A stretch of DNA of 64,000 nucleotides from Klebsiella pneumoniae (GTDB lineage Bacteria > Myxococcota_A > UBA796 > GCA-2862545): contig CAMASI010000004.1 in the NCBI GenBank assembly GCA_945861065.1, positions 1-64,000 of the forward strand, in the 5' to 3' direction. Under the pieces are notes generated by a model. The model was not told the DNA's origin. It did not search any database and saw nothing but the letters and a program-made list of their open reading frames with translations. Positions 1 to 64,000 of the stretch are shown in pieces. How positions within the stretch are numbered: position 1 is the first letter of the stretch; every line of letters starts with the position of its first letter. The position numbers and the translations under genes are program-made.

Positions 1-414
1 CCGGTAGACACCTCCTTGCCTGCACTGATCGGGCCTCGGTTTCCAGCCCTTTCGATCGCCGAAGACATCGCGATTGCGAGGATCACGTTCGATGCGGGGG
101 ACTTCGGGGACCCAGACATGACGAGTCGCATAGGCGACCTCAACGGGGATGGGATCGCAGATCTGGTGGTGGACAGTGACCTTTCAACGCCGAATGACAA
201 TGGAACTTACATCTTTTTCGGACCCGTTGTGGGTACGTTTCACCGCGAGGAAGGGGATCTGTTTCTTCAGTGGATTTCCGCTAACCCGGCGACGGAGTCC
301 GCTGGCGATGTGAATGGGGACGGGTTTCCAGATCTTCTGGTGTCCGCGCCGCAGTACGCTGAACCCGGTAACAACGCAGGAACCGTGTTCCTGTTCGACC
401 CAACGGACTTTTGA
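1..414 (+). CDS. FG-GAP/VCBS repeat protein, C-terminal part
   Basis: The reading frame is open from the first base of the window, so the gene starts upstream and only its last 137 codons are visible. Two Asp-rich loops, DLNGDGIADLVV and DVNGDGFPDLLVSAP, are the calcium-binding loops typical of FG-GAP/integrin-alpha beta-propeller blades, and 'IFFGP' and 'VFLFDP' look like the strands that follow them. Such proteins are usually exported and act in surface adhesion or display; no signal peptide can be seen because the N-terminus is missing. It ends at a TGA just before a decayed mobile-element region. A small FG-GAP-like fragment at 6644-6871 may be a relative. Confidence 0.75.
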   Translation, partial: PVDTSLPALIGPRFPALSIAEDIAIARITFDAGDFGDPDMTSRIGDLNGDGIADLVVDSDLSTPNDNGTYIFFGPVVGTFHREEGDLFLQWISANPATESAGDVNGDGFPDLLVSAPQYAEPGNNAGTVFLFDPTDF

Positions 415-550
415 GGGCTAAATGCTGCACACATTCTTGCATGACGGCCTCCTTCGCAGGTTTGCGCTGTTCTTCAGTGCGGACCTTCCTAAGCGTGCGA
501 CTTCGGACCCGAAAAGGCTGCCAGTGCTGATCATTTTCCTGCATGATAGG

Positions 551-584
551 GTCCCGTTTCAACCGCGTCCCGCAGAACTTCAAC
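551..584. repeat. Dispersed repeat, copy 1
   Basis: GTCCCGTTTCAACCGCG followed by YCCCGCAGAACT occurs here and again at 6228-6261 with only about four mismatches over some 34 bases. The two copies are in direct orientation and bracket the decayed mobile-element zone. I do not recognise the element it belongs to; it may be one of many copies in the genome. Confidence 0.6.
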
Positions 585-657
585 TTTCTCAATAAGAAAA
601 TATCAAAAACTTCTACCCCAACTTGCGCACCCGTTCAGACAACTCAAAAGAGAATCT

Positions 658-680
658 CGCAGAGACGCAGAGACGCAGAG
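658..680. repeat. Short tandem repeat CGCAGAGA x2.9
   Basis: The 8-mer CGCAGAGA is repeated nearly three times without interruption. CGCAGAGACGCAGAG-type runs of this kind are common intergenic simple repeats in bacteria. There are no spacers, so it is not a CRISPR. Confidence 0.7.
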
Positions 681-738
681 CTTCAGTGCCATCCCGCTGT
701 AAACGCCACCCCCTAGACCCTTCTGTACCCCCCAGCCG

Positions 739-1596
739 GTGAAGCGCGTGTACATCCCGAAGGCGAACGGAAAGCTGCTCGCACGGGTTTAGACCCGGGC
801 GGTCGGCCCACGGGCGGTTGAGGAGGTCTATGCGAACCTTCGCATGGGCAACACGGCGGTGTACGACGCGGACTTGCAAGGCTACTTCGACTCGATCCCG
901 CACGACAAGCAGATGAAGGGCCTCGAAACGCGGATCTCCGACGGTTCGATGCTGCGCCTCATTCGCCTGTTCCTGCGGGCACCCATCCAGGATGGGAAGA
1001 AGCCGCCGACGCGACCTGGAGGCGGCACCCCACAGGGGGGCGTGATCTCGCCGCAGCCCACCTGGGCTAAGGCCCGACTCGTGCGGCATGCCGACGACTT
1101 CGTCGTGATGGCGAGGTACATCGACCACCGCATCATCGGGTTCATCGAGGAGAAGATCGAGGGTCGGCTCGGTTTGGTCATCAACCGCGAGAAGACCCGC
1201 GTCGTGCAGGTCAAGAGCGAGGACGCGACGCTCGATTTCCTCGGCGACACGTTCGCAGCCACCAACGTGGCGGCGGCCCCTGGTACTGGCGAGCCGAGGC
1301 ATCGACGAAGGCGAAAGTCAGGGCGCGTGACAAGCTGCGCGACCTGACCAGCGCACGGTTCTGCTGGATGCCCATCAAGGACGTCGTAGAGCAGGTCAAC
1401 GCGCATCTGCGCGGCTGGCTCGGCTACTTCTCCAAGGGGTATCCGGCGAGCGTGCGCTGGGACCGCGTTCGAGTCGCAGAGGGGCGCATTGTCGGACACC
1501 TACGGCGACGGAGCCAGCGACCCTTTCGGCCTCCCGAGGGGGTTAGCTTCTGCCAGCACGTACATGACCTTGGTCTGATCGCGCCGGTCGGAGGCC
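739..1596 (+). pseudogene. ltrA: Group II intron reverse transcriptase/maturase, decayed
   Basis: Conceptual translation gives recognisable pieces of a group II intron-encoded protein in the right order: VYIPKANGKL, then [15 protein letters not shown] (RT domain 2/3), [10 protein letters not shown], the active-site box as [10 protein letters not shown] (normally YADD), INREKTRV, and the maturase domain X piece HLRGWLGYFSKGYP with the terminal HLRRRSQRPFRPPEGV. It is clearly broken. There is an in-frame TAG at 790-792, roughly 45 expected residues are missing just after it, the block between GGVISP and the HADD box is deleted, and the frame changes near 1257-1285. The product cannot be active. 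The intron 3' end follows directly. Confidence 0.85.
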
Positions 1597-1725
1597 GACA
1601 TGGCTGACCTGTGCAACGCCCATGGCGACGTGTCCGGGTACGCCGGATGCGGGAAATCTGCACGTCCGGTGTGATGGGGGCGGGGGGTGTCCGGGCTCGG
1701 CCCGGCCACTCCGCTACCCTACCGC
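1577..1725 (+). repeat. Group II intron 3' end with domain V, copy 1
   Basis: This 149-base stretch overlaps the end of the maturase remnant and is almost identical to 6067-6213; the only clear differences are an extra TG near 1631 and a base change near 1708. It contains a domain-V-like hairpin: CCGGA (1643-1647) pairs with TCCGG (1665-1669) around a GGAAAT loop, preceded by CGC where many group II introns have the AGC catalytic triad. The stretch ends CCGCTACCCTACC, plausibly the intron 3' splice end. Assignment to a bacterial class C-like intron is inference. Confidence 0.65.
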
Positions 1726-1726
1726 G

Positions 1727-1974
1727 ATCCTGCTCGTCGAGCCCGACCAGGACGAGGTTCTGCACGATCAGGTCGGCACGGTACCCCTCGTCGAACGTGA
1801 TGCCGTCAAACGTGATGGAGATGGGCACCTGGCGGGCAACGACGAGTCCACGTTGGCGGAGGACGTGGGCCGCGCAACCTCGTAGACCGACTCGAGTAGC
1901 CCGGCTCCGAGTGCGCGATGCACGGCGATCGCCGCGCCCAACACCACGGCGGAGACATCGTCTCGTGCATGCGT
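1727..1974 (-). pseudogene. GxxExxY protein remnant, frameshifted
   Basis: On the minus strand one frame reads GAAIAVHRALGAGLLESVYEV, which contains the signature G-x-x-E-x-x-Y of this small family. Just downstream another frame continues HVLRQRGLVVARQVPIS and then DEGYRADLIVQNLVLV, the usual continuation of the family. The join requires a frameshift near 1870-1880. The expected C-terminal half is missing because the sequence runs into the intron 3' end at 1725. GxxExxY proteins are related to PD-(D/E)XK nucleases and are of unknown function. The gene was probably broken when the intron, lying antisense to it, arrived. Confidence 0.75.
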
Positions 1975-2089
1975 CCCCGTCTCCCATCGCCGCTCGCCAG
2001 CGTACCCAGCGCCTCGCGCGGCGGGCCGAATCGAGCCCTCGATACGGACGGTTTATTTCGTGGCGGGCCCTAAGTGAACGGCATTGGCC

Positions 2090-2530
2090 TTAATGGGGGC
2101 CGGTGTCATCGATCCAGGGGCCCTGCGTTTCGCTCGATAAACACGAAGTATTCCGAAGGGCTTCTAGGAGGGGGTCGCAACAGGCCGGCGTGTCCTCGCA
2201 TGAACCCTTCGTCCACGGGTCATCACGGTATGCGGGATCAGTGCACGTATACGACACTGAGGCGCACAACCCATCCGTCGTGACGAAGCTGAGGTGGCCG
2301 CCGCCGTCGAGCACGCAGTCGCTCTGCTGACACGCCCATTCGTGCCAGTATTCAGCCGGACGCAGAAACGTTCGCTTTTCATGGCAGAGCCGATCGGCGC
2401 TTGTGTCCACGACCGAAAGTTCAACGGGCACGAGGCCGTCCACAACAGGGACCTGGCATGCCCCCGGCTCGGAGGCGATCACCCCACTTGCCGGCACGCA
2501 GCCAGCAGCAGCCAGTGCCCAGCGAATCAC
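2090..2530 (-). CDS. Cysteine-rich putative lipoprotein
   Basis: 146 residues starting at GTG. The N-terminus MIRWALAAAGCVPASG is a short hydrophobic stretch with a lipobox (AAGC), so the protein is probably an outer-membrane-anchored lipoprotein. The mature part has many cysteines (for example SCEDTPACCDPLLEALRNTSC), suggesting disulfides outside the cytoplasm. No known domain is recognised. The GTG start overlaps the TGA of the preceding S8-peptidase gene by four bases (GTGA), so it was probably cotranscribed and translationally coupled with that now frame-broken gene. Confidence 0.7.
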   Translation of the reverse strand: MIRWALAAAGCVPASGVIASEPGACQVPVVDGLVPVELSVVDTSADRLCHEKRTFLRPAEYWHEWACQQSDCVLDGGGHLSFVTTDGLCASVSYTCTDPAYRDDPWTKGSCEDTPACCDPLLEALRNTSCLSSETQGPWIDDTGPH

Positions 2531-4759
2531 TCCGGCCTCACTTGAAATGCCATCAGCGGGCGCTCCGCCACTTCCCGATCGTTGTCCTCGGCAAGTGCAG
2601 CGAAGTAAACCCGATGGCTGAACGGGCCGCAGCCCTCACCGGATGGAGACGAAATGTCACGTCCGATCAAGCGAATCCCGTACTCATACGCTCCCGGTTC
2701 ATCGAGGTAGAGCCGCTGCCGGTTGTCATCCGAATTGGCGGTGACCACGGGGGACCAGACACCAGCGACTTTTCGAATGATCTGTAGGTCGACGAAGTCG
2801 TGCACGCCGCCGTCGTCCCACCTGCGGTCATACCACCACGTCACCACCTTGATGAAATCCTCGTCGCCCGACAGCGCCGCTGGTCCACCGGCAACCGACA
2901 ATGGGATTTCGGTAATGCCACCGAAAGGAACACAGGCCCAACCCGTCTTGTACCGCGCAGGTGGATCCATCCATGCCCCCTCGAAGCGCCGCAAATGCAG
3001 CTTCCCTGCGCCCGTCAGTCCGTCAAAACCGTTCACCATTAGCGCTCCGCCCTCGTCATGTCGACTGCCCATCAGCAGCATGTTCGTATAGAGAAGACCG
3101 GGGTCGTCAATCATCGCAGGATTGGAAAAAGTATTGTAGAAGAAATCCCTGAATAACTGCGCCGCCCCAGTGATTACAGGCGCCGCGGCGCTTGTACAAC
3201 AAAAACTGCTTGGCCCTGTGCCCACGCCAGGCCACTCCACGCCGTACTCGTAGTGGAAACCCAGCGAATCCAATGGCCACATGTAGTACGGGTACGCATA
3301 TTCAAGCATGGACGGCGCCATGAGTCCTATGATCGTGCGGCCGGCGCCCTCTGCGGAAGTACCGCCGCGCGAAGTTCCGAGGTAGAACTCTTCGGTATGA
3401 GTCGTGCTATTGATCTGATATGCGCCCACGGGAAACACACCTAATGCAGCCCCTGGGCTACCCATATTGCAATCTCCTGGCGTAGCAAATCCGTCGTTTT
3501 GCCCGCGGATTTGAATATTGCGAGACCACTTTCGTAAAGAGCGTTGTAATCCTTGGAATGCGAATCGTTTCCGCGACAAAGCGTATCGGAGGTGTAGCTG
3601 AAGGACATGTTGGCGACTCGAATGCGCTGAAGCAGAACCGAAAATGATAAGTGCGACATTGATGTCGTGCCGTAACCCTGCACCAGCGCGCCTCGTGCCA
3701 ATCCGGAACGCATTCGGCGCTGAAGCGGGTCAGAAATGAGCGGGTCCTGCCCAAGGGAGATATCGCCACCAATGATGGACGCGACAGCGGTCGAATGCTC
3801 ATTCGCCTCCTTGGGGGTAATGAATGGGTCCGGCACAAACGGGAGGAGACACATGCCCGGAGGCAACGCCGGGTCGTATGGGCAGTTCGTGACGCGGGTC
3901 GCGCCGGCCCCGTCACGGAAACCCTGGTGACCCACCAGGATTTTGTCCCCGTTGGGCTCCAGAACCGCCGTGTGCTCGAAAGCGCTTACAAAGCCGTCAA
4001 GCCCGTACTCCGTGAATTGCCATGACTGCAAAAGATCCTCAAGTTCATAGCCATCCACGTCTCCCCCATCGACGTACCACGCGAATCCTGCGTCGTCCGA
4101 GCCGGATTCCCCCGCACTGACAGACTGTACGTTGTCAGTGAACTCAAGCGCGGCAACTGCGTCTGCGGGTAGCTCGGCCCGAAGTGTTCCTGCGAGCCCA
4201 AACCGGGACAACACGCGTCCGCCAAGGATCCAGATATCCTCTTCCAGCTGATCCAGGGCCGGTGCCGTCGACGCCTCTCGGTCGGCAATCCATTTCTCCC
4301 TGACGGCATACGCGTCTGAGATCGTGACCACCTCTCCTCGGGCGGCAGCGAGCAGTAGGGCGCCGTCGGCTGTGGTCCCGTCGTCGAACGCAGATCGCGC
4401 GACCGCGATTTCAACTTCCATCCAGGCATCTGGCGCTAAATCGGCGGCCGCGCTCAGTACCTGTCCCATGTTCGGCGCGCCAAAGTACACCACCTCTTGA
4501 ACTGCCCTCAGGTCGGGGTCGATGGCGGGCGTCATCTCGGCGCCTGTGGCAACGTGTGCAGTCCCATCAGGTGACAAGTCGATACCTGCGAAAAACACCA
4601 ACCTCGCCAGCTCCTCAGGGCCGACATCACCTCCCAAAGCGACGGAACTCAGCAGTTCCTGGACGTCGCTCTGCGTCACGGGGTGACGGTACAACTCGTC
4701 GAGCGCCACACCGGACGCGCCGGCATTAGCGAAGAGAGTGAGAGAGAGAGAGAGAGCAT
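2527..4759 (-). pseudogene. Subtilase-like (S8) peptidase gene with two frame breaks
   Basis: Two consecutive frames together make one S8-type protein of about 740 residues. The upstream frame has EHSTAVASIIGG (catalytic His region, normally HGTxVA) and GLAIFKSAGK. The downstream frame continues NDGFATPGDCNMGSPG and has CCTSAAAPVITGAAQLF, the catalytic Ser region (normally GTSxAxP). I could not find a convincing catalytic Asp. The join is at four A's (3497-3500), where one extra A would give SAG-K-NDGF. The natural start is probably ATG at 4759, preceded by GGAG, but it is out of frame with the rest because of a CT repeat in the signal-peptide codons. An upstream GTG at 4790 is in frame but lacks a ribosome site. 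Either this is a pseudogene, a phase-variable gene, or it carries sequence errors. Confidence 0.75.
4738..4757 (-). repeat. (CT)8 simple repeat in peptidase signal sequence
   Basis: On the coding (minus) strand, ATGCTCTCTCTCTCTC runs directly from the probable start codon at 4759. Loss of one CT unit would place this ATG in frame and give MLSLSLTLFANA, a good signal peptide, fused to the peptidase. In the present state the ATG frame stops after about 27 codons. Dinucleotide tracts at the start of surface-protein genes are the classic substrate of slipped-strand phase variation. Confidence 0.7.
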
Positions 4760-4790
4760 TGATGTCTCCGCGCTGCGGTAAGTCTAGCAC

Positions 4791-5493
4791 GCAACCGCGT
4801 CAGCGCCCTTCGCGGACCAGATTTTTTTTGGACGGGTCCATGTGTGTACGTCGTAGGTGCCGGTCGGCCGGGCGGAATCACTTGAGGTGGCGATTGCATC
4901 GGGATCGGGCGGAACGGGGCGATGGGTCTCGGGGCCCGTGACGTTCGCGCTGCGGACGGCCTCTCTGCGGTCTCTGGTGCGCCAGGCCAAGCCTGGCTGA
5001 TCTCGTCAACTGTGACGTGTTGACCATGTAAATCACTTGCTCGACATGAAGACGGCGGCGCCATGGACGAGGGCAACCTCCCCGTGGGAGCCGCGGAGGA
5101 CCACCGCGAGGGGGTCGCTCGCCGAAAGGCGGGGGTCGAAGGCGCGGGCCGCAAGCACTTGAACCCGATTCGGCCTCGTTACGAACGTTGGAAGTGGCCT
5201 TCCTCCCAGAGAATGGGCGGCTGCCACCGGCTGTGAAGACAGCGAGACGTGCAACAGCCGGGCTTGGACGAACCCGCTGCGCGGGGGCCCTGCTGTCGTA
5301 GTGCGAGCGGTACGGGCTCCCGGGTTGCGCCGGCCGACCTGATGTGATCCGAGCGCCCGGCGTCGGCCGCCGCTCTGCACCGCCAAGGACGGGTTGGACG
5401 TCGCGTGCAGACGGGCGACTCCGGCTGTGCCGCGTCCAAACTTAACTTTACCGGGCGCGGCAGGAGACGGCGAGGGGACACATTCATGACCGT
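4791..5493. other. Gene-free stretch upstream of recombinase remnant
   Basis: About 700 GC-rich bases with no gene I can support. Open frames exist on both strands but give Arg/Pro/Ala-rich, low-complexity translations without recognisable motifs. An eight-T run lies near 4829. It probably contains the promoter and leader of the peptidase gene near 4791, plus remnants associated with the recombinase insertion. Confidence 0.4.
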
Positions 5494-6078
5494 ATGGCCG
5501 CCGACCTTGTACTGGCCGGCCGCTCGGAGTCGACCCGCAAGAGCTACCTGCGCTGTGCGCGGGCCTTCGTCAAGCACTTTATGCGGTCGCCGGAGGACCT
5601 CGGTGAGGCGGAGGTGCGCAGCTAACTTTTGCATTTACGCGCTCGGAAGCTGTCTGTGGGCCACGATCTGAAGCATCTCGCCGCGTTGAAGGTGCTGTTC
5701 AAGGCGCTGCGTCGACCCGAGGTGACTGCGAACATCCCGTGGCCACGCATGCCGCGCCGTCGGCCCGACATCCCCACGCGCGAGCAAGTGGCGGTTGTGC
5801 TGGCCGCAGCGTCATCGCCTTACTGGCGCGCCTTTCTCACGACCGCCTACGCCGGTGGCCTGCGTCGCATGGAGGTCGCGGCGTTGCGCGTTCAGGACGT
5901 CGACAGCAAGGCCGGCCTCCTTCGCATCGCGTGCGGCAAGGGCGGCAAGGCGCGGGAGGTCATGCTCGACCCGACGCTGCTCGCCGTGTTTCGCGCCCAC
6001 TGGCGCGAGCAGAACCTCGTCGGCCCCTGGCTCTTCCCGGCCCGCACGCGACGCGGCGCTTGGGCCGATCGCGCCGGT
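5494..6078 (+). pseudogene. Tyrosine recombinase (phage-integrase type), truncated
   Basis: From ATG 5494 the frame reads an N-terminal SAM-like core-binding domain (STRKSYLRCARAFVKHF, SPEDLGEAEVR), is interrupted by TAA at 5623-5625, and continues in the same frame as HLRARKLSVGHDLKHLAALK and then the catalytic domain: AYAGGLRRMEVAALRVQDVD with the first catalytic Arg, and CGKGGKAREVMLDPTLL with the catalytic Lys region. The frame runs into the duplicated intron 3' end at 6067, so the HxxR, His/Trp and Tyr motifs are lost. It resembles the small integrases found beside IS91-type transposases; no transposase remains here. Non-functional. Confidence 0.85.
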
Positions 6079-6213
6079 CGGAGGCCGACATGGCTGACCT
6101 GTGCAACGCCCATGGCGACGTCCGGGTACGCCGGATGCGGGAAATCTGCACGTCCGGTGTGATGGGGGCGGGGGGTGTCCGGGCTCGGCCCGGCCCCTCC
6201 GCTACCCTACCGC
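6067..6213 (+). repeat. Group II intron 3' end with domain V, copy 2
   Basis: A near-exact direct copy of 1577-1725, with the same domain-V-like hairpin (CCGGA 6131-6135 pairing with TCCGG 6153-6157) and the same end CCGCTACCCTACC. Here no reverse transcriptase precedes it; instead it abuts the truncated recombinase. It may be a 5'-truncated retrotransposition product or the scar of a recombination between intron copies. Confidence 0.65.
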
Positions 6214-6227
6214 CTCTGCGTGACCCC

Positions 6228-6261
6228 GTCCCGTTTCAACCGCGCCCCGCAGAACTGCAGC
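6228..6261. repeat. Dispersed repeat, copy 2
   Basis: Direct-oriented relative of 551-584 (shared GTCCCGTTTCAACCGCG and CCCGCAGAACT). It begins about 15 bases after the intron 3' end. Together the two copies bracket a 5.7-kb segment containing all recognisable mobile-element debris in this part of the window. Confidence 0.6.
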
Positions 6262-6281
6262 TTCGTTCCCCAAAATACATC

Positions 6282-6656
6282 ATGTCTCCCCACGAGATTC
6301 CTGGAGCACTTTGGGATCCGTCGCTTTTCGCGGCGCCTGCGGGTGCGCCGTGGACCCCCACGCGGTACATTCCGGGCCAGACGAAGGTGAAGGCTGTGCA
6401 CATCGCGCCGCAGGGCATCGGCTTTGGGGGTCCGGCGTTGGACTACCCGGGCTGGGTGGACATCGCGCGGCACGCGGGGGAGGACACGGGCCTATGGAAT
6501 CACGTGGCGGGGCTGGCCTCGGCGGTCCTCCCAGACGACGACGTTGCGATGCTGGCTGCGCTGGTCGGAAGGGTGGAGCAGATATTGATCGATCAATTGT
6601 TTACAGCGGCACTCACGCAGCTTGACTACAGCGGCGTGCAGTCATGTTCAGCCTAG
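6282..6656 (+). CDS. Hypothetical protein, possible gene fragment
   Basis: 124 residues from ATG 6282 (MSPHEIPGALWDPSLF). Codon third positions are strongly GC-rich, as in true genes of this genome, and the composition is protein-like, so I think the frame is or was coding. No signal peptide, membrane segment or known motif is seen. The ATG lies shortly after a dispersed repeat, so the real N-terminus may have been lost in the rearrangement. It overlaps the next small reading frame by 13 bases. Confidence 0.45.
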   Translation: MSPHEIPGALWDPSLFAAPAGAPWTPTRYIPGQTKVKAVHIAPQGIGFGGPALDYPGWVDIARHAGEDTGLWNHVAGLASAVLPDDDVAMLAALVGRVEQILIDQLFTAALTQLDYSGVQSCSA

Positions 6657-6871
6657 GAGCGCAGCCGAGCACCGGAGGGAGTGGGCCTCGGGCGCCCATG
6701 ACCGAGGAGCGCAGGCAAGCGACAACGGATCAACGCGACTGCACACCGCAGTATACCTGCGATCTGGTGGACTTCGAAGGGGACGGCACGATGGAAGTAC
6801 TGCTGGGGTCTCCTGATTACCCCGATGTCACGGGAGACGGCCTGGTGACCGTGGTCGGTCTCGATTGGTAA
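6644..6871 (+). CDS. Small FG-GAP-like protein or fragment
   Basis: 75 residues (an internal ATG at 6698 gives 57). The second half contains VDFEGDGTMEVLLGSPDYPD and VTGDGLVTVV, which look like two FG-GAP calcium-binding loops. It is far too short to form a propeller, so it is probably the remnant of a larger gene related to the partial FG-GAP gene at the start of the window. It ends seven bases inside the following lipoprotein gene. Confidence 0.4.
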   Translation: MFSLGAQPSTGGSGPRAPMTEERRQATTDQRDCTPQYTCDLVDFEGDGTMEVLLGSPDYPDVTGDGLVTVVGLDW

Positions 6872-7767
6872 TTCTGGCCCTGGCCTGTGGTCCGTCCGGG
6901 GTGGAAACCGGAATCGATGTGCCGTGGGACTGCGCGGCGCTTCCAACGGCCCCGTTTGAGCAGGAGTCCTTTCCGGCCATTGCCAACGAGGACATTACGT
7001 TCGACGCTTCGGGCAACCTCGTAGGCGCAGATGTGTTCGCGAACCTATGGCGAACGGACCTTTCCGGCGCGTCCAGCATCGTGCTTCCCAATAGCGGGGT
7101 TACGGCGGGGTTAAGGCTGATGCCCTGGGACGGGACGTTGGCGTCCGCCCAGTATGCGACCAACGCGATTTATCGAATCGACCCCATTTCAGGGGCAAGG
7201 GAGTTGTTGGTCGCCGGACTCAGCACGCCGAGTGGAATTGAAATTGGCCCCGACGAATCCATCTGGTTCGGCGAACTCAACGGCGATCGGATCCAGCGCT
7301 ATCATGTGCCCACGGGCACGCTATTTGTGGTGGCCGAGGGCTTGCTCCGCCCCAATGGGCTGACCTTCAACCGGGACTTCGACCAACTTTATGTGGCAGC
7401 GACGGATGAGAGCCGCATTTATGTGATCGATATCGACCCAGTGTCTTTCGAGGCTGTCGGAGAACCAAGAGTATTTGCGGAAAATGCTGGTGAAGGAATC
7501 GACGGATTGGAGGTCGATGCGTGCGGAAACGTGTACGCGGCTTGGTGGTCCCAGGCCCGCATCGATCGGTATGGACCCGATGGGTCGGGACCGGAACCGA
7601 TTGCATTCTTCCCAGAGGCGAATTTCGCCTTAGGCAATTTTGCCTGGGGCGACGTTACACATGGATGGGACCCGGAGACGATTTTCATCGTTGAAACGGG
7701 CCTAGGTACCGTGCGATCCCTTCGACTGGGCGTCGGCGGAAAGACTCGATCGGCTACAGCACGGTGA
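6865..7767 (+). CDS. SMP-30/gluconolactonase-like beta-propeller lipoprotein
   Basis: 300 residues. TTG 6865 is the only possible start after an in-frame stop at 6814. The N-terminus [12 protein letters not shown] contains a lipobox (LALAC) but is unusually short. The rest reads as repeated propeller blades in the style of the SMP-30/gluconolactonase/NHL superfamily: [58 protein letters not shown]. Enzyme activity is not assured; many secreted propellers of this type are uncharacterised. It converges with the next gene on the minus strand, the ends overlapping by 14 bases. Confidence 0.7.
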
Positions 7768-8440
7768 AGTTGGAATGGCGGTAGGTCAATCCAGGCGTCG
7801 TGAATTCTGCTTCCGTGGACCAATCGCCCGCGTCGCCGTGGGTCTCATGAAACGTTCGTTCTTCGACTCGGCTCAGGGCTGGTACGACAAGAACACCGCC
7901 AAACGCACAATCTGCGGCCCAACCAAACCCTAGCCCACTGGGGTCGACAAGATCTGCCGCGGAGACGAGGCAATCCGGGTTTATGTCCACGAGCACATCG
8001 ACGGCGCACGGATTCTCGGCAACGCCGTACACATCGAAGCCGGGCGCACAATCCGTTTCACAGGTACCGCCTGCGTCACGGACTTCGATGAACAGGCGGA
8101 CGTCGGACGTGAGGCCGCCGCCGGGACACGAGACCGGCACGCCAGTATCAGCGTCGGCATCTGAATCTGCGTCAGCGTCCGAATCGGAGTCGGAGTCGGA
8201 GTCGGCGTCGCTGTCTGAATCGCTGTCTGAATCGCTGTCTGAATCGCTGTCTGAATCGCTGTCGGAATCACTGTCACTGTCCGAATCGCTGTCGGCGTCG
8301 GAATCTGCATCGGTGTCGGTGTCACTTTCGGACAACTGGGGTTCTGTCGGTGCCTCCGGCTCGGGCGCAGGTGGCTCCGTATAGACATCGACAGGGGGCT
8401 CTTTCGTCGTACATGCGAACAGCGTCAAGGTGAGCAGCAT
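7754..8440 (-). CDS. Lipoprotein with long Ser-Asp repeat
   Basis: 228 residues from ATG 8440, chosen because AGGAGG lies six bases upstream and because the N-terminus [14 protein letters not shown] is then a perfect lipoprotein signal (lipobox LFAC). After a Pro/Glu-rich stretch comes about 55 residues of alternating Ser and Asp/Ala-Asp, reminiscent of the SD stalks of staphylococcal surface proteins. The C-terminal half has six cysteines (for example [15 protein letters not shown]) and is unrecognised. A stalk carrying a disulfide-stabilised head away from the membrane is the likely arrangement. Confidence 0.75.
8150..8335 (-). repeat. Ser-Asp coding repeat, partly 12-bp tandem
   Basis: Low-complexity run of 6-bp units encoding SD. 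In the middle (about 8212-8265) the plus strand shows perfect 12-base units GTCTGAATCGCT repeated four times, which points to recent slippage or recombination and to probable length variation between strains. Confidence 0.8.
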
Positions 8441-8549
8441 CAAATCCTCCTGCATCGCCGATCTGCAACCGGTGTGCCAGCGCAAGGGCCGAGTCGGCTG
8501 CTTGATCCTAATGGGTGGCGGTCGCGGGGCTCGGACACGAACGTCGCGC

Positions 8550-9455
8550 TTATCCGCGTGCCAACAAACCGAATCTCAGCCCACCACCGGAGCTGATGTA
8601 CTGGGTCCTCCCAGTTCGTTCGAGAATGCCGTCGAGGATGATTGCACCGGCAAGCAACCAGTCGGCGCGCTCAGGGGCCGCAGGCGCCAACGCGCGGCGC
8701 TGCTCTGGCGTGGCTGTGAGGAGGCGATCGACGAAGTGGGCCAAGTGCTCACGGGTGACGGCAGTGCCGTGGATTGCGGCGCCGTCCCAGGCCGCCAGAC
8801 CGAGCACCATGGTTGCTAGCGTGGTGGCGGTTCCGGCAACACCCACGACCACGGCGGGGCGAGGGTCGAACACGATGCGCTGCAACGCCATGTCTAGGTG
8901 AACGCGAAGGCGCGTGAGGCCTCCTGGGTCGTACAATCCAGGTTCCCGACCGAATAGGAACTTCTCGGTGCTACGAAGCGTTCCAACTTCGATGGACTCG
9001 CTGACGACGACGTGTTCTCCCTCCCCCAACACGATTTCGGTCGAACCGGCGCCGACGTCGATCACCAGCAGGGGTCCGCTGGGCAGTAAAAGGTCTCGAA
9101 CGGCGCCGAGCCAGGTCAGACGGGCTTCTTCGGCCCCCGAGGCGATTCGGACCCGAAGCCCGAGACTGCGCTGGACGCGCGATATCCACGTCGGGGCATT
9201 CATCGCGCGCCGGGCGCCGCTGGTGGCGACCGCTTTGACGGACCAGGGTTCGACGGAGAACTTTTTTGCCGTAATGACGTAATCGGCGAGCACAGCGTCG
9301 GCGGCCCTGAGCAAATCCGGGGCGAACAAACCGCGGTCGCCAAGTCCCTTCCCGAGGCCCACCACGCGCGCCTCGTCGTGCAGGACGGTGCCTTCGGCGT
9401 CGCAGACGGTCAGCAGAATAGAATTGCTGCCGATATCTATGGCGGCCCGATTCAT
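8550..9455 (-). CDS. ppx: Exopolyphosphatase/GppA-type phosphatase
   Basis: 301 residues from ATG 9455. An ASKHA-fold Ppx/GppA phosphatase: [14 protein letters not shown] is the phosphate-1 motif, [13 protein letters not shown] and [16 protein letters not shown] the second phosphate-binding region, and [13 protein letters not shown] the third. The family hydrolyses inorganic polyphosphate and/or pppGpp in the cytoplasm; the short form lacks the C-terminal HD-like domain of E. coli Ppx. The start overlaps the tolB stop as ATGA, so translation should be coupled to tolB. It is the last gene of the Tol operon. Confidence 0.88.
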
Positions 9456-10726
9456 GGAAGCCACTTTGGTTGGCTCCACCCTCCTGTTCGCGTGACGGGG
9501 GTCTGGTGGTTTCCGTCCGCGGTCGTCACCCAGATCTCCGACCTACCGGATCGCGTGGACGAGAACAGCAGGTACATGCCATCAGGACTCCAGGCCGGGT
9601 CCTCATTGTCTCCCTGGCCCTGCGTCAGCCTGCGGAGGTTCCGGCCATCCACGTCTGCGACGTAGATGTCAAAACCACCGGCCTCCCGGCTCACAAACGC
9701 GACTTGGGTTCCGTCCGGGGAAATCGTCGGGTCACCGTTATAGTCCCCGGCGAAGGAGATGCGCTTCACTTCGCCCGAGGCCATATTTCGAAGGTAGACT
9801 TGGCTTCCGCCCGAGCGCTCTGAGGCAAATGCCAACAATTGGTCGCCTGGCCCGAGGTCTGGCGACACGTCAATGCCACCTCCCTTGGTCAACTGTTGAA
9901 TCGTTGCGCCCGTCTTTCCATCGATCAGGAATAAGTCAATCTCCGTGTCAATCGTGCGAGCGACGACCAATCGCGTGGAATCGGACGTAAATTCGGGGCT
10001 GATATTGACCCCCGTGATGCCAGAGACGATGCGTGTGCGGCCGCTGGGGAGGTCCTTAACGTACACGTCGGCATTGCCTTTCCGGTACGACGTCCAGGCG
10101 ATTTGCCGGCCATCCGCAGCGACGTTTGGCGACAGGTTGATGCTGCCATTCCGCGTCACGGGCGCGGCGTTCCTTCCGTCCAAGTCAAGGAGGTAGATTT
10201 CTTTGTTACCCCCCGAACTGCCGACGGCGGCAATGCGCCCAAGAAATAGGGCATCGCGGCCGGTGACCGCTTTGACGACAGCGCCTGCGACCGCGTGTCC
10301 GATGGCCCTGGGTTGCCGGCCATCCGCACGAAATCGTTTTGATAGTAGAAGTTCACCTGTCGCGGCGTAATACAAATACAGGTCGCCGCAGGCCCGCGGC
10401 CCGCCAGGGTCGCACGCGGCATGCCCGGGCGGTAAATAGCGCGTCTTCACCAATACCGTGGTGTTCACCATTTTCCACGGGTCCCAGCTAAAACTTCCGG
10501 GCTCCACCCCTTTGCCCTGTTCGATAAATGAATTGGGATCGATCAGCGAAAAGTAACCGGACATGTCGAGGTCGTGGTACAATGCGTCCCACATTTCGCC
10601 CGCACGGCCGTCGGGATCGCCGCCCGGCGTTTGTGGTAGGGGCACAGCGACGGGAAGATCGGCACGACCCGGCACCTCGATGAGAATTTGTGCGACGGCA
10701 AACGAGGCCATCAAGAGCGCGATCAT
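9452..10726 (-). CDS. tolB: TolB periplasmic beta-propeller
   Basis: 424 residues, the normal TolB length. N-terminal signal peptide (MIALLMASFAVAQ), an N-terminal alpha/beta domain with the YFSLIDPNSFIEQ stretch, then a six-bladed propeller with the WD40-like PD40 repeats typical of TolB (VAADGRQIAWTSYRKGN, ISPDGTQVAFVSREAGG, WSPDGMYLLFSSTRSG). TolB works in the periplasm with Pal and the TolQRA energised complex in outer-membrane constriction and integrity. Pal is not encoded in this window. Nine bases separate it from the TolA-like gene upstream. Confidence 0.95.
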   Translation of the reverse strand: MIALLMASFAVAQILIEVPGRADLPVAVPLPQTPGGDPDGRAGEMWDALYHDLDMSGYFSLIDPNSFIEQGKGVEPGSFSWDPWKMVNTTVLVKTRYLPPGHAACDPGGPRACGDLYLYYAATGELLLSKRFRADGRQPRAIGHAVAGAVVKAVTGRDALFLGRIAAVGSSGGNKEIYLLDLDGRNAAPVTRNGSINLSPNVAADGRQIAWTSYRKGNADVYVKDLPSGRTRIVSGITGVNISPEFTSDSTRLVVARTIDTEIDLFLIDGKTGATIQQLTKGGGIDVSPDLGPGDQLLAFASERSGGSQVYLRNMASGEVKRISFAGDYNGDPTISPDGTQVAFVSREAGGFDIYVADVDGRNLRRLTQGQGDNEDPAWSPDGMYLLFSSTRSGRSEIWVTTADGNHQTPVTRTGGWSQPKWLP

Positions 10727-10734
10727 CTTTCTTC

Positions 10735-11514
10735 CTAGGGGGGAACGAAGTTGACGAGGTAACCGTCGCGAAGGAGGTCGCGATACCGTTCAGGGGGCAA
10801 GGGAATGGTGGCGACTTCTTCTACCGCTCGGATGGCGGCGGCATCGTAGGAAGGAACGCCAGAAGATTCCTCGACTTCATGCGCCAGTACGCGACCGTTG
10901 GCGGGATCGACCACGATTTTAACCCGACAATGAATGCCTGGGTTGGCGTCGGCAATCGACGCCAATGGACGAAAACGCTCGCGGAACATTTGTTGCAGAC
11001 GTGCCACATAGCGAGCCCATTCCGGGTCCGTGGGATCCCCGTGGCCGAATCCCTGAATGGCCGTAGTGGCGTCGCTATTTGGATCGGTAGCGTCTCGGTT
11101 TACCGGGCCGTCGGGCGATAAGCTGTCGACCAGGGCGGCCCGATTTAGTTGCTCTACGAGACGCCGCCGTTGGAGGTCGCGGTCGGGTGCTTCCACAACC
11201 TTGGGTTTGTCCGTGTTGAACACGAGGTCCGAAGCCTTGACGGCCGCTTCTGGGACGGGTTCGGCAGGCGCCACCGCATTTTGTGTACTTTCTACGGGGA
11301 CGCTGGAAGCGCGGTCTGGATGCGCTTTGTTCGATTTTGGAAGCACCACGAGGCTTGCCTGCATCGAAATCTTGTTGAGGTCACGAATGGCGCGGTTGTC
11401 CCCGCACTTTGTGGCGAGCAGCGTTACGATGAGCATGATCGACGCCGTGGCACCGTGGGCGAAGACCGAACAGCCCATCGACCCGATCAATGCCACGGGT
11501 GTGGTCGCACTCAC
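10735..11514 (-). CDS. tolA: TolA/TonB-family energy-transducing protein
   Basis: 259 residues from GTG 11514, whose GTGA overlaps the tolR stop. A single N-terminal membrane segment (about residues 22-40), a Pro/Ala/Glu-rich periplasmic linker, and a C-terminal TonB/TolA-like domain: YVARLQQMFRERFRPL, HCRVKIVVDPANGRVLAHEV, SYDAAAIRAVEEVATIPLPP. By position it must be the TolA of this operon, spanning the periplasm to TolB/Pal. It is shorter than E. coli TolA and lacks the long Ala/Lys helix. Confidence 0.85.
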   Translation of the reverse strand: MSATTPVALIGSMGCSVFAHGATASIMLIVTLLATKCGDNRAIRDLNKISMQASLVVLPKSNKAHPDRASSVPVESTQNAVAPAEPVPEAAVKASDLVFNTDKPKVVEAPDRDLQRRRLVEQLNRAALVDSLSPDGPVNRDATDPNSDATTAIQGFGHGDPTDPEWARYVARLQQMFRERFRPLASIADANPGIHCRVKIVVDPANGRVLAHEVEESSGVPSYDAAAIRAVEEVATIPLPPERYRDLLRDGYLVNFVPP

Positions 11515-11939
11515 TTGGGGGCCTCCGCTGAGGGGTCAAACACCAGTCCTACTCGGGGCATGCCCGCTTTCTTCGCCACAGCCATGACGTGGGCCACTGC
11601 GCGGTAGGGCACATCGCCGTCTGCACGGAGGAAGATGGCCTGATCGGGGTTCGCCCGCGCGATGGCCGAAAGCTTCAGCGACAGGTCGTGTTCGTCGAAT
11701 TTGGACTCGCCAATCCAGTAATGGAGTTCCTTATCGATGCTGAGCACCAACTGTTCGTCCTCGGGCGCCTCGAGCGGAGGGGCCTCTTCGCGAGGAAGGT
11801 CTACTGGAACGCCACTATTCTCTAGCATAGGCGCCGTGATCATGAAAATGATCAAGAGCACCAGCATGACGTCCACCAACGGTGTGACGTTGATTTCGGC
11901 GACGACCTGGCGTCCGCCGCTACCGGTATTCATCGCCAT
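11511..11939 (-). CDS. tolR: TolR/ExbD-family proton-channel protein
   Basis: 142 residues. The N-terminal helix INVTPLVDVMLVLLIIFMITAPM contains the conserved membrane Asp of ExbD/TolR (TPLVDVMLVLLI), and the periplasmic part has the usual REEAP and 'IFLRADGDVPYRAV' features. With TolQ it forms the proton-driven stator that moves TolA. It lies nine bases after tolQ and overlaps the TolA gene start. Confidence 0.95.
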   Translation of the reverse strand: MAMNTGSGGRQVVAEINVTPLVDVMLVLLIIFMITAPMLENSGVPVDLPREEAPPLEAPEDEQLVLSIDKELHYWIGESKFDEHDLSLKLSAIARANPDQAIFLRADGDVPYRAVAHVMAVAKKAGMPRVGLVFDPSAEAPK

Positions 11940-11948
11940 GATGCTTGC

Positions 11949-12635
11949 CTAACGAACATGGCGTTTGACGATGTTGAGGAAATCTGCAGAAAAGTTTTCC
12001 ATTTCGGTGTTCAGAATCCGGATGGACGCGTGAAAGTAGTTGAACGCGATGACTGCAGGAATGGCGGCCACGAGCCCGACGGCCGTGGCGATGAGGGCGT
12101 GGGCGATGTCGGGGCCGACGACGTCGATGGTGGCCCGCCCTGTCGTCCCGAGTTTCTGAAAGGCCCGCAAAATGCCCCAAACGGTGCCAAATAGGCCAAT
12201 AAAGGGGGCTGCCGATGCAGTTGTGCCAAGAAATGTCACGTAGGATTCGAGGCTTGTGCTTTCGACGGAAGTCGCTCGACGCAGCGTGCGTGCGAGGTTG
12301 TCTGTGGCGTCGGCGCGTGCAGGGCTGTCCTCATTTGCGGCGGTTATTTTGGCCAATTCCTGGTAGCCCGCTCGAAAAACCTCGGCGACTGGGCTTCCTC
12401 GAAACGCGCCGGCCTTTTCGTATACGGTGTCGAGGCGCTTGCTCGCCCAGAACACCTCTAGGAAACGCGCGGATTGCCGTCCCGCGGTACGGAGGACGAA
12501 GGCCTTATATAAAATGATGCCCCAACACACGACGCTCATGAACATGAGGCCGACGAGTACGAGCTGTATGATGAAGTCGGCCTCCCACACAAGGGAGAGG
12601 ATGGAGTCGGAGGCGGCGAGGGGGACGGGGTTCAA
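11949..12635 (-). CDS. tolQ: TolQ/ExbB-family proton-channel protein
   Basis: 228 residues, starting at TTG 12635 with GGAG seven bases upstream. Three membrane helices are visible, at about residues 20-42 (FIIQLVLVGLMFMSVVCWG), 130-155 and 170-200, with the conserved ASAAPFIGLFGTVWGI and ALIATAVGLVAAIPAVIAFNYF segments that line the proton path. First gene of tolQ-tolR-tolA-tolB-ppx. A roughly 100-base gap to the divergent gene at 12742 must hold the promoter. Confidence 0.94.
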   Translation of the reverse strand: MNPVPLAASDSILSLVWEADFIIQLVLVGLMFMSVVCWGIILYKAFVLRTAGRQSARFLEVFWASKRLDTVYEKAGAFRGSPVAEVFRAGYQELAKITAANEDSPARADATDNLARTLRRATSVESTSLESYVTFLGTTASAAPFIGLFGTVWGILRAFQKLGTTGRATIDVVGPDIAHALIATAVGLVAAIPAVIAFNYFHASIRILNTEMENFSADFLNIVKRHVR

Positions 12636-12741
12636 TCGGGTACTCCGGCGGCCCGTGCTATCGAGTGGACGGGCCTTTCACCATGAAGCGCAGTTTGTGG
12701 CCGCGCGACCCGGTCCGCGAATGCGCGATTAGGGGATTGGC

Positions 12742-13209
12742 ATGTGGACCCTGATCGTCAGCCTGACTTTCGCTGCGCCTCCGGCGGTGGTGTACGTACC
12801 GCGACTCGACGTCGTTGGGGCTCGAAAAGCGGAGACCCGGCAGATGGGGTGGATGGTGCAACAGGAGTTGGTCGCGGCCGCGAGACGAGCGGGGTTTGAT
12901 GCAGCGCTGTCCGACGACGACGAGTGTCCTTCGGGCGGTTGCCCGTCTGTATGGTTTGGCGCGTCCGTCGTGCGGGAAGACAATGGCTGCGCCGTGACGG
13001 CGCTCGTGGGCACAACCGGCAAGAAAGAGGCTGTGTTGGTCCCGTGGGTGGGCACCATTCAACTTACGGCGCTCAATGTTGGATTTCGCGAACCGCCAGA
13101 GTCGCTCCTGACCGTGCGCGACTTCGTGCCGTGCGACCGCATTCTGACCAGCCTGCGGGAGGGGGGCCAGCGTGTGGAGGAGATGGCGCGCTCGATGCTC
13201 GGGCCGTGA
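12742..13209 (+). CDS. Hypothetical exported protein
   Basis: 155 residues. MWTLIVSLTFAAPPAVVYVPRL looks like a short signal peptide cleaved after the Ala residues. The mature part has paired cysteines (DDDECPSGGCPSVWFGASV, VREDNGCAV, FVPCDRI) and an alpha/beta pattern resembling small periplasmic proteins that accompany envelope complexes, but no family is recognised. It is divergent from tolQ and its stop overlaps the next gene's GTG (GTGA), so the two are cotranscribed. Confidence 0.7.
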   Translation: MWTLIVSLTFAAPPAVVYVPRLDVVGARKAETRQMGWMVQQELVAAARRAGFDAALSDDDECPSGGCPSVWFGASVVREDNGCAVTALVGTTGKKEAVLVPWVGTIQLTALNVGFREPPESLLTVRDFVPCDRILTSLREGGQRVEEMARSMLGP

Positions 13210-13775
13210 TTGGCTTTGGAGCGGGCGGAATCCTTGCGCTGTTGTGGAGTGCGTGGGTTGCTGCGTTCACCTTGTGGGGACGAAAGAGGGTCAGCGTTGT
13301 CCTCGGCGCTGTCGGGGCGTCTGCTGGCCTTTCCGTGTTGACGTCTTCCAGTGCGCTGGCAGTTGGCGCGGGCCTCATCGCTCGTTCGGACCCAACGACG
13401 AAGGTGGGGCACGTCGCGGAAATGATCCGATTGGCCTGGACGCCGATGGCCGCGCTCGGGTTCGCCGTTGCGTTGCTCGCCGCGAGTTGGGCTTGGTCTG
13501 AACGGCCAGCGGTCCGGTCGGGTGTTGTCGGCGGCGTTGCGGCCGCCATTTCCGTGGGTGCGGGCGTGCTCGCGTTGATCGCGTTGTTTGCGACATGGGT
13601 GGACCTGCAGACCCTCTCCGTTCGTACGGAGGGCACCCGCTTGGGGGTCGATCTCGCCGTCGTTTTGGTCGTTTGGAGTTGGGCGGCTACCGCGGCAGCT
13701 ATTGTGGCCGGCGCGGTGTCTTGTTGGCCCGTGAAGAAGCCGGTCTCGACCGGCGGACGGCGAACCAACAGCTGA
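13206..13775 (+). CDS. Hypothetical integral membrane protein, 5 TM
   Basis: 189 residues from GTG 13206, overlapping the preceding stop by four bases. Roughly five hydrophobic helices are visible (about residues 4-22, 28-57, 80-97, 106-131 and 147-172), rich in Ala, Gly, Val and Ser. The pattern is loosely like a MotA/TolQ/ExbB channel protein, but the family's signature residues are not recognisable, so this is only a suggestion. The C-terminus overlaps 77 bases of the convergent MopE/MYXO-CTERM gene. Confidence 0.65.
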   Translation: MIGFGAGGILALLWSAWVAAFTLWGRKRVSVVLGAVGASAGLSVLTSSSALAVGAGLIARSDPTTKVGHVAEMIRLAWTPMAALGFAVALLAASWAWSERPAVRSGVVGGVAAAISVGAGVLALIALFATWVDLQTLSVRTEGTRLGVDLAVVLVVWSWAATAAAIVAGAVSCWPVKKPVSTGGRRTNS

Positions 13776-14859
13776 GCACGCCTAGCCACGATCCGGATCC
13801 TGTCGCTGCACATGTGCAGCTGGTCGCAGCCTCCGAGGGGGCGTCGGTGTCCGGGGTCGGGGTGGTGGGTTCGTCGACGCAGTCCTTTTCTGGGTCGGTG
13901 GATCCCGGATTGACATCGGCATGCTGCTCGTCGCAATCGTCGGCGTTGGGGGCCCAACCGACGCCCGGCAAGTCACACGAGACCACGGGCGCCACGGTGC
14001 TCACGTCGGCTGTGCCGTATCCGTCGCCGTCTAAGTCAGGGTACCAGGTGGGGGCTTCTACGGTGTCCGGGTCGTCTACGACGCCGTTGCAGTCGTCGTC
14101 GGTGTCGTTGCACAATTCGGCCGCACCGGGGAACACGTCGGCATCGAAGGGGGCGCAGTCCAGCGTGCGGACGACGCCGTCACCGTCTACGTCGTAGACG
14201 GCTGCCCAGGTCAACGCGTTGACCACCAACTGCCACCCATCGTCGCCTGCGGCGCCGGTCGCAGCCGAGACGGGAGACAGGTTGAGTCCGACCACCAAGC
14301 CGGTATTGCCGGGGCTGAGGTGGGCCGCGAGTGCGTCCCCGTGCGCCCAACTCCCGTCCACCGTTGCAGCGACGGCGGGAATAGTGCTCGTCACGATGGG
14401 GAGGCCCGCGGGGTTGCCCACATCGGAGATGCCGGCCAGGAGCGGGTGTGCGCTATCCACGGACCCGAGGGACAGCGGTCCGTCGTACACCTCGAACGTC
14501 CCGGAAAATGGTGAGTACGCTGCGGGAAAACGACCGCCCAGGCCGGCAACGTCTTGGGCGGCGACGGCTTCGACGACGCTGCCGCCGATGTCCACGTAGT
14601 CGGCGAGCCGTTCTCCGAGCAAGCCGCCATTGTCAAAGGGGGTGCGCGACCACACCAAGATCACGTCCGCTGGTGCCAGCGCGGCAAGGTCAGGCGTCGT
14701 GCCGCCGCAATCGAGGTCGGCGACCCCGACGAATGCGCCCTCAGCGGCAATGGCGTTCACAACGACGTTTGCTGACGAATCGGCAGCGCAAACTGCGACC
14801 GTTTGGGCGCTCGCAGGGGTGGGAACCAGGAGCCCGAGGGCAACGATGGGCGAAAACAT
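13699..14859 (-). CDS. MopE-motif protein with MYXO-CTERM tail
   Basis: 386 residues. Signal peptide MFSPIVALGLLVPTPASAQ, then a domain of about 200 residues with alternating strands and helices (VAVCAADSSANVVVNAI, DVILVWSRTPFDNGGLLG) that looks like a class I glutamine-amidotransferase/ThuA-like fold, then two MopE-type Asp/Cys motifs (PGAAELCNDTDDDCNGVVDD and DADDCDEQHADVNPGS-like), a Thr/Pro linker, and a tail SCTCAATG - hydrophobic - RRSR that fits MYXO-CTERM. It should be exported, processed and anchored at the surface. It is the last gene of the histidine-kinase operon, nine bases after its neighbour, and a distant paralogue of 57255-59054. Confidence 0.75.
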   Translation of the reverse strand: MFSPIVALGLLVPTPASAQTVAVCAADSSANVVVNAIAAEGAFVGVADLDCGGTTPDLAALAPADVILVWSRTPFDNGGLLGERLADYVDIGGSVVEAVAAQDVAGLGGRFPAAYSPFSGTFEVYDGPLSLGSVDSAHPLLAGISDVGNPAGLPIVTSTIPAVAATVDGSWAHGDALAAHLSPGNTGLVVGLNLSPVSAATGAAGDDGWQLVVNALTWAAVYDVDGDGVVRTLDCAPFDADVFPGAAELCNDTDDDCNGVVDDPDTVEAPTWYPDLDGDGYGTADVSTVAPVVSCDLPGVGWAPNADDCDEQHADVNPGSTDPEKDCVDEPTTPTPDTDAPSEAATSCTCAATGSGSWLGVLSCWFAVRRSRPASSRANKTPRRPQ

Positions 14860-14867
14860 CCGGGACC

Positions 14868-16640
14868 TCAGAGCGGCGGGGACTGGGCTTCGATGGGGGC
14901 TCGGTGCAGCGTGACCTCTCGCTCCCCGCCGGGCCCCGCGTAGCGGCGGGTGCCTTCCCAGGGGACGAAGGCAGCGGCGTCGACGGCCGTGGGGTCTAGA
15001 ATGGGGCCCTCTCCGGGCGCTACCCGTACGGCGATATCGGCACCGGCAGTGGCGATTCCCTCGGCCGACAAGAGCGAGGCGCCGGGTCCGCCGATACGCT
15101 GTGCGAGCGCAGGTGAGCGCTCGGCCGGTGGCAGGCGTTCAAGCCAGCGTCGAAGCTCGAGGGCACCAGCGCCGGTCAGCACCCAAGTGATTTCGCTGGG
15201 CGTTTCGACAATGGAACTGGAACCCGTGGCCAGGGGCGAACGCTCAGGCGCGAGGGCCTCGGCGCCGGCGAGTTCGCTGCGCAGTTCGAAGGGCGCGCAA
15301 GAGGGACAACCCGGATCCAGCCAGAGGGCTTGGTCGTCAACGACGACCCGTACAAGGGCGTCGTCATACCCAGCAGGGCTCAACGCGCCTCCGGGCGGCC
15401 GATCCGCCGGTCGGATGAGGACTGCGTTTGTGTCGAAACCAAGTTGCCGTCCCCACAGCGCGACAATCAATGCGCCCTCGATCGGCGTGACGAGGCGCGA
15501 GCGAAGCGCTTTGGAGAGACGTCGCGGAAAGAGCGGATCACCTGGCAGTGTGTGCGCGACCACTGCTCGTTCGTGCAGTGTGGCCACCAAATCGGCTGCC
15601 AGTTCTCGGTTTCGCTCGCGGCCCCTCAAGGTGAAGGGCGCTGCTGGCTCGGGCATGGAAGCGACGAAGAACCGCCAGCCGAGTGCGTCGGAGAGCGCCT
15701 GCCGGTCGGGAAGCACGGGTTCTCCGCGTGCGGAGGTCAGCACCCAGGTCGTTGGACCGTCCCAGGCGACTTCGCCCTCGGGTGCGGACACGTCGAGCGA
15801 TTCGCCGACGGGGCGCTCACCGTGGGTAGGGGCGTCGGGCGACCGATACCGAAGGGCGACGCGTGCTGGCGCTTCTCCGGGGTGCACGTCGACGCGCACG
15901 AGGTCGGGCAACCACTTGACGGTCGCGGCGCCCGCCGGTTCAACTCGAACCTCACCGGGCTCCGTCCCCACGCGGTAGGTTTCCCACCAGGTCGTCAGCT
16001 GCTGCGGGTCCGGGACCAGCCGAAGGTGCAGGTCCGTGCGTGCCGCCGATCCGCCACCAGGGAACAGCACCTCCTGCGGGTCCCCCTCCGGAATCTCCAG
16101 CGTCAGTGCGCGTTGAAGGTCTGCAACGGCTGCGGGCGGCGCGGGAGGGACCGAAGGTTCGGGATTCCCGACTTGCACACTGTCGCCTTCGACGCCGGGA
16201 CCCACCCAGAAATCATCGCCATCCTGTTGCACAGCGCCGGTCCGAAGTGAGCCCGGAGCGCCTCGCAGGCGGGCCCACGTCGCGCCGGCTGGCGCCCAGG
16301 TGAAACCACCCTCCCAACGCCGTGTGAACCGGATGAGCGCCCGGTCGTCGGCCGACAAATCCTCTAGATGCAAGCGCACGATGTGGCCGCCGTGCGGGTC
16401 GGTGGGTCGCGATTGCCAGCGGATGCCCTCGAGCTTCGGATCGGCCGCGTCGACCACGCGAACCCGGCCCCCCGTTTCCACCAACGACGCGTTGGGCGGG
16501 ACGACGATGTCTACGAACAAACAATTGGGATCGGGCCGGAGGTCGAAGCGGACGGATTCCAGCCACCGGTCGCCATCCAAGCGGACCTGGGTGTCGGCAA
16601 GGGTGAGAACGCACCCTACCGCCATGTTCACGCCGTTCAC
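14868..16640 (-). CDS. Large protein with degenerate transglutaminase-like region
   Basis: 590 residues from GTG 16640 (GTGA overlap with the hydrolase gene; an ATG at 16625 is the alternative). The N-terminal half is beta-rich and resembles DUF3857-type domains that precede transglutaminase domains. Around residues 405-470, EGALIVALWGRQLGFDTNAV and DDALVRVVVDDQALWLDPG match the transglutaminase-core layout, but the catalytic Cys and His positions appear replaced by non-catalytic residues, so I infer a non-enzymatic or peptide-binding role. No clear signal peptide is seen, which is odd for this family. Confidence 0.6.
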   Translation of the reverse strand: MNGVNMAVGCVLTLADTQVRLDGDRWLESVRFDLRPDPNCLFVDIVVPPNASLVETGGRVRVVDAADPKLEGIRWQSRPTDPHGGHIVRLHLEDLSADDRALIRFTRRWEGGFTWAPAGATWARLRGAPGSLRTGAVQQDGDDFWVGPGVEGDSVQVGNPEPSVPPAPPAAVADLQRALTLEIPEGDPQEVLFPGGGSAARTDLHLRLVPDPQQLTTWWETYRVGTEPGEVRVEPAGAATVKWLPDLVRVDVHPGEAPARVALRYRSPDAPTHGERPVGESLDVSAPEGEVAWDGPTTWVLTSARGEPVLPDRQALSDALGWRFFVASMPEPAAPFTLRGRERNRELAADLVATLHERAVVAHTLPGDPLFPRRLSKALRSRLVTPIEGALIVALWGRQLGFDTNAVLIRPADRPPGGALSPAGYDDALVRVVVDDQALWLDPGCPSCAPFELRSELAGAEALAPERSPLATGSSSIVETPSEITWVLTGAGALELRRWLERLPPAERSPALAQRIGGPGASLLSAEGIATAGADIAVRVAPGEGPILDPTAVDAAAFVPWEGTRRYAGPGGEREVTLHRAPIEAQSPPL

Positions 16641-17503
16641 GCGGCGTCCAAGAAGGCGCTGATCTCGTCTGCGAGCGCGTCCGGTGCGTCATGATGAACG
16701 AGATGGCCGGCGCCAGCGATTCGGACTGTGCGCTGCACGGGAAGGTGGGACGCGCGTTGGTCGGCATCCGGGAGCACGAAACCGCTATCCGCACCGTCGA
16801 TTCGCAACACGGGTGCCTTCACAGCATCGAGGAAACGTTCGAACAGGGCGGCTTGGAACGGCACGGGTGAGCGCGCCCGATGAAGCACATCCCAAGTCCA
16901 CACAACGCTGCCCTGAGGGCCTTCGTCGGGCAGCGCCGGTCGCGTGGACCGGGTGGCGAGTGCCATTGCAGTCGCCGGTTCAAGCCGAGGATTGACGCGC
17001 CGCATGCGATCCGCAGCCTCTGCGGCCGACAACATCGGTTTGTGCTGAGGGGGGCGTGCCCGTTCGGCGACGAAGTCTCGGGCGCGGGAAAGGGCGCCCT
17101 CCGTGCCGTCAGGCGGACCCAAGCCTTCGACGAGCACCAGCCGCCGAACGGCGTCCGGGCGGGTGGCGGCGAGCAGCAGTGCCACGGTACCGCCCATAGA
17201 GTGTCCGACGACGTCCAGCGGGCCACCTAAGTGGTCGATCAGCGTCGCTGCGTCTCCCACATAGTCCCAGAAGTGGTACCAGCCTCCCCGCCCGACGTGT
17301 TCGGACCGTCCGTGCCCGCGTTGATCGGGTGCGCATACGGCCCTGCCGAGCCGCCTGGCGACTGCGTCCCAGGCCGCACCTTGCTCCAGGTAGCCGTGCA
17401 GAATGAGGACGGGGCGTTCAAGCCCGCCCCAGGTACACAAACAAAGCCGAGGACCGCGAGGAGGTGCGTCGAACCACACCTCGTGCAACACATCCGACGT
17501 CAC
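16637..17503 (-). CDS. Alpha/beta-hydrolase fold enzyme
   Basis: 288 residues from GTG 17503. A classical alpha/beta hydrolase: VLILHGYLEQGAAWDAVA (oxyanion-hole HG), CAPDQRGHGRSE, the nucleophile elbow GHSMGG, a likely acid in LRIDGADSG, and the catalytic His in GAGHLVHHDAPD. The substrate cannot be told; esterase, lactonase or peptidase roles are all possible. No signal peptide, so cytoplasmic. It is coupled by 4-nt overlaps to both the response regulator upstream and the transglutaminase-like gene downstream. Confidence 0.85.
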   Translation of the reverse strand: MTSDVLHEVWFDAPPRGPRLCLCTWGGLERPVLILHGYLEQGAAWDAVARRLGRAVCAPDQRGHGRSEHVGRGGWYHFWDYVGDAATLIDHLGGPLDVVGHSMGGTVALLLAATRPDAVRRLVLVEGLGPPDGTEGALSRARDFVAERARPPQHKPMLSAAEAADRMRRVNPRLEPATAMALATRSTRPALPDEGPQGSVVWTWDVLHRARSPVPFQAALFERFLDAVKAPVLRIDGADSGFVLPDADQRASHLPVQRTVRIAGAGHLVHHDAPDALADEISAFLDAA

Positions 17504-18183
17504 GCCTCGAACCGGTAGCCGGTCCCGTGGACAGTGAGAATATGACGGGGTAGCGCGGGTTCATCCTCGATTTTCTTACGGAGCTTGAGTATCTGGTTGT
17601 CGACGGTTCGGGTGGCCAACGCTGCGGTGTAGCCCCAGACCTCTCGAAGCAGCTCGTCCCGACTTACGTCCCGGCCGCGGTGGGTGATGAGGTACGCCAG
17701 GGTGCCCGCTTCGTGTGTCGTGAGGTGCGACTCTTCTTTGCCCTTGATCAGCACGCGACGCCGCAGGTCTACGGTCACGTCGCCGAAGGCGAAATGGTCG
17801 GGTGTTCGCGGTTCTACGCTGCGCTCTCGGAGGCGCGCGCGAATGCGGGCGATCACTTCTCGAACTGAGAATGGTTTGGTGATGTAGTCGTCGGCTCCCA
17901 TTTCCAGGCCCATGACCCGGTCGATTTCGTGGGTGCGGGCGGTCAGCATGAGCACCGGTATTCCCGGAAACTCTGCTTTGATCGCTCGCATGACTTTCAA
18001 CCCATCCATCCCGGGCAGCGCGATGTCGCACAGAACCAGATCGGGCGTTCGACCGCGGACAGTCTGCAGCGCAGATTCGCCGTCCGGCGCGTGTCGCACC
18101 TGGAATCGTTCGTGTTGCAACGCGGCCACGAGGCCTTGGGCAATTGTCCGATCGTCTTCGACGATCAGGATATCTGCTTCCAC
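17500..18183 (-). CDS. OmpR-family response regulator
   Basis: 227 residues. Receiver domain with ILIVEDDRT (acidic pocket), phosphoacceptor D53 in LVLCDIALPGMDG, T81 and K103 (ITKPFS); then a winged-helix Trans_reg_C domain with LTTHEAGTLAYLITHRGRDV and RTVDNQILKLRKKIE. It should bind DNA when phosphorylated by the sensor kinase at the head of the same operon (21694-23727). Unusually, the two lipoprotein genes lie between kinase and regulator. GTG start immediately adjoining the TAG of the lipoprotein gene. Confidence 0.92.
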   Translation of the reverse strand: MEADILIVEDDRTIAQGLVAALQHERFQVRHAPDGESALQTVRGRTPDLVLCDIALPGMDGLKVMRAIKAEFPGIPVLMLTARTHEIDRVMGLEMGADDYITKPFSVREVIARIRARLRERSVEPRTPDHFAFGDVTVDLRRRVLIKGKEESHLTTHEAGTLAYLITHRGRDVSRDELLREVWGYTAALATRTVDNQILKLRKKIEDEPALPRHILTVHGTGYRFEA

Positions 18184-19950
18184 CTACGGCTCCTTGTCGA
18201 CGGTCAGGATGTACGGCCCGAGCACGTCTTTGGTATCGACGACGAGGAAAAGCGTGGCAGGCGCGCCGGAGAGGTTGGAATATCCGACGGCCTCCGGACC
18301 CGTCGTGGTCGTGTCGGAGCCCACGGCGCAGGATGCGGGATTGACGCAATTGTACATGAGGTAGAGTGCGCCGTCGCCGCCGGTCATGGACAACGTTGCG
18401 GTCAGCGTCTCGCCGTCTGCAATCTCGACTTTGGTGATGCTCTCGGGTCCCGGAACGGAGGTTTGTGTGCAGCCTCCTGCACCCGGATTTATCAATCCCG
18501 TGTAGGGAAACGTTTCTGTGTAATAAGTCCCTTCGGGCATCGCGATTGTTTGGAGTTGGGCGTCCAAACAATCGTCGTACATCTCCGGCTCTTCGAGCGT
18601 GTCGATGGTCAGGTCGAGCTCAAACGTCCGCTCGAGCAGGCTCGCGCCAAGGCCAACGCCCTGGTACCACCCGTCCAGGACCAAATACAAATCCTGGGCC
18701 TCCTCCGTCTGGTTGAAGTAGGTGAGGTATTCGATTCCACCTAGGCTCACGTCTGCGTCGGCGCCCACCAAGCAGGACGCCGCCTTGTCGCAGTCGGTGA
18801 GCAGGTAGATTGCGGGGTCCCCTTCATCGACAGTGTACGACAGACTCATGATGGTGTTGGGTTCGAGGTGAACGGGCACTATGCCCTCTTCGCCACCTTC
18901 CAGGTAGCCCGTGCATCCGCCGTACCCTGGGGACAAGTCGTTCCCGAACCAGTCGCCGAACTTCCCGTAGTACAAGCCACTTTCAGTGATTGGCGGTAGC
19001 AGTTCGGCGGTGGAACACGTGTCCACAATGATGAGCTCCTCTGCATCCCCTACGTAGATGTAGTGGCCAATCAGGACGATCTCGGACACGCTGATTGCGT
19101 CGAGTTCGTGGGGGCCGACAAGGCTTTTTGTGTGGGTCCACCGACTCATCGTGAATTGTACGTCGAGGTCGTCGGTATCAAAACCAAGCGCGCCCACGTC
19201 GAAAGCCTCGTAGCCGTCGTCTTCAAGCCAAAAGAGCTGGGAGATGCCCAAGGCTTCGACGATCAGGTAGATGTCGCCGGTACCGGTAGGGGTCCACTCG
19301 AACAGGAGGTCTTCCCCGTTCACGAAATCCACGTCGAATTTGTAGTCCGGGATGACGAGGTCCAAGTCCTCATCGATCAACACCATGGGGTCGTCGGCAG
19401 GGTCCGCGTCGTCGAGCAGGCCAGACCATTCTCCGGCGATGCTGACCGGGTAAGAACCGTACACGAGCGGATCGTCATCGAGAATTGCGGCGTAGTACGA
19501 ACGGCCGTCGACTTCGTCGAACACGTAGGGCAGAGTGTACGGGCCGATAGTGATTTCGGTTCCCAAGTAGCGAAACGTAGGATTCGCCTGGTCGAACATC
19601 CGACCGTCGTCAAACGATACGGCTTCGCCCTCCTCCGAGGGGAGGACCTGAATGCAGGGGACGGGCGCGATGGCGCACTGCGCGGTGTTGAGGAAACCGG
19701 GATCGTCGTCAAGGAAAACGGCGTAGCCGTAGGCGGCGTTGTCGCGCTCAGGTGACCGACGACGCAGCAGAATGATGCTGCCTTCGTCGGATACGACCTG
19801 AGCCGACGTGCTGTCGTCAGGCCTGCCTGACGTCACGACTACCGTGTCGGAATCGGTCGTATCGGCGGGCGGTACTCCGCTACCTTCGGTCGGACCGCAA
19901 GCAGCAAGGAGGGGGATCAGGATCGCGTTGCGCATGTTCGCTCTGCTCAC
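18184..19950 (-). CDS. Large lipoprotein with PPC-like repeats (paralogue 2)
   Basis: 588 residues from GTG 19950 (GTGA overlap; ATG 19935 is the alternative start). Lipoprotein signal MRNAILIPLLAACGPTEG, followed by a Thr/Ser/Asp linker. The body is very acidic and carries repeated beta-sandwich-like units with the pattern LYLMYNCVNPASCAVG...LFLVVDTK and IYLLTDCDKAASC...LYLVLDG, like pre-peptidase C-terminal (PPC) domains with a conserved Cys pair. It shares order and motifs with its neighbour 19947-21653, so the two arose by tandem duplication. Both lie between the kinase and its regulator, suggesting a sensory or surface role linked to that signalling pair. Confidence 0.75.
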   Translation of the reverse strand: MSRANMRNAILIPLLAACGPTEGSGVPPADTTDSDTVVVTSGRPDDSTSAQVVSDEGSIILLRRRSPERDNAAYGYAVFLDDDPGFLNTAQCAIAPVPCIQVLPSEEGEAVSFDDGRMFDQANPTFRYLGTEITIGPYTLPYVFDEVDGRSYYAAILDDDPLVYGSYPVSIAGEWSGLLDDADPADDPMVLIDEDLDLVIPDYKFDVDFVNGEDLLFEWTPTGTGDIYLIVEALGISQLFWLEDDGYEAFDVGALGFDTDDLDVQFTMSRWTHTKSLVGPHELDAISVSEIVLIGHYIYVGDAEELIIVDTCSTAELLPPITESGLYYGKFGDWFGNDLSPGYGGCTGYLEGGEEGIVPVHLEPNTIMSLSYTVDEGDPAIYLLTDCDKAASCLVGADADVSLGGIEYLTYFNQTEEAQDLYLVLDGWYQGVGLGASLLERTFELDLTIDTLEEPEMYDDCLDAQLQTIAMPEGTYYTETFPYTGLINPGAGGCTQTSVPGPESITKVEIADGETLTATLSMTGGDGALYLMYNCVNPASCAVGSDTTTTGPEAVGYSNLSGAPATLFLVVDTKDVLGPYILTVDKEP

Positions 19951-21653
19951 TGGTATGCGATGTCGAGGTTGTATCCGGCTGACGCGCCCTTGCTGTCCAC
20001 GACGAGGTACAGGTTTTCCTGGACGCCAGATTCATTGGCGTACGTGACTACCTCGGCAGCATCGGTCGCCAGGTCGGCGCCGACCACGCAAGAAGCGGGG
20101 ACGGCGCAGTTGTACATCAGGTATAGAACGAGGTCGGAGTCGGGCATCGAGGCCGTGGCGGTCAACGTTTCCCCGGCTTCGAGTCGAATCTTGACGAACC
20201 CGTCACCACCCGGCGCGGGTGCAGCGCAGGTGCCGTCGGGGTTGAGGTCGCTCACAGCGAGGGACAGATCGCCGGCAAAGCCGCCCGCCGCGACTGGGTC
20301 GGCCAGCATGGCGTCGGCACACGAATCGTGCAGCACATTGCCACCGACGACGTCCAGCGTGACGTCCAATACAAAGATGTCGGTGATTGAAGCGACCTCT
20401 GGGTACAAATAGCTGTCCAGCACGAGGTAGATCAGCACCTCTTCGTCGTCTGGATTGAACCAGGTCACAGCTTCTTCCCAACCTTGGTAGCCACCGTCGG
20501 CTCCGACGATGCACGTTCCCGGATTTGCGCACGCTGTCTCTAGGTACAACGATGCGTCATCGTTAGGAAGTTGGTACGTGACTGTGATCAACCCACCGGC
20601 CGGGACCAGCATGGGAAGGATGCCCTCGGCCCCCTGAGCGGGAAAACCCGTGCAGCCGTCGAGGCCGGGGTTGATCTGATCCCCGAATGCACGCATGTCG
20701 CCCCAATACGACCCGGGGCCGATGGGGGTGACAGCGGGTACGTCGGTGCAGGTATCCGCAGGAAACACTTCTGTACGGCCGTCGAGCTCCTTGTAGGACC
20801 CGTAAATCCATTGGTCGGATTGGCCGTTGAATTGAACCGTGTGCCCGTCGTCGGTGATGAGGGTTTCGGTATTCCAACGACCGATCATCAGATCGATTGT
20901 TTCGCCGTCGTCGATTCCGAAGTCGCTCAGGTCGAGCGTGTACTGGCCGTCATCCGCGAGCAGGTACAGGCGATCGGCAACCCAAGTGGAGACCGCGAGC
21001 ACGACGATTCCGCTTCCCGATGGCTCCCAAACGAATTCAATCGGCGCCTGATCCGTGAAGGCGTGAAAAACCAGCGGATCGGGCGACGTGACGACCATCG
21101 GGACCGGCAACGTCAGCGCACTAGGCGATGAGAAACTCTCCCAGTCTGAGCCTTCCCACGCCAGGTCGAGCGGACCGCCTGCGAGCAGCGGGTCTACGGC
21201 GGCGTAGTAGCTGCCGAGTTCGGCGGCGGCGTCGAAGAACCACGGTGCGGACCAGGGTCCCAACGTGAGCGTATCGCCGACATACCGCGTAAACAGCTGA
21301 TCGAGGATTTCGTCGTCGTAGTCGTCGACGCCGACCCACGTGTCTTCCGCGGTGGGCAGCGTTTGCGCGCAAAACGTCTCAGACTGCGATTGCGCCAGGC
21401 ACATCGGTAGGTTGATCCATCCGCGCAACGAGTCGGCGAAGACGGCTACCAACGTGGTGTCGGCCGGGAGGTTCCCGGCTCGGCGACTTCGCTGAATCAG
21501 GGCGACGTGGCCCTCTTCGGGCGTTGGGAAGAACGTTGAGTCCGTGTCCGTGTCGGTGGCGTAGGTCGGCTCGAACGGATTTGTCCCTTCGGTTTGATTT
21601 CCAGCACCAAGCGGGGTGCACCCGGCCAAACCAACGGCCCACAGCCCGCGCAC
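19947..21653 (-). CDS. Large lipoprotein with PPC-like repeats (paralogue 1)
   Basis: 568 residues from GTG 21653. The N-terminus MRGLWAVGLAGCTPLGAG has a lipobox-like LAGC and a TDTDTDS linker. The body parallels the downstream paralogue: the same opening (GHVALIQRSRR compared with GSIILLRRRSP), a central TDDGxTVxF-like region, and three PPC-like units ending in YLETACANPGTCIVG, LYLMYNCAVPASCVVG and LYLVVDSKG. The repeated NPxSCxVG Cys-containing loop is a distinctive shared mark. Function unknown; the position directly after the kinase gene (40-base gap) suggests it informs or responds to that kinase. Confidence 0.75.
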   Translation of the reverse strand: MRGLWAVGLAGCTPLGAGNQTEGTNPFEPTYATDTDTDSTFFPTPEEGHVALIQRSRRAGNLPADTTLVAVFADSLRGWINLPMCLAQSQSETFCAQTLPTAEDTWVGVDDYDDEILDQLFTRYVGDTLTLGPWSAPWFFDAAAELGSYYAAVDPLLAGGPLDLAWEGSDWESFSSPSALTLPVPMVVTSPDPLVFHAFTDQAPIEFVWEPSGSGIVVLAVSTWVADRLYLLADDGQYTLDLSDFGIDDGETIDLMIGRWNTETLITDDGHTVQFNGQSDQWIYGSYKELDGRTEVFPADTCTDVPAVTPIGPGSYWGDMRAFGDQINPGLDGCTGFPAQGAEGILPMLVPAGGLITVTYQLPNDDASLYLETACANPGTCIVGADGGYQGWEEAVTWFNPDDEEVLIYLVLDSYLYPEVASITDIFVLDVTLDVVGGNVLHDSCADAMLADPVAAGGFAGDLSLAVSDLNPDGTCAAPAPGGDGFVKIRLEAGETLTATASMPDSDLVLYLMYNCAVPASCVVGADLATDAAEVVTYANESGVQENLYLVVDSKGASAGYNLDIAYQ

Positions 21654-21693
21654 GGCGCCTCCCGACCGTTGCTAACGTCACCTTGCCGCGAAT

Positions 21694-23727
21694 TCACGCC
21701 TTTGTGGTGGCCACGGGTAGGCGAATCTCGAAGGACGAACCGCCGTCTACCCCGGCAAGACAGGCCACCTTGCCGTGGTGCACCCGAACGATGGCCGCGA
21801 CCTGCGCGAGTCCTAGGCCATAGCCGCCCGCATGACCGCGACCGTCGCCCTCTACTCTCACATACGGTTCGAAAATCGCAGCCCTGAGCTCAGACGGTAC
21901 GCCCAACCCGTTGTCGGCGACGGTGATGACGACCACGTCGCGTTCTTGCCTCAAGGACAACCAAACGGTGGCGTCGATTCGGTCCTCTCGACGGTATTTC
22001 AGGGCATTGTCGAGCAGGCAGGAAACGGCGTCTCGGACAGCGGCCCCGTCGCCCATCACCGCATCCGTAGAATCCAGTTCTTCTGCGATGAGGCGGACGC
22101 CAGTGGCTTCAAGCCTAGGGCCCCATTCGTCTACGGCTTCCAACACCATCTCCTCCGGATCAAACGGCTGTGGGTTGGGAATCGTGGCTGCTCGTGCCAC
22201 CGACAAGATCTCGTCGACTCGCCGGGTCAATCGGTCCACTTCACGGACGATTCCGTGCGCCATATCGGCATGTTGTGCTTCGTTTTGGAAGGCGCCCATT
22301 TCCAAGTTCTCGGCCATGACGCGGATACCGGCAAGCGGCGTCTTGAGCTCGTGGGTGACGCGGGTACTGAATTCGCGTTGACGCCGAAGGAGCGCGCGTT
22401 CCTGGCCGCCAGCCCTCGCTTGAGCGGCGAGCGCGATGACCCCGAGAACGAATGTGAGCAGTACGATGACGAATGGGACAATCCACCCCTCAGAGGCGCT
22501 GGCGATTTCGTCGTCCACTGCGCCCCTTCGGATTCCGAGACGCAGCCATCGTAGGGTGCGAGGAAGGCCGACGTCGACGATGACTGGGCCGCCGCGTCGT
22601 GCCCCCGCGACGATGTCGCCTCCGCCTTCCCGCACGACGAGGTGACTGCGCACTGAGGAAAGTTCGGGTCGGGCCAGCAACGTGTCGAGCAGGGCGGCGG
22701 GTTCGACCTGGATGGCGCCGCCTGTGCCGTCGGCATGCCACGTCGTGTACAAGGCAAACGGGTCAGCGCTGTACTGGTCCCAGGAGAATCTGGGCAAGGG
22801 GCTCGCATCTAACGATGGGGGGTCGGTCAGCACGCGCGCAGTGATCTCTCGCCACGCCGCTACGCGGCGTTCACAGGCTGCGAGGGCGATTTCTACCAGT
22901 TGTGCCGCGTCAGGGTCACTGTTTCGCCGAAGTCTGGGCAACATCGGCCAGCGGAGCAGATGCCCTAGAGCGGCAGCGTCTGGCGCGTCTAAGGAGGCGA
23001 TTTCGGTGGCGTTTCGAGCCCAACCCTGGTCTGCTTCCATGGTTCGCCCCAAGCGGTCGAGCAGACTGTTGCGCTGGTTTCGCACCAACGCGAGTCGGGC
23101 GGGTGGTACGCCGAGGGCGGCGGCGGATGCGAGCGACGGGCCGCCCGGCGGGTCGACGATCTCTAAGGTAACCAATGCCATTTCGGTGAATCCCGCTTGG
23201 TCGAGCATCGACGCCGCCTCGCTGGCCGCGTACAGCCGCACGGAAGGCGTGTCATTGGCGCAACCCGCGATCCACAAGCGGGCGAGTTCAGCGGGTTCCA
23301 GGTCAGTTCGCGTGAGGGCCTTGGCCGCGAGGACGCAGGGCCTGCGGGCCAGGGAATCGGGGCGGTCTACGGAGGTCTCCGTAGGAAACACGAGACGGTA
23401 GCCGTCACGTCCTCGGGGTCCGCGGTCGGGTGCCCACAAGTAGAGGGCGGCGATGAACGGGCGGCGCCGGAGGCGTTCTTGTCTCTGCGCAGCACGCTCC
23501 ACTTCAACTGGACCGTCCAGGCCCGCGTCGAGTTCTTCGATAAGTCGGTCTTCCCACAGGGCGACGGCGCCAGTCACGCGGCGCTCCAAGCTTTCCACGA
23601 CCCGGTCGTTGATCGAGCGACGCAGTTCGTTCACCCGGAACAACGCGAGCACCGTCATCAACAGGTAGAGGCCGCTGGCGACCCAGGGGAGCAGCCGTCG
23701 GAAGAGCGGCAGCGGGGTTTCGAACAT
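21694..23727 (-). CDS. Membrane sensor histidine kinase
   Basis: 677 residues. Membrane helices at about 11-31 and 413-436 enclose a periplasmic sensor region of about 380 residues without a recognised domain. The cytoplasmic half is a standard kinase: H-box STRVTHELKTPLAG with H459, N-box LLDNALKY (N574), G1 box ADNGLGVP (D605) and G2 box GGYGLGLA. It begins a seven-gene operon with two lipoproteins, an OmpR-type regulator and three further genes. It is divergent from an FG-GAP lipoprotein gene 53 bases away, which could be a target of the pair. Confidence 0.92.
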   Translation of the reverse strand: MFETPLPLFRRLLPWVASGLYLLMTVLALFRVNELRRSINDRVVESLERRVTGAVALWEDRLIEELDAGLDGPVEVERAAQRQERLRRRPFIAALYLWAPDRGPRGRDGYRLVFPTETSVDRPDSLARRPCVLAAKALTRTDLEPAELARLWIAGCANDTPSVRLYAASEAASMLDQAGFTEMALVTLEIVDPPGGPSLASAAALGVPPARLALVRNQRNSLLDRLGRTMEADQGWARNATEIASLDAPDAAALGHLLRWPMLPRLRRNSDPDAAQLVEIALAACERRVAAWREITARVLTDPPSLDASPLPRFSWDQYSADPFALYTTWHADGTGGAIQVEPAALLDTLLARPELSSVRSHLVVREGGGDIVAGARRGGPVIVDVGLPRTLRWLRLGIRRGAVDDEIASASEGWIVPFVIVLLTFVLGVIALAAQARAGGQERALLRRQREFSTRVTHELKTPLAGIRVMAENLEMGAFQNEAQHADMAHGIVREVDRLTRRVDEILSVARAATIPNPQPFDPEEMVLEAVDEWGPRLEATGVRLIAEELDSTDAVMGDGAAVRDAVSCLLDNALKYRREDRIDATVWLSLRQERDVVVITVADNGLGVPSELRAAIFEPYVRVEGDGRGHAGGYGLGLAQVAAIVRVHHGKVACLAGVDGGSSFEIRLPVATTKA

Positions 23728-23780
23728 GTCCTTGACTAGAGCGCGGGTCCGGGTCAGTCAACGCCGCGCATGAGGGACCG

Positions 23781-25115
23781 ATGACGAAAAGGTTTGGAAC
23801 TGGTGGGCCTATTGGCCTTGTTGTGCTCGCGGCGGGACTTTGGGCCTGTTCCGGTACGGAACCCGAGGCAGGTTCCGCCAGCGAGGCGGCCTCGGTCGCA
23901 GCGCCAGAACCGGTGCCGGCCGCGCTTGGCGGCCGCCCACCTGGAGAATTGCCGGGAATCCTCATGTCGCAGGCCCAGTTCAAGACGGGCGACGACGGCA
24001 AGCCGAGGCCAGGTCCGGCAAAGCTCGTATTGTGGCGCACGGACGGAAAAACCTGGTGGAGCGATGTGGTCGAGGACGTGGGTGCTAACGTGTTCCACAA
24101 GACCATCGATTGGCGCGACGGTTTGTTGTCGATTTCGGCAGGTCAGCTTCCGGTCGAGGGTTCGCCCGTCCCACCAGCGCAGCTGAAACATTGGACCTGG
24201 GATGGCACGGCGTGGCAAGGGCGTGTGTTGTGGGAAAAAGCGTGGAGCGGAAAATTCCAGCGGATGCGCGACATGGAATTGGGTGATCTGGACGGGGATG
24301 GTAAGGACGAGGTCGCGATCGCCACGCACGATAGCGGGGTTGTCGCCGTTGTTCACGAAGGAGCCGATGGCACGTTCAAGGCGATGGAAATGGACGAGGC
24401 GGTGGATACTTTCGTCCACGAAATCGAAATCGGTGACGTCGATCACGATGGGAAAAAAGAGTTCTACTGTACGCCCTCGGCTCGAAACAAAGCGAGCGGC
24501 GTGTCTCAGCCGGGTGCCGTGGCTCGCTACGATTACGTAGCCGGAGCCTACGTCCGGAGTTGGGTCGTTCAGTGGGAGGAGAGCCATGCGAAAGAGATTC
24601 TGGTTGCCGACGTAGACGGAGACGGCAAGGATGAATTGTATGTCGTGCGCGAAGGCCACGTCGAAAAATCCGGGAAAGCGAAAGGCCCCAAGACAATTCT
24701 GAAGGACCCGGTGCATATCCTTCGCATGGAGTGGACAGGCAAGGCCTACAAAGAGGTGAGCGTAGCGTCGTTGCCGGATGAGAAGCAGACTCGTTTTCTG
24801 CTGGCAGGTGACGTCAACCATGACGGCAAAACAGACCTCGTGGCCGCGGCGATGGACACCGGTCTGTGGTTGCTCACGCGAAACGACGACGGGTCGTTCA
24901 CGCCAACGGTCATCGACCAAGCGTCGGGGGGGTTTGAACACGCTACGGATATTGCCGACCTGGACGGCGACGGAAAGGTCGAGATTTATGTGGCCGCGGA
25001 CAAACAACGCGAGTTCCGTCGTTACTTGTGGAATGGAACTTCGTTCGACAAGACGGTGATTGCGCCGATCCCCGAACGCCACATCACGTGGAATCTTCAA
25101 CACGGGAAATTCTGA
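23781..25115 (+). CDS. FG-GAP/VCBS repeat lipoprotein
   Basis: 444 residues. Lipoprotein signal with lipobox in GLVVLAAGLWACSGTEPEAG, an Ala/Glu/Pro linker, then at least five FG-GAP blades, each with a DxDxDGxx(D/E) loop: DLDGDGKDEVAIATHD, DVDHDGKKEFYC, DVDGDGKDELYVV, DVNHDGKTDLVAAAMD, DLDGDGKVEIYVAAD. A calcium-stabilised propeller displayed on the outer membrane is likely. Divergent from the histidine-kinase operon across a very short intergenic region, so co-regulation is possible. Confidence 0.85.
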   Translation: MTKRFGTGGPIGLVVLAAGLWACSGTEPEAGSASEAASVAAPEPVPAALGGRPPGELPGILMSQAQFKTGDDGKPRPGPAKLVLWRTDGKTWWSDVVEDVGANVFHKTIDWRDGLLSISAGQLPVEGSPVPPAQLKHWTWDGTAWQGRVLWEKAWSGKFQRMRDMELGDLDGDGKDEVAIATHDSGVVAVVHEGADGTFKAMEMDEAVDTFVHEIEIGDVDHDGKKEFYCTPSARNKASGVSQPGAVARYDYVAGAYVRSWVVQWEESHAKEILVADVDGDGKDELYVVREGHVEKSGKAKGPKTILKDPVHILRMEWTGKAYKEVSVASLPDEKQTRFLLAGDVNHDGKTDLVAAAMDTGLWLLTRNDDGSFTPTVIDQASGGFEHATDIADLDGDGKVEIYVAADKQREFRRYLWNGTSFDKTVIAPIPERHITWNLQHGKF

Positions 25116-25666
25116 TTTTCTGGGTTTCAGCCGCTTTTGCCGCACCGTTGCCTGCTCCGGTGGTTGCCCACCAGGAGGAGCGGGCGAAACGAGCACACCG
25201 CAGCGCCGTGCGCCTATTGGTTGCCGCGGTCGCGGAGATGGGCGCGGGCTCGGTCGTGGCAGTGCTGCTTCCCGATCAACGAGAAGCGGGCCTCGCGTTT
25301 GCGGCCGGCGGGCTTGGCCACGGGTTGACCGCGGTGGGGACGCTGGACTTGACCGGCAGGCGTCAACGTTCCTTCGACGGGCGGGTCTTGTGGGCGACCG
25401 ATCACCCGGACAGTTGGGTGGACGTGGGTTCCGCGGCGATATTCTCGGTGGAAAGGGATGCGCGGGCGAATGCTTATGGGGCGGGTTTGTGGAGTGGCGT
25501 AGGTGTTTCTGGGGCGGGTGCGTTCTTGTTCGCCGTAGACGACGCGGACCAATGGGTGGGGGGTGCGCTTGCGCTGAGCGGCCTTGTGGGAACGGTCCAT
25601 CACGCGACGCGGTGGGGAGCGTCGACACGGTTGGTGTGGGAGATGGAGCGTGGCGCCACGCCGTGA
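25088..25666 (+). CDS. Hypothetical exported/membrane protein
   Basis: 192 residues from GTG 25088, the best start because it gives the signal-like N-terminus STREILIFWVSAAFAAPLPAP. It overlaps the end of the FG-GAP gene by 28 bases. The mature part is Gly/Ala/Val-rich with weakly hydrophobic stretches (VAEMGAGSVVAVLLPDQREA, GLVGTVHHATRW) that could be beta strands of a small barrel or short helices. No family is recognised. Its last 67 bases overlap the convergent MYXO-CTERM gene. Confidence 0.6.
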   Translation: MESSTREILIFWVSAAFAAPLPAPVVAHQEERAKRAHRSAVRLLVAAVAEMGAGSVVAVLLPDQREAGLAFAAGGLGHGLTAVGTLDLTGRRQRSFDGRVLWATDHPDSWVDVGSAAIFSVERDARANAYGAGLWSGVGVSGAGAFLFAVDDADQWVGGALALSGLVGTVHHATRWGASTRLVWEMERGATP

Positions 25667-26508
25667 GTGCTTGGTCGCCTACGATAGGCGAGGGCCAACC
25701 CGATCCCAAGAAGGCCGTGGGCGCCACCCCGGCTCGACGCGCAGCCACCGCACGAGGCGCTGGCCGCGCTTGCAGCATTATCGGAATCGCTGGAATCGTC
25801 GGAGTCGTTGGAATCGTCCGGCGCGCAAGCCTCCTGGGCGCACATGGGAATGCGGTCGCCTATTTCACCCGAGGCAGAGATGGGAACGAGGTCGAAACAA
25901 GGCGGTTGGGGCCCGAAATCGTCACACCATTGTTCGAATTGTATTTCGTGGTCCCCTGGGCCCATCTTGATGGCGAGATAGCTGTTCCAGTCCACTGCGT
26001 TGACTTCGACGTCGTCGTCACGGTGTTCAATGAGTTCTACACGCGACCACGTATCGGAATCGGCGATATGTGCGTCGATGGTAACCGTTCGAACGGGAAA
26101 GCAGCAGCCACCCGGATAGGTGGTGGGTTCTGACCAAGGACCTAAGACCACGTCGCCTACAGTGACCGCCTGAGGCGGGGGCGCGACGTCTGCGGCGACG
26201 GAGAATATGAGCGACGCATTCGTCCCATAATCGTCGGTCGCACCGAGAATATAGCTCCGCCCGGCCACCCAGCCACCCGGGGGCGGCGAATAGGCCGCAT
26301 ACCCGTCCTCACCCACCCCCCGAATATGCACGCCAACGAGTTCGACGATGCTTCCAAGGTCATCCGCTGCCGTACAGACCGGCAAGAAGTTCGACGCCAG
26401 CAGCACCTCGCCGTCGGTCGGGGCATCGAGGCGTTCCGGACTCAAGAACCCCTCGATGTAGGGGCCCCGGGGTGTTGCCAACACACTTGAAATCAGAAGA
26501 ATGTTCAT
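25600..26508 (-). CDS. MYXO-CTERM surface protein
   Basis: 302 residues. Signal peptide MNILLISSVLATPRG, a beta-rich domain (GGWVAGRSYILGATDDYGTN, VVLGPWSEPTTYPGG) with several cysteines, an Asp/Ser linker (DDSNDSDDSSDSDN), and a MYXO-CTERM tail: SCGGCASSRGG, a hydrophobic stretch GLLGIGLALAY, and RRRP. Unusually about 25 residues follow the Arg cluster; these are encoded by the region overlapping the convergent gene. The tail should direct Cys-dependent processing and anchoring at the cell surface. The main domain is unrecognised. Confidence 0.8.
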   Translation of the reverse strand: MNILLISSVLATPRGPYIEGFLSPERLDAPTDGEVLLASNFLPVCTAADDLGSIVELVGVHIRGVGEDGYAAYSPPPGGWVAGRSYILGATDDYGTNASLIFSVAADVAPPPQAVTVGDVVLGPWSEPTTYPGGCCFPVRTVTIDAHIADSDTWSRVELIEHRDDDVEVNAVDWNSYLAIKMGPGDHEIQFEQWCDDFGPQPPCFDLVPISASGEIGDRIPMCAQEACAPDDSNDSDDSSDSDNAASAASASCGGCASSRGGAHGLLGIGLALAYRRRPSTHGVAPRSISHTNRVDAPHRVA

Positions 26509-26532
26509 GCGTTGTTCCCCACGGGTGCTTGG

Positions 26533-27303
26533 TCAGCGCGGTAACTCCGCCCCGGCGCCGTCAAACACGGGGGCGTGCGCCCGGGTATAATGCTCTTTCT
26601 TCGTTGCAGCGCGACGCTCCATGTCTTTCATCATCGACTCCAGTCCGCCATAAACGTAACGGCTGACGACCCAGTCGGGAATCGCGCCGCCCATGGAAGA
26701 TGTGGTGTGGTAGATAAACAACGTGCGGGCGTCGGACAGCGTGAGGGCGAACCAAGCCCCATCGCTGGTCGAAACCCAGACCGCGTTGTCGAAGGCCTCC
26801 TGAGTGACGCCCGGCAACTGACCGGTACGTTGTGCGGAGCGCGCGGCAGGCAGGCCATTCGTAGTGGCTTTCCACGGGTGTTCCCAACAGCGCCCGGACG
26901 AGCGTTTGGCTAACGCGTGGTTATTCCAACTATCTACCGCCCAATGGCGATCGGAAATCGGTCGGGGTGCGTCGATATACCCGTACCAGGTGTGGGCGTC
27001 GGGTGCCCGCGTGGTGATCTTGGCCTCAATCAGGCCCTCGATTGCGGCGAAATGGGGATCCTGGCAGGCCCACCAGAGGTCTTCGCGCGGCACAGAGCTG
27101 AGCAGGATGGCGACGGCGCGCCGCGGACTGTCGTCGGGCGGGCGTTCCAAAACCCTGACGACCTCGCCAGCGAGCAGCGATTCCATTTGTCGGTCGTCGA
27201 GGACCGGGAGCGTGGTGACCGAACCCGAGCAGGAGGCCAGGCCGTCGCGGATGACCGTGGCGTCGTTCGCGTTTGCCGCTGCGATTGCGAAAAGCAAGGT
27301 CAT
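26533..27303 (-). CDS. START/SRPBCC-like exported protein
   Basis: 256 residues from ATG 27303, which overlaps the ileS stop as ATGA. Weak signal peptide MTLLFAIAAANAND. The sequence follows the START-domain plan: LLSSVPREDLWWACQDPHFA, TWYGYIDAPRPISDRHW (the 'P-x-S-D-R' stretch typical of lipid-binding START proteins), and a C-terminal helix with GAIPDWVVSRYVYGGLESMMKDM. Likely a periplasmic lipid- or hydrophobic-ligand-binding protein. The link to ileS is probably only transcriptional. Confidence 0.65.
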   Translation of the reverse strand: MTLLFAIAAANANDATVIRDGLASCSGSVTTLPVLDDRQMESLLAGEVVRVLERPPDDSPRRAVAILLSSVPREDLWWACQDPHFAAIEGLIEAKITTRAPDAHTWYGYIDAPRPISDRHWAVDSWNNHALAKRSSGRCWEHPWKATTNGLPAARSAQRTGQLPGVTQEAFDNAVWVSTSDGAWFALTLSDARTLFIYHTTSSMGGAIPDWVVSRYVYGGLESMMKDMERRAATKKEHYTRAHAPVFDGAGAELPR

Positions 27304-30300
27304 GCGCGGCGAACTCGAATGTGGAGGGCGAATCCGTCGATGTCGATGGGGTCGCCGTAGGGGACAGCGTCGACGGACGTCGCGAGAACTTCCTCGGCGA
27401 TGGTGCCTTGCCACGTGGAAAGGGCGGCTGACAGGACCGGGTCGGCCGTGAATAACGACAAAACAATCCGATCCGAGACCTCGAACTCCGCGTCTTTCCT
27501 TGCGGCCTGAACCCGAGCGATGACCTCTCGGGCGAGCCCCTCGGCCTTGAGCTCCGCGCTAAGGGTCGTGTCCAGCTGAACCGTGAGCCCCCCCTCACTG
27601 ACGATTGCGCCTGCAAATCGTGGGTTGCGCGTGACGATGACGTCGGCCGACGAGATGGATTCCCCGTCGCAAACAATGGACTCGCCCGCAACAATTCGCG
27701 CGACATCCTCGCCAGACAAGGCGGAAACCGCGCTTGCTACAGCCTTCATACGAGGTCCGAGGCGTTTACCTAAGGAAGCGAAATTGGCCTTCGCGGTAAA
27801 CAACACTAATTCTGCCGCGTCGTGCACGAAATCAACCTTTGCCACGTTCACTTCGTCTGCCACGAGCTGAACGAGCGCTTCCGGGAGTGTTCGTGATGTC
27901 GCTACGTGCAGGGCCAAAAGCGGCTGACGCACCTTAATGCGATGCTGTTCGCGCAGGTTTCGTGCGAGTCGAACGATTTCGCGCGCCGTCGCCATGTCTG
28001 CTTCCAATTCTTCGTCTACGAGTGCGGGGTCGACGACGGGCCATTTTTCAAGGTGGACGGAGACACGCGCGCCCTCGCGTTTCCCCGCTTCCAGGCGCTG
28101 ATAGAGCACCTCTGCCATGAAAGGAAGAATGGGGGCGAGCACGCGCGAAAACGTCGTGAGTACGTCGTACAGCGTTTCAAATGCAACGCCTGTGTCGGGG
28201 CTGTCGTCGGAACGCCAGAAGCGACGGCGACTCCGCCGAATATACCAATTGGTCAGGTGGTCGACGAATCCGAGCGCGGCGGGAATGACGTTGTAGAGCC
28301 GATACGCGGCGAACTCGCGGTCCACCTCTGCTAGCGTCGAATGCATTCGGCTGACAATCCACCGATCGAGCAATGCGCGTTGGGCGATAGGGGTCGGCGT
28401 AGCGGGCGGCGCCCACCCGTCGGCCGCGGCGTAGGTCAGGAAGAACGCGTTGGCATTCCACAGCGGGAGGAGCACTGTACGAACCGTTTCCCGAACGCCC
28501 GCCAGCGAAAAACGAAGAGGCTCGGCCCGTACGGCCGGAGATTGAATCAACCAGGCGCGCAATGCGTCGGCGCCATGGGCCTCCACCACTTCCATCGGGT
28601 CCGGATAATTCTTGAGCCGTTTGCTCATTTTCTGGCCGTCCTCGGCGAGGATGAGGCCATTGACAACCACGTTCTTGAAGGCCGGTCGGTCAAATAGCGC
28701 TGTCGAAAGGATGAGCAGCGTATAGAACCAGCCGCGGGTTTGGTCTAAGCCCTCGGCGATGAAGTCGGCTGGAAGGCCTTCCTCGACCTTCTCTCGATTC
28801 TCGAAAGGGTAGTGGTTTTGCGCGTAGGGCATGGCGCCGGATTCGAACCAGCAGTCGAGAACCTCGGGAATCCTCCGGCGTGTGCCTCCGCAAGCGCACG
28901 GCCAGGTGAGCGCGTCGATGAAATGTTTGTGCAGGTCCGGGGCCGGGACCTTGGCGCGAGCTTCCAATTCCGCGCGGCTTCCGAGGACCTCGGTCGCGCC
29001 GCAGTCCCCGCAAACCCAGATCGGGAGCGGTGTACCCCAGAAACGATTCCGGCTGATCGCCCAATCTCGCGCATCCGTCAACCAATTCCCAAATCGTTTC
29101 GCTCCGACGTGTTCGGGCACCCATCGGGTTGTTTCGTTGTGGGCCGCCATGGCCTCGCGAATCGCGGTGACGCGGACGAACCACGTATCGATCGCTTTGT
29201 AAATGAGCGGTGTCCCGGATCGCCAGCAGAATGGGTATTCGTGGTCGACCGTCGCATGGCGGAACAAACGGCCTTGCTCCTTGATCCATCGAATCAAGGT
29301 GGGGTCGGCCTCTTTGACGCGTTCGCCCATCACAAGGGGTACGGCTGAGGTAAACCGCCCCTCCGCGTCGACGGGGTCGCGTACCGGTAGGCCCGCGGCC
29401 TGACACACCCGGGCGTCGTCTTCGCCAAAGGCTGGGGCCTGGTGCACGATTCCGGTGCCGTCGGTTGCGCCAACATAACCGTCGGAGAGAATGACGAAAG
29501 CGCCGTTCGCGGCGTCGTCGGCATAACAATCAAAGAGCGGTAGATAATGGCGGCCGACGAGTTCTTTGCCCAGGCGCTGTTCTAGCACCGTCGCGTCTGC
29601 GCCAAGGACCGTGCCCACAAGGGCTTCCGCCACCCAATAAGACACGGTTTCGTTGGGTCGTCGGGCGCGGACGTACACAAGGTCGGGTCCGACGCAGAGC
29701 CCTAGGTTGGCCGGCAGCGTCCACGGGGTCGTGGTCCAGGCGAGAAACGCTTCGCCAGGCCGATCGGTGTCGGGAAACGACACCGTGATTGCCGGGTCCT
29801 GAACGGTCCGGTAGTCGAGATTGGCTTCGAAATTCGACAGTGGTGTGCCGAGGCGCCAGGAGTAAGGCATCACCTTGACGCCGCGATAAACGAGGCCCTG
29901 GTCCCACAACGTGCGGAATACCCACCACACCGACTCCATGAACGACGGGTCCATGGTTTTGTAGTCGTTGTCGAAGTCTACCCACCGGCCCAACCGTGTG
30001 ACCGTGTCACGCCATTGTTCGGTGTAGCGAAGCACGATGGCGCGGCAGGCCTCGTTGTACCGGTCCACGCCGTACGCCAGGATGTCGGCGGGACCGTTCA
30101 GCCCGAGCGCCTTTTCGATTTCCATTTCGACGGGAAGCCCGTGGCAATCCCAACCGAAGCGGCGCTCGACCCGATCGCCACACATGGTTCGCCAGCGCGG
30201 AACGATGTCCTTGATGGTCCCCGCGAGGATGTGGCCGTAATGAGGCGTGCCTGTGGCGAACGGCGGCCCGTCGTAGAAGACGTACGTGCGATCCCCGCGG

Positions 30301-30395
30301 AGAGACTGTTTGAACACATCCCGCTCACGCCAGAGATCCAGAATTTGGCGTTCAAGGGCGGGAAAGTCTGGATGCGGCTCGGGCCTGGTGAACAA
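27300..30395 (-). CDS. ileS: Isoleucyl-tRNA synthetase, type 2
   Basis: About 1031 residues. Charges tRNA-Ile with isoleucine. The HIGH motif reads PHYGH (about residues 51-55), the KMSKS loop reads KMSKRLKNYPDP, the editing region contains AWTTTPWTLPANLGLCVG, and the C-terminal part carries the anticodon-binding domain. The insert with CGDCG...PCACGG before DVLDCWF-like 'EVLDCWFESGAMP' and the long, eukaryote-like sequence mark it as IleRS2, a form often less sensitive to mupirocin. TTG 30395 is preferred as start because GGAG precedes it and it gives the usual short N-terminus before DFPALERQILDLW; an ATG at 30518 would add 41 atypical residues. Confidence 0.93.
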   Translation of the reverse strand: MFTRPEPHPDFPALERQILDLWRERDVFKQSLRGDRTYVFYDGPPFATGTPHYGHILAGTIKDIVPRWRTMCGDRVERRFGWDCHGLPVEMEIEKALGLNGPADILAYGVDRYNEACRAIVLRYTEQWRDTVTRLGRWVDFDNDYKTMDPSFMESVWWVFRTLWDQGLVYRGVKVMPYSWRLGTPLSNFEANLDYRTVQDPAITVSFPDTDRPGEAFLAWTTTPWTLPANLGLCVGPDLVYVRARRPNETVSYWVAEALVGTVLGADATVLEQRLGKELVGRHYLPLFDCYADDAANGAFVILSDGYVGATDGTGIVHQAPAFGEDDARVCQAAGLPVRDPVDAEGRFTSAVPLVMGERVKEADPTLIRWIKEQGRLFRHATVDHEYPFCWRSGTPLIYKAIDTWFVRVTAIREAMAAHNETTRWVPEHVGAKRFGNWLTDARDWAISRNRFWGTPLPIWVCGDCGATEVLGSRAELEARAKVPAPDLHKHFIDALTWPCACGGTRRRIPEVLDCWFESGAMPYAQNHYPFENREKVEEGLPADFIAEGLDQTRGWFYTLLILSTALFDRPAFKNVVVNGLILAEDGQKMSKRLKNYPDPMEVVEAHGADALRAWLIQSPAVRAEPLRFSLAGVRETVRTVLLPLWNANAFFLTYAAADGWAPPATPTPIAQRALLDRWIVSRMHSTLAEVDREFAAYRLYNVIPAALGFVDHLTNWYIRRSRRRFWRSDDSPDTGVAFETLYDVLTTFSRVLAPILPFMAEVLYQRLEAGKREGARVSVHLEKWPVVDPALVDEELEADMATAREIVRLARNLREQHRIKVRQPLLALHVATSRTLPEALVQLVADEVNVAKVDFVHDAAELVLFTAKANFASLGKRLGPRMKAVASAVSALSGEDVARIVAGESIVCDGESISSADVIVTRNPRFAGAIVSEGGLTVQLDTTLSAELKAEGLAREVIARVQAARKDAEFEVSDRIVLSLFTADPVLSAALSTWQGTIAEEVLATSVDAVPYGDPIDIDGFALHIRVRRA

Positions 30396-30600
30396 GGCGT
30401 CTCCGTGGGCCGGGTTTGTACTTCGCGCGCTCTCGCAGTGCCGCCACGTCGCTGCGCCAAGCTGGAACGTGTTCCACTCTCTCTGTTTGTCCCGTCTGAA
30501 CGGGCGGGACTCATCCATTGTCTAGGTAGGAACGTAGTGGTTGAGACTCGCAAGAAAAAACTCTGCGGATTCCTGCCGGTTCCGTAGGGTGTGGGGTAGG

Positions 30601-30615
30601 GTGCGGCGTCCGCAC
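30601..30615 (+). promoter_or_regulatory. Hairpin in leader of DUF3015 gene
   Basis: GTGCGG-CGT-CCGCAC is a perfect 6-bp stem with a 3-base loop, 22 bases upstream of the GTG start and just before the GGAGG ribosome site. It may stabilise the mRNA 5' end or modulate initiation; in this GC-rich genome chance is also possible. Confidence 0.3.
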
Positions 30616-30637
30616 CAATTGGCGGGCAGGAGGACTC

Positions 30638-31117
30638 GTGAACAAATGGACGCTTGCGGCGCTCGCGCTTGCCGCACCCACGGTGGCCTACGCCGACTAT
30701 GGCATGGCTGGCTGTGGTCTTGGGTCGATCGTGATCTCTAAAGACGGCTTCGTGCAAGTCTTTGCAGCGACGACGAACGGCACGTTCTCCAGCCAGTCAT
30801 TCGGCATCACGTTCGGCACATCCAATTGTGTTTCCGACGGCGCCGTGATGGTGGACAAGGAGCAGGAAATGTTCGTAGAGGCCAATCTCGACGCCCTGGA
30901 ACGCGACATCGCAGCGGGTGGCGGTGAGTATCTGGCGGCATTCACGACGCTGCTCGGCTGCAGCGAAGGCATTCGTCCGGAGGCATACGCGGCGGCCCAA
31001 GCGGCCCTTCCCGTGGCATTCCCCAACGACGCAACCAACCCACAACAGGCGCTCTATGTGCTCAAGCTGCAACTCGCGTCGCAGCATGAGATCAAAGCCC
31101 AATGCAACCGGATCTAA
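30638..31117 (+). CDS. DUF3015 family exported protein, first copy
   Basis: 159 residues from GTG 30638 with CAGGAGG six bases upstream. Signal peptide MNKWTLAALALAAPTVAYA. The mature protein shows the DUF3015 hallmarks: MAGCGLGSIV near the N-terminus, NGTFSSQSFGITFGTSNC, EANLDALERDIAAGGGEYLAAF, LLGC and a C-terminal KAQCNRI. Four conserved cysteines suggest disulfides in the periplasm or outer membrane. Function of the family is unknown. A tandem copy follows after eleven bases. Confidence 0.88.
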   Translation: MNKWTLAALALAAPTVAYADYGMAGCGLGSIVISKDGFVQVFAATTNGTFSSQSFGITFGTSNCVSDGAVMVDKEQEMFVEANLDALERDIAAGGGEYLAAFTTLLGCSEGIRPEAYAAAQAALPVAFPNDATNPQQALYVLKLQLASQHEIKAQCNRI

Positions 31118-31128
31118 GGGAGGCACAC

Positions 31129-31614
31129 ATGAAACGTTTCATCCTCATCACAGCAGGGCTATTCGCGTCCAATACCGCCTTGGCCGATGGCTACGGTATG
31201 GCCGGATGCGGCCTCGGGTCCATCGTTTTCGGCGACTCGCCGGGTATCGTGCAAGTGTTGGCAGGCACGACCAATGGTACGTTCGCAAGCCAAACCTTTG
31301 GCATCACGACCGGCACGTCCAACTGCGTGGCCGACGGCGTCGTCAGAGTCGACCGGGAGCAGGAGGCCTTTGTGGAGGCCAACCTGGACGCGCTGCAGCG
31401 CGACATCGCCGCGGGTGGCGGTGAATACCTCGCGGCGTTCACGATGTTGTTGGGTTGCGACGAGGCGATTCGCCCGGCCGTCTACAACTTCTCGCAAGGC
31501 GCCTACGCGATGGCGTTTCCCAACACAGACGTGACGCCCGTGCAGGCCCTGTACGTTCTGAAGCTGCAAATGAGCTTGGATCACGACATCAAAGCGCAGT
31601 GCAGCCGAATCTAA
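31129..31614 (+). CDS. DUF3015 family exported protein, second copy
   Basis: 161 residues from ATG 31129 with AAGGGAGG upstream. Signal peptide MKRFILITAGLFASNTALA. Clearly a tandem duplicate of the preceding gene: GYGMAGCGLGSIVF, NGTFASQTFGITTGTSNC, EANLDALQRDIAAGGGEYL and the ending KAQCSRI are all shared. The divergence is concentrated around residue 40 and 125. It is followed after 23 bases by an Lnb/DUF4105-domain gene; this DUF3015-DUF4105 neighbourhood recurs in related bacteria as far as I know, suggesting a shared envelope role. Confidence 0.88.
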   Translation: MKRFILITAGLFASNTALADGYGMAGCGLGSIVFGDSPGIVQVLAGTTNGTFASQTFGITTGTSNCVADGVVRVDREQEAFVEANLDALQRDIAAGGGEYLAAFTMLLGCDEAIRPAVYNFSQGAYAMAFPNTDVTPVQALYVLKLQMSLDHDIKAQCSRI

Positions 31615-31637
31615 TTCCGAACTCCTTTGCCTTTCTC

Positions 31638-33539
31638 GTGGGGGTGGCGGTCGCGCTGCCCCCACTTGCGTTTGCGCAGGATGCGACCTATGCCGACGCG
31701 CTCGTAGCGAAGTCGGAGACGGCCGAGCTGTGGAAAGAGCCGGCGTGGCGAAAATTAGGTCATTATCGACTCAAATGGTGGGGTCGCCGAAGCCAGGCCG
31801 ATGGCCAGGATTTTTTTGCGGATGATCACGGCAACGCGTCGCCCAGGAAAGAACTGGACGCCACGATACGCGCGATGTTTGCGCCGCCCGTGGTTCCGAC
31901 CGAATCCGACCCGGACGCCCAACATCCTCAATGTCGGTGGCGGGCGCGCTACCAATGGATTCATGACGTTTTGGACGTCGACGACGCGCGACTTCCGCCG
32001 ATCGCCTGCCCTCGGTATGACGAGTGGCGCTCACGTTTGGACGTCGATTCCGTCACCCTGATCTACGCGGATGCCTACCTTGGCAACCCCGCTAGTATGT
32101 TCGGGCATACCTTTCTTCGGCTCAATCGGAATCTCGGAGGTGTGGAAGGGTCTTCGCTCGTCAGCAATACGGTAGAATTTGCTGCGGTGCCGTGGACGAC
32201 AAATCCGTTGCTCTACCCGATTCTCGGCCTCGGTGGAGGTTTCGCGGGCCATTATTCAACGGCCCCTTATTACCTGAAAGTCCGACAATACACGTCCATG
32301 GAGGACCGGGATCTTTGGGAATATCCCATGCTGCTCGACGAGGTGGAAGAGGACCGCCTGATGGCCCATTTGTGGGAGATGGGTCACGTGCCTTTCATGT
32401 ATTATTATCTGAAGGAGAATTGTAGTTACCACCTCCTCGGTCAAATGGAGGTGGCGCGCAATGAGTTGGAACTGTTGGATCGCTTTCCTTTTATCGCCTT
32501 TCCGATTTCCACTGTGCGTGCCGTCATTGATCAGGAGGGACTGGTGGGGCCAGGGGCGCTTCGGCCCAGCGCTTGGCGCAGATTGTCGTCCGCTCGTCGA
32601 GACTTGTCCAAGGAGCAGCGCGCGTTGGCCGTTGCTTTGGCACGCGATGCGACCCCGGCAGAACTGGGTTCACTCGCTACGTTGTCCCCGTCGGAGGCCG
32701 CCGCGACGTTGGATGCCGCCGTGGACCTGCTTCGGTACCGTCGAGGTGACGCCGTAGCGAACGACTCCGGAAAGGCCACCGAGGACGTTCTGCTGCGCGC
32801 GCGCGGCCTGTTGGCGGTGCCTTCCGCGCCGGTGCTACCGATCAGCCGAAAACCGCCGGAGTCCGGTCATCGAGCCGCCATGGTCGCGGTCAGCGGTGGC
32901 GCTTCGGAGAGCGGATCTTTCGCCCGGTTGACGGTGCGACCGGCGCTGCACGACCTGTTGGCGCGGCCCGACGGGTACGTGGATGGGTCGGCGTTGGAAA
33001 TGATGGGAATCACATTGCGGGCCCAGCCCCAGCCTTACCTGGAACGTCTGGGCGTGTTTGCGACAACCTCAATTCTGCCTTTGCGGGCTTGGCGCGTTCG
33101 ACCCTCGTGGCGGGTGGCCATCACAGGCGCGACCGATCGGACAGGCGGCTGTGTGGGCTACGAGGGTTGTTTTGGGTGGACGGGTTCCGGCGGTCTAGGC
33201 ACGGGTTTGGCGACCCGAGAGCACGAGCTGTTGAGCCTGGGGGTTTACGGGTTTGTGGACGGTGTCGTGCAAACGGCGAAAGACGAGGGCTGGTCCTTCG
33301 GTCCCCGCGCAGCGCTGGGCGTTCTGGCCCATACCGGGCCTCTGCGTTGGATGGCGGAGGCCGACGCGAACTTGCCGTTGGTACACGTTCGTGGCCCGGA
33401 GTGGATCGTGCCGGACCCTGTGCCGACGATGGACGCTGGCGTGTCGTTGACCTTCAACCCGCATGCGGAGCTGCGCACGACTGGGAAACTGGGCGACGGC
33501 TTCGCGGAAGCGGACGTGGGTGCGGTAGTCTACTGGTAG
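31638..33539 (+). CDS. Lnb/DUF4105-domain envelope protein
   Basis: 633 residues from GTG 31638, which gives the signal-like MGVAVALPPLAFAQ; no better start is available downstream of the preceding stop. The N-terminal 400 residues match the Lnb N-terminal periplasmic domain (DUF4105): ITLIYADAYLGNPASMFGHTFL-type region with the key GHTFLRL His, and YYLKENCSYHLLGQME with the key Cys. In Lnb proteins these residues act in lipoprotein N-acyl transfer; in Gram-negative members the role is unknown. The C-terminal 200 residues are beta-rich and end in VVYW, suggesting an outer-membrane barrel or beta domain. Confidence 0.82.
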   Translation: MGVAVALPPLAFAQDATYADALVAKSETAELWKEPAWRKLGHYRLKWWGRRSQADGQDFFADDHGNASPRKELDATIRAMFAPPVVPTESDPDAQHPQCRWRARYQWIHDVLDVDDARLPPIACPRYDEWRSRLDVDSVTLIYADAYLGNPASMFGHTFLRLNRNLGGVEGSSLVSNTVEFAAVPWTTNPLLYPILGLGGGFAGHYSTAPYYLKVRQYTSMEDRDLWEYPMLLDEVEEDRLMAHLWEMGHVPFMYYYLKENCSYHLLGQMEVARNELELLDRFPFIAFPISTVRAVIDQEGLVGPGALRPSAWRRLSSARRDLSKEQRALAVALARDATPAELGSLATLSPSEAAATLDAAVDLLRYRRGDAVANDSGKATEDVLLRARGLLAVPSAPVLPISRKPPESGHRAAMVAVSGGASESGSFARLTVRPALHDLLARPDGYVDGSALEMMGITLRAQPQPYLERLGVFATTSILPLRAWRVRPSWRVAITGATDRTGGCVGYEGCFGWTGSGGLGTGLATREHELLSLGVYGFVDGVVQTAKDEGWSFGPRAALGVLAHTGPLRWMAEADANLPLVHVRGPEWIVPDPVPTMDAGVSLTFNPHAELRTTGKLGDGFAEADVGAVVYW

Positions 33540-33557
33540 TCGGAATCGCCCAATCGT

Positions 33558-33929
33558 TCAGGGTTGAGCGCCCTCGCTCTTCTCCGGCGGCAGCGGGGCC
33601 CCGATTTTGGCCTCTGTAGATTGGCGCCACAGCGTGGTCTCGTCGATGACGAGCCAGGTGTAGCCTCGCTCGACGTAGGGCATCCGCACCACAGCGTGGG
33701 ATTCTTCTGCAGGGAAACTCGTGATGGTGAACTTGGCGTCTTGCCAGGCGGTGACGATTCCGGTGTTGGTGAAACCGTCTTTGGACGTGTGTTGGAACCT
33801 GCCGTCGGTGGTGAACGACCATCGTTCGACGGTGTCGCCGACACGCCAAGTGCCTACGAGGTCCGCGGGTGGTGGCACAGGGAGCAGTGGGGGGGTGCCC
33901 GCGCATGCGAGGAAGAGTTCAAGCCACAT
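33558..33929 (-). CDS. Small putative lipoprotein
   Basis: 123 residues. MWLELFLACAGTPP is a short lipoprotein signal (lipobox LFLAC), followed by a Pro-rich linker. The body (LVGTWRVGDTVERWSFTTDG, TNTGIVTAWQDAKFTITSF) has the look of a lipocalin-like 'GTW' beta-barrel of about 100 residues, as in many small bacterial lipoproteins. Convergent with the DUF4105 gene with an 18-base gap. Confidence 0.72.
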   Translation of the reverse strand: MWLELFLACAGTPPLLPVPPPADLVGTWRVGDTVERWSFTTDGRFQHTSKDGFTNTGIVTAWQDAKFTITSFPAEESHAVVRMPYVERGYTWLVIDETTLWRQSTEAKIGAPLPPEKSEGAQP

Positions 33930-33968
33930 GGCGCGCGGCTAACGGGTGTGGTTGCGTGAGGGCCCGCC

Positions 33969-34217
33969 TCAACGTACACAGACCATGGCCCACGCCGCTG
34001 GAAACCCTGTCGCCTTCGAGCCGATTTCAAAATCGATAGAAATCACGGACCGTCCCTCCTGTTTCCGCGCTTCGACCCATTGACCGATTTGCGTGGTGCG
34101 GTCGTCGGTGTCGATCTCCACGGCCGGTTCGAGTGAGGCTGGGAAGGTGGCGCAGCGAAGCCCGCGTTCGGAAGTGGGATCAGCGTGAGCCAGAATCGGT
34201 ACGAGAAGGAACATCAT
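33969..34217 (-). CDS. Small hypothetical exported protein
   Basis: 82 residues from ATG 34217: MMFLLVPILAHADP is a signal peptide, and the remainder has one Cys pair (GLRCATFP and WAMVCVR) and the stretch RTTQIGQWVEARKQEG. Longer starts at 34277 or 34331 are possible but would place extra cysteines and charged residues before the signal. No family recognised. Confidence 0.55.
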   Translation of the reverse strand: MMFLLVPILAHADPTSERGLRCATFPASLEPAVEIDTDDRTTQIGQWVEARKQEGRSVISIDFEIGSKATGFPAAWAMVCVR

Positions 34218-34279
34218 TGGAACCACAGGCACGTTGACTCCGGGCGCGCAGGTAGCTCGACTTGTCTTCGATGCCATGC

Positions 34280-34296
34280 CGGACAAAATCTGTCCG
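34280..34296. promoter_or_regulatory. Palindrome in divergent intergenic region
   Basis: CGGACA-AAATC-TGTCCG is a perfect inverted repeat with 6-bp arms, between the genes at 33969-34217 and 34361-34699. It has the form of an operator. A separate ATGTTCAGT near 34330 carries the GTTCAG half found in myxobacterial LexA boxes, but the rest of that consensus does not match. Confidence 0.35.
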
Positions 34297-34360
34297 CATA
34301 GGCGAAAAATAGGTTTGTCGTTGCAACACATGTTCAGTATAGTGGGTTCACGAGGTGCGG

Positions 34361-34699
34361 ATGTTGCCCCAACTTGTGGATGCGGGCGTTGAGGGTCGGC
34401 GCGGTGAGTTTCGCCGTTTTCGCGTGGCGTCGGGCGGTTCGTTTAACGGGCGCTCGTTTGACGAGGGCGATGTCCTACTGTGTGTCGGAGATGACCGCGA
34501 GGCCTCACTGGTGGTTGTCACGCCGACGGGATTCGGTCGGCCGCGTTTGAGCCGGAGGCGCGGTACACGGCTGGCCGGTGAGCATGGGGAGACGCTCCAC
34601 GACCAGCGTTGGGTGTCCGTGGGCCGCTTGTATGCGGTGCGCCCTCGATCCAGCCCGTCACCGGTCTTCTTTGGGCAGCTTGCCCTATTCGCCTCCTGA
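34361..34699 (+). CDS. Hypothetical protein, S24/LexA-fold-like
   Basis: 112 residues from ATG 34361, with GAGG five bases upstream. The sequence SGGSFNGRSFDEGDVLLCVG followed by SLVVVTPTGFGRPRLSRR resembles the beta-fold of the LexA/S24 peptidase C-terminal domain (the 'GDVLL' strand), but no Ser-Lys catalytic pair and no DNA-binding domain can be seen. Small, basic and unaccompanied by an operon partner. The assignment of a fold is tentative. Confidence 0.55.
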   Translation: MLPQLVDAGVEGRRGEFRRFRVASGGSFNGRSFDEGDVLLCVGDDREASLVVVTPTGFGRPRLSRRRGTRLAGEHGETLHDQRWVSVGRLYAVRPRSSPSPVFFGQLALFAS

Positions 34700-34721
34700 T
34701 ACCTATGCTTTCATGCATGCG

Positions 34722-35579
34722 TCAAACAAAGAACACACGTTCAGCGCGTTGGATGACTTCAAGCTGGTCCATGGCGGATCGAAGTTGTGCGATGCGCGCG
34801 GTGTCCAGAGGCATCCTGAGGTCACCGGACGTGTGTAAACTGGACCCGACGATGGCGCCGTGGGCGTGGACCAGCGCTTGGGTCCGGTCGAATCGCACGC
34901 CGCTCCCGACCCACAGAGGGGCGTTGGGCAGCCTCGCGGCGATTTTGGCAACGTCATCTACGTTGGCTTCGTGGCCGGTGGCTTTGCCCGTGACGATGAG
35001 CACATCGGCCAGCCCGCGGTTCCATGTGTCGTCTGCGAGGTCGGCCAGGTCGGCGGGCGCGAGCGGGACCGCGTGTTTCACCGCCACGTCGGCGGCGATG
35101 GCGATGTGTTCGGCGCCGAGTCGCTTTCGGTCAAGTAGTGTTTCGCGGGCCTTGCCGACGATGGGGCCCTGGTCGGTCAGCATGGCGCCAACGTGCACGT
35201 TGACTCGGATAAAATGGGCTTCGGCCGCGACGGCGATTGCGACCGCACTCCGCGCGTCGTTTCGAAGCACGTTGATGCCGCACAGCAGGTTCGGGGCGGC
35301 CTCTCTTGCTGCCAAAGCAATTCGAGTCATGGCAGCGACGACCCAGGGCTCTGCGGCCTCGCCGGAGAACGGAATGTCGCCGAAATTCTCGATGATGAAG
35401 CCGTCCGCGCCCCCTGTTGCCAAGGCGCGGGTGTCTTCCACAGCGCGGGCAAGCACCGCGCTGAGGCTGGGACCGGGCGTAGGGGCCCCTGGAAGAGGAA
35501 GGAGGTGAACGACCCCGATCAACAGGCGCCGGTGGCTAGGACTCAATGCCGGGTTGGGTCGGGGCGGCTTGGAACTCAT
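34722..35579 (-). CDS. BtpA/SgcQ family protein
   Basis: 285 residues from ATG 35579 (ATGA overlap with the preceding lipoprotein gene). A TIM-barrel protein of the BtpA/SgcQ family: LLIGVVHLLPLPGAP, GGADGFIIENFGDIPFSG, LCGINVLRNDARSAVAIA, FIRVNVHVGAMLTDQGPI, DVLIVTGKATG. BtpA is needed for photosystem I stability in cyanobacteria; in other bacteria members resemble phosphate-binding barrel enzymes of unknown substrate. Cytoplasmic; catalytic role unproven. Confidence 0.88.
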   Translation of the reverse strand: MSSKPPRPNPALSPSHRRLLIGVVHLLPLPGAPTPGPSLSAVLARAVEDTRALATGGADGFIIENFGDIPFSGEAAEPWVVAAMTRIALAAREAAPNLLCGINVLRNDARSAVAIAVAAEAHFIRVNVHVGAMLTDQGPIVGKARETLLDRKRLGAEHIAIAADVAVKHAVPLAPADLADLADDTWNRGLADVLIVTGKATGHEANVDDVAKIAARLPNAPLWVGSGVRFDRTQALVHAHGAIVGSSLHTSGDLRMPLDTARIAQLRSAMDQLEVIQRAERVFFV

Positions 35580-36205
35580 GGCACCAGGTCGAACCACGGC
35601 AGTAGGACCAAGCTTGCCAAGGAATAGGTGTCGTCGGGGAGTGGGGGTGCGCTGACCAAGGGGGAGCCTCCCGTGAACTGTGCGTTTGTTCCCGCAGCAC
35701 CGATGATCCAAGCGTCGGGCTCAACGACGGACAGGAACAGGCCGTACAACGCGACGTCCTCCAGCCCGGCGTGATCGGCGGCGGGTTGCAGGGCGGCGTT
35801 CCACGGTCCGATTCCGATCGACAGTTCGGTGGGCAGCACCACGCCACAAAGCGATGGCTCGGACAAGGTGACGGTCCACCAAGCGTAGGCCGCGATGTCA
35901 CCGTCGGGTGGCAACACCGATGTCGCTGCAACCACGGTGACCGACTCCGAACACGTGCCCTCCGCGGCTGCGTCCAGCAGTGTCCAGGTCAACGTACTGG
36001 TGGCGTCCGGGACCCCTCCGATGACGACGAAGTTGGCGTCCAGCGCAAGCCACACTGGGTCGGCGACGTCTGACTCACCCGGCGTCGGGCCCGCGGTGTC
36101 GGCGTCCTCGGTAGACGTCGCCGAAGTCGTCGGGTCACTGGGAGCAGACTCAGTCTGAATGCCGGCTTCCGAGCCTGAGCAGCCGAACCACAACAACAGT
36201 GTCAC
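35576..36205 (-). CDS. Putative lipoprotein with Thr/Ser/Asp linker
   Basis: 209 residues from GTG 36205, chosen because AAGGAGG lies five bases upstream and the N-terminus MTLLLWFGCSGSEAG is then a good lipoprotein signal (lipobox WFGC). An acidic Ser/Thr-rich linker (about 45 residues) precedes a beta-rich domain without recognised family (LDANFVVIGGVPDATSTLTW). Overlaps the BtpA-like gene start by four bases. Confidence 0.72.
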   Translation of the reverse strand: MTLLLWFGCSGSEAGIQTESAPSDPTTSATSTEDADTAGPTPGESDVADPVWLALDANFVVIGGVPDATSTLTWTLLDAAAEGTCSESVTVVAATSVLPPDGDIAAYAWWTVTLSEPSLCGVVLPTELSIGIGPWNAALQPAADHAGLEDVALYGLFLSVVEPDAWIIGAAGTNAQFTGGSPLVSAPPLPDDTYSLASLVLLPWFDLVP

Positions 36206-36326
36206 CCCCGCCTCCTTGTCGACCCTTCTGCAAGGGCCGTGCCTTGGCATCGACGCGGCTGTTGTGCGGATCGCGGAGGGTTTGCTGGCGGCCACCCTGG
36301 CATCGTCGTCGTGGTTGCCGACGGTG

Positions 36327-36857
36327 TCACGGGGTCAGTTGCCATGCCGAGGTCGGCCATAGGCTGAAGGAATCGTCGCCGTTCCAACCGTCGCGCACCT
36401 GCGTGCCTCCGTCATCGAGCAGCGTTGGCCACGCCCAACCATGTTCGGTCCAACCGTAACCCTCGTCGATCCACCCAACCCAGGTGCTCTGCGGCCAAGG
36501 TGCGTCCTCGTCTACGGACAGCGAGCCGATCCCGACCGCACGCAGGGAGTCGGGAAATGTTTCCAAGCGGAGCCAAGAATCAGGGCAATCCGACTCGAGC
36601 AGTTCGGTCTGGACGTCCCAGGACTCGGTGCACTCGGGGCACGACGTGCTTGCGCTGCCACTGAAGGACACGACCACGGCGCAGACAAAGTGTTTGCCCG
36701 CCTTCGACTCGCCGTTCCACCGATCGTCGTAGACCTCCCAGGTTTGGAACCCGGTCACGTCGGACAGACCCTCAGGTTGCAACACGATGGGATCGAAGGC
36801 CCAGGCGGCCAATCCAGGGCGACTCGAACAGGCGGCGAACAGAAGCAGCGAGGTCAC
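36327..36857 (-). CDS. Putative lipoprotein
   Basis: 176 residues from GTG 36857, preceded by AGGAGG at six bases. MTSLLLFAACSSRPG is a lipoprotein signal (lipobox FAAC). The mature domain is Trp-rich (GFQTWEVYDDRWNGESKAG, WVGWIDEGYGWTEHGW) with four cysteines, including SCPECTESWD; no family recognised. A 120-base gap separates it from the next lipoprotein gene. Confidence 0.7.
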   Translation of the reverse strand: MTSLLLFAACSSRPGLAAWAFDPIVLQPEGLSDVTGFQTWEVYDDRWNGESKAGKHFVCAVVVSFSGSASTSCPECTESWDVQTELLESDCPDSWLRLETFPDSLRAVGIGSLSVDEDAPWPQSTWVGWIDEGYGWTEHGWAWPTLLDDGGTQVRDGWNGDDSFSLWPTSAWQLTP

Positions 36858-36904
36858 GGCGAGCCTCCTGACTTCAGGTAGCCTGTCGTGAGCGCCGCTG
36901 TCGG

Positions 36905-38206
36905 TCACAGCACGTCCAGCAGCCTCAGCAGCAACAGGATCCACACCGCCCCAAGTGTCGTCGCAATCACCAACGAGAGTGCCACGAGCCACACGATCCA
37001 TGCCGGAAACGCTGCGGGGGCTTGCGCGGGCCGACGAGGCATTGCGGTGGGCTCCGTTTTTTTCGCTGCGGGTCGCACCCAGTCGACCGATTCGGCGGGA
37101 AGTGGAACCGACCCACGGCCGTCGCTGCGGGTGCCCATCCCTAGGCCAGTGACCTCTGCCGTTGGAGGGTCGGGCGAAAGCTGGGCGGAGGCCCGCTCCC
37201 TGCGCACGTGTACGATCAGGCCTTCGTCCTCCTGTTCGGGCGGCGGCGCGAACTCCTCGTCAACGCCCATGTCCGCGCGAAAACGGGCGAGGTCGAATGG
37301 CGCAAGCGACTCCAGGGAGGAGACGGACCCGGAACGGTTGATGATGACGCGGACTTGGGTCTCGTCGGCCTGCAAGGACTCGCCGGACGTCGGTTCTTTG
37401 GTTTCGGCATCAAGGTCCAGAAGCGCGCCGGAGGACGTGACCTCTAGGTCCTCCTCCGGCTCTCGCACCGCCGGGGCAATCGGCATTCCGCGAAACAGCG
37501 TGGGGAATGGCGAGCCACCGTCCGCCTCGTCCAACAACTCGTGCAGCAGGTCCGGGCTGACGCGAGATTCGGTGTGCTCGGGCTCATCCATGACGTCGGC
37601 GACTGTGGTGAAGGGCTCATAGGATGCGACCAGTGAGTTCAAGTCGCGACCGCGAAGGCCGTAGTCGCCCTTGAGCGCCCATTGAAGGTCCGCAGCGCGA
37701 ATGTGGCCTGGCGTGCGCCGCCGAACGCGTTCGATCAGGATTTCGGCTCGGTGCGGTTTTCCGTGCGCGATGAGGCGAACGGCGGCCGCGATGCACTCAT
37801 CGTCGTCGTTTTCGTTCCCGACGCCGCCAGGGTCGGCGTCCGTTGCCGGTTCAACCGCCCTGTCCCACAATTCCGCTAAGACGGGGTCGCCCGGGGCTTC
37901 CACCAGGGCGCGTTCCACGGCCTTACGGGCTTGGGAGGGCCACCCGCGCCCGAGGAAGGCCCGGGCAGTCAACTCGAGCGCTTCCTGGCCACCGAGACCG
38001 GATTCTACAAGGGGTTCGAGCCGAGCCCAAGCTCGCTCCATGAGCCCGAGTTGCAGGAACGAACGGGCCGACGCGATCCGGGCGACTGGTGTTGGAACGC
38101 CGGCCTCCGCCCACAACTCCACCAAGCCGATGACCGTACGCAAATCGCCGATGGCGAGCAGGTAGCGGACCACCGCCTCAATCCGCGCGTCTGGCGGAAG
38201 TGGCAC
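36905..38206 (-). CDS. Tail-anchored TPR-like protein
   Basis: 433 residues. The first 120 residues are paired helices in the style of TPR repeats (VVRYLLAIGDLRTVIGLVEL, ASARSFLQLGLMERAWARLE, ARAFLGRGWPSQARKAVERA). A middle, acidic and probably disordered region follows, and the protein ends with a single hydrophobic helix PAWIVWLVALSLVIATTLGA and no further domain, so it is likely tail-anchored in the inner membrane with the TPRs in the cytoplasm. It follows etfA after 38 bases. Confidence 0.7.
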   Translation of the reverse strand: MPLPPDARIEAVVRYLLAIGDLRTVIGLVELWAEAGVPTPVARIASARSFLQLGLMERAWARLEPLVESGLGGQEALELTARAFLGRGWPSQARKAVERALVEAPGDPVLAELWDRAVEPATDADPGGVGNENDDDECIAAAVRLIAHGKPHRAEILIERVRRRTPGHIRAADLQWALKGDYGLRGRDLNSLVASYEPFTTVADVMDEPEHTESRVSPDLLHELLDEADGGSPFPTLFRGMPIAPAVREPEEDLEVTSSGALLDLDAETKEPTSGESLQADETQVRVIINRSGSVSSLESLAPFDLARFRADMGVDEEFAPPPEQEDEGLIVHVRRERASAQLSPDPPTAEVTGLGMGTRSDGRGSVPLPAESVDWVRPAAKKTEPTAMPRRPAQAPAAFPAWIVWLVALSLVIATTLGAVWILLLLRLLDVL

Positions 38207-38244
38207 GGAGGGTACAGGCTCTATGGTCGCCTCGCCAGCCCTGC

Positions 38245-39204
38245 CTATCTCCCGGCTGCGCGTATGGCGTCGCCGAGCTTCGGACAGATTTCGAACAGGT
38301 CTCCCGCGATTCCGTAGGTGGCGTGCTCGAAGATGGGGGCGTCCGCGTCTTTGTTGATGGCCACGATGACCTTGGACGTGCGCATGCCTGCGAGGTGCTG
38401 AATGGCCCCGCTGATTCCGACGGCGATGTACAAGGTAGGATTGACGGTCTTCCCGGTTTGGCCAACTTGTTCGTCATGGTGGGCGTAGCCCGCGTCCACG
38501 GCCGCCCGCGAAGCGCCCACGGTCGCGCCGAGTGCCGCGGCCAGCGGTCGAACCACACTATCGAATTGCTCGGCGGACCGAAGGGACCGACCCCCGCTGA
38601 CAATCCGCTCGGCTTCCGTGAGGTCTACCGTGGTGGTCGACGCTGCCTTGCGCTCCACCACCCGGATTGGGTCGACCGTGTTGCACACGACGTTCTTGAC
38701 GGACGCGTTCGCGCCACTAGAGGCCGGTACCGGAAAACTGTTCGGACGCACCGTGAACACCGCAGGGCCGCGCCCGATCCTGACGTCCGCAAAGACCTTG
38801 CCCGCGTAGAGGGGGCGACGTCCTACGACCTCGCCGCCTTCCGCCCTTAGATCGGTACATTCGCTGGCCATGCCGGAGCCGAGGCGGGCCGTGAGGCGAG
38901 GCATCGCGTCCTTGCCTAGGTAGGACGCGGCGCACAGGATCACGCTGGCGCCGGAGGCCGCCACGATCGCGGCCAAAGCGTCCGTGATTCGGGTCCCACC
39001 GTACGCCGAAAAGTCGCCGGACACCTGGAAGACCTCCACGGCGCCAAAACCACCCAAGGACGCCGCCGGGGCGTCGCCGAGCACCCCGGCGGTGACGGGA
39101 AGTCCGAGCGTAGCGCCCAGTTGAGTTGCCTTGCCGAGCAACTCGGCGGCCGTCTTCTTGAACTCGCCGGCTTCGTGCTCGGCAATGACGAGAATTCCAC
39201 CCAT
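38245..39204 (-). CDS. etfA: Electron transfer flavoprotein, alpha subunit
   Basis: 319 residues, the normal length. The C-terminal FAD-binding domain is well conserved: RIVSGGRSLRSAEQFD-type start, GATVGASRAAVDAGY, QVGQTGKTVNPTLYIAVGIS, GAIQHLAGMRTSKVIVAINK, DADAPIFEHATYGIAGDLFE. With EtfB it passes electrons from acyl-CoA dehydrogenases and similar enzymes to ETF-quinone oxidoreductase. Cytoplasmic heterodimer. 18 bases after etfB. Confidence 0.96.
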   Translation of the reverse strand: MGGILVIAEHEAGEFKKTAAELLGKATQLGATLGLPVTAGVLGDAPAASLGGFGAVEVFQVSGDFSAYGGTRITDALAAIVAASGASVILCAASYLGKDAMPRLTARLGSGMASECTDLRAEGGEVVGRRPLYAGKVFADVRIGRGPAVFTVRPNSFPVPASSGANASVKNVVCNTVDPIRVVERKAASTTTVDLTEAERIVSGGRSLRSAEQFDSVVRPLAAALGATVGASRAAVDAGYAHHDEQVGQTGKTVNPTLYIAVGISGAIQHLAGMRTSKVIVAINKDADAPIFEHATYGIAGDLFEICPKLGDAIRAAGR

Positions 39205-39222
39205 AACAACCTCCTTTTGTCC

Positions 39223-39999
39223 CTACAGGACCTTGGCTTCTTCGCGGAGGAGGCGCACAAGTTCGCGGACGGCCGTGTCGGCGTCGCCTGCGATCATGCG
39301 CCCCTTGATGCGCTCGGGCGGCAACGCCCAATTCGTAAGTGTGACGGCGGCCGCAACGGACTGAGCGGTCAGGCCCAAGTCAGCGAGCTTGACGAGATCA
39401 CAGGGTTTCTTCTTCGCCGCCATGATCGCGGGCAGTTTGGCGTAGCGCGGCGTGTTCAAGCCGCGTTCCGCCGTGAACACAGCAGGCAACGGGCCTGTGA
39501 CGACCTCTTCCACGCCGCCGTCTAAGCTTCGGGTCGCTGTGAAGGTCGTTCCCTCGGTGGAAAATGCCGTGACCCGAGACACGAGCGGCCATCCGAGCAA
39601 CTCCGACACCATGCCGGGAACTTGTACGTTGTCGTCGTCGACTGCGACCTTGCCGCAGAACAGGCCGTCGAGGCTGTCGCGCTGGATGGCGGCGGCGAGC
39701 GCACGCGCCACGCCGAGCGCGTCGGTGGAACGAAGCGCGGGGTCGTCGACAACGACGGCCCTTGCGACACCGAGTGCGAGCACGGCACCGCGAAGCACGG
39801 CCACGTTGGTTTCGTCGCCAACGGTATACGATACGACCTCGCCCCCGACTTTCTCGGTCGTGGCGATGGCCTCCTCCACGGCAAAAGCGTCGTAGGGTCC
39901 CACGACCCACTTTACGCCGGCCGGGTCGATTCCGTCTCCTTGGACCTTGATCCGAGTATCGGTATCTGGGGTGATTTTAACGCACACTCCGAGTTTCAC
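39223..39999 (-). CDS. etfB: Electron transfer flavoprotein, beta subunit
   Basis: 258 residues. Recognised by CVKITPDTDTRIKV, VVGPYDAFAVEEAIA (AMP-binding region), the conserved GKVAVDDDNVQVPGMVSELL and SLDGGVEEVVTGPLPAVFT. Partner of EtfA, binding AMP. Encoded between a TetR-type regulator and etfA, an arrangement seen in FadR-controlled fatty-acid oxidation gene sets of Gram-positive and Thermus-group bacteria. Confidence 0.96.
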   Translation of the reverse strand: MKLGVCVKITPDTDTRIKVQGDGIDPAGVKWVVGPYDAFAVEEAIATTEKVGGEVVSYTVGDETNVAVLRGAVLALGVARAVVVDDPALRSTDALGVARALAAAIQRDSLDGLFCGKVAVDDDNVQVPGMVSELLGWPLVSRVTAFSTEGTTFTATRSLDGGVEEVVTGPLPAVFTAERGLNTPRYAKLPAIMAAKKKPCDLVKLADLGLTAQSVAAAVTLTNWALPPERIKGRMIAGDADTAVRELVRLLREEAKVL

Positions 40000-40011
40000 G
40001 GTTCCTCCTGT

Positions 40012-40632
40012 TCAGGCTGCGGCGGGATTGTCGGTACGCAGGCCTCGAATGAAAACGTCTGCGACTTGGCGCGCGGCGTCGTCTAGAACGAAGCGATCGG
40101 GGCGCCGAGATAAAACCCATTGCATCGCAATCTCGTCCAACGCACCGAAAAACGCCCACATTCCAACAAATGGATCAATGTCGGATCGAAAATGTCCGGA
40201 CGAGATTCCATCGCGAACCGTTTGGCCAAAAACGTTGAGGTAGGCCCAAAGTTTCTCGGGACGGTAGTCGGTCAGGAAGCGGCTGGACAATCGGAGTTCG
40301 ATCTGTAGGACCCGTGCTGCTGCCCGATTTTCGCGGAGTTGCAGAAAGTGCCACCGTGCAAATCTGCGAATTCTCTCTTCTGGGTCAGTCACGCCGCGAA
40401 GCTCGTTGCCAATCCCGTCGAGCAGTAGACCCATCTTCTCCTCAAAGACGGAGATCAGCAGTTCTTCTTTGTTGCGAAAGTACAGGTAGATCGTGCCGGA
40501 CGCGACACTTGCCTTTTCCGCGACGTCCGAGATGCGGGCCCCGTGAAAGCCACGGTCCGCGAAAACCTCAATCGCGGCCTCCATGATGGCAGCCCGGCGC
40601 TCGGCGCCTTTTCGGTCGCGGGCCTCGGCCAT
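40012..40632 (-). CDS. TetR-family regulator, FadR-like
   Basis: 206 residues. N-terminal helix-turn-helix typical of TetR: AAIMEAAIEVFADRGFHGAR followed by ISDVAEKASVASGTIYLYFRNKEEL (both split here for length). The C-terminal ligand domain (RFARWHFLQLRENRAAARVL, FLTDYRPEKLWAYLNVFGQT) resembles the acyl-CoA-responsive TetR repressors of fatty-acid degradation. Thirteen bases upstream of etfB, so it probably represses its own operon and releases it on binding long-chain acyl-CoA; this is inference from context. Confidence 0.88.
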   Translation of the reverse strand: MAEARDRKGAERRAAIMEAAIEVFADRGFHGARISDVAEKASVASGTIYLYFRNKEELLISVFEEKMGLLLDGIGNELRGVTDPEERIRRFARWHFLQLRENRAAARVLQIELRLSSRFLTDYRPEKLWAYLNVFGQTVRDGISSGHFRSDIDPFVGMWAFFGALDEIAMQWVLSRRPDRFVLDDAARQVADVFIRGLRTDNPAAA

Positions 40633-40634
40633 TG

Positions 40635-41327
40635 TCAGGCCTTGCGCGCGAGCCAGCGCTCAACTTGGGCGCTGATGTCTTGGTCGGGAACCTTGCTCCA
40701 ATCGGCGAGGAAGGCGAGGTTGCCTGCCTCGGTCAATGGGTGTTTGAGTGCCTGGACGAGCACCTTGTAGGGCACCGTGGCGACGTCTGCACCGGCCAAG
40801 GCCGACTGAACGAGATGCATCGGGTGCCGGATCGACGCGGAGAGCACTTTGGTGTGAATAGTGGCGGAATTCTGGTAAATCCCGACGATTTGCCTAATGA
40901 GTTCGATTCCGTCCCAACTCACGTCATCTACGCGACCCACGAACGGGGAGATGTAGGTCGCCCCAGCGAGCCCGGCGAGCAGCGCTTGTGACGCTTGGAA
41001 ACACAAGGTCACATTGACGGGGATTCCCTCGTCTGAGAGTTGCCGACAGGCGCCAATTCCAGCGGTCGTCAACGGCACTTTGACCACGACATGTTCGTGC
41101 ACTTTGGCGAGAAGTCGGCCCTCGCGCAACATACCTGCGACGTCTTGTGCGACGACCTCCGCCGAAACGGGTCCACGAACCAGTTCGCAGATGGCGTGGA
41201 TCGTCTCCAGAAAGTCGCGCCCTTCGCGTGCGATCAGCGATGGGTTCGTCGTGACGCCGGCAAGGATGCCCCAGCTGTGCACTTCGCGGATCTCGTCGAG
41301 ATTCGCGGTGTCGATGAACAACTGCAA
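40635..41327 (-). CDS. fsa: Transaldolase / fructose-6-phosphate aldolase family
   Basis: 230 residues, the short TalC/FSA form. [19 protein letters not shown] and [13 protein letters not shown] are the conserved opening, the Schiff-base Lys is K83 in [11 protein letters not shown], and [13 protein letters not shown] is the conserved late strand. Acts in the pentose-phosphate pathway or as an F6P aldolase; the two cannot be told apart by eye. Two bases separate its stop from the tetR start. Confidence 0.9.
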
Positions 41328-41353
41328 GGAGGCCTCGGCGCGGGGGCGCCCGC

Positions 41354-41869
41354 CTATCTCGGCGGTCGGACGCGTCGAGGGGGCCTTCGCCCAACACCTG
41401 GACGTTGTAGGCTAGCCTTCGCGACGAAGTACCAGGTTTCGCCTGATTCGGGATCGACGCCCTCGGGCCACACCTCACCCAGCGGTTGAACGACGAAGGG
41501 CCGGGCACGGATGGCGGGGTGGGGCAGCGTGAGGCCGGGCAAACGGGCGATGACGTCGCCGTAGGCGAGCAGGTCGACGTCTAGTGTGCGGTCGGCCCAT
41601 CGTGAGCTGCGACGCCGTCCAGCGCGTTGTTCTAAATCGACGCAAACGCGCAACAGGCTGTCGGCTGTCAATGCGGTTTGCAGTCGCACGGCTGCGTTGA
41701 GGAACCAGCCGGTCGCCGTGCTGCCCTTTAGCGGTGGCGTGACCACGCAACGCGAGACCTTTTCGACGCGAATTCCGGGGGTCACCGCCAGGCGGGCGAG
41801 CGCAAAGCGCAACCATAATTGTCGGTCTCCGAGACTGCTCCCCAACCCAAGTGCAGCGGTGGTCACCAC
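41354..41869 (-). CDS. folK: HPPK, folate biosynthesis
   Basis: 171 residues from GTG 41869. 2-amino-4-hydroxy-6-hydroxymethyldihydropteridine pyrophosphokinase: [20 protein letters not shown] at the N-terminus, [20 protein letters not shown], the motif [16 protein letters not shown] (R-x-x-x-R-x-x-D-x-D), and [18 protein letters not shown]. Transfers pyrophosphate from ATP to the pterin. The C-terminal Arg/Pro tail ([10 protein letters not shown]) is an atypical extension. Overlaps its upstream neighbour by seven bases. Confidence 0.92.
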
Positions 41870-42315
41870 GTGCCGGAGGGCGTGACGAGGCGGGCCGGCA
41901 CGCCCTCGGTGGCCTCGATCAGTGCCCGCTCTCCGTCGCCATCAATGTCACAAGCGGCGTGTACGACGAATCCCGTTGGCGTGAGGACGACGCTGAAACT
42001 ACCGCGAAGTTCGGTGGCTCTCGGAAACCAATTGAGGCGGGTAAATCCCTCGCTCGGTACCCATGGGACAAAGGCTGCGTCTACGGCATGTGGTGGCCTT
42101 GGGGCGGCCTCAGCGGCAACGTACTCGCCAAATGCCTTCCGGTTTTCCAACTCGGAGATGCGAATCGACTCGGCAGTTGCGATCACCTCGTCCAGCCTGG
42201 CCTGCCGGCTCCAGGAAATGATGACGGGAATGCTCACGAGCGCGGCCACAGCCAATGCCGCACCGGCGAAGACCCACAAACGCTGTGCGACGCCACGCCG
42301 CTGCATCCGCCTCAC
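41863..42315 (-). CDS. Pilin-like or single-TM exported protein
   Basis: 150 residues from GTG 42315. One N-terminal membrane helix (LWVFAGAALAVAALVSIPVI) after a basic start, followed by a helix SRQARLDEVIATAESIRISE and a globular C-terminal part with TGFVVHAACDIDGDGERALI. That plan, including the 'DxDGDG' near the end, resembles PilA-like minor pilins of deltaproteobacteria, but a prepilin cleavage site with +5 Glu is not evident. Confidence 0.55.
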   Translation of the reverse strand: MRRMQRRGVAQRLWVFAGAALAVAALVSIPVIISWSRQARLDEVIATAESIRISELENRKAFGEYVAAEAAPRPPHAVDAAFVPWVPSEGFTRLNWFPRATELRGSFSVVLTPTGFVVHAACDIDGDGERALIEATEGVPARLVTPSGTW

Positions 42316-42348
42316 GGGTGACTCCTACGTCGGTCGCCTATCGCGGCG

Positions 42349-43410
42349 TCATCCCGACGCGAACAACAGCGAAATGGCCAGTTCACCCTCACGCACGCTG
42401 TCGGTCGCGAGGCCGAAATGCGTGGTTGGCGCCAACAAGTCGGGTCTGTGCCTGGGGTCGAACAGGAGTGAATCCAAACAGGTCTGGACGGTGGCGCCCG
42501 TACAGGACCAGAGGGTCGCCCTCGAGGGGGAGAATCCCACCGATTCAGCCAAGGACGCCGCGTCGGTCCGGCCTCCGAGCAACGCGCGCGCGCCGCTGTC
42601 GAGCAGCGGATCTCTTCTCCATGGGTTCAGACCGAAGGCCTCCCGGGCTTCGTGAAGAAGGGCCTCGACCTGATCTGGAATTGGTTGCCCGGCTGGCGGC
42701 GCCGAGATCAGCGCGTGTTCAGGCGGTCGGCAGGCAACGTACAAAGGGAAAGTGGCGACGACGCCAAGCTTGTCGGCTACCTCAAACAGCCACTCGCCGC
42801 TGGCGATTAGCGGGACGGGGTGAGCCACATCCAGCGTGCCTTCCCACAAGCGGCCGTCTGGATCCGCCACCGCGTATCGACCGCCGGGCACCGCCGGGAT
42901 GACAAAGGTGGCACCTCCGGGAAACGTTCGGGGGACGACGCCGAGATCCACCCTGGGACGGCTTGTCAGCGCCACCCATGCATCGCCTTGGGCGTTGCGG
43001 GCGCGCACAAGGCCGAGATCCGCTTTGGGGTCGAGCGCTTCGAGCCAAAGCACGAGGGGCGCCGGAGCCGTGGCGCCTTGGCTCGTGGACCACCCTCGGA
43101 TGATGTCCACGGGGTAGGGCCACCCGGCTCGCCACGCGAACTCCCGGACCTCCCACCGCTCGAGTCCACCTGTGCCGGCCACCGCAGCGAGCGCGACGCC
43201 AGCCGCTGCGCCGGACAGCGAGGCGTCCCAGCTGTGTTTGGCGACGAGCGCCGCGATGACCGGGTCTGCCGGCGTGTCGGGCACCCGCGCGTAGCTGCCT
43301 GCGACAGGCGAGGGCAGCCTTGGGGCCAGCATCGGGTCGGGAGGGGTTTTGGGGGCGCAGGCGAAAGAAATCCCCGCTAGGACGGAGAAGTGACTGCCGA
43401 ACCGCCTCAC
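42349..43410 (-). CDS. Lipoprotein with CAP-like C-terminal domain
   Basis: 353 residues from GTG 43410 (GTGA overlap). Lipoprotein signal ending GISFACAPKTPP. A central beta-rich part (GGATFVIPAVPGGRYAVADP) is unrecognised. The last 120 residues, ALLHEAREAFGLNPWRRDPL, LDSGARALLG, FDPRHRPDLLAPTTHFGLAT, follow the CAP/SCP-domain plan of secreted Cys-rich proteins, although the usual His and Glu ligands are not obvious. Last gene of the ATP-synthase-led operon. Confidence 0.65.
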   Translation of the reverse strand: MRRFGSHFSVLAGISFACAPKTPPDPMLAPRLPSPVAGSYARVPDTPADPVIAALVAKHSWDASLSGAAAGVALAAVAGTGGLERWEVREFAWRAGWPYPVDIIRGWSTSQGATAPAPLVLWLEALDPKADLGLVRARNAQGDAWVALTSRPRVDLGVVPRTFPGGATFVIPAVPGGRYAVADPDGRLWEGTLDVAHPVPLIASGEWLFEVADKLGVVATFPLYVACRPPEHALISAPPAGQPIPDQVEALLHEAREAFGLNPWRRDPLLDSGARALLGGRTDAASLAESVGFSPSRATLWSCTGATVQTCLDSLLFDPRHRPDLLAPTTHFGLATDSVREGELAISLLFASG

Positions 43411-43670
43411 ACGGATGGAAGCGCCGGCAGCCGGTCGGCGGCCTCGACATTTCCGTCGCAGCGCACGTACGCTGTGCCGTCCACATCGACGATTGTTAGC
43501 GAGCCGAGGGGCTTGCCCTGGACCGATGGGATCAGGCTGTGGCCGTCACGGAGCCAGGAAAGGACTGTGTCCCGGTCCACGGTGCGCTTGGGCAATCCAT
43601 GCATTTCCACGGACACCCGCGCCAACTGACCCGAGCTCAGGTCGGCGGCCGTGACGAGGATGCGGGCCAC
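43407..43670 (-). CDS. Small conserved-looking hypothetical protein
   Basis: 87 residues from GTG 43670, starting three bases after the atpC stop and ending in a 4-nt overlap with the CAP-like gene. Beta-rich (ILVTAADLSSGQLARVSVEM, GSLTIVDVDGTAYVRCDG), no signal peptide and no known family. Its location immediately downstream of the ATP synthase genes is the only clue. Confidence 0.6.
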   Translation of the reverse strand: MARILVTAADLSSGQLARVSVEMHGLPKRTVDRDTVLSWLRDGHSLIPSVQGKPLGSLTIVDVDGTAYVRCDGNVEAADRLPALPSV

Positions 43671-43672
43671 GA

Positions 43673-44068
43673 TCAGCTCGACAGGCGTGCGGTGGCGATT
43701 TCGCGTGTGCGTTCAGCGAGGCGGCGTTTTTCGGTTCCGTCGGCGGTCAGGCCGACTTCGACGACAGCGGCGTCCAACTGGGTTCGGGCGGTTGCGGCGT
43801 CGGCTTGGCCGTGTGGCTCGGCCAGGTCGGTGAGCATGGTGACGCGGTCGGCGCCGATTTCCGCGAATCCGCGCCCGACCACCCAGCGCACATCGCCATT
43901 CGCGCCAGAGACGGTGACCACGCCCCCGCGCAGCAGCACGAGGCCGAGCGTGTGGTTCGGGTAGCAACCCATCTGCCCGTCCCAAGCCGGTAGGATGACG
44001 TGGTTGACGCGACCCGAGAACGCGCCGCGTTCTGGTGTGACGATGTCGAGTTGCAGGTCGGTTGCCAC
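43673..44068 (-). CDS. atpC: ATP synthase epsilon subunit
   Basis: 131 residues from GTG 44068. The N-terminal beta-sandwich is clear: LQLDIVTPERGAFSGRVNHV, ILPAWDGQMGCYPNHTLGLV, GDVRWVVGRGFAEIGADRVTML; then the two C-terminal helices (DAATARTQLDAAVVEVGLTA). Part of the F1 central stalk and inhibitor of hydrolysis. Eight bases follow the atpD stop. Confidence 0.93.
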   Translation of the reverse strand: MATDLQLDIVTPERGAFSGRVNHVILPAWDGQMGCYPNHTLGLVLLRGGVVTVSGANGDVRWVVGRGFAEIGADRVTMLTDLAEPHGQADAATARTQLDAAVVEVGLTADGTEKRRLAERTREIATARLSS

Positions 44069-44076
44069 GTTGCCCC

Positions 44077-46399
<2,323 letters not shown>

Positions 46400-46406
46400 G
46401 TCGGCC

Positions 46407-47936
46407 TCACTTCTTCCAGGTAGACTTGAAGGCCTTGATCGCGTCGGTCAGCCTGGTCTCTAGGCCGTCCTTCTTGATGGTGCCCTTCTGGACGATTTCG
46501 GTCAGCATCGCGGCGTGGTTGGCCAGGAAGTGGTCATCCTGCGCGCGGAGGTAGGGGCCGACTGACTTGAGCTCCAGGTCGTCGAGGGCGCCGACGTTGC
46601 CGGACAGGATCTGCAGCACCTGCCGCTCGGCGGGCATTGGGGCGTACTGGCCCTGCTTGAGCATTTCCGTCATTCTTGCGCCGCGGTTCAACTGGGCGCG
46701 TGTGGCTTCGTCGAGGTCGGAAGCGAACTGCGAGAAGGCGGCCAACTCGCGGTAGTTCGCGAGCGCCAGCCGAAGCTGACCGGCGACTTCTTTCATGGCC
46801 TTGATTTGGGCAGCACCGCCGACGCGCGACACCGAGAGGCCGACGTTGACCGCCGGGCGTTGGCCGGCGTTGAACAGGTCGGATTCCAGGTAGATCTGGC
46901 CATCGGTGATGGAGATCACGTTCGTGGGCACGTAGGCGGACACGTCGCCCGCCTGCGTCTCGATGATCGGCAGCGCGGTGAGTGAGCCGCCGCCCATCGC
47001 GTCGGACATCTTCGCGGCGCGTTCCAACAGGCGGGAGTGCACGTAGAAGACGTCGCCCGGGTAGGCTTCGCGGCCCGGCGGGCGGCGCAGGAGCAGGGAC
47101 AACTGGCGGTAGGCCACGGCTTGCTTCGACAGGTCGTCGTAGATGACGAGCGCGTGCTGGCCGTTGTCGCGAAAGTATTCGCCGATGGTGCAACCGGTGT
47201 ACGGTGCGAGGAACTGCAGCGGCGCGGCGGTGGCGGCCGGGGCGGACACGATGCATGTGTACTCGAGCGCGCCGTGCTGACGGAGGCGCTCGACGACCTG
47301 GGCGACGGTGGACTGCTTCTGCCCGATGGCCACGTAGATGCAATGCACCTTGAGCTTCGGGTCGTCCTTGAAGACCTTCTGGGCGATGATCGTGTCGATG
47401 GCGACGGCGGTCTTGCCGGTCTGGCGGTCGCCGATGATGAGCTCACGTTGGCCGCGGCCCACGGGCGTCATCGCGTCGATGGCCTTGATGCCGGTCTGCA
47501 TGGGCTCGTGCACCGACTTGCGGGCGATGATGCCGGGCGCTTTGGTCTCGATGATTCGTCGGCCGATGGCGTCGATGGGGCCGAGGCCGTCGATGGCGTT
47601 GCCGAGCGCGTCCACCACGCGGCCCATCAGGCCGGGGCCTACGCCGACGTCCACGATGTTTCCTGTGCGGCGAACCGTGTCGCCCTCGTGCAGATGTGAG
47701 TCGCTGCCGAACAGTGCGGCGCCGACGTTGTCTTCTTCGAGGTTGAGCACCATGCCCATGACGCCGCCCGGGAACTCGATGAGCTCGCCGGCGAGGGCGT
47801 TCTCGAGGCCGTGGATACGGGCGATGCCGTCGCCAACGGAGAGGATCGTGCCTGTCTCCGTAACGGAAACACGGCTTTCAAAGTCCTTGATCTGCTTCTT
47901 GAGAATCTGGCTGATCTCGTCGGCGCGAATGTCCAT
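46407..47936 (-). CDS. atpA: ATP synthase alpha subunit
   Basis: 509 residues from ATG 47936, preferred over GTG 47954 because GGAG lies six bases upstream and [16 protein letters not shown] is the family's usual start. P-loop [15 protein letters not shown], the conserved [18 protein letters not shown] with the arginine finger, and [20 protein letters not shown]. Nucleotide-binding, non-catalytic F1 subunit. Confidence 0.97.
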
Positions 47937-47959
47937 GTCGGTCTCCGGTCCCACGTCGC

Positions 47960-48520
47960 TCAGGCGATCGCGGGCTCCATTGCGTTGAGAAGGGCGGATC
48001 GGACCGCTTCGAGGCGGGTCCGCAAAGAGGCGTCATAGACGCGTGGGCCAACTTGGCAGACGATTCCGCCGAGGAGGCGCTCGTCTACACGTTGATCGAG
48101 TACGACGATCTTGCCGGTGTGGGCGGCGAGGGTATCGCGCACTTCGTCGGCGAGGGCGGGGTCGAGCGGACGGGCGGTGCGCACGATGACGACGACGCGG
48201 CCAGCGCGCACGTCGGCCAGGCCTTTGTAGGCCCTTGCGATCGCGGGGAAGAGCGCCAGACGTGCTTTGTTGTTGAGCAAGCCGGTGGTGTTGCGGACGA
48301 TGCTGTGCACGTCGAGGCGCGGAAGGATGGCGCTCAGCGTCGCCATGCGTTCGTCGGAGGTGAAGACCGGGTTGAACAGAACGGAGCGGAGTTCGGCACT
48401 GGCGTCGATCAGCGCGGTGAGGCGGAGCAGGTCGGCACCGATGACGTCGATCGCATCGGCTTCGTCGGCCAGATCGAGCAGTGCGATGGCGTAGCGTTGA
48501 GCGAGAACGGAGTCAGCCAT
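47960..48520 (-). CDS. atpH: ATP synthase delta subunit
   Basis: 186 residues. Peripheral-stalk cap: [20 protein letters not shown] at the N-terminus, the characteristic [20 protein letters not shown], and the C-terminal [20 protein letters not shown] strand. GAGG precedes the ATG. Confidence 0.95.
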
Positions 48521-48523
48521 GGA

Positions 48524-49186
48524 TCACCTCGTCTCGCGGACTGAGCGGAGCAGGTCATGGGCCAGGCGCTCGTCATCGTCGGAACGCGCCTTGTCGGCCA
48601 GCACCCGTTCGGCGAGCTGGATGGCGAGGTCGACGGCGTCTTGACGCAGGCGGGTACGAGCGCGGGCGACCTCGTCGCGAACGGTCCGCTCTGCGGATTC
48701 CGCGATGCGACGGGCTTCGTTGCGGGCGCGCTCTACGATCAGGTCCGCCTCCGCGCTTCCTTGCGTTTTCGCGACGCTATGAAGGCGGGCGACCTCAGAT
48801 TCAAGGTCCGCCAACCTGGAAATGGTTTCGCGCGCTCGGGCGTCGGCGGTGTCACGCGCGGCGCTGCTATCGACGAGTTCCTTACGAATTCCGAGTGCAC
48901 GTGTCCGCGCCCAATCGCCGATGGTGCGTGGAACTCGAAAGTACAGAAGGACGAGCGCGAAGAAACCGAGGTTGATGGCGTGTTGCGCGATGCGTTGCGC
49001 CGCAGAGCGCCCGCCGCTTGGGTCGTCGAGCCAGTTCGGCATACCGTCACTGTCGTCGTCGGCCGTGTACACCATGTGGTGCGCAGCGGGCGCGGCGTGT
49101 GGAGCTGCGTGCGGATCTGCGTGCGGATCAGAGGCCTGAGGTGCATTCGCGAATGCGACGGAAATCGCGAGAAGAGTTGATAGCAT
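48524..49186 (-). CDS. atpF: ATP synthase b subunit with exported-like N-terminus
   Basis: 220 residues. The long C-terminal coiled coil (GSAEADLIVERARNEARRIA, ERTVRDEVARARTRLRQDAV) identifies subunit b. The N-terminus is unusual: a signal-like hydrophobic stretch MLSTLLAISVAFANA, then a His/Ala/Pro-rich segment (DPHADPHAAPHAAPAAHH), an Asp-rich DDDSDGMPNWLDD, and only then the membrane helix NLGFFALVLLYFRV. Extended b N-termini occur in other deltaproteobacteria. The ATG overlaps the b' stop by one base. Confidence 0.92.
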   Translation of the reverse strand: MLSTLLAISVAFANAPQASDPHADPHAAPHAAPAAHHMVYTADDDSDGMPNWLDDPSGGRSAAQRIAQHAINLGFFALVLLYFRVPRTIGDWARTRALGIRKELVDSSAARDTADARARETISRLADLESEVARLHSVAKTQGSAEADLIVERARNEARRIAESAERTVRDEVARARTRLRQDAVDLAIQLAERVLADKARSDDDERLAHDLLRSVRETR

Positions 49187-49620
49187 CAGGCTTCCCCTCG
49201 GCCTAGCGCCCGTGTGGCGATGTCACCGGCAAGTTGCGCCGCCTGACTGCGCAGCACCCGACTCGCTGCCTCGGCCGCGACACGAATCTCCGCGACGGCA
49301 CCAGCCACGCGCGACTCCGATTCGCGGCGAGCTTCCGCTACGATTCGCGCCTCTTCTGCAAGAGCAACCTGGCGGACGACCTGACGAGCGTCCCGGCCGG
49401 CAGACTCAGCTTGGGCGAGGCCCGCTTCGATGCGCTGGATTCGGGCGTCTGCTTCGTTCGACAGCCGTTTGGCGTCCTGTTGCGCGCTGGTCACGGCGCC
49501 CTTGCGCTCGTCCAAATGCGCAAGCAAGGGGCGCCACAGGATGAGCCAAAGCCCAACCAATGTGACCAGGAATGGAACGAACAGCGCTACTGCTGCGGTC
49601 CAATCGGGGTGGATGTTCAT
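49186..49620 (-). CDS. atpF: ATP synthase b' subunit
   Basis: 144 residues from ATG 49620 (an upstream in-frame start at 49644 is possible). One N-terminal membrane helix (AALFVPFLVTLVGLWLILWR-type), LLAHLDERKGAVTSAQQDAK and a long charged coiled coil rich in Ala, Arg and Glu. Forms the peripheral stalk as a heterodimer with b. First gene of the operon; a and c subunits and atpI are not in the window. Confidence 0.9.
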   Translation of the reverse strand: MNIHPDWTAAVALFVPFLVTLVGLWLILWRPLLAHLDERKGAVTSAQQDAKRLSNEADARIQRIEAGLAQAESAGRDARQVVRQVALAEEARIVAEARRESESRVAGAVAEIRVAAEAASRVLRSQAAQLAGDIATRALGRGEA

Positions 49621-49713
49621 CCGACGACCTCCGGGAGGCCGCAAACGGGCGCTCCGGAAAAGGTCGCGGCGCTAACGTAGGACAAGGGGCGGCCGCCAGG
49701 GACCCGCAACGAT

Positions 49714-50379
49714 TTACGCTGCCGGTGGTGGGGCTGGGGCGACGCGAGGCCATTCGAATTGCAGCGTCAACGCGGCAACGCCTTGCAGCCAACTGGTGGT
49801 GAAGGCGACGTCGTCGGCCTGCCAGAACGCTCGATGCCATTCCACCGTGTAGTTCAGGCCGACTGCCACGTTGTTCGTCAGCCGATAGTCTACGCCGAGA
49901 CCCCCTCGCGCTCCGGCCCCCGCAAGTCGCGCCGTTTCTACAAGAAGCGCGTCAGTTACGGCCTCCTGCTCCGCCTTCGTGTAGCCCTCGGATTTGTCGC
50001 CGACGGCAGGAATGGACAGATGGATTCCGGCGATCGCGTAAGGAATCGGCAGGTGAAGGGCGCGGCGCTGCAATCCGACGCGCACATCGACGCCGGGCCG
50101 AACGACCATCCAGGAGCGGCTTGTCGTGATCTCGTCGGCCGTAGTCAGGTTGCCTAGGCGCGCGATTCCAAGTGTGCCGGTGAGCCCAAACCGAGGGCCG
50201 AACCAGGCGCCTCCGTAGGCCAGCAGCGCGGGATTAACGGTGCCGTCGAACTCACCGACCTGCACGCCGCTGGTCCCCGCATCTTCGACCCAAGTCAGGT
50301 CGGCGCGGCTGAGCGGCCGCCATTCGACGCCAAACATGGGGGTGGCGGCGATCGCCACAGCGGTGAACCAACAGAACAC
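49714..50379 (-). CDS. Putative outer-membrane beta-barrel protein
   Basis: 221 residues from GTG 50379, giving the signal-like MFCWFTAVAIAATPMFGVEW. The rest alternates hydrophobic and polar residues in strand-sized blocks (AYGGAWFGPRFGLTGTLGIA, GGLGVDYRLTNNVAVGLNYT, ALTLQFEWPRV) and resembles an OmpA/OmpW-type small barrel. No lipobox. It is divergent from the gene at 50422 with only 42 bases between them. Confidence 0.65.
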   Translation of the reverse strand: MFCWFTAVAIAATPMFGVEWRPLSRADLTWVEDAGTSGVQVGEFDGTVNPALLAYGGAWFGPRFGLTGTLGIARLGNLTTADEITTSRSWMVVRPGVDVRVGLQRRALHLPIPYAIAGIHLSIPAVGDKSEGYTKAEQEAVTDALLVETARLAGAGARGGLGVDYRLTNNVAVGLNYTVEWHRAFWQADDVAFTTSWLQGVAALTLQFEWPRVAPAPPPAA

Positions 50380-50421
50380 GGCCGCGGCTAACCAGCTGTG
50401 TTGCGGGATAGCGACGCGGTC

Positions 50422-51339
50422 ATGTGGTTGAGCCGGGTCCAGGTGGAAGGGGTGCGGGCCGCGGGACCGCTCAAAGAACTCGGTCGCCGTGTGACACTGG
50501 CGCCGGGACCGCATGGGGTAGCCCTTGGAGACGCGCTGGACCTGTGGCGAGCTGCGATCGACGTTCGGTCCACGGCTTCGGTTTTGGCCCGAATGGGGCT
50601 CGGTGAGACCACCGTGTTGGTAGGCGATGGGCTTCCGTCGGGCGTAGAAGGTTTGTCCCCCGATGCGGTCACAACGGTGGTGGAGGACGGAACGCCGCGG
50701 CGTGTCATCGTGGAGGCCGAATGTGTGCTGGACCCGCCGATGTACGGCGATCTTCGCCAGTATGCCTTGCGTGATCCGGCGCTCGCGCTTGGGCTTACGG
50801 GAAAGGCCACCGTCACCGTGCGCATAGGCTGGTTGTTCAGCCGGGATGGAATGTCTGCGGCTCCCGCGGTTCATGCGCTGATGGTGGGTGATGCGGCGGT
50901 TGCGCCGACCGGCTCGGAACGACCCGTGTGGTTGGTCGACGTGCTCTCCCGTCTGGGTCGAAAAATTCAGCGCGGCGCAGAGGATGGGGAAGAGCGGTTG
51001 GCGACGAGGCTGGCGGACGCGTTGTTGTCTCCCATTGCGGAGATGCGACAACGGGCAGATCGTGCCAGTCGGGCCGGGAGGGACATCGGGATCGGTGTGT
51101 TGTCTGTTGTCCGCCGAGATGGCCACCTTGCCTTAGGTTGCGGTCCCGACCTGACACCTCCGCGTCGTGTCGGCGCCGATGCGCTGCGTGCCATTCGCAT
51201 CGTACTGGACGCGATCATTGACGCGCCAGATGTGCTGGTCGTAGACGATGTTCCCGCGTCGGCGCGCCGGTGGCTCGGCGCGCTCCCGGAAACAGACCGT
51301 GCACCGGTGGAGCAGGTGTGGATGCCAGCGACACGCTGA
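50422..51339 (+). CDS. Degenerate RecF/SMC-like ATPase relative
   Basis: 305 residues from ATG 50422 (GTG 50398 is in frame). The start MWLSRVQVEGVRAAGPLKEL recalls RecF/AAA 'MxLxxLxLxxFR' N-termini, and VTLAPGPHGVALGDALDLWR sits where the P-loop should be but has no GKS/T. Near the end DAPDVLVVDDVPASARRWLG looks like a Walker B. I infer a fold relative that lost ATP binding. It heads a cluster with a zinc-ribbon and a PDZ protein. Confidence 0.5.
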   Translation: MWLSRVQVEGVRAAGPLKELGRRVTLAPGPHGVALGDALDLWRAAIDVRSTASVLARMGLGETTVLVGDGLPSGVEGLSPDAVTTVVEDGTPRRVIVEAECVLDPPMYGDLRQYALRDPALALGLTGKATVTVRIGWLFSRDGMSAAPAVHALMVGDAAVAPTGSERPVWLVDVLSRLGRKIQRGAEDGEERLATRLADALLSPIAEMRQRADRASRAGRDIGIGVLSVVRRDGHLALGCGPDLTPPRRVGADALRAIRIVLDAIIDAPDVLVVDDVPASARRWLGALPETDRAPVEQVWMPATR

Positions 51340-51770
51340 CCGCTGCTTGCGCGCGATGTGGGGTCGTGCGCGTCGGCTTTGCCAACTTGTGCCCGTCGTG
51401 TGGCACCGTGGTCGACGCAGATGGGAGGCTCGTGGCGTGGTTGTTGTCGGGGCACAACCTTGACGCGGCCGGTGTGATTGCCGTTGGCCTCCGGATTCGT
51501 GCCGGCGAAGCGGTGGTGCCCACGGAACGAAGCCTCGACAAGGCCCGTCGCGCGCTTGGACGACACCTGGCCACCGATCCGGGGCTCAGTCGTTGGGAGG
51601 GCGTTGCGATCCTGTTCACCTCGTTGCTGCTCACAATGCTGCCCGGCGTCGTGGCCGCGTGGTGGTGGCGGGACACGAGGCCTCGGGCGGCACGAATGGC
51701 GTTGGCGCTAGCGGTGCCGTCGGGTTTTTTGGTGGCTGTCTTATGGGGGGTGTTCGTATGGGCCGCATAA
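51318..51770 (+). CDS. Zinc-ribbon membrane protein
   Basis: 150 residues from GTG 51318. Near the N-terminus a zinc ribbon CARCGVVRVGFANLCPSCG (two CxxC pairs), then a helical region, and two hydrophobic helices in the last 60 residues (GVAILFTSLLLTMLPGVVAA and MALALAVPSGFLVAVLWGVF). Zinc-ribbon plus TM proteins are common but uncharacterised. The start lies inside the end of the preceding gene. Confidence 0.65.
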   Translation: MDASDTLTAACARCGVVRVGFANLCPSCGTVVDADGRLVAWLLSGHNLDAAGVIAVGLRIRAGEAVVPTERSLDKARRALGRHLATDPGLSRWEGVAILFTSLLLTMLPGVVAAWWWRDTRPRAARMALALAVPSGFLVAVLWGVFVWAA

Positions 51771-52294
51771 TGGGCGTGTTCGTTGTCGTGGCGCTGCTGG
51801 GTTGTGTCGGCTGGTGGGAGACGGATTCGATTCCGGATCTCCCGGACGAACCGAAAGAAGGGAAGGGGAAAGCCGGTAAACGTCCGGCGTCTGCGCCGAT
51901 TGGCGAACCCGGCGAAGGGCGAGACGAGAACGATACGCCGCGACCTCCGGCGGAACACCCGGACCCGCCCGGCGTCGACGGAATCACCGAGGTAGGACCG
52001 AATAACTACCGAGTCACGTCGGCCAAGGCAGATGCGATGGAGGACAACCCTTCGCGGTTGGCGTCGGCGTCGATGACCAAAGCAGGCGGTTGGAAGCTCA
52101 GTCGTGTGGGTGCGGACGGTTCCGCGCTAGGTCTACGGGTCGGCGATGTGATTCGGGAAGTGAACGGCTACGCGCTAGGCAGCGACGTCGAACTGGCGAT
52201 TGCGTATGCGGCGCTGCATGACAAGAAAGACTTCGACGTCAAGATCCGGCGAGACGGTGCTGTGGTGAGCCACCACGTGCAGATTGAGGATTAG
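51758..52294 (+). CDS. PDZ-domain lipoprotein, GspC-like
   Basis: 178 residues from ATG 51758 (ATG 51770, overlapping the previous stop as TAATG, is the alternative). Lipoprotein signal MGVFVVVALLGCVGWW, a Pro/Glu/Lys-rich linker, then GPNNYRVTSAKADAMEDNPS and a PDZ domain (SALGLRVGDVIREVNGYALG, KDFDVKIRRDGAVV). The 'interaction helix plus PDZ' plan resembles type II secretion GspC, though no other secretion gene is nearby. The structured repeat begins immediately after the stop codon. Confidence 0.7.
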   Translation: MGRIMGVFVVVALLGCVGWWETDSIPDLPDEPKEGKGKAGKRPASAPIGEPGEGRDENDTPRPPAEHPDPPGVDGITEVGPNNYRVTSAKADAMEDNPSRLASASMTKAGGWKLSRVGADGSALGLRVGDVIREVNGYALGSDVELAIAYAALHDKKDFDVKIRRDGAVVSHHVQIED

Positions 52295-52515
52295 CAGCCT
52301 GATGATCTATTCGCATCGGCTGCGTTCGCGCGATCCGCTGCTGCGTCGAGGCGCCTCGGTCCGGCCTTCTTCTACATACGTCAAGTATGTCTACAGTCGG
52401 CCTCCCGTCGGCATCCTCGACTCGCGACGCGGCTTGCGCGACTCGCTCGACGCGACCGGCCTTCCTGGCCCTCGGGCAAGCCCTCGGACCAATCGGCCTA
52501 TAGATCATCAGGCTG
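52295..52515. repeat. Structured element with 16-bp inverted ends
   Basis: CAGCCTGATGATCTAT (52295-52310) is exactly inverted at 52500-52515. Inside lie a 12-bp palindrome CGAGGCGCCTCG (52347-52358), an ACATAC...GTATGT hairpin (52374-52390) and several GC-rich self-complementary runs, so the whole 221 bases should fold into a strong RNA structure. It fills the gap between two plus-strand genes, from the first base after one stop codon to 22 bases before the next start. It may be a MITE, a REP/ERIC-type palindrome, or a structured RNA. No gene is seen. Confidence 0.7.
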
Positions 52516-52537
52516 TTAAAGAAAAGCGGGAGGCTGC

Positions 52538-53422
52538 ATGCGGGTTTGGCTTTGGGTGGGCGCCATGGGATGCGGGCCGGGCGACACGGACGTGCCCCCG
52601 GTGGAGGAGTCTGACAAACCCGATCCGTTGTACCCGTCGATCACGCAGCCGCAACCTGAAGAAACCGGCGGTGAAACGGAGGACACCGGTACGGTGCCCA
52701 ACCCGACGGAGGTGACCGGGCCCGCTGCGCAGGCGCGGTTGGCGAACCTGTCCCCGTCGGTGCCTCAGGCTGACATCTGCTTGTCTTACGACAACGGCGT
52801 TACCTGGATCGGGCCGTGGTTCGAGACAGTGAGGGCCGGTGGGCTTGGCGCCAAGGAGGTGTCCGCTTTTCGGGACGTGCCTGCGGGCTCGGCGACCACA
52901 CGGGTGGTCTCGGGCGGAGAAGCGCGTTGCGACCAGTCAGTTCCAGGCGGCAACCATGAGCTGCCCGTGGTCTTCGAAGAGGGAAAATCCTACCAGGTGT
53001 CCGTGCTGGGAGCGCTGACACCGCCAGCCGGCTACGAATTTGCGTTCATCGAGGCGCTCGGTTTCGTGGACACATCGACTGGGGTACCCGTCGGCGCCTG
53101 GCTGCGTTTCCAGCACGCCGCTGTGGGTGTGACGACCGCTTGGCCAGCGACTACCGACGGCATCACCCTGACCGACGTCGGCATTTCGGAGAGCGCCTAC
53201 CCGGGGATGAAAGGGTACGTCGATGTAGACCCGTTTGTGGCCACCAATCTCGTCATGCGCCACGACGATGACGTGCTGGTTCAGCTCGGACCGAAATCCC
53301 TCAACGCGGGCGAAAAGATCACGATGCACCTGGTCGGAGGCCTGGGCCTGCCCCTAGAGGTGTTGTGGTGCCACGACGACCAGCCGGCGGTGGACGGGTT
53401 GACCCCGTGCGACTTGTTGTAG
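52538..53422 (+). CDS. DUF4397-like lipoprotein
   Basis: 294 residues, GCGGGAGG upstream of ATG 52538. MRVWLWVGAMGCGPGD contains a lipobox (GAMGC), followed by a long Pro/Thr/Glu linker. The core (QARLANLSPSVPQADICLSY, YDNGVTWIGPWFETV, VLGALTPPAGYEF) has the arrangement of DUF4397-type beta-sandwich domains, which start 'ARVxHxSPDxPxVDVYV'. Probably displayed on the outer membrane. Confidence 0.7.
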   Translation: MRVWLWVGAMGCGPGDTDVPPVEESDKPDPLYPSITQPQPEETGGETEDTGTVPNPTEVTGPAAQARLANLSPSVPQADICLSYDNGVTWIGPWFETVRAGGLGAKEVSAFRDVPAGSATTRVVSGGEARCDQSVPGGNHELPVVFEEGKSYQVSVLGALTPPAGYEFAFIEALGFVDTSTGVPVGAWLRFQHAAVGVTTAWPATTDGITLTDVGISESAYPGMKGYVDVDPFVATNLVMRHDDDVLVQLGPKSLNAGEKITMHLVGGLGLPLEVLWCHDDQPAVDGLTPCDLL

Positions 53423-53484
53423 CTGCTTTCCCTTCGGCATTCGCCGTGGGTCTAAGCTATGTTGCACGCGCAGCTGGAGGTTCC

Positions 53485-54387
53485 ATGTGGGTTGGATTGC
53501 TTTCGTTGGTGGGCTGTGGCGCTGATCAACCAGATGTCGCGCTCGGGTACCGGTCCACACTGCGTGTCCCTGCGCTCGGCCTTGCGCTGTATGACGACGG
53601 CGGTGCTGGTCGCGCGGGCATGTACGCCACGAGTTGCCCGTTCGATACGACGTCGGGCAACGTCACCGGTGACTACGACGTCGATTCCGACCAGGAGACC
53701 GTGACCGACGCTGGTGAAAGCACGCTCGGCGGCGAAAGCGCTTTGCTCATCGAACCGAACGGCATTCACCTCATCGACTCGACCGGAGATTCAGACACCC
53801 ACGAGTCCACGCCGTTGGTCGGCGCCTTGGACGCGCGTCTCTCGGATTTCGGTCCAGTCGTTTGGTTGAACCAAGGGAGCGGCTGCTCGGTGCGGTGGAC
53901 GTCGGCGGATGCCGAGGTGGATGTCCCCTGCGGTGAGGCCTTCGATTCCACGGTTGACGGAACGGCCCTGATCCTCGGCGACGCGCTGGTCGTAGTGACT
54001 TCGGAGGGCAAGGCAGACACCTTTTCCACGGCGCACGGCGACCTGTTGGCTTGGGATGGGACGTCGCTGGTCGCTTACGTCGCCCAGTCCGGTGGCGATG
54101 AGGTTTCCGCGGTGGAACTCAGTGGCGCGATTCGGTGGACGACGGCGGTCGAGGGCGCTGTGGTCGCGCTCACCGACGGCGGAGAACTCGGTGTGGCGCT
54201 GGTTTCGGTTGCTATGGACGATGGTTCTGGCGCGATGTTGTTCCTCGACGGTCTGACCGGCGTCATCGTGGATCGGGTCGCGACGCCCGTCCCGGCGACT
54301 GGGCTCGCGATGAGTCGCGATGGAACCACGGCCGCACTCGTGCTTCCAGAGGAGACGCACTTCTACGGCGTCAACCTGGCCCGTTGA
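53485..54387 (+). CDS. Putative lipoprotein, propeller-like
   Basis: 300 residues from ATG 53485, where GGAGG lies five bases upstream and MWVGLLSLVGCGADQP gives a lipobox (LVGC). The sequence reads as repeated strand-turn-strand blocks (TALILGDALVVVTSEGKADT, DLLAWDGTSLVAYVAQSGGD, ATGLAMSRDGTTAALVLPEE) like a WD40/PQQ-type propeller. No enzymatic motif. Its stop overlaps the next gene's start as TTGA. Confidence 0.7.
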   Translation: MWVGLLSLVGCGADQPDVALGYRSTLRVPALGLALYDDGGAGRAGMYATSCPFDTTSGNVTGDYDVDSDQETVTDAGESTLGGESALLIEPNGIHLIDSTGDSDTHESTPLVGALDARLSDFGPVVWLNQGSGCSVRWTSADAEVDVPCGEAFDSTVDGTALILGDALVVVTSEGKADTFSTAHGDLLAWDGTSLVAYVAQSGGDEVSAVELSGAIRWTTAVEGAVVALTDGGELGVALVSVAMDDGSGAMLFLDGLTGVIVDRVATPVPATGLAMSRDGTTAALVLPEETHFYGVNLAR

Positions 54388-57248
54388 CAGGCACCCCGCC
54401 GACCGATTTGGCCGGACCCGGGTTCAATCAAACCGGTAGGACACGCGCTTTCGTCGAGCGGGTACTGGTCCTGGTGGTGGGCGCCGAATTGGGTGCGGAA
54501 CGCTGGCTGGCCGCGGAAGGTGGCGTGATCGCCAGCTCCGACCTGGAAGGAAACCTGTTTGTGTTCCAGGACGTCCGATCGGCGCTGGTCGCCTGCCAGG
54601 CGGTTCTTCGTGCGGACCGTGCGCCGCCACTTCCGCGTTTCGCCGTGCATGTGGGACCCTGCTGGGCCTACGACGATGGCCGGCTCGACGGCCCCGCTAT
54701 TCACCATATCGCTCGTGTTGCGTCTGCCGTCGGACCTGGCCAGGTGCTCATCACGGAACCGTGTTGGCGGGGTTTGCGAGGTACCACCCACCTCGTCGTA
54801 CGGGACGTCGGCGGCTACCGTCTCCCCGGCCTGCGAGGTCTGACACGCTTGTACCAAGCGCTGGGTGCCGACCTCGATCGTGACCCTGCTGCCTTCGACG
54901 CACGCACGGTTTCTTTGGCACCGCTCGTCGGAAGGGAGACCGACCTCCGCGGCCTGGCAGAGCTCATCGACCTCGGTGCGCGGCTCGTGTGCATTCATGG
55001 CATAGGGGGGTCTGGAAGACGTGCCGTGGCCGAAGGGCTCGGCGCACTGTTGGCGTCAGGTGCGACGCCCCCCGAGGTGCTTGGGGTTGTGTCCGGCGCT
55101 GGTGACGCGGAATCGTTGGTGCGAGGTGTTGCTGTCGCCCTGGACCTGCCGTTGGGGTCGGGCGCCGATATGGCCGCGGCGGCCGAGCAGGTCGGGCGCA
55201 GGTTTGCGGGTCGGGGCCGGTGCGTGCTGCGCGTCGATCGCGTAGAGCGCGAGGTGGGTCCGCTGCTGGCCGAATGGATGCGAGCGGCACCAGAGCTTCG
55301 CATCGTGTGTGTCGCGGATCAGCCACTGGGTGTGCCCGGTGAGGTGGCTTTTGCGTTGGGGCCAGTGCTCATTGCCGACCGGGGTCGTCAGCCTGCGTTT
55401 GAATTGTTGGCGTCGCGTGCATTGCCGTTGTCGGTGGCGCTTCAGCCGGATGAATCGACACAGCGCCTCGTCGAGCAGGTGGGGGGACACCCGCTCACCC
55501 TGGCGTTGGTCGCGTCGCTTTTGCCGGTGGCCACGCCGGAAGAACTGGTCGCCAGGCTTGATCCGGCAGACGGGCTGGTGAGCGTACTCGACGAAATCTG
55601 GGTGCGGTTGCCTGGCGGCGGACGTGAGGCGGTGGAACGGTCGGCGGCGCTGCCCTGCCCCTTGCCTGTGTCGCTGTTGGCAATCGCGATCGACACGCCT
55701 GTAGACGTGGTGGACGCGTTGGTTCGACGTGGAATTCTCCAGCACGTCGCGGCGGCCGCGGTGCCCGGCGTCATTCGTGTCGCGCTCCATCCGGCTGTTG
55801 CGCGCCTTTGGTCCAAACGGTTGGGGGATGAAAACCGCGAAATGGTTCGTCTTCGGCTCGCAGACGCAGTCCTTCAAGATGCTGAAATGACGCTCCCTCT
55901 GGTTCACGGCGCCCACGCTTCTGCGGCTGTCGCGCAGTTGCTTGCAGACCAGGAGGCATTGTTGTGGGTGGCACGGGCTGAGGTGGACGACGAGCGGGCC
56001 GCACGCGCCGTGCTTGCCCTTCAGCCGCTCTTCGAACGCTATGGCGTCTTGGAAACCAATCGGGCGCTGTTGGACCGACTCATCGAGGTTCTGCCCGAAG
56101 ACCGGCTGTTGTGTGAGTTGTTGGTGGCACGCGCCCAAACGTCGCAGCAGGCCGGAAAGCCTGGCGATGCGCTAGCGGACCTCGAGCGTGTTCGGTCGTT
56201 GTCCGCCGGTGCTTCGGCGCCAGCCCTGATGGGAAGAGTCTACGTTCAAGCTGCGTGCTGTTTGGGCATTTCGGGCGCGCGTAAGGCGATGATCGATACG
56301 CTCGACAAGGCTGTGGTCGCGTTTCAGTCGGTAGGCGATTCGATCGGCGAAGCGGATGCGTTGGTGCGTTTGGGTGCGGCACAACATGCGGCCGGTGAAC
56401 GCGCCGCAGCCGAACATTCGTTGCGCGACGGACTCGCCAAAGCGCGCCTGTTGGGTGCGCGTGCCGTAGAGTCGAGCGCGCTGGCTACGATGGGGGACAT
56501 GCGACTCCAGTCGGGCGGACTTGCCGACGCGAGACAGTGTTTCCGGGAAGCGATCCGCTTGGCCCAAGACACCGGTGCCCGTGGCCACGAGGCGAGCGTA
56601 TTGGTCCGTGTGGCTCAGCTCGATCTTCAGACCGGCGAATCCGTGGATGCGCAGGAGCACCTGATCGCAGCGTTGTCGCTTTCGCGTGAAGCCGGCGACC
56701 GACGGACGGAGGCGACCGCGCTGACCATGAGCGGACAACTCGCGCTGGCGGACGGTCGGCGGGAGGACGCGCGGCGCTCGTTGCTCGGCGCGCTGGCAAT
56801 TCTCCGATCGCTCGGCGATGCCTACGGGGAAGGGCTAGCCATGGGCTACCTTGGGCTCAGTCAGCACTTGGCGGGCAACCAGGGTGCAGCGCGGGACTAC
56901 TACGAGCGTGCAGTTCGCATGCTCGATGGAGGCCCAAGAGGCCCAGCGGCGCTGTTCTCGGGTTGGCTTGGCGTGTTGGAGACGGAAGAAGGAGAGATCG
57001 AACGGGCCCGAAGCCTGTTTGAACGGGCGATCGAGGGTGCGGGCCGCGATTGTCCACCCTACGATCGGGCTGTTGCGCTGCTCCGCGGTGTGTTGTTCCT
57101 CTACGAAGCCGAGCGCGGCTTGGGACCCTCCGTCGCCGCCGTCCGGGGGCGTTTGGTGCCGTCCTTGGTGGCGGTCAGCCGAAAACACGTGGATGTGCGA
57201 CCTGTGGTGGACCGCGTGCAGCGGGCGCTCGAGCAGGCGCCATTATGA
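54384..57248 (+). CDS. STAND-type regulator: cyclase-like + NTPase-like + TPR
   Basis: 954 residues from TTG 54384. Residues about 25-160 follow the class III nucleotide-cyclase fold (ASSDLEGNLFVFQDVRSALV, RFAVHVGPCWAYDDGRLDGP, IARVASAVGPGQVLITEPCW, LPGLRGLTRLYQAL) but lack the metal-binding and transition-state residues. LVGRETDLRGL opens an NB-ARC-like domain whose P-loop reads GIGGSGRRAV, with Arg where GKT is expected. The last 400 residues are TPR repeats (GEADALVRLGAAQHAAGERA, EGLAMGYLGLSQHLAGNQGA). No DNA-binding domain is seen. Likely a signalling scaffold with lost or altered NTPase activity. Confidence 0.78.
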   Translation: MTGTPPTDLAGPGFNQTGRTRAFVERVLVLVVGAELGAERWLAAEGGVIASSDLEGNLFVFQDVRSALVACQAVLRADRAPPLPRFAVHVGPCWAYDDGRLDGPAIHHIARVASAVGPGQVLITEPCWRGLRGTTHLVVRDVGGYRLPGLRGLTRLYQALGADLDRDPAAFDARTVSLAPLVGRETDLRGLAELIDLGARLVCIHGIGGSGRRAVAEGLGALLASGATPPEVLGVVSGAGDAESLVRGVAVALDLPLGSGADMAAAAEQVGRRFAGRGRCVLRVDRVEREVGPLLAEWMRAAPELRIVCVADQPLGVPGEVAFALGPVLIADRGRQPAFELLASRALPLSVALQPDESTQRLVEQVGGHPLTLALVASLLPVATPEELVARLDPADGLVSVLDEIWVRLPGGGREAVERSAALPCPLPVSLLAIAIDTPVDVVDALVRRGILQHVAAAAVPGVIRVALHPAVARLWSKRLGDENREMVRLRLADAVLQDAEMTLPLVHGAHASAAVAQLLADQEALLWVARAEVDDERAARAVLALQPLFERYGVLETNRALLDRLIEVLPEDRLLCELLVARAQTSQQAGKPGDALADLERVRSLSAGASAPALMGRVYVQAACCLGISGARKAMIDTLDKAVVAFQSVGDSIGEADALVRLGAAQHAAGERAAAEHSLRDGLAKARLLGARAVESSALATMGDMRLQSGGLADARQCFREAIRLAQDTGARGHEASVLVRVAQLDLQTGESVDAQEHLIAALSLSREAGDRRTEATALTMSGQLALADGRREDARRSLLGALAILRSLGDAYGEGLAMGYLGLSQHLAGNQGAARDYYERAVRMLDGGPRGPAALFSGWLGVLETEEGEIERARSLFERAIEGAGRDCPPYDRAVALLRGVLFLYEAERGLGPSVAAVRGRLVPSLVAVSRKHVDVRPVVDRVQRALEQAPL

Positions 57249-57254
57249 GGTTCC

Positions 57255-59054
57255 ATGACGTTTAGTCTCGGCGTGCTGGCGGCCTCCATCGCTCAGGCCC
57301 AGGTTGTAGCGGCCCTGGGCGCGGACTTCGGTTCGTACCGAACCGACGTCGTGGACGCTTTGGTGGCGTCAGGTGAATTCGATTCCGTCGTGGAAATCGA
57401 CCTCGTCGCCACGGTGCCGACGGACGCTGACCTCGACGGCTTCGACGCGGTCCTTGTGTGGTCGGATCTGCAGATTCAAGACAGCGAAACGGTGGGGGAC
57501 CGACTAGCCGATGCCGTCGATGAAGGCATGGGGCTGGTGGTCGCGGTGTTTGGTTCAGCGTCGGGTCTTGAAATTCGAGGTCGACTCAAGAGCGGTGGTT
57601 ACAACGCAATCCTAGTGGATAGTGTGCCATTATTTGGCAGTTCCTCGGCTTGGATGGTTCCGTTAGATGCCGGGCATCCTATTCTGGACGGCGTCGTCGA
57701 TTTTTATGGGGGAAATGACAGCATCCGAACGGACGCTCCGGAAATCGCGCCGGGCGCCAACCGGGTGGCCGACTGGAGTGACGGGGACGTGTTGGTGTCG
57801 GAACATGTGCCTTCTGGCGCCGGTCGCGTCGTAGGATTGAATTTGTTTCCTCCGTCGTCCAGAGCCGCTCCGGATTTGTGGGACGCCTCGACCGACGGGG
57901 CGGTATTGATCGCCAATGCGCTCGCATTTGCGGCGTGGCCTGACGCCGACGGGGACGGCTGGTTGCGCTCCTCCGGTGACTGCGATGACCACAATCCACT
58001 CGTGTACCCACTCGCGGAGGATTATTGTAACGGGCTCGACGACAACTGCGACGGGGTTTTGTTGGTCGACGACGTCGATGCCGACCACGACGGGTGGGCG
58101 GTCTGTGCAGGCGATTGCGCTGATTTTGAGCCGCTGAGGTTCCCAGGCGCTGTCGAGCTGTGCGACGGGCTGGACAATGATTGCGATGTCAGCACGGTCG
58201 AAGACGCGGATGCAGACGGCGACGAACAGGGGTGGTGTGCTGGGGACTGCGACGATGCCGACGCCAGCGTGTTCTTAGGGGCGCCCGAGTTGTGTGACGG
58301 ACGAGACAACGATTGCGATCCGTTGACCGACGAAGAATCCGATGACGACGGCGACGGTGTGCGGTTGTGCGACGACCGCTGTGAGGGTGGGGACGATGGG
58401 AACGACCCCGACGAGGACGGCGTACCGACCCACTGTGATCCATGTCCGATGGATGCGCTCGACGATTCCGATGGGGACACGGTATGCGACAGTGACGACC
58501 GTTGCCCAGGCGTAGACGACGCACTCGACGCAGACGGGGACGGCGCTCCCGAGTCGTGCGACGTTTGCCCGGGCGTGCGCGACCCCGATCAGACCGACGT
58601 CGATGGCGATGGGTGGGGCGCGGCCTGCGACTGCCATGATCTCGCCTCGGAGGTGTTTCCAGGCGCCGTCGAGGTGTGCGACGGCCTCGACAACGATTGT
58701 GACGGGCTGGTGGACCCCGACGGGGCGGACGGCGGCGTGCTCGTGTACGCTGACGTAGACGGGGACGGGGCCGGAGATCCGGGCTCAGCGTATATGGCCT
58801 GTGAGGTGTCGATCGGCAGTTCTGCCGTTGGTACCGATTGCAATGACCTCGATGCGTTTGTGCGTCCCGGTGCCGTCGAACGATGCGATGGTGTCGACCA
58901 GAACTGTGACAGGCAAGTTGATGAGGGTTGTACGGACCCGCAGGAACCGGCGAGCTGCGGTTGCGCCGCGTCGCCAGGACCCGGCTCACTCGTCGTGCCG
59001 TGGCTGATTCTCAGTGCATCGATGTGGCGACGACGCGGAACACGATTGCGGTGA
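57255..59054 (+). CDS. MopE-repeat protein with MYXO-CTERM tail
   Basis: 599 residues, ATG 57255 preceded by GAGG. Signal peptide MTFSLGVLAASIAQAQ, a domain of about 210 residues like a glutamine-amidotransferase/ThuA fold (DGFDAVLVWSDLQIQDSETV), then six or more MopE/thrombospondin-3-type Asp/Cys motifs (DYCNGLDDNCDGVL, VELCDGLDNDCDVS, DRCPGVDDALDADGDG, VEVCDGLDNDCDGL, VERCDGVDQNCDRQVDEGC), and a tail SCGCAASPGPGSLVVPW...MWRRRGTRLR matching MYXO-CTERM. The repeats bind Ca2+ or, in MopE, copper. A longer paralogue of 13699-14859. Its end overlaps the convergent ABC/CPBP gene by 44 bases. Confidence 0.82.
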   Translation: MTFSLGVLAASIAQAQVVAALGADFGSYRTDVVDALVASGEFDSVVEIDLVATVPTDADLDGFDAVLVWSDLQIQDSETVGDRLADAVDEGMGLVVAVFGSASGLEIRGRLKSGGYNAILVDSVPLFGSSSAWMVPLDAGHPILDGVVDFYGGNDSIRTDAPEIAPGANRVADWSDGDVLVSEHVPSGAGRVVGLNLFPPSSRAAPDLWDASTDGAVLIANALAFAAWPDADGDGWLRSSGDCDDHNPLVYPLAEDYCNGLDDNCDGVLLVDDVDADHDGWAVCAGDCADFEPLRFPGAVELCDGLDNDCDVSTVEDADADGDEQGWCAGDCDDADASVFLGAPELCDGRDNDCDPLTDEESDDDGDGVRLCDDRCEGGDDGNDPDEDGVPTHCDPCPMDALDDSDGDTVCDSDDRCPGVDDALDADGDGAPESCDVCPGVRDPDQTDVDGDGWGAACDCHDLASEVFPGAVEVCDGLDNDCDGLVDPDGADGGVLVYADVDGDGAGDPGSAYMACEVSIGSSAVGTDCNDLDAFVRPGAVERCDGVDQNCDRQVDEGCTDPQEPASCGCAASPGPGSLVVPWLILSASMWRRRGTRLR

Positions 59055-60465
59055 GAAGGCCCCAGCGTGCCGTCATGGCAGTGGCCGACAAACCGGTCAG
59101 CGCCGCGCCCAAGGGGTCGCCGATTCCCCGCAGCAACATCCATACGCCTAAAGCCGCGGGCGCCCCGACACGGTTCTTGAGCCAACCTCGGAACGCGAGT
59201 TCTTCGCCGATGGCGACGACCGCCCCTGCAGCGAGGGGCAGAGCGTCGGGCATCCGGTGCGCGAACGACGTGGGGTAAATGGGACACAACCTCGCAATGA
59301 GCAAGCCGCCGGCGACCGCAGCCAGGCAACCCACGGTGGAAAGGCGTGGAACCGAGGGTCGGCGGGCGAGGGCAATTGCGGCGAACAGCATCAGTCCGAA
59401 GCCCGCGCCCATCCTGCCAACAACGGGGTCCAGGCCTTCCAGCAGGTCCGGGTTGCCGCCGCGCTCCCACAACAAAGGTCCGACGGTGGGTCCGAGGCAG
59501 ATTCCCGTCAACAGGAACAGCTGAATCGGTAGGTTGCCGTCGATGGTGTCGGGCGTTGGCGTCTCGTCCAGGTCGCGTGCGATGCCGATCAAAGCTGCGA
59601 CGACAAGCCAGGTCGTTGCCACGGCCGCGATCACGTTGGGGAGCGGATCCTCCCACGTATTCCCCGCGGCCACGAGCGCGCCTCCGAGGGGAATGGCGGC
59701 GCCCAGGTTGGGCGACCATCGACCGAGGAACCAGGCGGTGATTCCGAGCAGCGACACGGCGGTTGGGAGGATTCGAAGTGCCGTCGCCGTGCCGCCCACG
59801 ACGTCGTTTGCGCTCCGAACGAGCCACAACCCCGCTGCGGCCAAAGACAGGGGCACGAGAGGGAAACACAGGAGCCACCAGCCGGGCTCGACGCGGCCGC
59901 CGATCAACGCGCCTGTTGCGGCCGCCGTGGCGCTCAGGACTCCGAGCCCGCCCCAGGCCAGCCATTTACCGAGCACAACTTCGGTACGGCTGACAGAGGC
60001 GGTAAGCAGCGCCACGAGCGTGCGGTTGCTCCGTTCGCCAGCGATCGAAGATGCCACGGCACCCGTCAGGCCGCTGGCTGAAATCAGGGCAAGAAGCAGC
60101 GTCCTTCCTGGGACCCGCGTCGGCGTCTCGACCCGCTCGACCCGAACGACGGGATCGTCGCCGTCCAGCGTGTCGCGGATTTCTCGGGTCGGCGTGCCGC
60201 GCACAAGCAGCGTGGACTCTGTTTGTGTGAAGTGGACTGGCGCCTTGTTCGACACGCGGACCGTTTTGAGGGCCCGGATGCTGTCGGGCACGTCACCGGA
60301 CACGGGAATCGTCGGAATGACCACCTGCAGTGAGGGCGCTGGCGCTGCGGCAATTGGCACGAGCAGGCAGGTGACGACAACTGGCAGAATCCAACCGCCG
60401 CGGCCGCGAAGCTCCGAGGTCAGGTCCAATTGGGCAATGGCGAAGATGCGGCTCGGGCGAATCAT
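59011..60465 (-). CDS. ABC-2 permease fused to CPBP protease-like domain
   Basis: 484 residues from ATG 60465 (ATGA overlap with the upstream permease gene). The first 250 residues are an ABC-2-type permease (large extracytoplasmic loop after helix 1, then VASSIAGERSNRTLVALLTA, a hallmark of NatB/GldF-type permeases). The C-terminal 130 residues are a CPBP/CAAX-type membrane protease domain with EExxxR at residues 421-426 (GEELAFRGWL). The His of the second and third CPBP motifs are not evident (LLRGIGDP, FRVVATSMH), so activity is uncertain. Such fusions are known in several phyla. Confidence 0.82.
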   Translation of the reverse strand: MIRPSRIFAIAQLDLTSELRGRGGWILPVVVTCLLVPIAAAPAPSLQVVIPTIPVSGDVPDSIRALKTVRVSNKAPVHFTQTESTLLVRGTPTREIRDTLDGDDPVVRVERVETPTRVPGRTLLLALISASGLTGAVASSIAGERSNRTLVALLTASVSRTEVVLGKWLAWGGLGVLSATAAATGALIGGRVEPGWWLLCFPLVPLSLAAAGLWLVRSANDVVGGTATALRILPTAVSLLGITAWFLGRWSPNLGAAIPLGGALVAAGNTWEDPLPNVIAAVATTWLVVAALIGIARDLDETPTPDTIDGNLPIQLFLLTGICLGPTVGPLLWERGGNPDLLEGLDPVVGRMGAGFGLMLFAAIALARRPSVPRLSTVGCLAAVAGGLLIARLCPIYPTSFAHRMPDALPLAAGAVVAIGEELAFRGWLKNRVGAPAALGVWMLLRGIGDPLGAALTGLSATAMTARWGLLTAIVFRVVATSMH

Positions 60466-61400
60466 GACCGATTGCGCCACGAAAAGATCAGCGCAGCTAG
60501 CGGTCCAGACAGCAGTGCGAAGAACAAGGGCATGCCGGGCGAACCGGTGCTGCCGACAGAGGCCAGTGGAAAGAACCTGAGGAAAACGAATTGGTTGCCC
60601 GCAGTCACGAGGGCGGTCACGACGACAGCCACCACCGCGAACGGTCCGGAAAAGGACTGGCGTAGGGACGCGTTGCCGACCATGGCGATTCCGAGAGACA
60701 AGGCGGTGATAGCCCCTGCGATGCCGTGCAAGGCGAGGCCGAAAGCGTCTTCCACTCCAAGAATTGCGTTGAGGCAGGTGATCGCCGTCGCGTAGAAGGG
60801 AGCGAGCAGGAGGGCCCCCGCGGCCCATCGGGCGAGCGCCGGTACGAAGTTTGGCACTGGCAGCACAAGCTCGGCTTGCAGTGAGCCATCTTCTCTGTCT
60901 CTGGCGATGCCGCCCAGGCCAATGACTGCGCCGTACAGCGAAAATAGGACTGCGAGAATTTTACCGATGGCACGGCCGTTACGGCCCGTTTGTTCGGTCG
61001 TCGGGTTCTTTTTGACGTATTCCGGCTGCCAGGGTGCTTTTGCTGCCTCGCGGAGCATGGACTCCAGTCGGATCGCGTCGGGGCTGTTTGCGAGGAGCCA
61101 CAACGTGTGGCCGTCGGTGCCCAAGAAAGCAGCGCCGCTGCGCACGGCTTCGGCGGGGTCGGCGTCGCGGCGAAGGGGCCAATCCCCTTGTTGAACGAGC
61201 TCGACGAGCGAAGCGTCCGCGTTCAGGGGAATCGACAAGGACCGATCCCCGCGGATCAGCGCGGCGGCTGCAACGGTGGAGAGCAGAACGCCGCACACCA
61301 AGCCGATGGGCCAACCCAACGAACGGCGCACGAGGCCTTCTCGCAGGAGGGATCCGAGTTGGGCAAGGGTGAGCCATGCGAGGGCGTGAAGCGTCCTCAT
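60462..61400 (-). CDS. ABC-2 type permease
   Basis: 312 residues. An N-terminal cytoplasmic/TM start (SLLREGLVRRSLGWPIGLVC), a periplasmic domain of about 100 residues, and five more helices including LFSLYGAVIGLGGIARDRED, the signature 'ExxxGSL' stretch (REDGSLQAELVL) of ABC-2 exporters. Works with the ATPase upstream and the fused permease downstream as one exporter; all three genes are joined by ATGA overlaps. Confidence 0.85.
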   Translation of the reverse strand: MRTLHALAWLTLAQLGSLLREGLVRRSLGWPIGLVCGVLLSTVAAAALIRGDRSLSIPLNADASLVELVQQGDWPLRRDADPAEAVRSGAAFLGTDGHTLWLLANSPDAIRLESMLREAAKAPWQPEYVKKNPTTEQTGRNGRAIGKILAVLFSLYGAVIGLGGIARDREDGSLQAELVLPVPNFVPALARWAAGALLLAPFYATAITCLNAILGVEDAFGLALHGIAGAITALSLGIAMVGNASLRQSFSGPFAVVAVVVTALVTAGNQFVFLRFFPLASVGSTGSPGMPLFFALLSGPLAALIFSWRNRS

Positions 61401-62110
61401 CCGTCGCCGACCAACCGCACAAAAGCATCGTCGAGGTTTTCGGCTTCGCCACGCACCTCGTTTACCGTCCCTTCTGCTCGCATTCGGCCGCCCGCGACGA
61501 TGCCGAGTCTGTCTACGACGCGCTCGACTTCGCCCATGACGTGCGACGACAACACGACCGCGCGGCCCTCGGCAGCCAAAGAGCGCACCAGGGCGAGCAC
61601 ATCGCGTCGGCCTCCTACGTCCAGGCCGTCCGTGGGTTCGTCCAACAGGAGCGCCCGTGGCGCATGTACGAGCGCACGGGCGAGCAGAACGCGCCGCTTC
61701 ATTCCGGTGGAAAGATCCGCGGTCGGGCGGTCCGCGAAGGACGTCGCGCCCATGCGTTCCAACCAGCTATCAGCGGTATCGTCCGGATTTTTGACGCCTT
61801 GGATGCGGGCGAAAAGGCGTACGACCTCTCGGCCGGTGAGTCGGGGCGGCAGCCCACCTTCAGCCGGTACCCAGGCGATTCGTTCGCGGACGCCGATCGG
61901 GTCCGTCAACGGGTCGTGTCCATCGATTCGCAGCACGCCTGCGTCGGGCGTCAGGAGCGTTGCGAGAATTCGGAGCGTGGTGGTCTTGCCGGCGCCATTG
62001 GGTCCCAACAGGCCGTACACCTCGCCTGCCGGTACGCAGAAGCTGAGGCCGTTGACTGCGGGCTCAGGGGCACCCGGAAAGCGCTTGATCAGACCGTCGA
62101 CTGAAATCAC
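61397..62110 (-). CDS. ABC transporter ATP-binding protein
   Basis: 237 residues. Complete ATPase: Walker A LLGPNGAGKTTTLRIL, Q-loop region WVPAEGGLPP, ABC signature LSTGMKRRVLLARAL, Walker B ALLLDEPTDGLD and H-loop VVLSSHVMGE. Drives the ABC-2 exporter made by the two following genes (NatAB-like arrangement). The substrate is unknown; Na+, drug or lipid export are possibilities. Confidence 0.95.
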   Translation of the reverse strand: MISVDGLIKRFPGAPEPAVNGLSFCVPAGEVYGLLGPNGAGKTTTLRILATLLTPDAGVLRIDGHDPLTDPIGVRERIAWVPAEGGLPPRLTGREVVRLFARIQGVKNPDDTADSWLERMGATSFADRPTADLSTGMKRRVLLARALVHAPRALLLDEPTDGLDVGGRRDVLALVRSLAAEGRAVVLSSHVMGEVERVVDRLGIVAGGRMRAEGTVNEVRGEAENLDDAFVRLVGDG

Positions 62111-62166
62111 GCGGGGCTTCTACCCGATTTGTGCGGCGACGCTCTCCGTACGAGTCGTGAAGCCGA

Positions 62167-62883
62167 TCACATGAAAACGACGCAGGCACTGAGCTCAGAC
62201 GCGTTGGAGATCGGGTTGGGGCCGAACTCCGGGTCGGCTTGTATTTGGGCAGCCCCAAGGGGGTCGGTGGCCCACAGGGCGCAGTCGGCGAAGTTGCCAT
62301 CGAGATCGTACACCCGGAGGGCGAACGTCATCACGGGTTGTTCGTCGTGGGTACCGCAGAGAAATGCCGTGGAAATTTCGGGATCGTAACCGTCGCCGGA
62401 TTCCCCGGGCGACAGCTCGCGGAGCAGCGTATCTGAGGATCCATCTGGGGCGAAGGCGACAGAAATGACGGTATGTTCTTCGTTCCAGCCGTCCACGCCC
62501 TCGGTTTCCCAGAGGTTGTGAACGGAAGCACGGCCCGTCCAGCCCAAGGTTTCACCCTCGACGCGCCACTTCTGGTCGTTGGGTGAGCACGAAGATTCGA
62601 CAGCCGTGAGGAGTAGGGGGCCGGAGTAAAAACCTGTTTCCGTGGTGTAGGGCCCCGAATCGGACGTGCTCGACCCGGTGTCGTTGGGTTCTCCGGTGTC
62701 ATATTTGGTGTCGGTTCCGGTATAGCTTCCGCGAAAATCCGAGGTATCGAACGCGGTATCGAAGGAATGACCGTTCGGGTCTGCGTCGCGTGGAGCGCCA
62801 AACCAACAACCCGATGAACTAAGCAGAAAATTCAAATGAAGCATGGCGCGTTTTTTGGGAATTCGGGTGTAACCGTGACCCAC
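62167..62883 (-). CDS. Putative lipoprotein with Thr/Asp linker
   Basis: 238 residues from GTG 62883, which directly adjoins the preceding stop; ATG 62844 is the alternative and gives MLHLNFLLSSSGCWFGAP. Lipobox-like SSGC, then a Thr/Ser/Asp/Gly linker (SYTGTDTKYDTGEPNDTGSS), and a C-terminal domain with four cysteines and Trp residues (SCSPNDQKWRVEGETLGWTG). No family recognised. Confidence 0.65.
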   Translation of the reverse strand: MGHGYTRIPKKRAMLHLNFLLSSSGCWFGAPRDADPNGHSFDTAFDTSDFRGSYTGTDTKYDTGEPNDTGSSTSDSGPYTTETGFYSGPLLLTAVESSCSPNDQKWRVEGETLGWTGRASVHNLWETEGVDGWNEEHTVISVAFAPDGSSDTLLRELSPGESGDGYDPEISTAFLCGTHDEQPVMTFALRVYDLDGNFADCALWATDPLGAAQIQADPEFGPNPISNASELSACVVFM

Positions 62884-64000
62884 TCAGGCCGGTACAATTC
62901 GGGTCCTGTGACGGCCGGCTGGGGCTTGGACCACCAAGCGAACTGCGTCGCGTTCGATGCCATAAGACACCGCCGCGACTCCAGAGTGGCGTTCCACGCG
63001 GAGCGGCGCGTCGGTGGTGACCTGGGCGACACGTCCGTTGGCATTCCGCACCGTTCCGACACGGTCGCATTCCAGGCCGGCGCCGAGCCAAAAAGCGATT
63101 TCGAGCGGTTCCGCGCCAGTGTCTACAATTTCGGCGCCAAAATGGTCGAGGGTTACGGAACGCCGCCACGTGCCGATCGATGCCGCGGCGGTTGTTGACT
63201 CGGACAGAACATCGTGAACGACGAGGTCTCCAGCCCATCCGAAGGGACCGTCCGGGCGCAATGGCTCGCGACCCTGAATCCGAGCCGTACTCTGACCCCA
63301 GGCGCCTCGTTGGAGGTCCCGCAGGGGGCCTCGGTACGTGGACGAGCCGAGGCTGTCGAACAGGCGAAGCCCATCGAGGGAAAGCCAAATGGCGAGTGCG
63401 TCGGCGTGGCCGTGGGCCCGAATCGGTGCGAGTCCGAGCGGTCCGTGGTCGAATACCACCCTACACCTTGTTGATCGCAAAACGGTGAGGCCGACAAACG
63501 GAAAATGGCCCGAATTCGCCTCGGCGCGGTTTCCTGGGTCGGCGAGACCGAGCATCCGTGCACGCCGATCCATTCGCCACCCATGCGGCGGCAGTTGCCC
63601 GGTGACGATTGCCGCAGCACCCGCGACGGACAAGACGTAGTCGGCCTCGTCGAGCAAGACGGAGCCGCTATCGTCATCGCCTATTTTCGGGGCGTTTGGC
63701 AATAAATGGGAGAGAAATGTGGCGGCGCGGGAAACCGGTGCCAGGTCAGCGAGGGGCCGGACTGCGTGGGCAAACAGCGCCCATTCGACCGTAATGGCGA
63801 GGTAACGAATCGACGCCTCCGCGCCGCCGCCGTCGGGCAAAATGAGTTTGTCGAGCAGCCGACCGAGACTTTCTGAACGGTCGCCCAACAGAACTAGGGC
63901 GGCTGCTTCTGCGACGGCGTGGTTGCCCTCAGAGGAACCAGTCGACGGAAAGCGGCGCAACCAAGACCGGTGTTCGCCTAGGGCCTCGGGCAGGCCGGGG
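62884..64000 (-). CDS. Heparinase II/III-like protein (partial)
   Basis: The frame runs off the window edge, so only the C-terminal 372 codons are seen. EGNHAVAEAAALVLLGDRSE matches the end of the helical alginate-lyase-like domain, and LGLAPIRAHGHADALAIWLS followed by LFDSLGSSTYRGPLRDLQRG is the conserved core of the heparinase II/III C-terminal beta-sandwich (the AHGHAD motif is part of the active site). Such enzymes eliminate uronic-acid polysaccharides and often occur in exopolysaccharide clusters; the upstream genes are outside the window. Confidence 0.8.
   Translation of the reverse strand, partial: PGLPEALGEHRSWLRRFPSTGSSEGNHAVAEAAALVLLGDRSESLGRLLDKLILPDGGGAEASIRYLAITVEWALFAHAVRPLADLAPVSRAATFLSHLLPNAPKIGDDDSGSVLLDEADYVLSVAGAAAIVTGQLPPHGWRMDRRARMLGLADPGNRAEANSGHFPFVGLTVLRSTRCRVVFDHGPLGLAPIRAHGHADALAIWLSLDGLRLFDSLGSSTYRGPLRDLQRGAWGQSTARIQGREPLRPDGPFGWAGDLVVHDVLSESTTAAASIGTWRRSVTLDHFGAEIVDTGAEPLEIAFWLGAGLECDRVGTVRNANGRVAQVTTDAPLRVERHSGVAAVSYGIERDAVRLVVQAPAGRHRTRIVPA

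Follow-up and report, generated by a model that had tools for sequence, protein, structure and literature searches.

Start region and CT tract of the protease gene

The locus described here raises the question of whether a dinucleotide repeat directly behind a start codon switches a secreted protease on and off. The repeat, (CT)8, lies on the minus strand of a 64,000-nucleotide stretch of DNA (positions 1 to 64,000 of contig CAMASI010000004.1; here called the window), at the 5' end of a gene for a subtilase-like protein. We assign a probability of roughly 0.63 to the reading that the tract is a site of slipped-strand mispairing in the leader of a secreted protease, that it would confer translational phase variation, and that the sequenced copy is OFF and possibly decaying. 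CT units would be gained or lost at replication, their number would set the frame behind the ATG with its ribosome site (7 or 10 units open, others closed), and single cells of a population would secrete the protease or not.

Read directly on the minus strand, a ribosome-site-like GGAG (4769-4766) is followed by six bases and the start codon ATG (4759-4757), and the tract (4756-4741), with its non-triplet unit, abuts the ATG, as the initial annotation had described. That annotation had also placed the ATG out of frame with the peptidase, and this was borne out: with 8 units, the ATG frame is 27 codons long and ends at a stop, and the assembled allele is therefore OFF. Frames were computed for all unit numbers from 5 to 11. 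With 7 units, the leader MLSLSLTLFANA opens and the ATG frame reads MLSLSLTLFANAG, remaining open to codon 438 (438 codons in all); 10 units give 440 open codons, and 5, 6, 9, or 11 units give frames of fewer than 30 codons. The open leader had been called a textbook signal peptide. A leader does open at 7 units, but it has only 12 residues and no positive n-region, and it falls narrowly below the stricter hydrophobicity cut (1.68 versus 1.8). A comparably short leader, MIALLMASFAVA, belongs to the TolB-like protein at 9452-10726; both this protein and the one at 7754-8485 have very short leaders without a positive n-region, like that of the protease. A run of eight A residues on the minus strand (4822-4829; T8 on the plus strand) lies ~63 bases upstream of the ATG.

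The tract would be incidental, and the eight-unit allele expressed, if translation started at the GTG at 4788-4790, which is upstream and in frame. Frame 0 of the minus strand is indeed open from this GTG (4790) through the tract to 3441. Such a start is barely probable: no sequence resembling a Shine-Dalgarno or ribosome site lies near the GTG, the n-region would be atypical, and gain or loss of CT units would still break the GTG frame, so that the tract would stay a mutable site. In addition, in three genomes with leader tracts (G005, G027, and G039), the strong ribosome site also belongs to an out-of-frame ATG.

Since TCT makes up 8% of the serine codons and CTC 31% of the leucine codons in the window, LSLSL written as a CT run is a DNA repeat and not ordinary coding, and codon bias was rejected as the cause of the run. 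Its own assembly (4.4 Mb, 147 contigs) has no other (CT)8, and the tract is the sole dinucleotide run of at least 6 units in 464 kb of the genome. These 464 kb hold four non-triplet tandem repeats in total, which led us to reject a genome-wide repeat habit, and among them only the CT tract has a ribosome-site ATG before it and a long frame after it. Elsewhere in the same genome, a heptamer, ATGGCTA, is repeated 15 times near the start of contig G000:C13 (L118, 213-317).

A second frameshift and the surroundings of the gene

Loss of one CT unit had been expected to fuse the leader to the protein. As given above, 7 units do open the leader and 438 codons, but a second frameshift, which the initial annotation overlooked, bars the whole protease. 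The peptidase frame that starts at the tract runs out at 3441; from ~3500 to 2527, the rest of the protein is read in a different frame. Piece 1 (3502-4740, minus strand, open frame 0) comprises the rest of the leader, a propeptide-like part, and the catalytic domain up to the asparagine region, as placed by alignment A1. The reading frame changes at CAAAAC (3496-3501), and piece 2 (2527-3500, minus strand) comprises the conserved serine (codon 3192-3190) and the C-terminal domain, with the stop at 2529-2527. The family profile matches piece 1 at its positions 4-413 and piece 2 at positions 413-721, breaking at 3498. Because the conserved active-site serine sits in piece 2, beyond the second frameshift, loss of one CT unit would still leave this allele without a whole protease; the 7-unit version of the assembled allele would yield a secreted 438-residue fragment lacking the serine and not a working protease. 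Programmed frameshifting at 3496-3501 was considered and rejected, as C AAA AC is not a classical slippery heptamer.

Decayed mobile elements surround the gene. There are a reverse-transcriptase fragment (844-1347), a fragment of the phage-integrase family with an in-frame TAA and a truncated 3' end (5480-6162), and two ends of group II introns (1638-1715 and 6126-6210). Pieces of such introns are scattered over 726-1725, 4958-5265, and 6059-6213 of the window, some of them similar to contig ends of another genome of the set (G002), and two intron ends (1569-1725 and 6059-6213) are 97% identical.

The second lesion and the decayed elements around the gene mean that the window copy may be decaying. 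They are also the basis for a further explanation, namely, that the gene is simply dead, with two independent frameshifts acquired amid broken mobile elements (the reverse-transcriptase, integrase, and group II intron remnants), the tract being the place where one indel happened to fall. Against this, both pieces, the two shifts aside, retain a coding signature and the conserved motifs, and we consider a dead pseudogene rather unlikely in the light of the relatives described below. Two apparent indels in one gene of a draft assembly of 147 contigs could instead be sequencing or assembly errors, in which case the true genome would have seven CT units, no shift at 3496-3501, and no switching. 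However, the neighboring genes are of full length: the profiles of two DUF3015 proteins and one Lnb-type protein are each covered throughout. We find error as an account of the entire locus quite improbable, also in view of the tracts in other genomes (see below). For the lesion at 3496-3501 taken singly, two readings apply: either the sequenced copy is starting to decay while OFF, or this lesion is an assembly error.

Assignment to the subtilase-like proteins

A 10-member family profile finds subtilases in the PDB (best E value, 9.8e-8) as well as the subtilisin BPN' prosegment, which places the family by sequence profile with the S8 subtilases (KP-43 and SubHal, subtilisin type). The Pfam S8 model likewise scores 35.9 bits in one family member (L005), above the cut-off of 21.8, whereas the N-terminal part from the window taken alone scores 14.3, below the same cut-off. 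In the family alignment (A1), one histidine (H332) is invariant, and both the TSxATP-type serine and the asparagine motif are conserved. The family differs from S8 subtilases in that the Asp-His-Ser catalytic triad is not present as such: an invariant glutamate, E278, occupies the place of aspartate. By the S8 motif, we take E278 of row 1 of alignment A1 (window 3959-3957, minus strand) to be at the position of the catalytic aspartate, and it is possibly part of an unusual triad. Because of this glutamate, we name the predicted window protein subtilase-like.

Leader repeats across the protease family

Of 71 genomes of the class, 21 gave matches when searched with alignment A1, and the 5' ends of the 21 member loci were inspected, ten of them also base by base. 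The family is also carried by contig CAMAXZ010000004.1 (L055) of a metagenome-assembled genome, whose record is labelled Klebsiella pneumoniae and is probably mislabelled. A non-triplet repeat right behind the start codon and inside the leader was found in seven of the 21 members, with unit lengths of 2, 7, and 1 (CT, heptamer, poly-G, and poly-C). Six of the seven are out of phase with the protein body: (CT)8 in the window, (TC)8 in G005:C151, a heptamer repeated five times in G005:C192, another heptamer repeated six times in G041, C11 in G002, and G9 in G039. The seventh, a third heptamer repeated six times in G046, is in phase via the first of two ATGs in different frames. One further lesion is present in the window gene and in G041 (in the latter also a second frameshift), and the other four of the six OFF genes are otherwise fully open, with 730, 762, 868, and 633 codons in the neighboring phase, the last reaching the contig end. 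When the rest of the 21 family genes (~29 kb) was searched by the same criteria, one repeat was found. In G002, a second copy nearby has no poly-C and is intact; pN and pS between the OFF and intact copies are 0.26 and 0.72. Since G or C runs of 9 to 10 bases are common in G005 (349 kb; L127-L146), unlike in the window's own genome (G000), the CT tracts or the heptamers carry more weight as evidence than those of poly-G and poly-C.

These relatives bear on whether the window gene is a plain pseudogene. Some family members do have stops or shifts outside repeats: G060 is shifted at GGGGG, and an in-frame TAG interrupts both G045 and G005:C65. Decay would, however, not be expected to give several repeat kinds at one place in the leader, nor does it fit four OFF relatives free of any other lesion. 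Phase variation also has points against it, namely, the second frameshift in the window and in G041, the decayed elements nearby, the 14 of 21 members with no leader repeat, and the occurrence of only one such site in 464 kb of the window's own genome. In the untranslated leader of G052, one of these 14 members, lies a tandem array whose period, judged by eye, is ~14 bases.

Tract differences between copies and sister species

At the window locus, the unit number is known from one allele, and variation was seen between copies elsewhere (G027, G162, and G152/G127). Two copies in G027, whose 361 aligned bases around the tract are 89% identical, have 8 and 9 units, and a third copy has 8; all three are OFF. 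Two copies in G162 are 95% identical over 610 bases, one being in frame and the other out of frame. Within one genus, two copies are in frame in G152 and one is out of frame in G127, the proteins being 63% identical. For the two long OFF copies of G027, dN is 0.18 and dS is 0.53; together with the pN and pS of the G002 pair, these values indicate that the OFF genes are under constraint.

The initial annotation had proposed counting units in related genomes, and the relatives proved to be mixed in frame class, to carry repeats of several types at one position of one protease family, and to include duplicates that differ in unit number. Sites of the same type with several repeat kinds, mixed phases, and differing tracts in duplicates strongly support, at the level of sequence comparison, switching as a class. 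The switching proposed for the window gene itself is thus supported in part: the relatives strongly support slippage at secretion leaders in this phylum, but in the assembled copy a switch to an intact protease by one CT unit would be blocked by the second frameshift.

Comparison with known phase-variable genes

Two systems offer the closest layouts. The account of Helicobacter pylori sabA in PMC2715451 gives 7 or 10 CT units as in frame and 6, 8, or 9 as out of frame, and oipA is described as a second CT-repeat case (PMC10564699). Like these genes, as described there, the window gene carries its CT tract in the 5' coding part, and it shares the 7-or-10 arithmetic of sabA. It differs in encoding a secreted subtilase-like protease and not an outer-membrane adhesin, in coming from an uncultured environmental lineage, in having a second frameshift in the allele, and in that variation within its population is presumed from relatives. 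In Neisseria, CTCTT repeats in the leader-coding sequence open and close the opa frame according to PMC3745409, and pilC has poly-G leader repeats as described in PMC13190605. The likeness to these descriptions lies in the repeat inside the leader-coding sequence, G039 having G9 in its leader; the repeat units and the protein family differ, and opa and pilC are compared here by layout and not by switching rate. A feature typical of sabA and opa is thus found in the window: a non-triplet tandem repeat lies in the 5' coding part of a gene for a putative secreted protein, behind a ribosome-site ATG. As to the number of units, 7 or 10 would open the leader and 438 to 440 codons, but the second shift keeps the full protease closed in this allele.

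Colony phase variation of Myxococcus xanthus is on record, at least in the part of the literature represented by PMC3986340. A literature search pairing phase-variable genes with Myxococcota gave no match in the library searched, and the match examined for slipped-strand mispairing in this group dealt with Neisseria pilC.

CT tracts in the order and the phylum

Of 63 genomes of the order, 18 contain tracts of (CT)7 or longer. There are 40 distinct tracts, of which 8 in G029 were left out, the tract-bearing sequence there looking foreign, and 32 were read. Sorted by eye, 11 of the 32 follow an ATG and fall within a leader of secretion or lipoprotein type: four in frame (G015, G022, G023, and G062) and seven out of frame (G000, G005, G049, G039, and three in G027). 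The other 21, also by eye, are outside leaders; of these, five (four in G041, one in G038) are within a repeated element. A mechanical rule, by which a ribosome-site ATG and an open frame were sought on the CT strand and on the GA strand, was satisfied by 12 of 32 tracts on the CT strand and by 2 of 32 on the GA strand. Adding a hydrophobic leader and codon-position support left 7 on the CT strand (2 ON and 5 OFF) versus 0 on the GA strand. The two sortings differ in that L089 and L037 satisfy the mechanical rule and are absent from the by-eye set, the reverse being true of L101, L103, and L105. Dispersed CT repeats independent of genes were not supported, given the strand asymmetry of 12 to 2 (of 32).

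In the phylum, (CT)8 was found in 57 of the 377 genomes drawn, the order included. Outside the order, 29 loci (31 tracts) were read; thirty had been given, one being G005 again. Nine of the 31 tracts are in leaders, 4 ON and 5 OFF as sorted by eye, and the mechanical rule gave 6 on the CT strand versus 3 on the GA strand. Over the order and the rest of the phylum, leader tracts number 20, of which 8 are in frame; this is near the one third that free drift of the phase would give. Whether OFF alleles are in excess one unit above the open class was considered and left aside, as there were too few. Leader tracts that are out of frame turn up in many separate genomes, in part on very long contigs (G140:C1, for example), which argues against assembly error as the account of the window tract. 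Because of this family and phylum context, slippage switching of secretion leaders is the best explanation for the window tract, qualified for this copy by the second lesion.

Most known cases of phase variation through leader repeats come from pathogens that live bound to a host, and there it is explained by immune escape. We regard it as evenly balanced whether an uncultured, presumably free-living lineage, and the phylum more widely, keeps a repeat-switched secretome, in which CT, heptamer, poly-G, and poly-C repeats would have arisen independently in the leaders of exported proteins, proteases and lipoproteins among them, so that the set of costly shared enzymes secreted would differ at random from cell to cell within one population. 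Should an environmental phylum indeed switch its secreted proteases and lipoproteins in this way, a benefit other than immune escape would be needed, and division of labor, cheater control, and phage avoidance would be candidates. For annotation, genes with an assembled OFF allele may be called pseudogenes or be given wrong starts.

The CT/GA tracts in the repeated sequence of G041 (L033, L090, L091, and L092) and G038 (L031) have 8 to 11 units. They lie 23 to 25 bases before the ATG of opposite-strand proteins with similar N termini and could be a repeat-tuned translation signal.

What the first reader, a model, noticed from the sequence alone, without database searches (positions are those of the whole stretch)
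14868..23727. Two-component operon with a pair of PPC-like lipoproteins between kinase and regulator
The order is histidine kinase, two large paralogous lipoproteins, OmpR regulator, alpha/beta hydrolase and an inactive-looking transglutaminase-type protein, joined by 4-nt overlaps. Lipoproteins placed between kinase and regulator suggest that they are part of the sensing device, perhaps binding ligand at the surface and signalling to the 380-residue periplasmic domain of the kinase. I know of no described system with this composition.
Basis: partly seen in the sequence, partly recalled or inferred. Interest (0 to 1): 0.65.

Follow-up and report, generated by a model that had tools for sequence, protein, structure and literature searches.

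The report
Core two-component system with added lipoproteins
An ancient, single-copy bacterial envelope-sensing switch found throughout one uncultured order has, in the lineage of this genome, gained a pair of large outer-membrane-type lipoproteins between its sensor and its regulator, probably as accessory parts that tune the sensor, as other lipoproteins do in a few known systems.

Summary
The operon is real and conserved: kinase (HK), lipoproteins LP1 and LP2, regulator (RR), hydrolase (ABH) and a ~590-aa unknown protein (TGL). Junction details need correcting: three 4-nt overlaps, one abutment and a 40-nt gap. The same order recurs in the sister species and another genus and, split by contig ends, in others, so the finding's own refuter fails. 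The stable part is HK+RR. The kinase has a novel periplasmic domain (TPR-like helices plus a beta part; AlphaFold pLDDT 91), is single-copy in 55 of 63 genomes of its order and absent from 8 class relatives. LP1/LP2 are a later insertion: kinases of lipoprotein-bearing genomes form one clade (support 99/98), LP1 and LP2 are separate ortholog groups, and in one genus they stayed with the kinase when the regulator moved away. Another family places the same HK-RR behind a RodA-PBP/PP2C/FHA cell-wall cluster, suggesting an envelope-homeostasis switch. A divergent FG-GAP lipoprotein is a more constant partner than LP1/LP2. Best reading: a three-component arrangement like MtrAB-LpqB, CseABC or SaePQRS, with unrelated lipoproteins tuning a core kinase. 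Ligand binding and signalling to the kinase are plausible but undemonstrated; regulated output is nearly as likely. New variant of a known kind.

The parts
21694..23727 (-). Sensor histidine kinase: TM1, ~380-aa periplasmic domain (TPR-like helical block plus beta part), TM2, HisKA, HATPase_c
   Evidence: Pfam HisKA and HATPase_c; found in 55/63 genomes of the order, nearly always single copy; AlphaFold of residues 34-412 pLDDT 91.5, pTM 0.86; W98, P115, C131, C156, R288, D317 invariant in 37 aligned kinases
19947..21653 (-). LP1, lipoprotein (lipobox LAGC, C12), all-beta multidomain, two C-terminal PPC-fold-like domains
   Evidence: AlphaFold pLDDT 82.3, pTM 0.64; Foldseek best match ColG s3as3b; ortholog group LP1
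18184..19950 (-). LP2, paralogous lipoprotein (lipobox LAAC), 4-nt overlap with LP1
   Evidence: LP2 ortholog group support 99/98
17500..18183 (-). OmpR/PhoB-type response regulator (D53 phosphoacceptor)
   Evidence: Pfam Response_reg and Trans_reg_C; one strong match per genome, 65-81% identity in the family
16637..17503 (-). Alpha/beta hydrolase (GHSMGG nucleophile motif)
   Evidence: Pfam Abhydrolase_1 E 9e-25; follows the RR also in family f2
14868..16640 (-).
   Evidence: No Pfam, NCBIfam or clear PDB match; conserved with ABH and a HEAT-type (DNA_alkylation) gene in relatives
23781..25115 (+). Divergent FG-GAP beta-propeller lipoprotein, constant neighbour of the kinase in this family
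   Evidence: Pfam FG-GAP_3 E 1e-22; found near the kinase in all 16 other family loci whose upstream side is assembled
23732..23761 (.). Palindrome TTGACT-N18-AGTCAA between the divergent starts, candidate promoter/regulator element
   Evidence: only occurrence in this genome and in its congener, at the same place in both
13699..14859 (-). Secreted protein with MopE-type motif, 8 nt downstream, probable last gene of the unit; not at this place in the congener
   Evidence: Pfam Cu-binding_MopE E 4e-6; gap; congener L032

Best explanation
This is a core, single-copy envelope-sensing two-component system of one uncultured bacterial order, to which a pair of lipoproteins was added once in the ancestor of a subgroup of genera. 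Shown: the kinase has a periplasmic domain predicted with high confidence to hold a TPR-like helical block and a beta part next to the membrane; HK and RR have all catalytic residues; the lipoproteins sit in the kinase's gene cluster, on the same strand with overlapping or near-overlapping ends. Inferred: the TPR-like block is a docking surface for an extracytoplasmic protein; LP1/LP2, anchored in the envelope, dock directly or through the FG-GAP lipoprotein and raise or lower kinase versus phosphatase activity, as LpqB, CseA and SaePQ are reported to do for MtrB, CseC and SaeS; the RR then adjusts envelope or cell-wall genes and its own operon.
For: Gene order conserved. Lipoprotein-bearing genomes are one clade, 99/98. 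LP1 and LP2 are distinct ortholog groups kept in place. In genus g5 the LPs stay with the HK while the RR lies on another contig, in G007 with ABH-HEAT-TGL. Kinase sensor in 55/63 genomes of the order, 0/8 outside. Sensor model high confidence, with weak TPR and CqsR (Cache) resemblances. HK-RR directly follows a RodA-PBP fusion/PP2C/FhaA_N/kinase-like cluster in family f4, 11 of 12 loci having at least the kinase-like gene. Lipoprotein-tuned TCSs are documented: LpqB-MtrB (PMC3353115), CseA-CseC and AfsQ3 (PMC9739842), SaePQ-SaeS (PMC5083920).
Against: The kinase is kept without LP1/LP2 in most of the order, so they cannot be essential to its core sensing. The LP domain family also occurs in proteins far from any kinase. 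No interaction, ligand or expression data exist. The two structure jobs were single chains, so no complex was modelled. One clade gives one evolutionary event, so the coupling to the kinase is not statistically replicated. LP1 is missing in genus g4 (L036).
Confidence: 0.45

Rival explanations
1. LP1/LP2 are outputs, not inputs: surface lipoproteins (adhesion or glycan binding) whose expression is controlled by the RR through an autoregulated operon, placed inside it for co-expression.
For: All genes share one unit; LP1 is an all-beta multidomain protein whose best PDB matches include collagen-binding domains and Bacteroides surface glycan-binding proteins; homologues occur away from kinases; a unique conserved palindrome lies at the shared promoter region.
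Against: When HK and RR genes separate in genus g5 the LPs follow the kinase, not the regulator. Position next to the kinase is kept through deep divergence. Neither excludes it.
Confidence: 0.35
2. Lineage-specific hitchhiking: the LP pair landed between HK and RR by chance and is merely transcribed with them; the sensing partner is another protein such as the divergent FG-GAP lipoprotein.
For: FG-GAP lipoprotein is near the kinase in every family locus whose upstream side could be read, with or without LPs; one insertion event explains the whole LP distribution.
Against: No loss of the whole LP pair in eight genomes whose kinases and LPs are strongly diverged (about 35-50% identity); maintained as two ortholog groups.
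Confidence: 0.15
3. A special form of the best explanation: LP1/LP2 replaced an older periplasmic partner, a HEAT-like secreted protein (HKup) encoded upstream of the kinase, which is absent from every LP-bearing genome.
For: HKup is found in 14/63 genomes of the order, mostly directly upstream of the kinase, and in 0 of 8 LP-bearing genomes.
Against: Several genomes have neither (G001, G002, G003, G011, G012), so HKup loss does not need LP gain; LP gain is a single event.
Confidence: 0.2

Closest known systems
MtrAB-LpqB of Actinobacteria (PMC3353115)
   Same: OmpR-type RR and a kinase of an envelope/cell-wall TCS with a lipoprotein gene next to the kinase; LpqB is reported to bind the extracellular domain of MtrB and change MtrA phosphorylation. 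The RR here scores highest against MtrA among NCBIfam models. In family f4 the HK-RR sits by a RodA-PBP/PP2C/FhaA_N cluster.
   Different: RR scores below the MtrA cut-off (207.6 vs 300), HK far below MtrB (74.2 vs 450); no LpqB profile match in LP1/LP2; two paralogous PPC-fold-like lipoproteins between HK and RR instead of one after HK; order HK-RR instead of RR-HK.
SigE-CseABC of Streptomyces (PMC9739842)
   Same: Lipoprotein encoded in the operon of a cell-envelope TCS and thought to modulate the kinase sensor domain.
   Different: Single lipoprotein, a sigma factor in the operon; no sequence relation found here.
SaePQRS of Staphylococcus (PMC5083920)
   Same: Lipoprotein SaeP with partner SaeQ tunes the kinase from inside the same operon.
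   Different: SaeS has only a short extracytoplasmic linker; SaeQ is a membrane protein; Gram-positive.
FimS of Porphyromonas (PMC11053733)
   Same: Histidine kinase with TPR motifs in a ~340-aa periplasmic sensor domain.
   Different: Here the TPR-like block is joined to a beta part and only one relative reaches a Pfam TPR model; relation by sequence was not tested.

Membership tests
HisKA/HATPase_c - OmpR/PhoB two-component system | HK with phosphoacceptor His, N and G boxes; RR with phosphoacceptor Asp and winged-helix output | tested here: met
   Pfam matches above cut-off; catalytic residues present
MtrAB-LpqB | RR reaches MtrA equivalog cut-off; lipoprotein matches LpqB | tested here: not met
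   MtrA 207.6 vs cut-off 300; MtrB 74.2 vs 450; no NCBIfam or Pfam LpqB match for LP1/LP2
WalKR (YycFG) | RR/HK reach WalR/WalK cut-offs | tested here: not met
   YycF 198.2 vs 340; WalK 100.1 vs 725
Lipoprotein-modulated TCS (three-component type) | Lipoprotein encoded in the TCS operon | tested here: met
   conserved in relatives
Lipoprotein-modulated TCS (three-component type) | Lipoprotein binds the extracytoplasmic domain and changes RR phosphorylation | not testable with these tools
   Needs biochemistry or complex modelling
Pfam PPC (PF04151) domain | Profile match | tested here: not met
   No match for window LP1/LP2; best E 0.024 in 1 of 11 relatives
Pfam PPC (PF04151) domain | PPC/collagen-binding jelly-roll fold | tested here: inconclusive
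   ColG s3as3b is the top PDB match at E 1e-10 but TM-scores are low (0.18/0.39); that ColG CBDs are of the PPC fold is my knowledge
Transglutaminase-like | Profile match or catalytic Cys-His-Asp | tested here: not met
   No Pfam match in 10 members, no transglutaminase among PDB matches; only the DP of a W-x-DP motif is recognisable by eye, with a conserved CxxC behind it
Cache/PDC sensor domain | Significant fold match to Cache domains | tested here: inconclusive
   CqsR matches at E 0.05 only, TPR proteins at similar E

The most novel reading that the evidence does not exclude
The order-wide kinase is a cell-wall checkpoint whose TPR-bearing periplasmic domain reads out exchangeable protein partners: a HEAT-like periplasmic protein in some lineages, the LP1/LP2 pair in this one, with the FG-GAP propeller lipoprotein as constant partner across the family. 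The LP pair would be a swapped-in sensing module on an otherwise fixed switch.
Probability: 0.2. Interest if true: 0.65.

Novelty: new variant of a known kind. Interest (0 to 1): 0.42.

Why it matters
It gives an uncultured order a candidate core envelope regulator with a sensor domain not in Pfam, and a phylogenetically placed example of accessory lipoproteins being added to an existing two-component system. If the lipoproteins do tune the kinase, it shows how a conserved sensor acquires lineage-specific inputs; the close parallels I found are from Gram-positive systems.

Tried and rejected
Chance assembly: rejected by conserved order and trees. PPC by profile: not supported. Transglutaminase by profile: not supported. 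Membership of MtrA/WalR families by NCBIfam cut-off: not met. Relation of the MopE-type lipoproteins next to the RR in family f4 to LP1/LP2: profile comparison aligned only the signal peptides. RR regulon by the promoter palindrome: it occurs only once per genome, so no regulon came out. Sigma-70 promoter scan of the region: none found; terminator-like hits (9) close to the shuffle mean (6.1). First locus search with LP1 and the sensor alignment gave nothing; the H-box-to-N-box alignment worked. The name DTSAM18 (a relative's record) has no paper in the library. The FGE-sulfatase/AAA protein in L044 was first labelled TGL-like by me and is unrelated.

Full report
WHAT IS THERE. The window is part of a 4.4-Mb, 147-contig genome. 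Relatives found by name are deposited mostly as uncultured 'Deltaproteobacteria', 'Proteobacteria' or 'Myxococcales' genomes. Junctions: HK-LP1 +40 nt, LP1-LP2 -4, LP2-RR 0, RR-ABH -4, ABH-TGL -4; a MopE-motif secreted protein follows after 8 nt. HK and RR carry their catalytic residues. LP1 and LP2 have lipoboxes without Asp at +2 (T, G), which by the E. coli sorting rule (my knowledge, not tested for this phylum) would mean the outer membrane.

THE STABLE CORE IS HK AND RR. The kinase periplasmic domain was searched through whole genomes. It occurs in 19 of 21 genomes of the family, in 55 of 63 genomes of the order, nearly always as a single copy, and in none of 8 other genomes of the class. 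The RR has one strong match per genome at 65-81% identity, far better conserved than the sensor (26-46%). HK and RR are adjacent in all 20 loci read from the other families of the order. So the pair is an old core system of the order.

THE SENSOR DOMAIN. No Pfam family matches it in the window protein; one of 19 relatives reaches a TPR model at E 3e-5. AlphaFold with 19 sequences gives pLDDT 91.5 and pTM 0.86: a long N-terminal helix, two strands, a block of helices between about residues 90 and 266 of the model, then a beta part with two helices that leads into TM2. Foldseek finds no match below E 0.001; the best are TPR and designed helical proteins and, weakly, the ligand-binding domain of CqsR. 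I read it as a Cache-like scaffold with a TPR-like insertion, which is inference. W98, P115, C131, C156, R288 and D317 are invariant in 37 kinases across the order; the two cysteines could form a disulfide.

THE LIPOPROTEINS ARE A LATER ADDITION. LP1/LP2 relatives next to the kinase or the RR occur only in eight genomes of this family. HK-LP1-LP2-RR-ABH-HEAT-TGL is complete in the congener (L032) and in another genus (L034). In G009, HK-LP1 and RR-ABH-HEAT-TGL lie on two contigs, and the RR contig ends with a piece of an LP gene (L033, L120). Genus g4 has a single LP of LP2 type (L036, L050). Genus g5 has HK-LP1-LP2, one genome with further copies, and the RR elsewhere (L039, L042, L121, L122). 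The kinases of the seven LP genomes in which a kinase is assembled form one clade with support 99/98; LP1 and LP2 fall into two ortholog groups. This means one insertion of an already duplicated pair, or insertion and early duplication, then retention. When the operon split in genus g5 the LP genes stayed with the kinase.

LP STRUCTURE. The model of mature LP1 (pLDDT 82, pTM 0.64) is all beta. Its best PDB match is the tandem collagen-binding domain pair of ColG, followed by glycan-binding and other beta-sandwich proteins, with low TM-scores. LP domains also occur in larger proteins elsewhere in these genomes.

OTHER PARTNERS. A divergent FG-GAP propeller lipoprotein lies near the kinase in the window and in all 16 other family loci whose upstream side is assembled (in G020 a few kb away), with a GreA/GreB-type factor close by in 14 of them, with or without LP1/LP2. 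It is the more constant extracytoplasmic neighbour. A secreted HEAT-like protein (HKup) sits upstream of the kinase in several LP-less genomes and in families f5 and f6, and is absent from all eight LP genomes. In family f4, HK-RR directly follows genes for a FhaA_N protein, a PP2C phosphatase, a FtsW/RodA-PBP fusion and a kinase-like protein (11 of 12 loci have at least the last one), and a MopE-type lipoprotein unrelated to LP1/LP2 often follows the RR. That cluster resembles the actinobacterial fhaA-pstP-rodA-pbpA-pknAB cluster (my knowledge) and points to cell-wall control.

PROMOTER REGION. Between the divergent starts lies TTGACT-N18-AGTCAA at 23732-23761. It occurs once in this genome and once in the congener, at the same place. 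It may be a pair of promoter elements or an RR site; two genomes cannot tell.

MECHANISM. Most likely the lipoproteins tune the kinase. Documented parallels are LpqB with MtrB (PMC3353115), CseA with CseC and possibly AfsQ3 (PMC9739842) and SaePQ with SaeS (PMC5083920); a TPR-type periplasmic sensor is known in FimS (PMC11053733). The chain from LP to kinase is inferred; output and passenger roles remain open. Because the kinase is kept without LPs in most of the order, the LPs cannot be the primary sensor.

VERDICT. Observation confirmed with corrections; interpretation partly supported; a new variant of the known lipoprotein-plus-two-component kind, with an order-specific sensor domain as the more interesting part. 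The confidences of the explanations overlap, because the HKup-replacement reading is a special form of the best explanation.

Noticed in passing
window 23781-25115 (+); L032-L049: FG-GAP propeller lipoprotein, with a GreA/GreB-type factor close by in most loci, is a constant neighbour of this kinase in the family.
   Followed up: partly
L054-L059, L061, L063, L064, L066, L071: In family f4 the same HK-RR follows a FhaA_N / PP2C / RodA-PBP fusion / kinase-like cluster; the RodA and PBP parts are fused in one ~1060-aa protein (shown by Pfam for L057).
   Followed up: partly
L044:10774-11661, L060:4898-5905 and others: HKup, a secreted HEAT-like protein upstream of the kinase, present in 14/63 genomes of the order and in none of the LP-bearing ones.
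   Followed up: partly
window 21694-23727, residue C656: A cysteine in the cytoplasmic ATPase domain (C656) is invariant in 37 of 37 kinases, besides the invariant periplasmic C131 and C156.
   Followed up: no
window 23732-23761: Palindrome TTGACT-N18-AGTCAA, unique in two genomes of the genus, directly before the kinase start.
   Followed up: partly
window 13699-14859 (-): Secreted MopE-motif protein at the end of the operon; a homologue lies at 57255-59054.
   Followed up: no
L034:5059-5799 and relatives: A DNA_alkylation-type HEAT gene (PF08713) lies between ABH and TGL in relatives but is missing in the window.
   Followed up: no
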